A stretch of 21,496 nucleotides of DNA, taken from positions 1-21,496 of the IMG/VR virus record IMGVR_UViG_3300017725_000094; one strand, written 5' to 3'. A model generated the notes under the pieces. The model saw nothing but the letters and a program-made list of their open reading frames with translations, ran no database searches and was not told the DNA's origin. Below, piece by piece: positions 1-21,496 of the stretch. Origin of the DNA: a virus. Numbering within the stretch: position 1 is the stretch's first letter; every line of letters starts with the position of its first letter. The position numbers were made by a program, and so were the translations under genes.

Positions 1-227
1 ATATACACAAGAGGAAATCTATCATAAAAATTTAACCTTGCGGCATAAATTGCTTTATATTCAAACATGTATAACTGTCCTGGTGTGGGAGTTAAAGTTT
101 CCTCCTGTTCCACCAGATCAGCATATAGATCACTCATCTTGAAAAGAACTTTTACATTGTCACGATACCAACCAAAAGATTTTGGCTCGTCTCCTGCAGC
201 TTCTTTAACTATTGAAAATATACTCAT
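1..227 (-). CDS. Conserved T4-like phage protein of unknown function (3' part missing)
   Basis: The gene starts at the ATG at 227 and runs off the left edge, so only about the first 75 residues are visible. Its ATG overlaps the TGA stop of gp4 (ATGA), which indicates translational coupling. The visible part contains GQLYMFEYKA followed by YDRFPLV. I remember a YDRFPLV-type motif in conserved myovirus proteins encoded near gp2/gp4, but I cannot assign a function. There is no signal peptide or membrane segment in the visible part. Position after gp4 suggests a virion or packaging role, which is inference only. Confidence 0.7.
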   Translation of the reverse strand, partial: MSIFSIVKEAAGDEPKSFGWYRDNVKVLFKMSDLYADLVEQEETLTPTPGQLYMFEYKAIYAARLNFYDRFPLVY

Positions 228-661
228 ACCTTAAGTTCGTCTTCGGTGATTATCATAAAGTTCCATTGTCTATCCTCGCAAAACTCTGTTGCTGCTTCCC
301 ATTTAGCCTGGTTTTTTACATACTCACTTACTTCACTGATGTATCTTTTAGTTTGCCGTTTAGGTTTTGATGGGGGTTTAGTTTGTTTCTTTGGTTTAAC
401 TTCTATCAAATATTTTTTTATTTGTTTATTTATATCTTCCACTTTGACATAAAAGTCAACAAAATATCTATGAATTCTATTGTCAAGTGGAGATCTATAT
501 GGAATTACTATTTCTTCACTACCCCATTCAAGTATACTATGGTTTAAATCACAGTATTTCATGAACTTGAGTTCCCATGAAGACCTATAAATTATATTCC
601 TATGATCTCCTCTATACTTTTTAATGTTTCTTGGAGTATACCTACCCTTCAAAGTGTTCAT
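224..661 (-). CDS. 4: Head completion protein gp4 (gp50 family)
   Basis: The 145-residue product resembles T4 head completion protein gp4, which acts after DNA packaging to make the head competent for tail joining. The N-terminus is basic (GRYTPRNIKKYRGD). It is followed by WELKFMKYCD and by a VDFYVKV...YLIEVKPKKQ segment. These fit the TnsA/restriction-endonuclease-like fold of the family, in which an acidic residue precedes an E-x-K (here D69 region and E-V-K). Length is close to T4 gp4 (about 150). It reads leftward, divergent from gp48, and its stop overlaps the next gene. A late-promoter match (CATAAATA) lies about 30 bases upstream at 692-699, as expected for a structural gene. Confidence 0.88.
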   Translation of the reverse strand: MNTLKGRYTPRNIKKYRGDHRNIIYRSSWELKFMKYCDLNHSILEWGSEEIVIPYRSPLDNRIHRYFVDFYVKVEDINKQIKKYLIEVKPKKQTKPPSKPKRQTKRYISEVSEYVKNQAKWEAATEFCEDRQWNFMIITEDELKV

Positions 662-691
662 ATATAGCTATAGGAATAGATCGGTTAGAAA

Positions 692-699
692 TATTTATG
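692..699 (-). promoter_or_regulatory. T4-type late promoter of gp4
   Basis: The minus strand reads CATAAATA, 31 bases before the gp4 start. Its CAT is the complement of the gp48 start codon on the plus strand. A near match for gp48 on the plus strand, TATAAATT, lies at 586-593 inside gp4. Together they suggest divergent late transcription. Confidence 0.5.
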
Positions 700-1707
700 G
701 CATCCAAGGACTATCCAATACCTGATGCGTTAGCACTTCTTAATAATAATTTCAAAGCATCTCCAACTGCACAGAGTGGTGTTGCCGGCAATCTTCAATG
801 GCCTGAGGGTGGTAATTATGATTATATACAAATTGATATTGTTGATTTTGTAAAAGTTACTCAACTCACTATCAATACTGCTGAAAATATTATTAAAGGT
901 TCAGCAACTCCAGTTGAAGGTGAGTCGGGTGTTGCTACTGATATTAGTCAAGACACTAGTTTTATTAGTAATATACAGTCGCAATTTAAAATTAATGCAG
1001 CACCACATGGAACTGTAATTTTACCAATCCCAAATAATGTTAACTACAGTGACACGCCAAACTATACTACGAACAATGGTATCATCGGAAAGATGTTGCC
1101 CAAGGTAGCGAGTCAGATTATGTCTGGAGATGGTTCTGGGGAAATTGCAAAGACTGTTCAAGCTGCAGCTGGAGCTGGTGCCACTGGTGCGGCAATGTCA
1201 ATGTTGGATAGTGTTGCTGGAGTTGGTGGTGGTAGTGCTAACCAAGTCACTCAAAATGCTTTCGGTAGAATTCAAAACCCATACACAGAACAAGTGTTTA
1301 ATGGTGTAAACATGAGAACATTTTCATTTGATTGGAAATTAGTACCAAGAAATTCTACCGAGACAATCAGAATTAAAGCAATCATTAAAAAACTTAGAGC
1401 AATGGCTCTACCAGATTATGCTGGAACTCTTGGTAATAATGATAAAGAATCGGGATCTCTTTCAGATCGTTGGTTAACTATTCCAAAAATATTTAGAATC
1501 TCTTGGCATCAAGGTGAAAATGGTTCTGAGATTGATTCATTACCAAAATTAAAACCTTGTATTCTTACGGGTGTAACTGTTAATTATACTCCAGATGCTG
1601 TATGGGCAACATACAGAGGTGCAGATCCAGTTGCATATACTATGCAGTTAAGTTTCACAGAGACTGAAATTATTACACAAACCGAAGTTATTAATCAAGG
1701 GTTCTAG
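697..1707 (+). CDS. 48: Baseplate tail tube cap protein gp48
   Basis: The 336-residue product resembles cyanophage gp48, the protein that caps the baseplate hub and starts the tail tube. Recognisable parts are MASKDYPIPDALALLNNNFK at the start, a Gly/Ala-rich middle (about residues 165-200), and a C-terminal half with FSFDWKLVPRNSTETIRIK and IKKLRAMALPDYAG, shared with tail-tube-associated proteins. The open frame extends upstream to a TTG at 631, but that lies inside gp4 on the other strand. The ATG at 697 gives the usual N-terminus. No strong Shine-Dalgarno is seen. gp54 is a paralogous alternative; adjacency to gp53 and the sequence feel favour gp48. The next gene starts 2 bases after the stop. 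Confidence 0.82.
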   Translation: MASKDYPIPDALALLNNNFKASPTAQSGVAGNLQWPEGGNYDYIQIDIVDFVKVTQLTINTAENIIKGSATPVEGESGVATDISQDTSFISNIQSQFKINAAPHGTVILPIPNNVNYSDTPNYTTNNGIIGKMLPKVASQIMSGDGSGEIAKTVQAAAGAGATGAAMSMLDSVAGVGGGSANQVTQNAFGRIQNPYTEQVFNGVNMRTFSFDWKLVPRNSTETIRIKAIIKKLRAMALPDYAGTLGNNDKESGSLSDRWLTIPKIFRISWHQGENGSEIDSLPKLKPCILTGVTVNYTPDAVWATYRGADPVAYTMQLSFTETEIITQTEVINQGF

Positions 1708-1709
1708 AA

Positions 1710-2411
1710 ATGTTTTTTAATTCTCAACCAAATTTTTTATATCCTGACTTTAAGGATAAAAATAATTATAAACTATCAAAAAATTTATTTCGTAGAGTAA
1801 GAGCTCGTAATAGTTTTAATGCAATATTTTCTGCTTCCACAAATTATACTATTCAATCAGGTCAAACTGTAGAACAGTTATCTTTTAACTTGTATAATGA
1901 TTCCGAATACTATTGGGCAATTCTTTTACTTAATAATATCATAGACATTCATAGTCAATGGCCATTAAGTTCTAATGAACTAGATAATTATATTGATACT
2001 AAGTATGGTTCATCCGTTGATAACATTCGTCACTGGGAAACTGATAACGTTAGAGATAACAATCTTGGACAAGTATTAGAACAAGGAGTCATTGTTGAGT
2101 ATGCAGAAACAGCTTCGCAACAGGTTAGTAACTATCTACCAGACTGGTCTTTCGAGTACTACACAACATCAACAACTAATAATGTAACCACTCAAGTAGT
2201 CAATACAGTAACGGCGTCACAGGGTCTTACAGCGGTCACTAATAGAGAGTATGAATACATCCAGAATGAAAATAAGAGAGAAATTGTTATTCCAAATAAA
2301 AAATACTTGGGAATTTTAGAAGAAGAACTTGAAACATTATTAGCTTATGATACCGAGTATCAAATTAATAATGATGGGTTAAGAATTTCAGAACCTTTTG
2401 TTAGGACATAA
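1710..2411 (+). CDS. 53: Baseplate wedge subunit gp53
   Basis: The 233-residue product matches T4 baseplate wedge protein gp53, which joins neighbouring wedges to the hub. Diagnostic stretches are YTIQSGQTVEQLSFNLYND, then SEYYWAILLLNNI, and WPLSSNELDNYI. These form the LysM-like N-terminal region typical of gp53, in which the phage protein must stay in place for a tense baseplate state. The C-terminal part is Asn/Thr-rich and ends with a NKKYLGILEEEL segment. It follows gp48 by 2 bases and is probably co-transcribed from a late promoter. Its stop lies directly against the leftward terminator of gp32, so the two operons converge here. Confidence 0.9.
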   Translation: MFFNSQPNFLYPDFKDKNNYKLSKNLFRRVRARNSFNAIFSASTNYTIQSGQTVEQLSFNLYNDSEYYWAILLLNNIIDIHSQWPLSSNELDNYIDTKYGSSVDNIRHWETDNVRDNNLGQVLEQGVIVEYAETASQQVSNYLPDWSFEYYTTSTTNNVTTQVVNTVTASQGLTAVTNREYEYIQNENKREIVIPNKKYLGILEEELETLLAYDTEYQINNDGLRISEPFVRT

Positions 2412-2437
2412 AAAAAGAGGGGTGGTTAAACCCCTCT
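2410..2437 (-). terminator. Intrinsic terminator of gp32
   Basis: On the minus strand, 8 base pairs (2416-2423 with 2430-2437) close a 6-base loop and are followed by a run of seven U at 2410-2416. It lies about 60 bases past the gp32 stop and touches the gp53 stop codon on the other strand. In the rightward direction the hairpin has no good T run, so it mainly ends gp32. A second hairpin without a T run (TGTCGC at 2464-2469 with GCGACA at 2480-2485) lies between it and gp32. Confidence 0.85.
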
Positions 2438-2495
2438 CTTAAGCGATATTCCTATTCGTAGCGTGTCGCGCACGAAAGAGCGACAGAACTATTTA

Positions 2496-3425
2496 TCATT
2501 CTTCGGCGAGACGTGCAAAGTAAGACATTGCATCATCTTCACTTTCTACAGCACTCATCTGGGGAACAACCTGATTACTACCAGTAATATCTGGATCATT
2601 GAATCCACCAGAAGAAGATGTATTGAACTTAGGAGTTTCAAACATTTCGTCTTCGGCAGTTTCAGGATCGATACGTGGAGCTTTCTTAGTTTTCAAAACA
2701 GTAGTCATACGTTTTGAAAGTTCTTCATATGATTTAAACTTATCAGCGGCAGTTAACTCAGAAAGAGAATATTGAGACTTGTAAATAGACTCAAGTTGAG
2801 TGTCATCATACCCACCAAGAGTAGAGACTGAATCAAACTCAGACTTATCATAGTTCCAATAACCATCAACCTTACGAATCTTCAGTTTGAAGTTAGCACC
2901 TTTCCAGAAGTCAAAAGGATTGATAGGGGTTTCATCTGCAAATGCAGGTTGCATTGCTTCGACAATTTTATCGTGGATTTTTTTACCATACTTGTAAAGG
3001 AATACTTTACCTTCGTTCTCTGGATGCAAAGGATCCTGTACAACATAAATGTTTGAGTAGTAAGACAGTTTACGTTTCTGTTTACGTGCAATCGCTTTGT
3101 CAGAATCCAGACCACTGTTCCACAGTTCTCGATTCATATCACCAACTGGATCTGACTTACCAATAGTAGTCAATGAATTTTCAATATACCATCCACCTGG
3201 ACCTTGGAATGCATGACTAAACAATTTAGCCCATGGAATATCTTCTCCATCAGGTGCAGGTAGGAAACGAATAACTGCGTAACCGTTACTCGATTTGTCC
3301 ATTTCTGGTTTCCAAAGATTATCATCTCTCTTAGATGCATTATCTCCCGATGCAACTTTCTCAAGTTCTTTGGTTAGTTTGTCAAAAGCAGATCCTGAAT
3401 CACGCTTGAGTGAAGAAAAGGACAT
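2496..3425 (-). CDS. 32: Single-stranded DNA-binding protein gp32
   Basis: The 309-residue product corresponds to T4 gp32 (301 residues), which coats single-stranded DNA at the fork and in recombination and recruits gp59 and other factors. The N-terminal basic/LAST-like region is followed by the OB-fold core: YAVIRFLPAP, then WYIENSL, KLSYYSNIYVV, GKVFLYKYGKKI and NPFDFWKGANFKLKIRK. The C-terminus is acidic (ESEDDAMSYFARLAEE), as needed for protein contacts. All the Cys residues of the T4 zinc site are absent: the segment after WYIEN carries Ser, Thr and Asn. A good ribosome site (GGAG, 7 bases before ATG) and its own strong promoter precede the gene. It is monocistronic, with a terminator. 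Confidence 0.95.
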   Translation of the reverse strand: MSFSSLKRDSGSAFDKLTKELEKVASGDNASKRDDNLWKPEMDKSSNGYAVIRFLPAPDGEDIPWAKLFSHAFQGPGGWYIENSLTTIGKSDPVGDMNRELWNSGLDSDKAIARKQKRKLSYYSNIYVVQDPLHPENEGKVFLYKYGKKIHDKIVEAMQPAFADETPINPFDFWKGANFKLKIRKVDGYWNYDKSEFDSVSTLGGYDDTQLESIYKSQYSLSELTAADKFKSYEELSKRMTTVLKTKKAPRIDPETAEDEMFETPKFNTSSSGGFNDPDITGSNQVVPQMSAVESEDDAMSYFARLAEE

Positions 3426-3461
3426 TTGGGTTCTCCGTATTTGTTTGTATTTGGTTTACGT

Positions 3462-3495
3462 GTTGGGTCTTACGCTCAATACTGTGCAGCCCAAC
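3462..3495 (-). promoter_or_regulatory. gp32 leader hairpin, possible autoregulatory site
   Basis: In the transcript from the gp32 promoter, GTTGGG (minus strand, 3490-3495) can pair with CCCAAC (3462-3467), closing a 22-base loop. Between this hairpin and the start codon the leader is A/C-rich with almost no G until the ribosome site, so it should be single-stranded. T4 gp32 represses its own translation by binding an unstructured leader next to a 5' pseudoknot; the layout here is similar. I could not identify a pseudoknot pairing, so the operator role is inferred. Confidence 0.45.
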
Positions 3496-3501
3496 GAAAT
3501 T

Positions 3502-3530
3502 ATTATAACAGATTATAGACCAGGAGTCAA
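3502..3530 (-). promoter_or_regulatory. Sigma70-type promoter of gp32
   Basis: Minus strand: TTGACT at 3525-3530, exactly 17 bases, then TATAAT at 3502-3507. The match to the bacterial vegetative consensus is almost complete, so host RNA polymerase should use it early or midway in infection. The TGA in the -35 box is the stop codon of the preceding DUF1825-like gene. Confidence 0.88.
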
Positions 3531-3853
3531 GAGCTTTGGTTCAAAGCTTGTTGAGCTTTTAATAGGTCCGCTTCCATAGAAAGGAAGACTTCATCGATGT
3601 CTCCATCATATCCTAACATTGTAGAACATTTTTTTAAATGTTGAATAAATTCAAATGCATCATCTTCCTCAGAATATTTTGCTCTGAAGTACATAATCTT
3701 TTGTAGTTCTATAATCCTAGTTAATTTATCAAGGTATTCTTGTTTTAATTTCATACTATATAACCCACCCATACTGATTTGCATCATTCTTTGATATAAA
3801 TCAAAGAGTTCTGCTGCTTCAGCACGAATGGGAACTTCATCAAAGAATGCCAT
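3527..3853 (-). CDS. DUF1825-like cyanobacterial-type small protein
   Basis: This 108-residue protein resembles from memory the cyanobacterial DUF1825 family. Shared features are the MAFF start, A-x-x-LF-x-x-YQ-x-x-MQ, a central K-rich helix with YFRAKYSEEDDA, and a closing acidic segment with GYDGDIDEVFLSMEADL. It looks all-helical. DUF1825 proteins are conserved in cyanobacteria with no assigned function. In T4 nothing lies between genes 59 and 32, so this is a cyanophage insertion at a core site. Its start overlaps the gp59 end by 14 bases, and its TGA stop forms part of the gp32 -35 box. The family call needs a profile search. Confidence 0.65.
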   Translation of the reverse strand: MAFFDEVPIRAEAAELFDLYQRMMQISMGGLYSMKLKQEYLDKLTRIIELQKIMYFRAKYSEEDDAFEFIQHLKKCSTMLGYDGDIDEVFLSMEADLLKAQQALNQSS

Positions 3854-4433
3854 TTAATTTTTCTATGAGGATACACTTATATTTAGTCTTATCTACTAAA
3901 AGAAACGGTTCGTATTTCACTACCTTTCTTCTAATATCAGGCCATATAACTGGTTCTTTAATATGTTTATCGAAGTCTGGTATATACTTAACTAAATTGT
4001 TTAGTATCACCATCGATTCTAATGTTATCCTGTCTCCAAGATATGCTTGTAATAAGATAGGATGATTACCAGATTTACAATCAAAGATTTTTTCAAAACT
4101 AGTAATGTCAATCAAATAGTCTATGTCATTTTCAAACATAAACGTCATTGATTGAATTTTTTTCTTCCATGCATTAAATGTGGAAGAGTTATAGACAGAT
4201 AGATCTCCAATCCAAGTGTTGCTATTCTCTACGAAATGAGACACAAAGAACTGTAAGATAGTTTCTTGATCAAACTTAGTAGCAAGTTTTTTGAAAAAGT
4301 ATCTGTCTTTTCTTTTTTCAAAGGACGACTCAGATGCTCTAGACTTTCCATGGAAAGTAAAGTAGTTATAGTTGTCCTTTGAAAAATGTAGTTTGATTGC
4401 TAGATAGGTTTTGTATACTTCAAACCCTGTCAC
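3840..4433 (-). CDS. 59: Helicase loader gp59
   Basis: The 197-residue product fits T4 gp59 (217 residues), which loads the gp41 replicative helicase onto gp32-coated DNA at forks and recombination intermediates. Typical parts are MTGFEVYKTYLAIKLHF at the N-terminus, YNYFTFHGKSRAS, and RYFFKKLATKF, all shared with the helical N-domain. A second helical domain contains LLQAYLGDRITLESMVILN. The protein is basic. Order gp33-gp59-gp32 is as in T4 apart from the inserted DUF1825-like gene. The ATG overlaps the gp33 stop by 4 bases (ATGA). Confidence 0.9.
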   Translation of the reverse strand: MTGFEVYKTYLAIKLHFSKDNYNYFTFHGKSRASESSFEKRKDRYFFKKLATKFDQETILQFFVSHFVENSNTWIGDLSVYNSSTFNAWKKKIQSMTFMFENDIDYLIDITSFEKIFDCKSGNHPILLQAYLGDRITLESMVILNNLVKYIPDFDKHIKEPVIWPDIRRKVVKYEPFLLVDKTKYKCILIEKLNGIL

Positions 4434-4699
4434 AACGGCAGTTTAGCGCGTGTGGTTCTCTTGATACAATTTAATCTTTGTGCATCGGCACGGATTTTTT
4501 CTTTGAGTGGTTTGGAAATAAGTTTGTTTACTGATTCCAATTCAATTGAATGTTCATCACAATAACAAATGATTGCTTCAATGTAATTTAACTCACCTTT
4601 ACAGTCGCGAACGATCTCCTCAATTTCCATAGAAAATTTTGGGGCAGTTAAGAATCTACCTTCAAGTAAATTCTCCAATTCGTTTTTTTGTCTACTCAT
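4430..4699 (-). CDS. 33: Late transcription co-activator gp33
   Basis: Starting at the ATG at 4699, the product is 89 residues (T4 gp33 is 112). In T4, gp33 links the sliding clamp gp45 to RNA polymerase and, with sigma factor gp55, activates late promoters. The core F-S-M-E-I-E-E-I-V-x-D, then NYIEAIICYCDEHSIELESV and a LISKPLKEKIRADAQRLN helix match the conserved part of gp33, where T4 has a similar SYLEA...FLEENSI pattern. The open frame extends further upstream, but that lies within the exonuclease gene. The 8-base overlap with that gene and position before gp59 support this start. The late promoters found in this window are its expected targets. Confidence 0.85.
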   Translation of the reverse strand: MSRQKNELENLLEGRFLTAPKFSMEIEEIVRDCKGELNYIEAIICYCDEHSIELESVNKLISKPLKEKIRADAQRLNCIKRTTRAKLPL

Positions 4700-5354
4700 T
4701 AGACTCTTTCCAGTTACGGATGTACTGCATAAGTAATCGAATATACTTTTGCTTGTCGTACTCTTCATAGACTTTACATTCTCCATTTTCACATGACATA
4801 ATAATAACAAGTTTTTTGACGGCAATGCCTGTCAGTTCGTATAACATACAAGCATAACCAGCTGCTTGTACGAAATAACTATCAATCCATTCTCTAGGTT
4901 TTGGTTCTTTAGAAGTCTTGAAGTCAACTATGGCTAGTTCACCGTTGTATTCTGCGATGCAATCAACAGTTCCTGCTACACCAAGTTGTTTACTATATAG
5001 GGATTTTTCTAGAGCATGAATTTTATTAAGTTTATCTAGTTCAGGTTTTGCAAACTTGAACATAAACTCTGATAGTGGTTGTTTCTCTGGTAGGTCTTCG
5101 TTTTTTAAATAGTATTCTACTAATGTGTGCATGTCAGTCCCACGACTTGCTGCACGACTAGAGATTTTATTTGCTTCTTCAGCACCTACTCTACGACGCC
5201 ACTTCGCAATTGATTCTTTAGACTGAAAACTAGTAACTGTTGTGATAGATACTAGTTTAGTAACATCATCATTTGGTAATCGATAATATCTTTTACCATC
5301 AATCTGCTCACGTTTAAGTCTATTAGGTAAATCAATAGTTACATGTTCAAACAT
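4692..5354 (-). CDS. PD-(D/E)XK exonuclease, RecB/MGME1-like
   Basis: The 220-residue product is a RecB-family nuclease like those common in cyanophages. The core is GVAGTVDCIAEYNGELAIVDFKTSK, which holds the metal-binding Asp131, then Asp144 and Lys146 of the D...D-x-K signature. An upstream helix contains RGTDMHTLVEYYL, where RGT-x-x-H is the usual RecB/MGME1 motif. Tyr158 and nearby QAAGYACML match motif QxxxY (here AAGYA). It probably trims DNA ends during recombination or degrades host DNA. It starts on the last base of the phoH stop and overlaps gp33, so it sits inside one tight operon of replication genes. Confidence 0.85.
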   Translation of the reverse strand: MFEHVTIDLPNRLKREQIDGKRYYRLPNDDVTKLVSITTVTSFQSKESIAKWRRRVGAEEANKISSRAASRGTDMHTLVEYYLKNEDLPEKQPLSEFMFKFAKPELDKLNKIHALEKSLYSKQLGVAGTVDCIAEYNGELAIVDFKTSKEPKPREWIDSYFVQAAGYACMLYELTGIAVKKLVIIMSCENGECKVYEEYDKQKYIRLLMQYIRNWKESNE

Positions 5355-6094
5355 TAAAATCCTGCATTAATTTTTGCAACCAAGTAACTTCGGACTAAAC
5401 CTGAACGAACAATATCTTGAATGTTGAATTCTGTACAACCAAATTCTTCCATGTTCTGAACGATACTCATAAAGTTTAGAATACCATTACGTTCATTAGT
5501 TTTTACAAGGTCGGATTGTACGGCGTCACCAGAGAAAATAATTTTTGTATCTTGACCGCACCTTGTAATTATACTATCAAGTTCATGAAAATTCAAGTTC
5601 TGCATTTCATCAACGATAACAATAGCATTATCTAGAGTAGTACCACGTATAAAACTTGTAGACCAGAACGATACAGTTTCCTGTTCTTTTAGTTTATCAT
5701 ACAGAATGTCAAAGTCTGGATCAGATGGCATTTCAAACATGTATTGAACCATGTTCTTATAAGGAATCTGATATAAAGCAGCTTTGTCATCATGATCACC
5801 AGGAAGGAAACCAATTTCTCTAGTTGCTACAAGAGATCTAACGATGTAAATTTTCTCGTATGGAGTATTGTCTGATAATACATCCCTGAGTGCTAAGTAT
5901 AAGGCAACAAATGTTTTACCTGTACCAGCACAACCAAAGAGACAAAGATTTTTACCACTTTTCCAATCTTCAAAAACTTTATCTTGAGCTGGAGTCAACG
6001 GTTGGATATCAAGAAGCTGATCAGAATTGATTGGTTTCTTCCGACGCATTACCTTTGCACTAGTACCAGCAAGAGACTTTTTCTTTCTTGTCAT
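5354..6094 (-). CDS. phoH: PhoH-like P-loop ATPase
   Basis: The 246-residue product has the PhoH family hallmarks: Walker A GCAGTGKT at residues 54-61, IVRSLVATREIGFLPGD at about 84-100 (the PhoH-specific R-x-x-V...G-x-L-P-G-D), and Walker B AIVIVDEMQN at 157-166. Next is sensor-like ITRCGQDTKIIFSGD. Such proteins have RNA helicase-like ATPase cores related to superfamily 1, but the phage role is unknown. Many marine phages carry phoH, and a tie to phosphate stress is not proven. The N-terminal 30 residues are very basic (RKKK, RRKK). It lies between a small hypothetical and the exonuclease, in the thyX operon. Confidence 0.95.
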   Translation of the reverse strand: MTRKKKSLAGTSAKVMRRKKPINSDQLLDIQPLTPAQDKVFEDWKSGKNLCLFGCAGTGKTFVALYLALRDVLSDNTPYEKIYIVRSLVATREIGFLPGDHDDKAALYQIPYKNMVQYMFEMPSDPDFDILYDKLKEQETVSFWSTSFIRGTTLDNAIVIVDEMQNLNFHELDSIITRCGQDTKIIFSGDAVQSDLVKTNERNGILNFMSIVQNMEEFGCTEFNIQDIVRSGLVRSYLVAKINAGF

Positions 6095-6102
6095 AATTTT
6101 AA

Positions 6103-6336
6103 CTAGACTTCAAATGTGGCATGTGGATGATGATTCTTAATGTTCGTTAGAACATCTTTGAATCCACCATCAACTTTGTTCTTCCATTCGCCAACTTCGG
6201 CAACTCCTGCACACCCTGCAGACCAATCTTTGTCCCAGTCAGTATTTTTATCTTTCCAATCACAATAATCTTTCATGGTCATGTGAAGTTCTTGAGTCTC
6301 CCCAGTCACTTTGTTGATAACAGGATAAGTAGGCAT
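6103..6336 (-). CDS. Conserved cyanophage small protein
   Basis: This 77-residue protein begins MPTYPVINKVTGE and continues with MTMKDYCDWK and DKDWSAGCAG. I remember similar proteins next to phoH/speD in many cyanophages, where the opening recalls FmdB-type zinc-ribbon proteins (MPTY...) but the Cys pairs are missing here; only two Cys are seen. It is acidic to neutral and Trp-rich, with HPHATFEV at the end. No function can be given. It sits between speD and phoH with short gaps, so it is co-transcribed. Confidence 0.75.
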   Translation of the reverse strand: MPTYPVINKVTGETQELHMTMKDYCDWKDKNTDWDKDWSAGCAGVAEVGEWKNKVDGGFKDVLTNIKNHHPHATFEV

Positions 6337-6359
6337 AATTTCAAGTAGTGTAGTTTTAT

Positions 6360-6695
6360 TTAGTCTAAAGGTCTGATAAACATTTTAGAAACCATATCAG
6401 TAGATTCAAGTTTATCTCTCATATATTCTACTGCGGCTTGTGGGTTAGTGTGATCACCACATGTAAAAGCATCACACACTGCCATACCTTTCTCCGGCCA
6501 AGTATGAATGCTTAAGTGACTTTCGGCAAGCATCGCAATGCCAGTAAGACCTTGAGGTTCAAACTTATGAACTTTTAAATCGAGGAGAGTTGAGTTGCAT
6601 TCTTTTGCTGCTCGAAACAAAAGTATTCTCATGTAATCTTGATCTTCCATTAGATCTATATTACAACCTTTCAGGGTAAACAAAATATGTCTCAT
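6360..6695 (-). CDS. speD: S-adenosylmethionine decarboxylase proenzyme SpeD
   Basis: The 111-residue product is a prokaryotic class 1b AdoMet decarboxylase, which makes decarboxylated AdoMet for spermidine synthesis. The proenzyme cleaves itself before Ser59 in AESHLSIHTWPE to form the pyruvoyl group. Ser59, His64 and Cys79 (CDAFTCGD) match Ser63, His68 and Cys83 of the Thermotoga enzyme, with the same spacing. The length is a little short of typical (about 120-130), with a compact C-terminus. It is a known cyanophage auxiliary gene; polyamines may help pack DNA or maintain host photosystems. It lies 3 bases after the upstream hypothetical in the thyX operon. Confidence 0.95.
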   Translation of the reverse strand: MRHILFTLKGCNIDLMEDQDYMRILLFRAAKECNSTLLDLKVHKFEPQGLTGIAMLAESHLSIHTWPEKGMAVCDAFTCGDHTNPQAAVEYMRDKLESTDMVSKMFIRPLD

Positions 6696-6698
6696 AAA

Positions 6699-7226
6699 TT
6701 ATACCCAATCTGGTTTTCTGGATGGGTCACGAAGATAATTAGATGTAACCCAAGGTTTGCTGCTAATGTACATTTTGTAAGCAGTAAAAGTGTCAATGCT
6801 TGTGTCAAGTTTAAATTCATCAGGCATTGCTCTTGTAAAATTTTCTACTTTTTGATGACAAACAATTGCTTTGTTTGTTTGATTATGAAAAATTTTCTTT
6901 GATTCAAACAATGCTTTACTACATGAATGAATTTTATTGTATCTATGATTATACTCCATGCACAATGCAGTACCATGTGCAATCAACCATGCAGTATTGT
7001 ATATACTTTCTGCAGCCCACTTAGTGCAGGGGTGGTTACGGAATGCACCTTTCTTTGTAGCATAAGGTTCACCATTGATCTTGTGAATCTCACCCCAATC
7101 GTAATACCATGATGAGTATATAATCGAAAGCATCTGACAACACTCAAGAGGCATTTTGACAACATGTTTGTCTGGTAAAATTTGTGCAGATTTAGATGGA
7201 CTTTGACTAGTAACAAAAATGTTCAT
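6699..7226 (-). CDS. Conserved phage protein (DKHVVKM family), unknown function
   Basis: The 175-residue protein has the pattern MNIFV...A-x-x-LPDKHVVKMPLECCQMLS and later NHPCTKWAAES...YNTAWLIAHGTALCMEYNHRYNKIH. I recognise this as a conserved family in T4-like and other phages, always hypothetical. The conserved His, Asp and Lys residues plus CTKWA hint at a nucleic-acid or DNA-repair enzyme. The N-terminus vaguely recalls pyrimidine-dimer glycosylase-type entries, but I cannot support that. It lies 3 bases after thyX and 3 bases before speD, so it is part of the same operon. Confidence 0.75.
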   Translation of the reverse strand: MNIFVTSQSPSKSAQILPDKHVVKMPLECCQMLSIIYSSWYYDWGEIHKINGEPYATKKGAFRNHPCTKWAAESIYNTAWLIAHGTALCMEYNHRYNKIHSCSKALFESKKIFHNQTNKAIVCHQKVENFTRAMPDEFKLDTSIDTFTAYKMYISSKPWVTSNYLRDPSRKPDWV

Positions 7227-7229
7227 GGT

Positions 7230-7862
7230 TCACCATTCAAGTGCTTCAGAAACTGTGGGTAAAACTTCTTTAAAAATATCGCGACATGCATGAGCAATGT
7301 CCATGTGTTCCTTCTGAGTACCGTGGGCGGACCTCAGATCGATATAATGGATCCATGACCTAACACTGCCTGTCATGTAGATACGGGTCGGACAAGCGAG
7401 AGGCAGCACGAAGCGAGCACACTCTTTGGCGACGCCAACTTCCAAGAGACTTTGATAGAGAGCAGATGCATCTTCAAAATGTTTCTTAATCTTCTCTCGG
7501 TAATCTTCAATAATACCAGGAGGAAGATCATCAGTTGAGTTCTGACGATTTTTAGTATCTTGACGGCGAAGTTCAGGGATAGGAATCTCATCAGTAATCA
7601 GACTTACATCTGCATACCGTTGTGAAAATTCCTGATATGTAAAACTACGGTGTCGTAAAATTTGAGCTGCGATACCGCGAGTCGTCTCAATCTCAAGTGT
7701 TATGAATGCTTGTTCAAACACTGACCAGTGTTGATGTTTGATGCAGTACTTTAGAAGACCAGCATAATTTGGGTTGGGTTGGTTGTTTGGGTTTGATACC
7801 CTAGCAACATACCCCATGTGTTTCTCAGCATCAGGTGTGATGGAGACAAGTTTAACCGTCAT
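7230..7862 (-). CDS. thyX: Flavin-dependent thymidylate synthase ThyX
   Basis: The 210-residue product is ThyX, which makes dTMP from dUMP with FAD, NADPH and methylene-tetrahydrofolate. The ThyX signature is at residues 70-83 (RHRSFTYQEFSQRY), a variant of RHRxxS...S-x-RY with Thr at the third position. Preceding it are HWSVFEQAFITLEIETTRGIAAQ, which forms the FAD/dUMP site, and following it are ECARFVLPLACPTRIYMTGSVRSWIHYIDLR, with the catalytic Arg/Ser segment (RSWIHYIDLR). A ribosome site with GGAG lies upstream. This is the first gene of a long operon under its own consensus promoter. It works with NrdA/B to supply dTTP. Confidence 0.97.
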   Translation of the reverse strand: MTVKLVSITPDAEKHMGYVARVSNPNNQPNPNYAGLLKYCIKHQHWSVFEQAFITLEIETTRGIAAQILRHRSFTYQEFSQRYADVSLITDEIPIPELRRQDTKNRQNSTDDLPPGIIEDYREKIKKHFEDASALYQSLLEVGVAKECARFVLPLACPTRIYMTGSVRSWIHYIDLRSAHGTQKEHMDIAHACRDIFKEVLPTVSEALEW

Positions 7863-7884
7863 AAATTTCTCCGAACATGTTTTA

Positions 7885-7913
7885 ATTGTAACACCAAGAG
7901 CTTTCTATGTCAA
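7885..7913 (-). promoter_or_regulatory. Sigma70-type promoter of the thyX operon
   Basis: Minus strand: TTGACA at 7908-7913, 17 bases, TACAAT at 7885-7890, 22 bases before the start codon. It begins immediately after the T run of the preceding terminator, so a terminator-promoter pair separates the RNase H unit from the thyX-speD-phoH-gp33-gp59 operon. No late-promoter match was found here. Confidence 0.88.
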
Positions 7914-7914
7914 G

Positions 7915-7936
7915 AAAAAAACCCCCGTTAGGAGGC
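7915..7936 (-). terminator. Intrinsic terminator ending the RNase H unit
   Basis: On the minus strand GCCTCC, loop TAAC, GGGGG, then seven U. The stem is about 5 pairs with one G-U. The TAA in the loop is the stop codon of the 54-residue gene, so the hairpin straddles the gene end. The stem is short; strength is uncertain. Confidence 0.65.
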
Positions 7937-8092
7937 TTTGTTAATCTTCTTTCTAGACTTTTTAAGTTTCTTCATTTCGTTTTTAATCATTTGGTAAGCA
8001 GTTTCTGAATCTAACTTACCACCCATTTCCATGGATGTTATGATCTCAACTCTACGAAAAAACATTACTAAAGCTCTATCAAGTGTCATCAT
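7928..8092 (-). CDS. Small basic hypothetical protein (54 aa)
   Basis: The start chosen is the ATG at 8092, seven bases after a good ribosome site (AGAGGG); the longer open frame begins with TTG. The product is 54 residues: MMTLDRALVMFFRRVEIITS, then EMGGKLDSETAYQMIKNEMKKLKKSRKKINKAS. It is helical with a strongly basic tail, possibly nucleic-acid binding. The stop codon lies in the loop of the downstream terminator. It is not similar to anything I can name. It follows the 88-residue hypothetical gene by 2 bases. Confidence 0.7.
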   Translation of the reverse strand: MMTLDRALVMFFRRVEIITSMEMGGKLDSETAYQMIKNEMKKLKKSRKKINKAS

Positions 8093-8094
8093 TT

Positions 8095-8361
8095 TTAACC
8101 CTCTTTCTTTGGTGACCAAAGTCTAGGATTGACTCTACCTTCTGTTTGATTAAAATATTTGAAATCACTTTTATAAGTGTCCCAATAAAAATCAAACAAC
8201 TCTACTTGTTTATTGCAAGTACTAATGTCATAAAATGTTTCTCCATCTTCTACATATGTTACAAGATATGCCGTATATGGCAGAGATCTATCATGTGCAA
8301 GATCAGAACTACATTTTTTATGGAGAACTCTAACTCCTTTATTCAACTGCGATTCCCCCAT
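8095..8361 (-). CDS. Hypothetical protein (88 aa)
   Basis: The 88-residue protein begins MGESQLNKGVRVLHKKCSSD and contains YTAYLVTYVEDGETFYDIST and VELFDFYWDTYKSDFKYF. Aromatic residues are abundant and no transmembrane segment is present. It is a typical cyanophage small protein of unknown function. The start overlaps the end of the 150-residue gene by 19 bases. Ribosome binding signals are weak (GACATTGA before ATG), so translation may depend on coupling. The end is followed by the 54-residue gene. Confidence 0.65.
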   Translation of the reverse strand: MGESQLNKGVRVLHKKCSSDLAHDRSLPYTAYLVTYVEDGETFYDISTCNKQVELFDFYWDTYKSDFKYFNQTEGRVNPRLWSPKKEG

Positions 8362-8795
8362 TCAATGTCTGGATAAGCTTCATCAATACAAGCTTTAGTT
8401 ACCTTGTATTTTTTCTGTAAATTCTTATCCTTTACTAAACAGATAAGATGTGCTTCTTCACTACTCAGTCCTTCCAACATTTGGATAAACATTCTTTCAC
8501 GAGTAGATCGATTCAAAGAATCATTTCCACCTTTTACAAAATGAAATAGTTTACGATAATCTTGTATAAGTCTTGTATGTTCTGTACCAATAGGAGCGTC
8601 ATTAACCTTATAAGGAACTTCTCCTTCGGGAATCATAGACTTTACACTAGTATCATAATTCCAAATTAAAATTGAAACGAGTGCGTCAGTACGAAAGTCT
8701 TTCAGAATTTTAATCTTTTGTGCTTTGGTTTTAGCATTAGATACTTTCTGTAGAACTTCAGATAAAAGCATTTGGTTTTTATCTAAATCAGCCAT
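8343..8795 (-). CDS. Conserved cyanophage protein (DUF6433-like)
   Basis: This 150-residue protein begins MADLDKNQMLLSEVLQKVSN and contains KAQKIKILKDFRTDALVSIL, then DAPIGTEHTRLIQDYRKLFH and NSLNRSTRERMFIQMLEGLS...EAHLICLVKDK. I remember the same pattern in a conserved T4-like cyanophage family (DUF6433). It is helical and looks cytoplasmic. Function is unknown, but the constant placement directly after RNase H suggests a replication or nucleic-acid role. It begins 2 bases after the RNase H stop. Confidence 0.8.
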   Translation of the reverse strand: MADLDKNQMLLSEVLQKVSNAKTKAQKIKILKDFRTDALVSILIWNYDTSVKSMIPEGEVPYKVNDAPIGTEHTRLIQDYRKLFHFVKGGNDSLNRSTRERMFIQMLEGLSSEEAHLICLVKDKNLQKKYKVTKACIDEAYPDIEWGNRS

Positions 8796-8797
8796 GT

Positions 8798-9652
8798 TTA
8801 AAAATCCTCCAAGTTATTCATGAGTGAAGTCAAATCGTTTGTGACAAAGTAGTCAATCGATAACTTTGTTTTATCATTACTATTTAACACTTTAAATTTA
8901 TCTACTATTTCTCGGCGCAATTCTTCTGGTATACAATCAAGATCAATAAGAATTTTATTTCTATAGTAGTTATCTAGTTTTTCTTGAGTGTTACAAAAAA
9001 CAGTTGGACTAGAATAAATCCACTTCTCTAGATTCTTCTTACTTATTGGTCGTTGCCTTTTATTGGTAACGAAAGTATCATCAGAAGAAAGGAAGTTAGG
9101 GATACCATCAGAACGATCACCTTTGATGATGTGTTCTGCAATGTATTCGATTGGATTGATATCTTTTACAAAATTCTTTTGTAATGGATTGTATTGACTT
9201 ACAACAGGAAACTTTTTCAACTGTATAAAGTCTTTATCGCCAGAAAGAATTAAAATTTTCTCATCTGAGATATCAGAAGAGTATTTACATAAAGCACTAA
9301 TGATGTCATCCGCTTCTGCACCACTTACTTCCATTACTATGTAAGGAAAATTGTTTCGGATTTCATCACGAATTTTGTTTAGAACTTCAAAGATTGCATT
9401 CCAATCATGATTGGATTTTTCTCTGTCTTTTTTTCTGTTTTGTTTATAGAAAGGAAAATAGTCCTTGCGCCAATAGTGTTTACTATCATAACAAAGGACC
9501 ATATCTCCGTACTCTTCCCTAAATTTTCTGTTGTAAGATCTTAGGGAATTGAGTACCATATGTCGGACTAGTTTTTCATCTAGTTTGTCACCGACTTTAA
9601 TTTGCATCATCAAATTGCTGATCATGCACTGATTCATATCAACAAGAATCAT
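8798..9652 (-). CDS. rnh: RNase H / 5'-3' flap exonuclease (T4 Rnh)
   Basis: The 284-residue product is the T4 RNase H-type 5' nuclease, which removes RNA primers and short flaps during lagging-strand synthesis, assisted by gp32. The metal site acidic residues are visible: Asp5 (ILVDMNQ), Asp55 region (LCYDSKHYWRKDYFP), Glu-Ala-Asp-Asp at about 111-115 (SGAEADDII) and ILSGDKDFIQL at about 133-143. Next comes a helix-hairpin-helix area around GDRSDGIPNF. The T4 enzyme is 305 residues. It is second in its unit, after a membrane protein. In T4 it lies just before dsbA-33-59-32; here the thyX operon separates them. Confidence 0.93.
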   Translation of the reverse strand: MILVDMNQCMISNLMMQIKVGDKLDEKLVRHMVLNSLRSYNRKFREEYGDMVLCYDSKHYWRKDYFPFYKQNRKKDREKSNHDWNAIFEVLNKIRDEIRNNFPYIVMEVSGAEADDIISALCKYSSDISDEKILILSGDKDFIQLKKFPVVSQYNPLQKNFVKDINPIEYIAEHIIKGDRSDGIPNFLSSDDTFVTNKRQRPISKKNLEKWIYSSPTVFCNTQEKLDNYYRNKILIDLDCIPEELRREIVDKFKVLNSNDKTKLSIDYFVTNDLTSLMNNLEDF

Positions 9653-9656
9653 GATC

Positions 9657-9890
9657 TTAATTCATAGGGTCATCGTAATCTTCGTCGTCTTCTTCTGACA
9701 AGAAATTAAGTGTTAATAGTTCCTCTTGGTTGACAGTGCCATCTGGGTTTAACATTTCTGGATGTGTTATTGCCTTTGCATATGCAGCATTATCAATGAA
9801 GGCATCGATATAGTCTTTGGCAATCCAAGAAGTTAATGTTCCCATGAGAAATGCTCCGAGAACAACGAACACATAAACAGCTATCGTCAT
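9657..9890 (-). CDS. Small membrane protein, conserved in cyanophages
   Basis: The 77-residue protein has one N-terminal membrane helix (about residues 4-24, IAVYVFVVLGAFLMGTLTSW), a middle amphipathic segment, and a very acidic C-terminus (SEEDDEDYDDPMN). The orientation is probably N-out. The pattern VLGAFLMGTLTSWIAKDYI I have seen in other cyanophages. Function is unknown. A ribosome site (GGAG) precedes the ATG by 8 bases. It is the first gene of the RNase H unit, transcribed from a full-consensus sigma70 promoter and a possible late promoter, so it may be expressed throughout infection. Confidence 0.8.
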   Translation of the reverse strand: MTIAVYVFVVLGAFLMGTLTSWIAKDYIDAFIDNAAYAKAITHPEMLNPDGTVNQEELLTLNFLSEEDDEDYDDPMN

Positions 9891-9950
9891 TGGTTTACTC
9901 CGTTATTGTTCAAATAATCTGAGAAAAATAATTGTCCCTCTATAGGTCTA

Positions 9951-9958
9951 TATTTATT
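9951..9958 (-). promoter_or_regulatory. Putative T4-type late promoter for the RNase H unit
   Basis: The minus strand reads AATAAATA, matching the NATAAATA late consensus of cyanomyoviruses, about 60 bases before the first gene. It lies in the leader of the sigma70 promoter at 9998-10026. With gp33 encoded nearby and gp55 expected elsewhere, it could add late expression. The short motif could be chance. Confidence 0.45.
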
Positions 9959-9997
9959 TAGAGACAAGTGAAGAAGACTGCGATTGATTTCACATCA

Positions 9998-10026
9998 ATT
10001 ATACTACGATATCGTCCACTTGTCAA
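9998..10026 (-). promoter_or_regulatory. Full-consensus sigma70 promoter of the RNase H unit
   Basis: Minus strand: TTGACA at 10021-10026, 17 bases, TATAAT at 9998-10003, with both hexamers perfect. The TGA in the -35 box is the stop codon of the glutaredoxin gene. An 8-base inverted repeat, CACTTGTC at 10017-10024 and GACAAGTG at 9962-9969, includes the -35 box. The region 9891-10022 otherwise holds only this promoter, the late-like motif and the leader. Confidence 0.9.
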
Positions 10027-10415
10027 ATGGCTTTATTTTCTCTCAGGTAATTCAGGGTATCCTTAAATCCACCAACATGCGTTTGACCAAAATTTACCTG
10101 TGGAAAAGTTGCTTGATCTCCAAACTCCTGTTTGAATTGATTACGTGTGAAATCTGTATCTAATTTATATTCCAAATATCTAATTTCAAGACTATCCAAT
10201 AACATTTTAGCACGATCACACCACTGACATTCATTCTTTGAATATAGAACTACGTCAGGTAAATTTGTTTTTGTCATAATTGTTTTCAACCAACAGGGTT
10301 TGCATAGTGAATTTTTATATTTAGTTTCAGATGGAACGTAACATCCAACTTGAGGACACTCATTTGCTGGTGTCATCTTACCACACCCAGAGCACTTTGT
10401 CTCCCACATCTTCAT
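10023..10415 (-). CDS. Glutaredoxin fused to an N-terminal zinc ribbon
   Basis: The 130-residue product has a four-Cys putative zinc site (C8, C11 in KCSGCGK; C38, C41 in LCKPCW), then a glutaredoxin domain from about residue 53 with active site C63-Q-W-C66, cis-Pro in ATFPQVNF and the glutathione-binding GGF near 115. Redox partner roles include reducing the phage ribonucleotide reductase NrdA. Most cyanophage glutaredoxins lack such a ribbon, so this is an unusual extended form. The start ATG overlaps the preceding stop (ATGA). The stop TGA is in the next promoter. Confidence 0.88.
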   Translation of the reverse strand: MKMWETKCSGCGKMTPANECPQVGCYVPSETKYKNSLCKPCWLKTIMTKTNLPDVVLYSKNECQWCDRAKMLLDSLEIRYLEYKLDTDFTRNQFKQEFGDQATFPQVNFGQTHVGGFKDTLNYLRENKAI

Positions 10416-10711
10416 AATGTTCTCTCAAGTCTATTCGTTGCTTGGTCTGGGAAGTCTCTAGGACGACTATCAGTAGCATTATCAGTCTTAGGTGAACCTT
10501 CATTCGCCTTCATTGTATGCTGATAATTAGGTCTTGGATATCTAATACAGAATGGATCAGGCATCCAATAGGTAACTTGCCATTCTTGTTCAGGACATAA
10601 CTCAAGATGTTTCTCTACACTATGAGAGAAAATACCAATTTGAATGTATCCATCGTGACTCAGACATCTACCATTACCAATGTCAACTAGGAATAGCATT
10701 TTACTGCTCAT
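10412..10711 (-). CDS. Hypothetical protein (99 aa)
   Basis: The gene is called from the ATG at 10711, which overlaps the upstream 43-codon gene by 4 bases (ATGA); the longer open frame uses a TTG and lies inside that gene. The 99-residue protein starts MSSKMLFLVDIGNGRCLSHD and contains HSVEKHLELCPEQEWQVTYW and MPDPFCIRYPRPN, then a disordered basic tail with RPRDFPDQATNR. No family recognised. The Cys/His content is not arranged as an obvious zinc site. Confidence 0.65.
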   Translation of the reverse strand: MSSKMLFLVDIGNGRCLSHDGYIQIGIFSHSVEKHLELCPEQEWQVTYWMPDPFCIRYPRPNYQHTMKANEGSPKTDNATDSRPRDFPDQATNRLERTL

Positions 10712-10839
10712 AACACTACTTGCTCTGGGTTGAGATTTTTTACAAATTGCACAGGATCCTTTTCTGATTTGTGTACCCAATGATACCGTATCATCTCAAA
10801 GATAGGATCCCATGTTTCCACACAAACATAATCTTTCAT
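10708..10839 (-). CDS. Small hypothetical ORF (43 aa)
   Basis: ATG at 10839 overlaps the stop of the 34-codon ORF by 4 bases, and its own TGA at 10708-10710 overlaps the next ATG. This chain of ATGA joints is strong context evidence that the small ORF is real. The product begins MKDYVCVETWDPIFEMIRYH and ends with PVQFVKNLNPEQVVL. It resembles nothing known to me. No clear ribosome site exists, so it is probably translated by coupling. Confidence 0.6.
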   Translation of the reverse strand: MKDYVCVETWDPIFEMIRYHWVHKSEKDPVQFVKNLNPEQVVL

Positions 10840-10940
10840 GTGTGTCTCGCAGCAAGTTCTTTAAGTTCCTTCGCTGTGAGTTTATCCAACCTCTCTGTGA
10901 AGTGGTCCAACAGTAATTGTTTGTATTCTTTCTTAGTCAC
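10836..10940 (-). CDS. Small hypothetical ORF with GTG start (34 aa)
   Basis: GTG at 10940, preceded by a perfect ribosome site (GGAGG, 4 bases), begins a 34-residue peptide reading (M)TKKEYKQLLLDHFTERLD and ending with LTAKELKELAARHT. It is a short amphipathic, basic helix. The GTG overlaps the stop of the 104-residue gene by 8 bases, and its TGA overlaps the next ATG. Function unknown. Confidence 0.65.
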   Translation of the reverse strand: MTKKEYKQLLLDHFTERLDKLTAKELKELAARHT

Positions 10941-11247
10941 GTTGCCTCCAATCATCAGGTTTGTCTTGCTGAAACCATTCTAACACATCATCAGCTGATG
11001 TAAACCCCTTCTTATGTTTGGATGGATCGGGGTCTCCTAAACCCATCCTATTCAGAAAATCGTCTGTACTACCTTCCTCAATCTGTTGTGAAGATTGTCT
11101 TCGTGCCTTTTGTAACCAGTCCCTAGCAAGTGTATGAGACTTAGCAAGTTTCTCTGCCCAGATCATGTCATCTAGTTTTACCTCGTCACCATCGGCGATC
11201 TTTTTACAGATACCTTCTAATCGAAGGCGATACTGAGTTGATAGCAT
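10933..11247 (-). CDS. Conserved hypothetical protein (104 aa)
   Basis: This 104-residue protein starts MLSTQYRLRLEGICKKIADG and contains VKLDDMIWAEKLAKSHTLAR then DWLQKARRQ. A disordered middle is followed by FLNRMGLGDPDPS and VLEWFQQDKPDDW. The N-terminal half is helical; the rest is probably a flexible tail. I have seen similar proteins in cyanophages without function. Upstream is a terminator, and no clear promoter or ribosome site was found. It heads a chain of five overlapping genes ending in glutaredoxin. Confidence 0.7.
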   Translation of the reverse strand: MLSTQYRLRLEGICKKIADGDEVKLDDMIWAEKLAKSHTLARDWLQKARRQSSQQIEEGSTDDFLNRMGLGDPDPSKHKKGFTSADDVLEWFQQDKPDDWRQRD

Positions 11248-11290
11248 ATTATTAATCTGTTTTTACAAATTTGTCTTCCCTGATTATATA

Positions 11291-11321
11291 TAAAAAAATA
11301 GGGATAGTTGTTAACTATCCC
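11291..11321 (-). terminator. Intrinsic terminator after the 46-aa gene
   Basis: Minus strand: a perfect 9-pair stem (GGGATAGTT at 11313-11321 with AACTATCCC at 11301-11309) with a 3-base loop, then a stretch of A and seven T. The TAA stop of the 46-codon gene overlaps the stem-loop junction. Confidence 0.85.
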
Positions 11322-11451
11322 CGTTATGGTCATGATTATCAAGTCGTGATTCTAAGTTAGCAAGACTAACAAGTATCTTCATATTTTCTAATTCGATATC
11401 TACAAGTCTTTTTTCATACTTCTCTATAATTTTTTTTAATTTCTTTTTCAT
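11311..11451 (-). CDS. Small coiled-coil-like ORF (46 aa)
   Basis: The ATG at 11451 overlaps the previous stop (ATGA). The 46-residue product is highly charged, starts MKKKLKKIIEKYEKRLVDIE, continues LENMKILVSLANLESRLDNH and ends DHNGDS. The heptad-like spacing of I, L and V suggests a short coiled coil. The TAA stop lies in the terminator hairpin. No family recognised. Confidence 0.6.
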   Translation of the reverse strand: MKKKLKKIIEKYEKRLVDIELENMKILVSLANLESRLDNHDHNGDS

Positions 11452-11678
11452 CAGTAATCCATGTCTCCACCATAGCGGATGCAGGTCTTTTTGTTTTCTG
11501 CTGATGATCTACACCACTGTCTCACGTAACTATCTGCATCCATATTCATTTTATAATGAGCATGGTTATGCAGTGCCCCTATCAGTGCTATCATCCCCAG
11601 CAGTGTCAGGGAGGTTAGCGTTCCTGGATTTGTTATGAATGTTATGAAGTATTTTTTCATAAAAAAAGGGGTCGTCAT
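11451..11678 (-). CDS. Small membrane protein (75 or 69 aa)
   Basis: A membrane helix at about residues 20-37 (TSLTLLGMIALIGALHNHAH) is followed by a soluble tail with C-x-RSSAENKKTC-x-RYGGD, which may form one disulfide or metal pair. The first ATG (11678) lies inside the stem of the upstream terminator, 2 bases after GAGGGG, a plausible ribosome site but too close. A second ATG (11660) directly after the T run gives 69 residues, MKKYFITF. Which one is used is unclear. Expression would require read-through of the terminator or a missed promoter. Confidence 0.6.
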   Translation of the reverse strand: MTTPFFMKKYFITFITNPGTLTSLTLLGMIALIGALHNHAHYKMNMDADSYVRQWCRSSAENKKTCIRYGGDMDY

Positions 11679-11684
11679 GACCCC
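11661..11684 (-). terminator. Intrinsic terminator after the beta-barrel gene
   Basis: Minus strand: GGGGTC, 5-base loop, GACCCC, then seven T (11661-11667). It lies 22 bases after the stop of the secreted protein gene. The loop contains the first ATG of the next gene. Confidence 0.85.
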
Positions 11685-11705
11685 TCTCTATCATATTACA
11701 ACTTA

Positions 11706-12077
11706 TCAGAAGCTGTACTTAAGACCCAACTTCGTTCCGTAACCGCGATCGATGTTGTCATCACCACTACCAACGAAGGAGACTTCACCATAAGCACCCA
11801 GTGCCTCGGTCAAACCGATACCAAGACCTGCCTTACCAGAAGGAACGGTATCACTCTCGCCACCATCAGGAGAGACGACGGTAGCACCACCTTGGACGTA
11901 GTATGAAGCGTTTTCACCAAGAGCACCTTCATAACCAACGTGAAGGTCAGTTGCGGTTCCATTGTAGCTGGATCCAGTGAATCCTGAGTTAGCTTCAACG
12001 TTGACGTAGGGACCAGCGAAAGCGGCACCAGCGGATGCGAACAGAGCAGCGGAGGCTGCGAATACAGATTTGATCAT
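11706..12077 (-). CDS. Secreted outer-membrane beta-barrel-like protein
   Basis: The 123-residue product has a clear signal peptide (MIKSVFAASAALFASAGAAFA, cut expected after residue 21). The mature 102 residues alternate aromatic/hydrophobic and polar residues, rich in Gly (YVNVEANSGF, ATDLHVGYEG, SYYVQGGATVV, LGAYGEVSFVG), and end in KLGLKYSF, with a terminal Phe like outer-membrane proteins. It is shorter than OmpX-type barrels, so six to eight short strands are likely. Codon use is GC-richer, favouring GCT/GCC/GGT, unlike its neighbours, which suggests high expression or host origin. It has its own promoter, a structured leader, a strong ribosome site (AAGGAAA) and a terminator. Function inferred: a host-surface protein made in infection. 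Confidence 0.8.
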   Translation of the reverse strand: MIKSVFAASAALFASAGAAFAGPYVNVEANSGFTGSSYNGTATDLHVGYEGALGENASYYVQGGATVVSPDGGESDTVPSGKAGLGIGLTEALGAYGEVSFVGSGDDNIDRGYGTKLGLKYSF

Positions 12078-12100
12078 TTTAATTTCCTTTAAATATGTCT

Positions 12101-12176
12101 CGTGGAGTATCCCACGGATGAAAGAGAGATCGACGTTCTCTCGTTAAATATAACCTTCTGATATTTGGAGAAGGTT
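12101..12176 (-). promoter_or_regulatory. Structured 5' leader with three hairpins
   Basis: In the roughly 100-base leader before the beta-barrel gene, three perfect hairpins lie in a row: 12169-12176 with 12152-12159 (8 pairs), 12137-12142 with 12124-12129 (6 pairs), and 12112-12116 with 12101-12105 (5 pairs). There is no T run after any of them, so they are not terminators. They could stabilise the mRNA or control translation. Confidence 0.6.
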
Positions 12177-12179
12177 AAG

Positions 12180-12187
12180 TATTTATA
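12180..12187 (-). promoter_or_regulatory. T4-type late promoter for the beta-barrel gene
   Basis: The minus strand reads TATAAATA, a perfect late-promoter consensus. It overlaps the -10 box of the sigma70-type promoter at 12185-12213, so the gene may be read both early and late. Confidence 0.65.
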
Positions 12188-12213
12188 CTAACAGATTTTT
12201 TTAAATCTGTCAA
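12185..12213 (-). promoter_or_regulatory. Sigma70-type promoter of the beta-barrel gene
   Basis: Minus strand: TTGACA at 12208-12213, 17 bases, TAGTAT at 12185-12190. The spacer, with the end of the -35 box, contains ACAGATTT and AAATCTGT, an 8-base inverted repeat. The TGA of the -35 box is the stop codon of the 73-residue gene. It is fused to a perfect late promoter. Confidence 0.75.
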
Positions 12214-12431
12214 GTAGTTGAACCAGCAATCATTTCGGAAGAAACTTTATTGATCAACTGGTCTTTTAGATTATAGGACAAACGGTGGTGTTCTGTCAAG
12301 ACGTAGTAACCAATTAACTTTGAACCATCATCTAACCACCCATATGACAAGACTCGCTCATTAATATCATGATCATCAAGCAGTTTGTCGGTATGTAAGT
12401 AGTGGCCGTACGTCTGGTGCAAATTTTTCAT
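12210..12431 (-). CDS. Hypothetical protein (73 aa)
   Basis: The 73-residue protein begins MKNLHQTYGHYLHTDKLLDD and contains RVLSYGWLDDGSKLIGYYVL then EHHRLSYNLKDQLINKVSSE. It looks soluble and has many His and Tyr. No family recognised. No ribosome site precedes the ATG: the upstream bases are T-rich, so translation may use a leaderless or non-canonical path. A strong -35/-10 pair with an 18-base spacer lies inside the gene (12270-12299). Confidence 0.65.
   Translation of the reverse strand: MKNLHQTYGHYLHTDKLLDDHDINERVLSYGWLDDGSKLIGYYVLTEHHRLSYNLKDQLINKVSSEMIAGSTT
12270..12299 (-). promoter_or_regulatory. Possible intragenic sigma70 promoter
   Basis: Minus strand inside the 73-residue gene: TTGACA at 12294-12299, 18 bases, TATAAT at 12270-12275. 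Both hexamers are perfect. It would give a second, longer transcript of the beta-barrel gene. Chance within a coding region cannot be excluded. Confidence 0.45.
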
Positions 12432-12524
12432 AGACTTGAAAGAAAAAGAATTTGGTTAGAACCTTCTTATTTTATAACAGTTTCTACCTACCTTTGTGTG
12501 GATATTAAGATAATGTTACTTTTA

Positions 12525-12614
12525 TTATCCTTGCGTCTCGTCTCCCGATTGTGTCATCATTGCAGCAGTAATAAATGTAGCTACCAGTATTCCAACAGTT
12601 GCGAGTAGTGCCAT
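12525..12614 (-). CDS. Tiny membrane peptide (29 aa)
   Basis: ATG at 12614 begins a peptide of one membrane helix (MALLATVGILVATFITAAMM) with a short polar tail, TQSGDETQG. It recalls in size the small one-helix photosystem or cytochrome b6f subunits, but I cannot match it to PsbX, PetN, PetG or others. It lies in the photosynthesis segment, and a perfect late promoter stands 22 bases upstream. No ribosome site is clear (A-rich stretch). Confidence 0.55.
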   Translation of the reverse strand: MALLATVGILVATFITAAMMTQSGDETQG

Positions 12615-12634
12615 TTTTATTATGCAAAGAGTAG

Positions 12635-12784
12635 TTATTTATACTTATCCTTTGATTTATTGATGACAATTATCTTGGTTCCATCATGTGTGAACTGTAG
12701 TTCATCATCTGGGTCCCAGAGTAATTCCTCATACAGATCATCTAACTTCTGCATGTCTTCATACAGTTGGTTTGGATTAGGCAT
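12635..12784 (-). CDS. Small acidic hypothetical protein (49 aa)
   Basis: ATG at 12784 overlaps the end of the 107-residue gene by 8 bases. The product, MPNPNQLYEDMQKLDDLYEE and later LQFTHDGTKIIVINKSKDKYK, is 49 residues. It looks like a helix plus a beta hairpin. The longer open frame in this region has an unlikely start. I recall a similar protein in other cyanophages near petF, without function. The stop codon is inside a late-promoter motif. Confidence 0.65.
   Translation of the reverse strand: MPNPNQLYEDMQKLDDLYEELLWDPDDELQFTHDGTKIIVINKSKDKYK
12636..12643 (-). promoter_or_regulatory. T4-type late promoter upstream of the 29-aa ORF
   Basis: The minus strand reads TATAAATA; the TAA stop of the 49-residue gene shares its last bases (TAT AAA TAA). 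The start codon of the next ORF is 22 bases downstream, a fitting distance for a late transcript. Confidence 0.6.
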
Positions 12785-13100
12785 TTGTTTTACTATCTGA
12801 TTCACATGAATGATGAGGTTTGTGTTCTCTATCCATAGGTTTAGAAGACTCAAAAGGATCTCGTGAGAGATTTTTGATAACAATGAATGCTTCTTTATTG
12901 TACTTGCGAGTACCAATAGGTGATTGCCATTTCTTGTTATAGACTTCACCAACATCGATACCAGAAACCTGAGTTCCTGCCATTTCAACTACGATATTAT
13001 CACCTTCTTCCCACCCATATTTTTGGGCAAGAAAGGCAACCTGTTCGTTTATGGTAGGTGATTCCATAATACGTTCTTCTGGATCAAGTTTTCCAATCAT
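12777..13100 (-). CDS. Conserved hypothetical protein (107 aa)
   Basis: The 107-residue protein begins [20 protein letters not shown], then VAFLAQKYGWEEGDNIVVEM and GTRKYNKEAFIVIKNLS, with a basic His-rich tail (DREHKPHHSCESDSK). The start codon shares one base with the ferredoxin stop (TAATG), which supports coupling. An alternative start is M12. I see a compact alpha/beta domain followed by a disordered tail. Its constant neighbour is ferredoxin, but no function can be inferred. Confidence 0.7.
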   Translation of the reverse strand: MIGKLDPEERIMESPTINEQVAFLAQKYGWEEGDNIVVEMAGTQVSGIDVGEVYNKKWQSPIGTRKYNKEAFIVIKNLSRDPFESSKPMDREHKPHHSCESDSKTNA

Positions 13101-13390
13101 TAGTAAAGACTCTCTTCTTGTTCAGCTTGAATTGTAACATCAGAAGTTGGGTATGCAACACAAGTGAGTACAAATCCCGCTTCGATTTGATCATCATCCA
13201 AGAATGATTGATCACTTTGATCTACTGTACCAGAAACAATCTTACCAGCACACGTAGAACAAGCACCAGCACGGCAGGAATAGGGGAGATCTAATCCTGC
13301 CTCATCACAGGCATCAAGAATGTACTGGTCATCTTCACATGTAATGGTTTTGGTTTCTTCAGAAGAGATTAAAGTAACATTGTAAGTCAT
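13100..13390 (-). CDS. petF: Plant-type [2Fe-2S] ferredoxin PetF
   Basis: The 96-residue product is a plant/cyanobacterial ferredoxin. The cluster Cys are C39, C44, C47 ([15 protein letters not shown]) and C77 (VLTCVAYP), with standard spacing. The N-terminal [14 protein letters not shown] strand and the acidic C-terminus (AEQEESLY) fit docking to photosystem I and reductases. It is a known cyanophage gene that may keep electron flow going to ribonucleotide reductase, phycobilin synthesis (ferredoxin-dependent bilin reductases) or other acceptors. It is transcribed from its own promoter at 13413-13441 and followed immediately by a conserved hypothetical gene. Confidence 0.97.
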
Positions 13391-13412
13391 AAAATTAATT
13401 TAACTGTGATGA

Positions 13413-13441
13413 ATTTTACTCTCTATATAGACAAATGTCAA
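13413..13441 (-). promoter_or_regulatory. Sigma70-type promoter of petF
   Basis: Minus strand: TTGACA at 13436-13441, 17 bases, TAAAAT at 13413-13418, about 20 bases before the ATG. The spacer contains the palindrome TCTATATAGA (13422-13431), and GACA/TGTC arms overlap the -35. The TGA of the -35 box is the stop codon of the 44-residue gene. Confidence 0.82.
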
Positions 13442-13572
13442 GAGGTGGGAGAGGCTTGATAGACAGGTGTCATCATACCACCACCTGGTCCATCATTATC
13501 ATCATCAATTTCATCTTGGGATAAACTCCAAACGATAAATCCCAAGATCATTGTTGCTGATAAGATTAACAT
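13438..13572 (-). CDS. Small membrane-anchored ORF (44 aa), conserved with hli/petF
   Basis: ATG at 13572 directly follows the TAA of the Hli gene. The 44-residue peptide has a membrane helix (MLILSATMILGFIVWSLS), then an acidic run (QDEIDDDNDGPGGG) and MMTPVYQASPTS. I remember the same helix, acidic run and GPGGG pattern in other cyanophages near hli and petF, without function. Its stop TGA sits in the petF -35 box. Confidence 0.65.
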   Translation of the reverse strand: MLILSATMILGFIVWSLSQDEIDDDNDGPGGGMMTPVYQASPTS

Positions 13573-13680
13573 TTACCATACTCCTGGAATAATTTGACCT
13601 GTGACTGCATAACTACCCATTGCTGCGATGACTCCGAGCATTGCTGCCCAACCGTTGATGCGTTCTGCGTTTTCGTTCAT
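13573..13680 (-). CDS. hli: Short high-light-inducible protein (35 aa)
   Basis: The gene is short: ATG at 13680 preceded by GGAGAACAATC. The product begins MNENAERINGWAAMLGVIAA and ends with MGSYAVTGQIIPGVW. It carries the Hli/LHC chlorophyll-binding signature ExxNGxxAMxG in one helix, with E5, N9, G10, W11 and A13-M14-L15-G16; here the canonical R of NGR is replaced by W. Cyanophage Hli proteins of this size are thought to dissipate excess light energy and protect photosystem II. It overlaps the upstream gene by 4 bases. Confidence 0.9.
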   Translation of the reverse strand: MNENAERINGWAAMLGVIAAMGSYAVTGQIIPGVW

Positions 13681-13892
13681 GATTGTTCTCCTAGTGTAAG
13701 ATAAAATTTGGTTTGATCTGATGGTGAGTTCTCGTAGATGGAACTATCACCATACTCTTTGTGGTCTTTGTATCCAACCATACGACCTTTCGTATTTTGG
13801 ATGGCTCCCATCATAGCAATGATGAGGAAGATTGCAGGTGGTCCAATGATAAGAGCTCCACCAATCACATAATAAGTCAGTAGTTCAATCAT
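13677..13892 (-). CDS. Membrane protein between two hli genes (71 aa)
   Basis: The 71-residue protein has one long hydrophobic helix (about residues 5-32: LTYYVIGGALIIGPPAIFLI...AMMGAI) with a central GPP kink, then a basic segment (QNTKGRMVGYKDHKEYGD) and a polar tail. Its place between two hli genes, overlapping both by 4 bases or one base, suggests a thylakoid role. I recall it in other cyanophages as hypothetical. No chlorophyll-binding motif is present. Confidence 0.75.
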   Translation of the reverse strand: MIELLTYYVIGGALIIGPPAIFLIIAMMGAIQNTKGRMVGYKDHKEYGDSSIYENSPSDQTKFYLTLGEQS

Positions 13893-14110
13893 CAGAATCC
13901 GAACGCTCCAAAGAAAAATACGCTACCACTGAAAGCATAAGAGACAACAGCAGCAACAAATCCAACCATAGCAGTCCTTCCATTTAGTTTCTCTGCACGT
14001 TCTGCATATGTTTCGTATCCATAGCGTTCTGCTTCTGTTGGATCAACATACATGCGAGGTTCTGTTGCCCACATGTTTGTACGTCCACCATCTTCAGTTG
14101 TTACAGTCAT
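13892..14110 (-). CDS. hli: High-light-inducible protein (72 aa)
   Basis: This 72-residue protein carries YAERAEKLNGRTAMVGFVAA, the Hli signature (E, N, G, R, A-M-x-G), in a single membrane helix ending SGSVFFFGAFGF. The N-terminal 35 residues are polar and include RMYVDPTEAERYGYE, which resembles longer cyanobacterial Hli/Scp proteins. In infected cells such proteins bind chlorophyll and carotenoids near photosystem II and limit photodamage. A strong ribosome site (GGAG) precedes the ATG. It is the first gene of the photosynthesis unit, under a full-consensus promoter with a palindrome at the -35. Confidence 0.93.
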   Translation of the reverse strand: MTVTTEDGGRTNMWATEPRMYVDPTEAERYGYETYAERAEKLNGRTAMVGFVAAVVSYAFSGSVFFFGAFGF

Positions 14111-14137
14111 GTTACACTCCGTAATGAATCTTTACAT

Positions 14138-14166
14138 ATTATATAGGAAACCTGGAGTTTTGTCAA
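14138..14166 (-). promoter_or_regulatory. Full-consensus sigma70 promoter of the hli unit
   Basis: Minus strand: TTGACA at 14161-14166, 17 bases, TATAAT at 14138-14143; both perfect. The -35 is half of a 9+9 inverted repeat (14161-14179). This should be one of the strongest early promoters in the window. Confidence 0.92.
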
Positions 14167-14179
14167 GACTGTCTTGACA
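14161..14179. repeat. Perfect 19-base dyad at the hli promoter
   Basis: TGTCAAGAC, one base, GTCTTGACA: a perfect inverted repeat that includes the -35 hexamer in both orientations. It is positioned like an operator. It lies between tRNA-Gly and the promoter; on the RNA side it could also act as the 3' hairpin of the upstream unit, but no T run follows. Confidence 0.8.
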
Positions 14180-14190
14180 TTGAAATAAAA

Positions 14191-14260
14191 GCGGAATGTC
14201 GGAATCGAACCGACGACGAAAGGTTGGAAACCTTTAGTTTTGCCTCTAAACTAATCCCGC
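14191..14260 (-). tRNA. tRNA-Gly (UCC anticodon)
   Basis: Minus strand starts GCGGGAT and ends ATTCCGC, pairing with one G-U. The anticodon arm is AAAGG, loop TTTCCAA, CCTTT, giving anticodon UCC (reads GGA/GGG). The T arm is GTCGG-TTCGATT-CCGAC. Discriminator is U73, usual for bacterial tRNA-Gly; CCA is not encoded. It is the last gene of the tRNA/cpeT unit. GGA is a favoured codon in AT-rich phage genes. Confidence 0.93.
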
Positions 14261-14271
14261 AATGGGGGTTG

Positions 14272-14367
14272 TCACACCCCAGAGCACATGCACGCCACCA
14301 ATTCTTTACTGGAAATTGGAAACCAGGCGGCGATATCTTCACCCGCACCAGTACTGTTAACGTCCAT
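14272..14367 (-). CDS. Possible small ORF or RNA element (31 aa)
   Basis: Between cpeT and tRNA-Gly, an ORF from ATG 14367 encodes MDVNSTGAGEDIAAWFPISS, then KELVACMCSGV. The DNA is visibly richer in G+C than its neighbours. No ribosome site is present. The same stretch has two small hairpins: CCAATT/AATTGG and GGGGT/ACCCC. I do not recognise the peptide. It may be a real small gene, a remnant of a longer one, or an RNA element before the tRNA. Confidence 0.35.
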   Translation of the reverse strand: MDVNSTGAGEDIAAWFPISSKELVACMCSGV

Positions 14368-14383
14368 CCGTGACGAAAGTTAT

Positions 14384-14848
14384 CTAACTAACTGGAGTAA
14401 ACTTAATATGACCATACTTAGAACCCCAAACAATATTTTTCTTGACAGGATCAATACCAACATCAATAATATTATAGTAACCTTCACCAATACGAATATC
14501 GCACTGTTGATATGCTTTGATATTACCTACTTCCACCCAACAATTCTTGCATGTATTATGCCCATACCATTCACCATCAGACTGCAGTTCAAAAACTAAA
14601 TCGCATCCCTGACGATATACCATGTCTTTATCATACATCCTAGAATTAATTTTCTTATCACCATCATATGTAAATTTAGTGACATACTCTTTATAAGGTT
14701 GATCTTCATCAAACTTGTATGATTGAGTACATCTAAAGGTGTCTGTATCAATCTTTTCGTTTTTAATTACAATCCAAGCCCATTGAGTTCCAGACATAGC
14801 CTGGTCTTTATTCTCAAAAGTACCAGTAAAAAGTTCTTCAAATGTCAT
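14384..14848 (-). CDS. cpeT: CpeT/CpcT-family bilin lyase homologue
   Basis: The 154-residue product resembles cyanophage CpeT and the host CpcT/CpeT T-type phycobiliprotein lyases, which help attach bilin chromophores to phycoerythrin/phycocyanin beta subunits. The N-terminus TFEELFTGTFENKDQAMS fits the G-x-F-x-N-x-x-QA motif. Later, PYKEYVTKF, then YRQGCDLVFELQSDGEWYG and an NCWVEVGNIKAY segment precede the C-terminal DVGIDPVKKNIVWGSKYGHI, with the family's WGS-x-x-G-x-F/I pattern. It has the usual phage length (host proteins are near 200). It suggests a phycobilisome-bearing host such as Synechococcus, though phages of Prochlorococcus also carry it. Confidence 0.85.
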   Translation of the reverse strand: MTFEELFTGTFENKDQAMSGTQWAWIVIKNEKIDTDTFRCTQSYKFDEDQPYKEYVTKFTYDGDKKINSRMYDKDMVYRQGCDLVFELQSDGEWYGHNTCKNCWVEVGNIKAYQQCDIRIGEGYYNIIDVGIDPVKKNIVWGSKYGHIKFTPVS

Positions 14849-14849
14849 T

Positions 14850-15050
14850 TTAAGAAGCGTCGTTGTGAGTTTTGTACATCGATAGATCTGTATTCAGATC
14901 ATTAATAGCTTCTCCATACTCATCAGCAGGAACCATTGCTACTAGTCTACCATCTTCTTGTTCAATAAAAAATGTTTCACCAGATTCACATCGATCCATA
15001 TAATGATCGAAGTTTTTTTCCATCTCTGCGATTTTAATAGTTTCAGGCAT
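14850..15050 (-). CDS. Phd/YefM-type antitoxin without a visible toxin
   Basis: The 66-residue protein has the Phd/YefM fold: IKIAEMEKNFDHYMDRCESG (start-helix, Y/F at positions 14-17), ETFFIEQEDGRLVAMVPADE, then a polar C-terminal tail that would bind the toxin. This is the pattern of type II antitoxins, e.g. M-x-I-x-x-x-E-x-x-x-x...GE-x-x-x-I-x-x-x-G-x-x-x-A-x-x-x-P. The adjacent genes (59-residue and cpeT) do not look like RelE, Doc or PIN toxins. It probably neutralises a host toxin or acts as a regulator. The ATG follows the upstream TAA directly. Confidence 0.85.
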   Translation of the reverse strand: MPETIKIAEMEKNFDHYMDRCESGETFFIEQEDGRLVAMVPADEYGEAINDLNTDLSMYKTHNDAS

Positions 15051-15230
15051 TTATTTAAATTCAGTATTACGTCTGGTATTTAAATGGGATAGTACTTCAC
15101 TTCTCCATTCCATGAGTTCATCAAAACATTCTTGATTATGAGCACATGCTCTAAGTTTGCTATCTGGTTTCAATACACTTTCGTAGAAAAGATTGAAAGC
15201 ATCACGCCGTTTTTGTTCCCGTGGGTTCAT
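15051..15230 (-). CDS. Small basic hypothetical protein (59 aa)
   Basis: ATG at 15230 has a ribosome site (GAGGA, 8 bases away). The product, MNPREQKRRDAFNLFYESVL then KPDSKLRACAHNQECFDELM and EWRSEVLSHLNTRRNTEFK, is 59 residues, helical, with three Cys/His-containing positions. It directly precedes the antitoxin (TAA-ATG), so it could be a partner, but does not match known toxin folds. Function unknown. Confidence 0.7.
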   Translation of the reverse strand: MNPREQKRRDAFNLFYESVLKPDSKLRACAHNQECFDELMEWRSEVLSHLNTRRNTEFK

Positions 15231-15354
15231 TAAAGTAGTCCTCTAAATGATTAAGTTGGATCCAATCTTCAGCATGATCATAACAATCAAACCATACGAT
15301 TCTATTTTCGTAACAAATATACCAGCGATTTGTTAGACTATCAAAAGAAATCAT
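15202..15354 (-). CDS. Small hypothetical ORF (50 aa)
   Basis: ATG at 15354 begins MISFDSLTNRWYICYENRIV then WFDCYDHAEDWIQLNHLEDY and FNEPTGTKTA, 50 residues, rich in Trp and Tyr. The 29-base overlap with the next gene, in another frame, is longer than elsewhere here, and there is no ribosome site. The pattern of aromatic residues looks like a folded mini-domain rather than noise. It is the first ORF after the three tRNAs. Confidence 0.5.
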   Translation of the reverse strand: MISFDSLTNRWYICYENRIVWFDCYDHAEDWIQLNHLEDYFNEPTGTKTA

Positions 15355-15371
15355 AATAACATTTTATATAG

Positions 15372-15388
15372 ACCGAAATTAATTCGGT
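15372..15388 (-). other. Hairpin after tRNA-Asn
   Basis: Minus strand ACCGAA, 5 bases, TTCGGT: 6 pairs, 3 bases beyond the 3' end of tRNA-Asn. No T run follows, so it is more likely a processing or stability element than a terminator. Confidence 0.5.
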
Positions 15389-15390
15389 AA

Positions 15391-15463
15391 CTCCTCCACC
15401 TGGACTCGAACCAGGGACAGGGTGATTAACAGTCACCTGCTCTACCAACTGAGCTATAGAGGA
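15391..15463 (-). tRNA. tRNA-Asn (GUU anticodon)
   Basis: Minus strand TCCTCTA pairs with TGGAGGA (one G-U). D-arm is AGCTCAGTTGGTAGAGC, and the anticodon loop CTGTTAA reads GUU. T arm CCTGG-TTCGAGT-CCAGG; discriminator G73. CCA is not encoded. It is third in a tRNA cluster (Arg, Thr, Asn) with 2-6 base gaps. Confidence 0.95.
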
Positions 15464-15468
15464 TTGAG

Positions 15469-15540
15469 AGCCTCTGACAAGATTTGAACTTGCGACCTGA
15501 GCTTTACAAAAGCCCTGCTCTACCACTGAGCTACGGAGGC
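15469..15540 (-). tRNA. tRNA-Thr (UGU anticodon)
   Basis: Minus strand GCCTCCG pairs with CAGAGGC, with one C-A mismatch at pair 6-67. D-arm is AGCTCAGTGGTAGAGC; the anticodon loop TTTGTAA gives UGU (reads ACA). T arm GCAAG-TTCAAAT-CTTGT with one G-U. CCA is not encoded. The mismatch and weak T arm suggest some divergence, but the structure is otherwise complete. Confidence 0.9.
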
Positions 15541-15542
15541 AA

Positions 15543-15615
15543 CGACTCAGGTTGGGGTCGAACCAACGACCGACTGCTTAGAAGGCAGTTGCTCTGTCCA
15601 CTGAGCTACTGAGTC
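15543..15615 (-). tRNA. tRNA-Arg (UCU anticodon)
   Basis: Minus strand GACTCAG pairs fully with CTGAGTC. D-arm AGCTCAGTGGACAGAGC; anticodon loop CTTCTAA gives UCU (reads AGA/AGG). T arm GTTGG-TTCGACC-CCAAC; discriminator G73. Its first 10 bases contain the end of the 67-residue gene, including the TAG stop. AGA is frequent in AT-rich phage genes and rare in many hosts. Confidence 0.95.
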
Positions 15616-15809
15616 TTGTTTTGTTCTCTCTTGAGTTTGAAGTACATACTATAGTATGTTTTCTTCATTTTGTCAATAGTTTCCATGTCATCTTTGAATC
15701 CCATATACTTAAGAAGTTGGGATGATCCCTCAAGTTCACTGATTAATCTTAATATGTTAGCAGGGTGTCTTTCAAGACCACCGAAATCATATTTGGATAG
15801 AGAAGTCAT
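15606..15809 (-). CDS. Hypothetical protein overlapping tRNA-Arg (67 aa)
   Basis: The 67-residue protein begins MTSLSKYDFGGLERHPANIL and contains RLISELEGSSQLLKYMGFKD then MKKTYYSMYFKLKREQNKTQ. It is helical and basic. Its TAG stop lies in the D-stem junction of tRNA-Arg, so the coding sequence and the tRNA share 10 bases. The ATG overlaps the preceding stop (ATGA). Function unknown. The mRNA is expected to be cut by RNase P at the tRNA 5' end, removing the stop codon from the message. Confidence 0.7.
   Translation of the reverse strand: MTSLSKYDFGGLERHPANILRLISELEGSSQLLKYMGFKDDMETIDKMKKTYYSMYFKLKREQNKTQ
15644..15659. repeat. 16-base palindrome over a -10 box
   Basis: A perfect palindrome with ACATACTA and its complement TAGTATGT centred at 15651/15652. 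It lies over the -10 box of the possible tRNA promoter, inside the coding end of the 67-residue gene. Confidence 0.7.
15648..15676 (-). promoter_or_regulatory. Possible sigma70 promoter for the tRNA cluster
   Basis: Minus strand: TTGACA at 15671-15676, 17 bases, TATAGT at 15648-15653, inside the 67-residue gene and about 32 bases before tRNA-Arg. A transcript from here would start just before the tRNA. The palindrome on its -10 box could bind a regulator. Confidence 0.6.
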
Positions 15810-16024
15810 GTGTAGTATGCTTGATAGTATTTTACAATACCATCAGATCTCATATTTCCTTGCGAAACCCAGTCGTGACAACACTCTGTGATTGACTCCA
15901 TATTATATATGGGCGTTCCATCAATGTCAATTTGAGATCCAAATTGTGCAAGAAGAATTTTATAAACGTCTTGACGTAATTTTAATTTTTCTTCTGAGTA
16001 ACGCCAGTCATTGATTTGTGACAT
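15806..16024 (-). CDS. Conserved hypothetical protein (72 aa)
   Basis: This 72-residue protein reads MSQINDWRYSEEKLKLRQDV, then YKILLAQFGSQIDIDGTPIY and ITECCHDWVSQGNMRSDGIV followed by KYYQAYYT. The C-terminal segment with H-D-W-V-x-x-G-N looks conserved in cyanophages. It is soluble and helical. Both ends make short overlaps or gaps with neighbours. A perfect-consensus promoter is inside it. Confidence 0.7.
   Translation of the reverse strand: MSQINDWRYSEEKLKLRQDVYKILLAQFGSQIDIDGTPIYNMESITECCHDWVSQGNMRSDGIVKYYQAYYT
15902..15930 (-). promoter_or_regulatory. Possible intragenic full-consensus sigma70 promoter
   Basis: Minus strand: TTGACA at 15925-15930, 17 bases, TATAAT at 15902-15907, inside the 72-residue gene. 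Both hexamers are perfect. It would drive the 67-residue gene, three tRNAs and the downstream antitoxin and cpeT. Confidence 0.6.
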
Positions 16025-16030
16025 TTTTAA

Positions 16031-16309
16031 TTAATAAGAGTTAGGTGATTGGAAGTTCTCAGACCCACCAGGCGGGTTCATCTGGATAGTTGTAGGACTA
16101 TTTTGAGTGGCAACCTCATACATCATCTGATGAATGTTCTCTGGTTCCTTTGCCTGTACAGACCAAGATCCACCAACACCCCCATCCATATTTACAATGA
16201 TGTCATCAAATTCTTCGATTAGTTTTTTTTGTTCCATTTGTGTTTCTGTCAAAATTGGTTCACTAAACCATTCATCATAAGATAAAAAAATTGGTGCTGG
16301 ATAAGTCAT
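16031..16309 (-). CDS. Hypothetical protein (92 aa)
   Basis: The 92-residue protein begins MTYPAPIFLSYDEWFSEPIL and contains EFDDIIVNMDGGVGGSWSVQ then a disordered polar tail, QMNPPGGSENFQSPNSY. The ATG overlaps the SleB-like gene stop by 4 bases. No family recognised. It may have a role linked to the hydrolase, but this is only context. Confidence 0.65.
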   Translation of the reverse strand: MTYPAPIFLSYDEWFSEPILTETQMEQKKLIEEFDDIIVNMDGGVGGSWSVQAKEPENIHQMMYEVATQNSPTTIQMNPPGGSENFQSPNSY

Positions 16310-16695
16310 GTTTGCCAGTGATAGTGATAGAAGTTTCCTTTACGATCACACATAGGATCTTCTGCAACTACACGATAAGGCAACATACGTTGTCCTTTGA
16401 AACTGGTTCTGTCACCAATAATCGAGTATGCTTCCAGAAGTTTTTCTGTGTTCTTTAACCTAGCAACTACACTAGGTTTAGCAGCTGGACGACGGTAGAT
16501 AAAACCTTCGTATTGTCCAGGAGCATAAACTACGTCAGCAACAGTATTAGGGAATGCAGGAGAGTTGACCCTGTTAAGAATAGAAACTGCAACGCAGTAT
16601 TCATCTTTAGTTCCAGTTGCTGCCTCAACTTGCACTGTTCGTGCAAGATGATCATAGTCAATGGCACTGAGTGCTAAGATAGTTTCAAGAATCAT
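16306..16695 (-). CDS. SleB/CwlJ-like cell wall hydrolase
   Basis: The 129-residue product resembles the Hydrolase_2 (SleB/CwlJ) domain. Seen are LARTVQVEAATGTKDEYCVA, with catalytic-type Glu24 (VEAATG, as in family E-A-x-G), then VSILNRVNSPAFPNTVADVV, YAPGQYEGF, and a C-terminal AEDPMCDRKGNFYHYHWQT. These are the usual V-x-x-V-I-x-x-x-x-QF-like core segments. In bacteria the domain cleaves cortex peptidoglycan; in cyanophages such enzymes are taken to aid lysis or entry. There is no signal peptide, so export would need a holin or tail delivery. It lies 18 bases after tRNA-Val in the same transcript. Confidence 0.85.
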   Translation of the reverse strand: MILETILALSAIDYDHLARTVQVEAATGTKDEYCVAVSILNRVNSPAFPNTVADVVYAPGQYEGFIYRRPAAKPSVVARLKNTEKLLEAYSIIGDRTSFKGQRMLPYRVVAEDPMCDRKGNFYHYHWQT

Positions 16696-16713
16696 AGTTA
16701 TAAAATGTATAGA

Positions 16714-16785
16714 TGGGTGAAGAGGGACTTGAACCCCCGGCCGCCTCCGTGTAAAGGAGATGCTCTACCACTGAGCTATTCACCC
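16714..16785 (-). tRNA. tRNA-Val (UAC anticodon)
   Basis: Minus strand GGGTGAA pairs with TTCACCC. D-arm AGCTCAGTGGTAGAGC; anticodon stem TCTCC/GGAGG with loop TTTACAC gives UAC (reads GTA/GTG). T arm GGGGG-TTCAAGT-CCCTC with a mismatch; discriminator A73. CCA is not encoded. It is the first gene after a perfect promoter and heads the accessory unit. Confidence 0.93.
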
Positions 16786-16798
16786 TCACGACCTTTCA

Positions 16799-16827
16799 AT
16801 TATAACAGGTCTGTTAAGCGGTGTCAA
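16799..16827 (-). promoter_or_regulatory. Full-consensus sigma70 promoter of the tRNA/accessory unit
   Basis: Minus strand: TTGACA at 16822-16827, 17 bases, TATAAT at 16799-16804, both perfect, about 14 bases before tRNA-Val. The TGA of the -35 is the stop codon of the 67-residue gene at 16824-17027. Confidence 0.92.
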
Positions 16828-17027
16828 GTGTCCGTGGATAATAAATCTACAGTCATAGATTCATGTCGAATCTGGTTGTATTTATTACACAGATCTTCAC
16901 TTGATTTATGTTCCCAGTTTCGGTAAGTTTCTCTTAATGTTTTATTGTATTCTGTTAGATCTTGGATCGCGATCATTTCATTTGCTACAATGACCTTAAT
17001 TAGATCCTTCCTTGATAGTCGTGTCAT
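16824..17027 (-). CDS. Hypothetical protein after the endonuclease (67 aa)
   Basis: The 67-residue protein begins MTRLSRKDLIKVIVANEMIA, then IQDLTEYNKTLRETYRNWEH and NKYNQIRHESMTVDLLSTDT. It is helical and basic. It overlaps the endonuclease gene by 32 bases in another frame. Its stop TGA lies in the -35 box of the tRNA unit. Function unknown. Confidence 0.65.
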   Translation of the reverse strand: MTRLSRKDLIKVIVANEMIAIQDLTEYNKTLRETYRNWEHKSSEDLCNKYNQIRHESMTVDLLSTDT

Positions 17028-17370
17028 CTTTGAGTTCTAGTAATCCAACAAAAAATTCTGCGTCAACTACAACTAATGGTTTCTTTCTATTTTTTTTCAT
17101 AACCACTATGGGTTCATAGTTTTTAGAATTTTCTTTGGCTTGTTCGTATGCTTCCCAAACGTTAAGTTTCTCGACGTTTTTACATTCTATAGAAAACGGA
17201 AACTTTTGTCTAGCAGCTCTTGCCATAATTAAATCTTCACCACCAGCTCCCATTGATCGGGATTCTATATCTTCTGGGTGAATGTCAAGTTTTTCGATAA
17301 GAATATTTCTGAACCACTTTTGCAAATTCCTACCTTTGGCTTTTGCAGATTGAGGTTTCATAAGTATCAT
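16996..17370 (-). CDS. PD-(D/E)XK endonuclease, resolvase-like
   Basis: The 124-residue protein looks like a small restriction-endonuclease-fold nuclease. The sequence KGRNLQKWFRNILIEKL is followed by ESRSMGAGGEDLIMARAARQ, with Asp46, and FPFSIECKNVEKLNVWEAYEQA, with Glu62-Cys-Lys64 forming the E-x-K. The pattern G-x-D...ECK with a following helix is typical of Holliday-junction-resolvase-like nucleases seen in cyanophages. It may resolve branched DNA or cut host DNA. M4 (17361) is an alternative start. A late-promoter match just upstream suggests late expression. Confidence 0.78.
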   Translation of the reverse strand: MILMKPQSAKAKGRNLQKWFRNILIEKLDIHPEDIESRSMGAGGEDLIMARAARQKFPFSIECKNVEKLNVWEAYEQAKENSKNYEPIVVMKKNRKKPLVVVDAEFFVGLLELKDDTTIKEGSN

Positions 17371-17382
17371 AATAACGTATAC

Positions 17383-17390
17383 TATTTATG
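17383..17390 (-). promoter_or_regulatory. Putative T4-type late promoter of the endonuclease
   Basis: The minus strand reads CATAAATA, whose TAA is the stop codon of the 166-residue gene. The endonuclease ATG lies 13-22 bases downstream. Confidence 0.5.
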
Positions 17391-17886
17391 ATACTTCATC
17401 CCATGGGTCAGAAACTTCAATTTTAAGGCTTGCATTCTCCATGCCTGACTCAGGTTCATCGGACCTTTTATCAACAAACGGAGATCTGATTGAGAGAGTG
17501 GGAAGACCTTCGACTCCAGAAGGTCCTTCCTCCACTCTGATGGTGATGGAGTGTTCATTATCCCATAGTTCGTGTAATTCTTCTACCTGGCTATCAACCC
17601 CAGACATAGTTTGTTTTAATTTACCTTCCCAATACCACAATTCCACATAGGAAAATAGGTGCATAAGGATAGTATTAAAAGGTGGTTTCCTTTTAGAGAT
17701 CCACCTTTTAATTTTTTGAATTGTAGTTTCTTTTTCTTTGTCAAAAATGACTTCAAATTGAAACTGTGGTTCTTCTTCCATTAGATTGTCGTATGCTTCT
17801 GCTGCTTCATAATAAGCACGTTTACATTCTTCGACATCCCATTCAAACTCAAAGTTGGAACCCTGCGAAGGTATCTTTTTTAACAT
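17386..17886 (-). CDS. Conserved cyanophage protein after nrdB (166 aa)
   Basis: I choose the ATG at 17886 because the longer open frame (from 17940) overlaps nrdB by 92 bases; the chosen start still overlaps by 38. The protein has MLKKIPSQGSNFEFEWDVEE, YYEAAEAYDNLMEEEPQFQF and a basic KIKRWISKRKPPF segment, then a helix (NTILMHLFSYVELWYWEGKL). The C-terminal part is acidic and polar, ending EVSDPWDEVS. I have seen similar hypotheticals downstream of nrdB in cyanophages. No function assigned. Confidence 0.65.
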   Translation of the reverse strand: MLKKIPSQGSNFEFEWDVEECKRAYYEAAEAYDNLMEEEPQFQFEVIFDKEKETTIQKIKRWISKRKPPFNTILMHLFSYVELWYWEGKLKQTMSGVDSQVEELHELWDNEHSITIRVEEGPSGVEGLPTLSIRSPFVDKRSDEPESGMENASLKIEVSDPWDEVS

Positions 17887-19021
17887 CCTGTTTGATACCC
17901 CCAACGATGTAGGATTCGATCTCAGTCTCCTGTGGGGCATTTTGTTGTCCCTTACTATTTAACCAGTACTGAGTCCAAGGCAGAGGGTTATTATTAGCAG
18001 GAACATCAAAGATAGGTTTCAGACCAACTGCTTTCATACGACGATTAGCAATCCATTCAACATACTGACTCAGAAGTTTGGCGTTTAAACCAATCATAGA
18101 ACCATCCTTGAATAGATATTCAGCCCAACTCTTTTCTTCTTCTACTGCATTCTTAAACATCTCAATAACATTCTCTTGTTCCTCAACCATAATATCCTGC
18201 ATAACAGGATCATCACCATTGTCCCAGTTCTTAAGAATGTTCTGAGTCAATACAAGATGTTGTGATTCATCACGAGCAATCAATGAAATAATTTTTGCTG
18301 AACCTTCCATAAGTTTCAGTTCACCGAATGCAAACGTACATGCGAAACTAACATAGAAACGAATACCCTCAAGGATATTCACATTTACCATAGCACGATA
18401 AAGTTTACGTTTAAGATCTTTAATTTCCCATTGAGCAGATGGAGAATCTTTCCAATCTCCCCTCCACATATTACCAGTATCAAATAAATGAGCGGCATTA
18501 ATTAATTCATCATATGCTGATGTAACACTCTTAGCCCTATCTAGGATTCTATCATCATCCAGAATGGTGTCAAAGACCTCTGAAGGGTTTGAATAGACAT
18601 TCTTCATGATATATGTGTAAGAGCGACTATGGATCATCTCCATGGTCTCCCAGATGGTCATAGCAGCTTCTAATTCTGGTAAGCTACAATAAGGGACAAA
18701 AGCCATCCCAGGACCGCGCCCTTGTACAGAATCCAGCATGACCTGGTACTTAAGATTGCTGGTGAAGATATGCTTCTGTTCTGGTGTGAGAGTCTGATAA
18801 TCAGATCTATCTTTCTGGAGAGAGACTTCTTCTGGTCTCCAAAAATAACCCAGTTGTTGTTGTGTAAGTTTGTCAAAGATAGGGTACTTATACGAATCAT
18901 ATCTCTGAACTCCTAGTGGTTGACCAAAGAACATTGGTTGTTTCTTTGTGTCTACTTTGTTGCTATTAAAGACAGTCATGCCTTCGATGGTTTTGTTTAC
19001 TGATGTTCTTTTTAAATCCAT
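17849..19021 (-). CDS. nrdB: Class Ia ribonucleotide reductase beta subunit NrdB
   Basis: The 390-residue product is NrdB, which holds the diiron-tyrosyl radical. It is very like the E. coli type: FWRPEEVSLQKDRSDYQTL with metal ligand Asp74, ETMEMIHSRSYTYIMKN with Glu128, His131 and the radical Tyr135, RFYVSFACTFAFGELKLMEG with ligand Glu, and IARDESQHLVLTQN with Glu and His. The C-terminus, KKDTFAGFQL, is the NrdA docking peptide (E. coli ends SNFQL). With NrdA it makes deoxynucleoside diphosphates. It starts 6 bases after nrdA. Confidence 0.98.
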   Translation of the reverse strand: MDLKRTSVNKTIEGMTVFNSNKVDTKKQPMFFGQPLGVQRYDSYKYPIFDKLTQQQLGYFWRPEEVSLQKDRSDYQTLTPEQKHIFTSNLKYQVMLDSVQGRGPGMAFVPYCSLPELEAAMTIWETMEMIHSRSYTYIMKNVYSNPSEVFDTILDDDRILDRAKSVTSAYDELINAAHLFDTGNMWRGDWKDSPSAQWEIKDLKRKLYRAMVNVNILEGIRFYVSFACTFAFGELKLMEGSAKIISLIARDESQHLVLTQNILKNWDNGDDPVMQDIMVEEQENVIEMFKNAVEEEKSWAEYLFKDGSMIGLNAKLLSQYVEWIANRRMKAVGLKPIFDVPANNNPLPWTQYWLNSKGQQNAPQETEIESYIVGGIKQDVKKDTFAGFQL

Positions 19022-19027
19022 AAGTCC

Positions 19028-21340
19028 TCAAATTTTGCAAGATTCACAATCGTCTTCGTCTAATGATTCCAACTCAGCAAGAATAGATTCTAACTGGTCT
19101 TTCTTTTTTGTCAAATCTTCATCAGCATCCGTTTTTGCATCGTAGGTATTTTGGTAGTAACTAGTTTTCCAACCAAACTTATAAGTGGTTAGAAAATCTT
19201 GAGCCATGATAGAGACTGGGACTTCATTGTCTTCATAATTTTCTGGATTATAACTCCAGTTACCACTAATGGCTTGATCAAAGAATTTTTGCATTACTGC
19301 AACAACTTTAATATAACCTTCATTACTAGACATGTCCCATAGTAAAGTATAGTTATTCTTCAGTGTACCGTATTGAGGAACAATCTGTTTAAGAGGCCCT
19401 TTCTTGGATTTCTTAACGGACAAGTAATCTCTTGGAGGTTCGATTCCATTGGTTTCATTTGACACAACGGAACTGCTTTCCGATGGCATTTGTGCAGACA
19501 GTGTTGAGTGTCTGATGCCATATTCCAAGATAGATGCCCTAAGACTACTCCAATCATAATTCAATTTGTTGGGTACAATATCATCAACGTCACTCTTATA
19601 TGTATCTATCGGAAGAATTCCATCAGAGTATTTTGTACGAGAATATCCTTCACATGGTCCTTTCTCCATCGCAACTTCATTAGAAGATTTGAGAAGATAA
19701 TATTGGAATGCTTCAGTCAAATCATGAACTGATTGATAAGCTCCTTGATCGTTGTAATAGAAACCTTGTCGTGCAAGGTAATGTGCAAGACCAATATAAC
19801 CAATACCCAATGAACGACGATACTTAGTCGAACGTTCTGCAGCAGCTACAGGATACTGTTGGTAATCAATCAGTTCTTCTAGACCACGAACAGCAAGATC
19901 ACATAATTCCTCAAGTTCATCAAGAGATTTCAACTTACCTACATTAACAGCAGACAAGATACAGAGAGCAATTTCACCAGAAGTATCATCAATATGATTA
20001 ATGGGATCAGTAGGTAGTGTGATCTCTTGACACAGGTTAGACATGTTCACCTTATCCTTGAAGGATGAATGTGAATTACAATGGTCAATGTTCATCAAAT
20101 AGATTCTACCAGTCTCTGCCCTCTCTTTAAGGATGTTTAGAATTAACTCTTGTGCCCCGATAGTCTTCCTCGGAACAGCGTCATTGAGTTCATGCATCCG
20201 ATATAGAGTGTCAAAGTCATCAGTACCAAAAGCATCATAGAGACCTGGTACGTCATGCGGTGAGAAGAGGCTAATCTCTCCATTCTGGATGAAACGTTCG
20301 TAGAAAAGTTTTGAAATTTGGATGGAGTAGTCAAGTTTCCTCACTCGATTATCTTCTGTTCCTTTATTGTTCTTAAGAACAATAATGTCTTCTATTTCTT
20401 GGTGCCAGATTGGGAAGTGTACAGTTGCGCTTCCACCCCTAATGCCATTCTGTGTACAACATCTGACAGTTGATTCAAACTTTTTAAGGAATGGGATAAC
20501 ACCTGTATGTTGAACTTCTCCCCCTCTGATTTTAGCGTTGATGCCACGGATTCGGCCTGAGTTGATACCGATTCCTGCACGTTGAGCAACATACTGGCCA
20601 ATCGCCATGTCACTAGAAAAGATACTATCGAGGGTGTCATCGACATCAACAAGAACACAGCTAGCAAATTGTCGAAGTGGAGTTCGCACCCCTGCCATGA
20701 CAGGTGTGGGAATGTTGATTCGGTGTTTGCTGATTGCGTTGTAGTATCTTCGGACATAATCGAGTCTTCTTACTTCAGGATAATTCTGGAACAAAGTTGC
20801 AGCAATCATGATATACATGTATTGGGGCGTCTCATAGACCTTCCCATTGCTACGATCCTGGACTAAGTATTTATCGCTTACTTGTCTCAGGCCAGCATAG
20901 GTAAACAGAAAATCTCGACCATGATCAATCATATCATCGATTTCATCCCACTCTTCAGCAGTATACTTATTAATAATTGAATTGTCATAAACCCCAAACT
21001 TAACACACTTTTCAATATGTCTTGATAGATGTGTATGACTGATAGCCCATGATGCACCAAATACAGATTTACGCATACTAAACAATAAAAGTCTAGCAGC
21101 AACATATTGATAGTTTGGATTATCTAATGTAATCAGATCACTAGCAGAACGAATAAGAATCTGTTGAATTTGTTCTGTATTAATACCATCAAAAAATTGG
21201 ATTCCTGATTGCATTTCTACTTGGGATGCAGAAACACCTGCAAGTCCTTCACATGCAAACTCCACCATGGTATGCATCTTGTCGAGATTTAAGGGCTCGA
21301 ATTCACCCGTTCTTTTCTGTACTTTGATCCCGTTGCTCAT
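19028..21340 (-). CDS. nrdA: Class Ia ribonucleotide reductase alpha subunit NrdA
   Basis: The product is 770 residues from ATG 21340, which overlaps the primase-like stop (ATGA) and has an upstream GGAAACGAG. An ATG at 21352 would add four residues. An N-terminal ATP-cone (GIKVQKRTGEFEPLNLDKMH and on) precedes the catalytic barrel: PTPVMAGVRTPLRQFASCVL, the N-x-C-x-E active site NLCQE near residue 434, and GGSATVHFPIWHQEIEDI. The C-terminal DEDDCESCKI carries the shuttle Cys pair, regenerated by glutaredoxin (one is encoded here) or thioredoxin. It is in an operon with primase and nrdB. Conserved catalytic residues appear intact. Confidence 0.98.
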   Translation of the reverse strand: MSNGIKVQKRTGEFEPLNLDKMHTMVEFACEGLAGVSASQVEMQSGIQFFDGINTEQIQQILIRSASDLITLDNPNYQYVAARLLLFSMRKSVFGASWAISHTHLSRHIEKCVKFGVYDNSIINKYTAEEWDEIDDMIDHGRDFLFTYAGLRQVSDKYLVQDRSNGKVYETPQYMYIMIAATLFQNYPEVRRLDYVRRYYNAISKHRINIPTPVMAGVRTPLRQFASCVLVDVDDTLDSIFSSDMAIGQYVAQRAGIGINSGRIRGINAKIRGGEVQHTGVIPFLKKFESTVRCCTQNGIRGGSATVHFPIWHQEIEDIIVLKNNKGTEDNRVRKLDYSIQISKLFYERFIQNGEISLFSPHDVPGLYDAFGTDDFDTLYRMHELNDAVPRKTIGAQELILNILKERAETGRIYLMNIDHCNSHSSFKDKVNMSNLCQEITLPTDPINHIDDTSGEIALCILSAVNVGKLKSLDELEELCDLAVRGLEELIDYQQYPVAAAERSTKYRRSLGIGYIGLAHYLARQGFYYNDQGAYQSVHDLTEAFQYYLLKSSNEVAMEKGPCEGYSRTKYSDGILPIDTYKSDVDDIVPNKLNYDWSSLRASILEYGIRHSTLSAQMPSESSSVVSNETNGIEPPRDYLSVKKSKKGPLKQIVPQYGTLKNNYTLLWDMSSNEGYIKVVAVMQKFFDQAISGNWSYNPENYEDNEVPVSIMAQDFLTTYKFGWKTSYYQNTYDAKTDADEDLTKKKDQLESILAELESLDEDDCESCKI

Positions 21341-21496
21341 ACTCGTTTCCATTCAGTCAGTTTAATAGTTGCTTCTAAACCACTATAGGTATTTGATTCT
21401 ACCATAGACTGAACATCGTGCCCAGACAATACCATATCATTAAGATCCTTCTCAGGGATATGATTTGGCCAAATGACTACTTGCTCTCCTCTATCA
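21337..21496 (-). CDS. 61: Probable DNA primase gp61, C-terminal end only
   Basis: Only the last 52 codons are in the window; the rest lies to the right. They begin DRGEQVVIWPNHIPEKDLND and continue MVLSGHDVQSMVESNTYSGL, ending with EATIKLTEWKRV. The E-K-D-x-N-D-M-x-x-x-G pattern is typical of toprim-type primases near their end, and I remember it in cyanophage gp61 tails. In T4 gp61 makes RNA primers with helicase gp41. The stop overlaps the nrdA start. Confidence is limited because the fragment is short. Confidence 0.6.
   Translation of the reverse strand, partial: DRGEQVVIWPNHIPEKDLNDMVLSGHDVQSMVESNTYSGLEATIKLTEWKRV

Follow-up and report, generated by a model that had tools for sequence, protein, structure and literature searches.

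What does the small gene at positions 11,706 to 12,187 of this viral DNA encode, and by which means is its expression governed? The whole stretch analysed here, referred to as the window, is a viral record of 21,496 bases from a T4-like cyanophage; its bases 9500-13500, the 4,001 that surround the gene, have matches in 261 phage records, which bear the names Synechococcus (214), Cyanophage (43) and Prochlorococcus (4). An earlier note on this DNA proposed a secreted beta-barrel-like protein, expressed from a dual promoter behind a leader with three hairpins. Our analysis supports this outline in almost all of its details, and it reveals that the second and third hairpins constitute a conserved RNA element tied to the gene, which the earlier note had missed. 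The coding part of the locus comprises the following features.

11709..12077, minus strand: Phage_OMP coding sequence (DUF680/PhCOG173), 123 amino acids, stop codon at 11706-11708 (PF24653, PHROG 417)
12015..12077, minus strand: hydrophobic signal peptide, residues 1-21, judged from the sequence; residues 1-18 form the low-confidence N-terminus of the structural model
11709..11732, minus strand: C-terminal KLGLKYSF, with K116, G118 and F123 invariant in 34 aligned sequences

The protein belongs to the Pfam family PF24653 (Phage_OMP), entitled 'Cyanophage outer membrane protein like beta barrel domain', which it matches above the curated cut-off over the entire profile (E 6.8e-50, 168.8 bits against a cut-off of 27; residues 1-123 on profile positions 1-122 of 122). 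It also matches PHROG 417, a group of unknown function (E 6.6e-55), and its relatives in phage records are often labelled 'DUF680 domain-containing protein' and in some cases T4-GC 241. Compared with PF24653, DUF680, PhCOG173, T4-GC 241 and PHROG 417, the window protein is a full-length member that shows no difference at the protein level, whereas a leader RNA goes unmentioned in the family line of PF24653. The secreted beta-barrel protein is an already named family and is known in kind. A tblastn search at E<=1e-3 found it in 462 of 50,697 phage records (472 at E<=1), which by name were Synechococcus (356), Cyanophage (72), Prochlorococcus (24), Marine (8) and uncultured (2). T7-like podoviruses are among the carriers, and in the two such records examined the gene adjoins psbA and lies near capsid genes. 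Three cellular contigs from metagenome-assembled genomes, L103, L104 and L105, labelled Rhodobacteraceae, Lewinella and Euryarchaeota and detected with a single peptide pattern, encode the protein as well and are probably mis-binned phage contigs.

The open reading frame starts with MIKSVFAASAALFASAGAAFA, in which AFA precedes the putative cleavage site, continues with GP and closes with Phe, in agreement with the signal peptide and terminal Phe claimed earlier. The C-terminal KLGLKYSF presumably represents the beta-signal motif for barrel assembly. Together, the signal peptide and the terminal-Phe signal point to a putative outer-membrane location of the product. The high expression proposed in the earlier note is likewise a prediction from sequence features. 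The GC-richer codons were likewise confirmed: the GC content of the reading frame is 0.516 against 0.370 for the window, and its GC3 of 0.427 exceeds that of all 12 other reading frames compared (0.247-0.362).

Structure prediction was in line with these signals. An AlphaFold2 model built on a 34-sequence alignment showed an N-terminus that is disordered, followed by six strands (mean pLDDT 76.0, pTM 0.64), and a model of a divergent member again gave six strands (pLDDT 75.6, pTM 0.64). The sole sequence match of the protein in the PDB had an E-value of 1.2, and Foldseek returned no match among solved structures at E<=0.001, the best being OmpX at E 0.013; eleven matches at E<=0.001 were obtained in BFVD, including 'cyanophage outer membrane protein-like' and 'DUF680' proteins. 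By VIA-align, the first model was closest to OprF (Z 10.2, rmsd 3.2, 101 aligned residues) and OmpA (Z 9.9, rmsd 3.3, 104 aligned), followed by OmpX (Z 9.3, rmsd 4.0, 105 aligned), with avidin-like barrels below OprF and OmpA at about 6.9; OprF also came first for the second model (Z 9.8, rmsd 3.5, 105 aligned). The secreted beta-barrel-like product of the earlier note is thus well supported by membership in PF24653 and by two models which, at moderate confidence, adopt a beta-barrel-like fold with OprF and OmpA as best structural matches. OprF, OmpA and OmpX share with Phage_OMP long antiparallel strands, a signal peptide and a terminal Phe, but they have eight strands, whereas the Phage_OMP models have six in about 100 residues. 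A single-chain barrel of the outer membrane has at least eight strands, and the six strands therefore suggest that strands of the barrel were under-predicted or that the chain is one subunit of a multi-chain barrel. Superpositions of smaller rmsd were obtained with the ten-stranded barrels OpcA (2.3 over 104 residues) and TMB10 (1.8 over 87); this closer fit hints at an open sheet that might pair with another subunit, a lead rather than a result.

Four features flank the gene and bear on its transcription.

12185..12213, minus strand: sigma70-type promoter TTGACA-17-TAGTAT, 10 of 12 matches
12180..12187, minus strand: T4-type late promoter TATAAATA, overlapping the -10 box, recognised from the sequence
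12151..12177, minus strand: hairpin 1, directly after the late promoter, -9.2 kcal/mol, z -3.59
11661..11684, minus strand: intrinsic terminator GGGGTC-ATGAC-GACCCC with a tract of seven T (hairpin 11684-11668), -17.5 kcal/mol, z -4.35, with 0 of 200 shuffles as good

The late-type box TATAAATA occurs three times on the minus strand of the window and not at all on the plus strand. The window holds 71 sigma70-like sites against 69.6 expected from shuffles, so that a sigma70 site alone means little. A composite site, in which TTGAC is followed at -10 spacing by a late-type box, is nevertheless found upstream of the gene in 25 of 71 distinct leaders, and this, along with the overlap at the -10 box, bears out the fusion of a sigma70 promoter to a late promoter described before. 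Five perfect 12/12 sigma70 sites lie at 9998-16827 of the window, all on the minus (coding) strand, in a total that stays at chance level. Promoters differ from phage to phage, since beside the composite 35 of the 71 distinct leaders have TATAAATA no more than 200 nt from the ATG (36 lack it there) and 15 of the 71 have CTCAAYTA upstream; the leader element described below stays while the promoters change. CTCAAYTA may be an activator site, a candidate Pho box; predicted Pho boxes in phages are unreliable according to a warning in the accessible text of PMC10976474. At the other end of the gene, the hairpin and T tract after the stop codon give good support to a terminator of its own, although a pattern scan for terminators did not list the hairpin 11684-11668. 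The next reading frame (11451-11678, minus strand) in its longest reading begins within the terminator loop; its PHROG 2587 match begins at residue 10, which makes ATG 11660 the likelier start.

The late promoter, together with the location of the gene among capsid and photosynthesis genes in two podoviruses, would suit a structural protein of the virion whose leader serves late expression only. The literature, as far as its accessible text goes, is mixed: two peptides of the protein were found in the virion proteome of S-SZBM1 (PMC9146016), and in S-TIM4 the protein is listed as not particle-associated, with mutant alleles there reaching about 100% (PMC6224464). The earlier note had regarded confinement of the product to virions as evidence against its proposal, and these reports together do not describe such confinement. 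The signal peptide and the beta-signal also speak against a virion role, as do the 36 distinct leaders without TATAAATA in the 200 nt before the ATG, and we consider it very unlikely.

Between the promoters and the start codon, the leader contains the following elements.

12096..12148, minus strand: conserved two-hairpin leader element (model R1), 57.9 bits, E 1.1e-14, the next best match in the window scoring 9.7 bits
12124..12142, minus strand: hairpin A, the second hairpin of the earlier note, a 6-bp covarying stem with GUCGA in the loop, from the alignment
12117..12120, minus strand: linker CAUC, present in 62/62 distinct leaders and 59/59 model-found leaders
12101..12116, minus strand: hairpin B, the third hairpin of the earlier note, a 5-bp covarying stem with a G-U pair, from the alignment
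12085..12089, minus strand: Shine-Dalgarno-like AAGGA in the A-rich gap before the ATG, from the sequence

R1 is a covariance model whose training set includes the window's own copy. The element was present in 86 of the 91 leaders examined (the window, 80 IMG/VR loci and 10 named records), in 62 distinct forms. It was absent from the podoviruses S-TIP37 and NATL2A-133, from DSL-LC02 and ACG-2014f, and from locus L040, which has 10 nt upstream; the former four were judged by eye, with the model in agreement, and were omitted from the pattern count of 86/87. The locating pattern was written after viewing the sequences and demands CATC[CT]G, and the complete conservation of CAUC in the first set is therefore partly built in; an earlier version of the pattern caught 29 distinct leaders only. 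GUCG, in or beside one loop before the linker, was found in 60/62 distinct leaders (missing from two) and in 59/59 of a second set, where the longer GUCGA occurred in just 17/59.

Comparative analysis revealed strong support for both stems. Over the 11 pairs of hairpins A and B in the first set, standard pairing was observed in 94.1% of cells against 75.5% in shuffled alignments (0/500 as high), and the covariation score was 0.574 against 0.257 when shuffled (0/500) and at most 0.226 when slid. Changes on both sides were seen in 10 of the 11 pairs, a weaker measure that 32/500 shuffles equalled. RNAalifold alone returned the same stems, with A one pair shorter and B carrying an extra G-U pair, which is G-U in 57/62 and G-C in 5/62 of the distinct leaders. 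In the second set of 59 leaders, mainly from the MED4-213 clade, the same two hairpins were recovered unprompted (92.0% paired against 75.6% shuffled; covariation 0.518, with 0.220 after shuffling and no more than 0.174 after sliding). The folding energy of the single leader sequence (12175-12060, with most of hairpin 1 included) was unremarkable (z -1.21) and alone would have dismissed the leader; it is the comparison that establishes the hairpins as real.

Hairpin 1 behaves differently, being kept as a shape, since its stems persist while sequences differ. Among the 25 distinct leaders where the segment from the late-type box to the element could be cut out, 22 segments folded at p<=0.05 against 100 dinucleotide shuffles each (mean z -3.76). 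All three hairpins of the earlier note are hence upheld, the first by stem conservation and the other two by covariation. A pseudoknot of the GUCG loop with the linker or tail was not seen by eye. In a few leaders of MED4-213 type (L106, L111 and L126, upstream of 1430), a further similar block, GAAAGATCGTaaCCCTgCGTaGA, precedes the element.

The second set came from further searches with the protein; R1 matched the leaders of 75 out of 85 of these loci at E 0.022 or better, three of the 88 loci (L127, L130 and L157) being without leader DNA. Ten loci were left unmatched by R1, namely L144, with 20 nt upstream, L150, L152, L162, L168 and L186-L190. The second alignment retained 59 of the 75 matches after omission of repeats and several members near the first set; two members of this clade (L087 and L091) were already in the training set of R1, and the motif of L108 also occurs, letter for letter, in the first set. 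Searches of whole records with R1 were positive in 10/14 and 9/10 records, with one strong match each, located before the gene, and two weak second matches (E 0.087 and 0.053). R1 detected the element in none of the 80 loci of podovirus type, of which 70 extend at least 100 nt upstream, nor in the ACG-2014f and DSL-LC02 records, which implies that the protein can do without it.

Apart from the second group of whole records (9/10), the leaders above were reached via the protein, so that their association with the gene holds by construction. A DNA pattern search, which is independent of the protein, is the other exception: it found at least 120 places, and in 120/120 of those listed the protein is encoded within 700 nt downstream. 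The listed matches represent 110 distinct places, of which 94 were new, and 18/120 fell in earlier loci. Covariation and this association demonstrate that the element is a genuine RNA structure under selection and linked to the gene, and the link to a single gene favours a gene-specific role over one in a regulon.

The distance from the end of the element to the ATG is 14-26 nt in the distinct leaders (median 19), and a Shine-Dalgarno-like site lies in this gap in 51 of 66. The ribosome region (-18..+6) is modestly open, with a mean unpaired probability of 0.66 against 0.45 for the element, and of 0.53 against 0.43 in the window. This arrangement of element, Shine-Dalgarno-like site and open ribosome region fits a control of translation or of mRNA decay. 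The element may merely stabilise the mRNA. In E. coli, hairpins near the 5' end of the ompA leader block RNase E and raise expression. That leader likewise places hairpins and then an open ribosome site on the mRNA of an outer-membrane barrel, and a passive stabiliser of this kind, which no regulator reads, would agree with the sequence-variable hairpin after the late-type box in most segments and with a ribosome site that lies within an A-rich, partly open gap. The cyanophage element differs from the ompA leader, with which no homology is claimed, by its strongly conserved loop and linker letters. A passive stem would have no need of the GUCG and CAUC conserved in both sets, and the conservation of unpaired letters favours recognition by a reader over a simple roadblock; nor would passive stabilisation account for pattern matches that, among those listed, all precede a single gene. 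On balance we regard a purely passive leader as rather doubtful.

The element appears to be undescribed. At the gathering score, Rfam gave no match in the window leader or, at 12 additional loci, in the element, which 8 of them carry, and at E<=10 the only matches in the window, L059 and L106 were far under their cut-offs; by these scans the element falls outside known cis-regulatory families including wcaG, PhotoRC-II and Glutamine-II. Open-access titles, abstracts and passages among the best-ranked literature matches contained no description of it. With covarying stems and a fixed position before one kind of gene, it would qualify as a structured cis-regulatory leader RNA in the general sense. 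The closest parallels are wcaG and PhotoRC-II (RF01761 and RF01717), structured 5' leaders that, in the accessible text of PMC2864571 and PMC9602691, stand before host-modifying genes of T4-like cyanophages; the present element matches neither in Rfam, and the pattern matches listed all precede Phage_OMP.

Glutamine-II riboswitches (RF01704) are found near the protein gene and psbA in the podoviruses NATL2A-133 (L083, 3809-3864) and S-TIP37 (L082, 5411-5464). In NATL2A-133 the riboswitch lies upstream of the Phage_OMP gene, from which a short reading frame seems to separate it, but it is a different RNA from the myovirus element. A glutamine-aptamer likeness of the UUCAUC-hairpin-AAGUA stretch was rejected, as there was no such Rfam match in the myovirus leaders scanned.

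The element could itself be a metabolite or ion riboswitch that senses the nutrient state, for instance phosphate, and adjusts the amount of barrel. It is a short, compact RNA with conserved unpaired letters directly upstream of the ribosome site, the same gene has glutamine riboswitches nearby in podoviruses, and the accessible text of PMC6224464 and PMC9146016 ties the gene to phosphorus. Yet it measures only about 50 nt, consists of two separate hairpins with no junction, shows no expression platform and, among the pattern matches listed, precedes one gene only, which makes a riboswitch quite unlikely.

The interpretation that we favour, and hold to be rather probable, combines a secreted outer-membrane barrel, an mRNA made from overlapping promoters and a selected two-hairpin element that gives gene-specific post-transcriptional control. 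The leader is best read as a new gene-specific cis-acting RNA that would act on the stability or translation of an outer-membrane-barrel mRNA. Under this scheme, the gene would be transcribed from an overlapping host-type and phage-late promoter, and the mRNA would open with a simple, perhaps protective hairpin. The two-hairpin element would follow, some 20 nt upstream of the start codon, and leave the ribosome site partly open within A-rich sequence, and a trans-acting factor, be it an RNA-binding protein of host or phage or a small RNA of the host, may read the GUCG loop, the CAUC linker and hairpin B and thereby set the lifetime or translation of the mRNA. Most likely, the host Sec system exports the product, which then folds into the outer membrane of the host, either as a short beta-barrel or as one subunit of a barrel. 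Such a barrel, costly in rich conditions, would be made only when useful, plausibly under phosphorus shortage. A more far-reaching version is tentative at best: a new RNA class confined to T4-like cyanophages and marine viral contigs and to one gene, which senses the state of the cell through a ligand, a small RNA or an RNA-binding protein, so that a six-strand, multi-chain barrel, in contrast to the small barrels made of one chain, would remodel the host surface only in shortage of nutrients such as phosphorus.

As to the role of the barrel, the passages of PMC6224464 at hand report that S-TIM4 on Synechococcus WH8102 acquired 13 mutations in the gene, many of them disruptive and cumulatively reaching about 100% per population; its authors speculate on a fitness cost in nutrient-replete conditions and cite a role in phosphate limitation. 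PMC9146016, in its accessible part, cites reports of upstream pho boxes. The DUF680 cluster was present in 7/17 T4-like phages and over-represented at BATS together with pstS, according to the text available from PMC3686209; a table row in the accessible part of PMC3037559, read as DUF680 in 15/16 cyanophages, disagrees with that count. The effect on nutrient uptake suggested by the earlier note thus receives indirect support, limited to published statements on phosphorus. Of the two functions, we place a nutrient-related role in the outer membrane ahead of superinfection exclusion, and our confidence in each is low.

Small surface barrels could block superinfection. Occlusion of a receptor on the host surface, the other function suggested earlier, would agree with the predicted fold; the disruption of the gene during laboratory passage (accessible text of PMC6224464) suggests a condition-dependent cost rather than a general need, and we judge this role unlikely.

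The leader element suggests an undescribed way of controlling the Phage_OMP gene. A conserved RNA before the gene suggests that gene dose is under strong selection, and it offers a handle for finding the controller. If confirmed, the element would connect host-surface remodelling to regulatory RNA and extend the short list of T4-like cyanophage RNA elements given in the accessible text of PMC9602691.

Other RNA features were observed elsewhere on the minus strand of the window. A wcaG leader RNA (RF01761, 54.1 bits) lies at 14284-14382, with a tRNA (14190-14260) and a reading frame (13892-14110) downstream; the latter has a chlorophyll a/b-binding match below threshold (E 0.0023) and probably encodes a high-light-inducible protein. 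Four tRNA genes (15391-15463, 15469-15540, 15543-15615 and 16714-16785) are located amid small reading frames.
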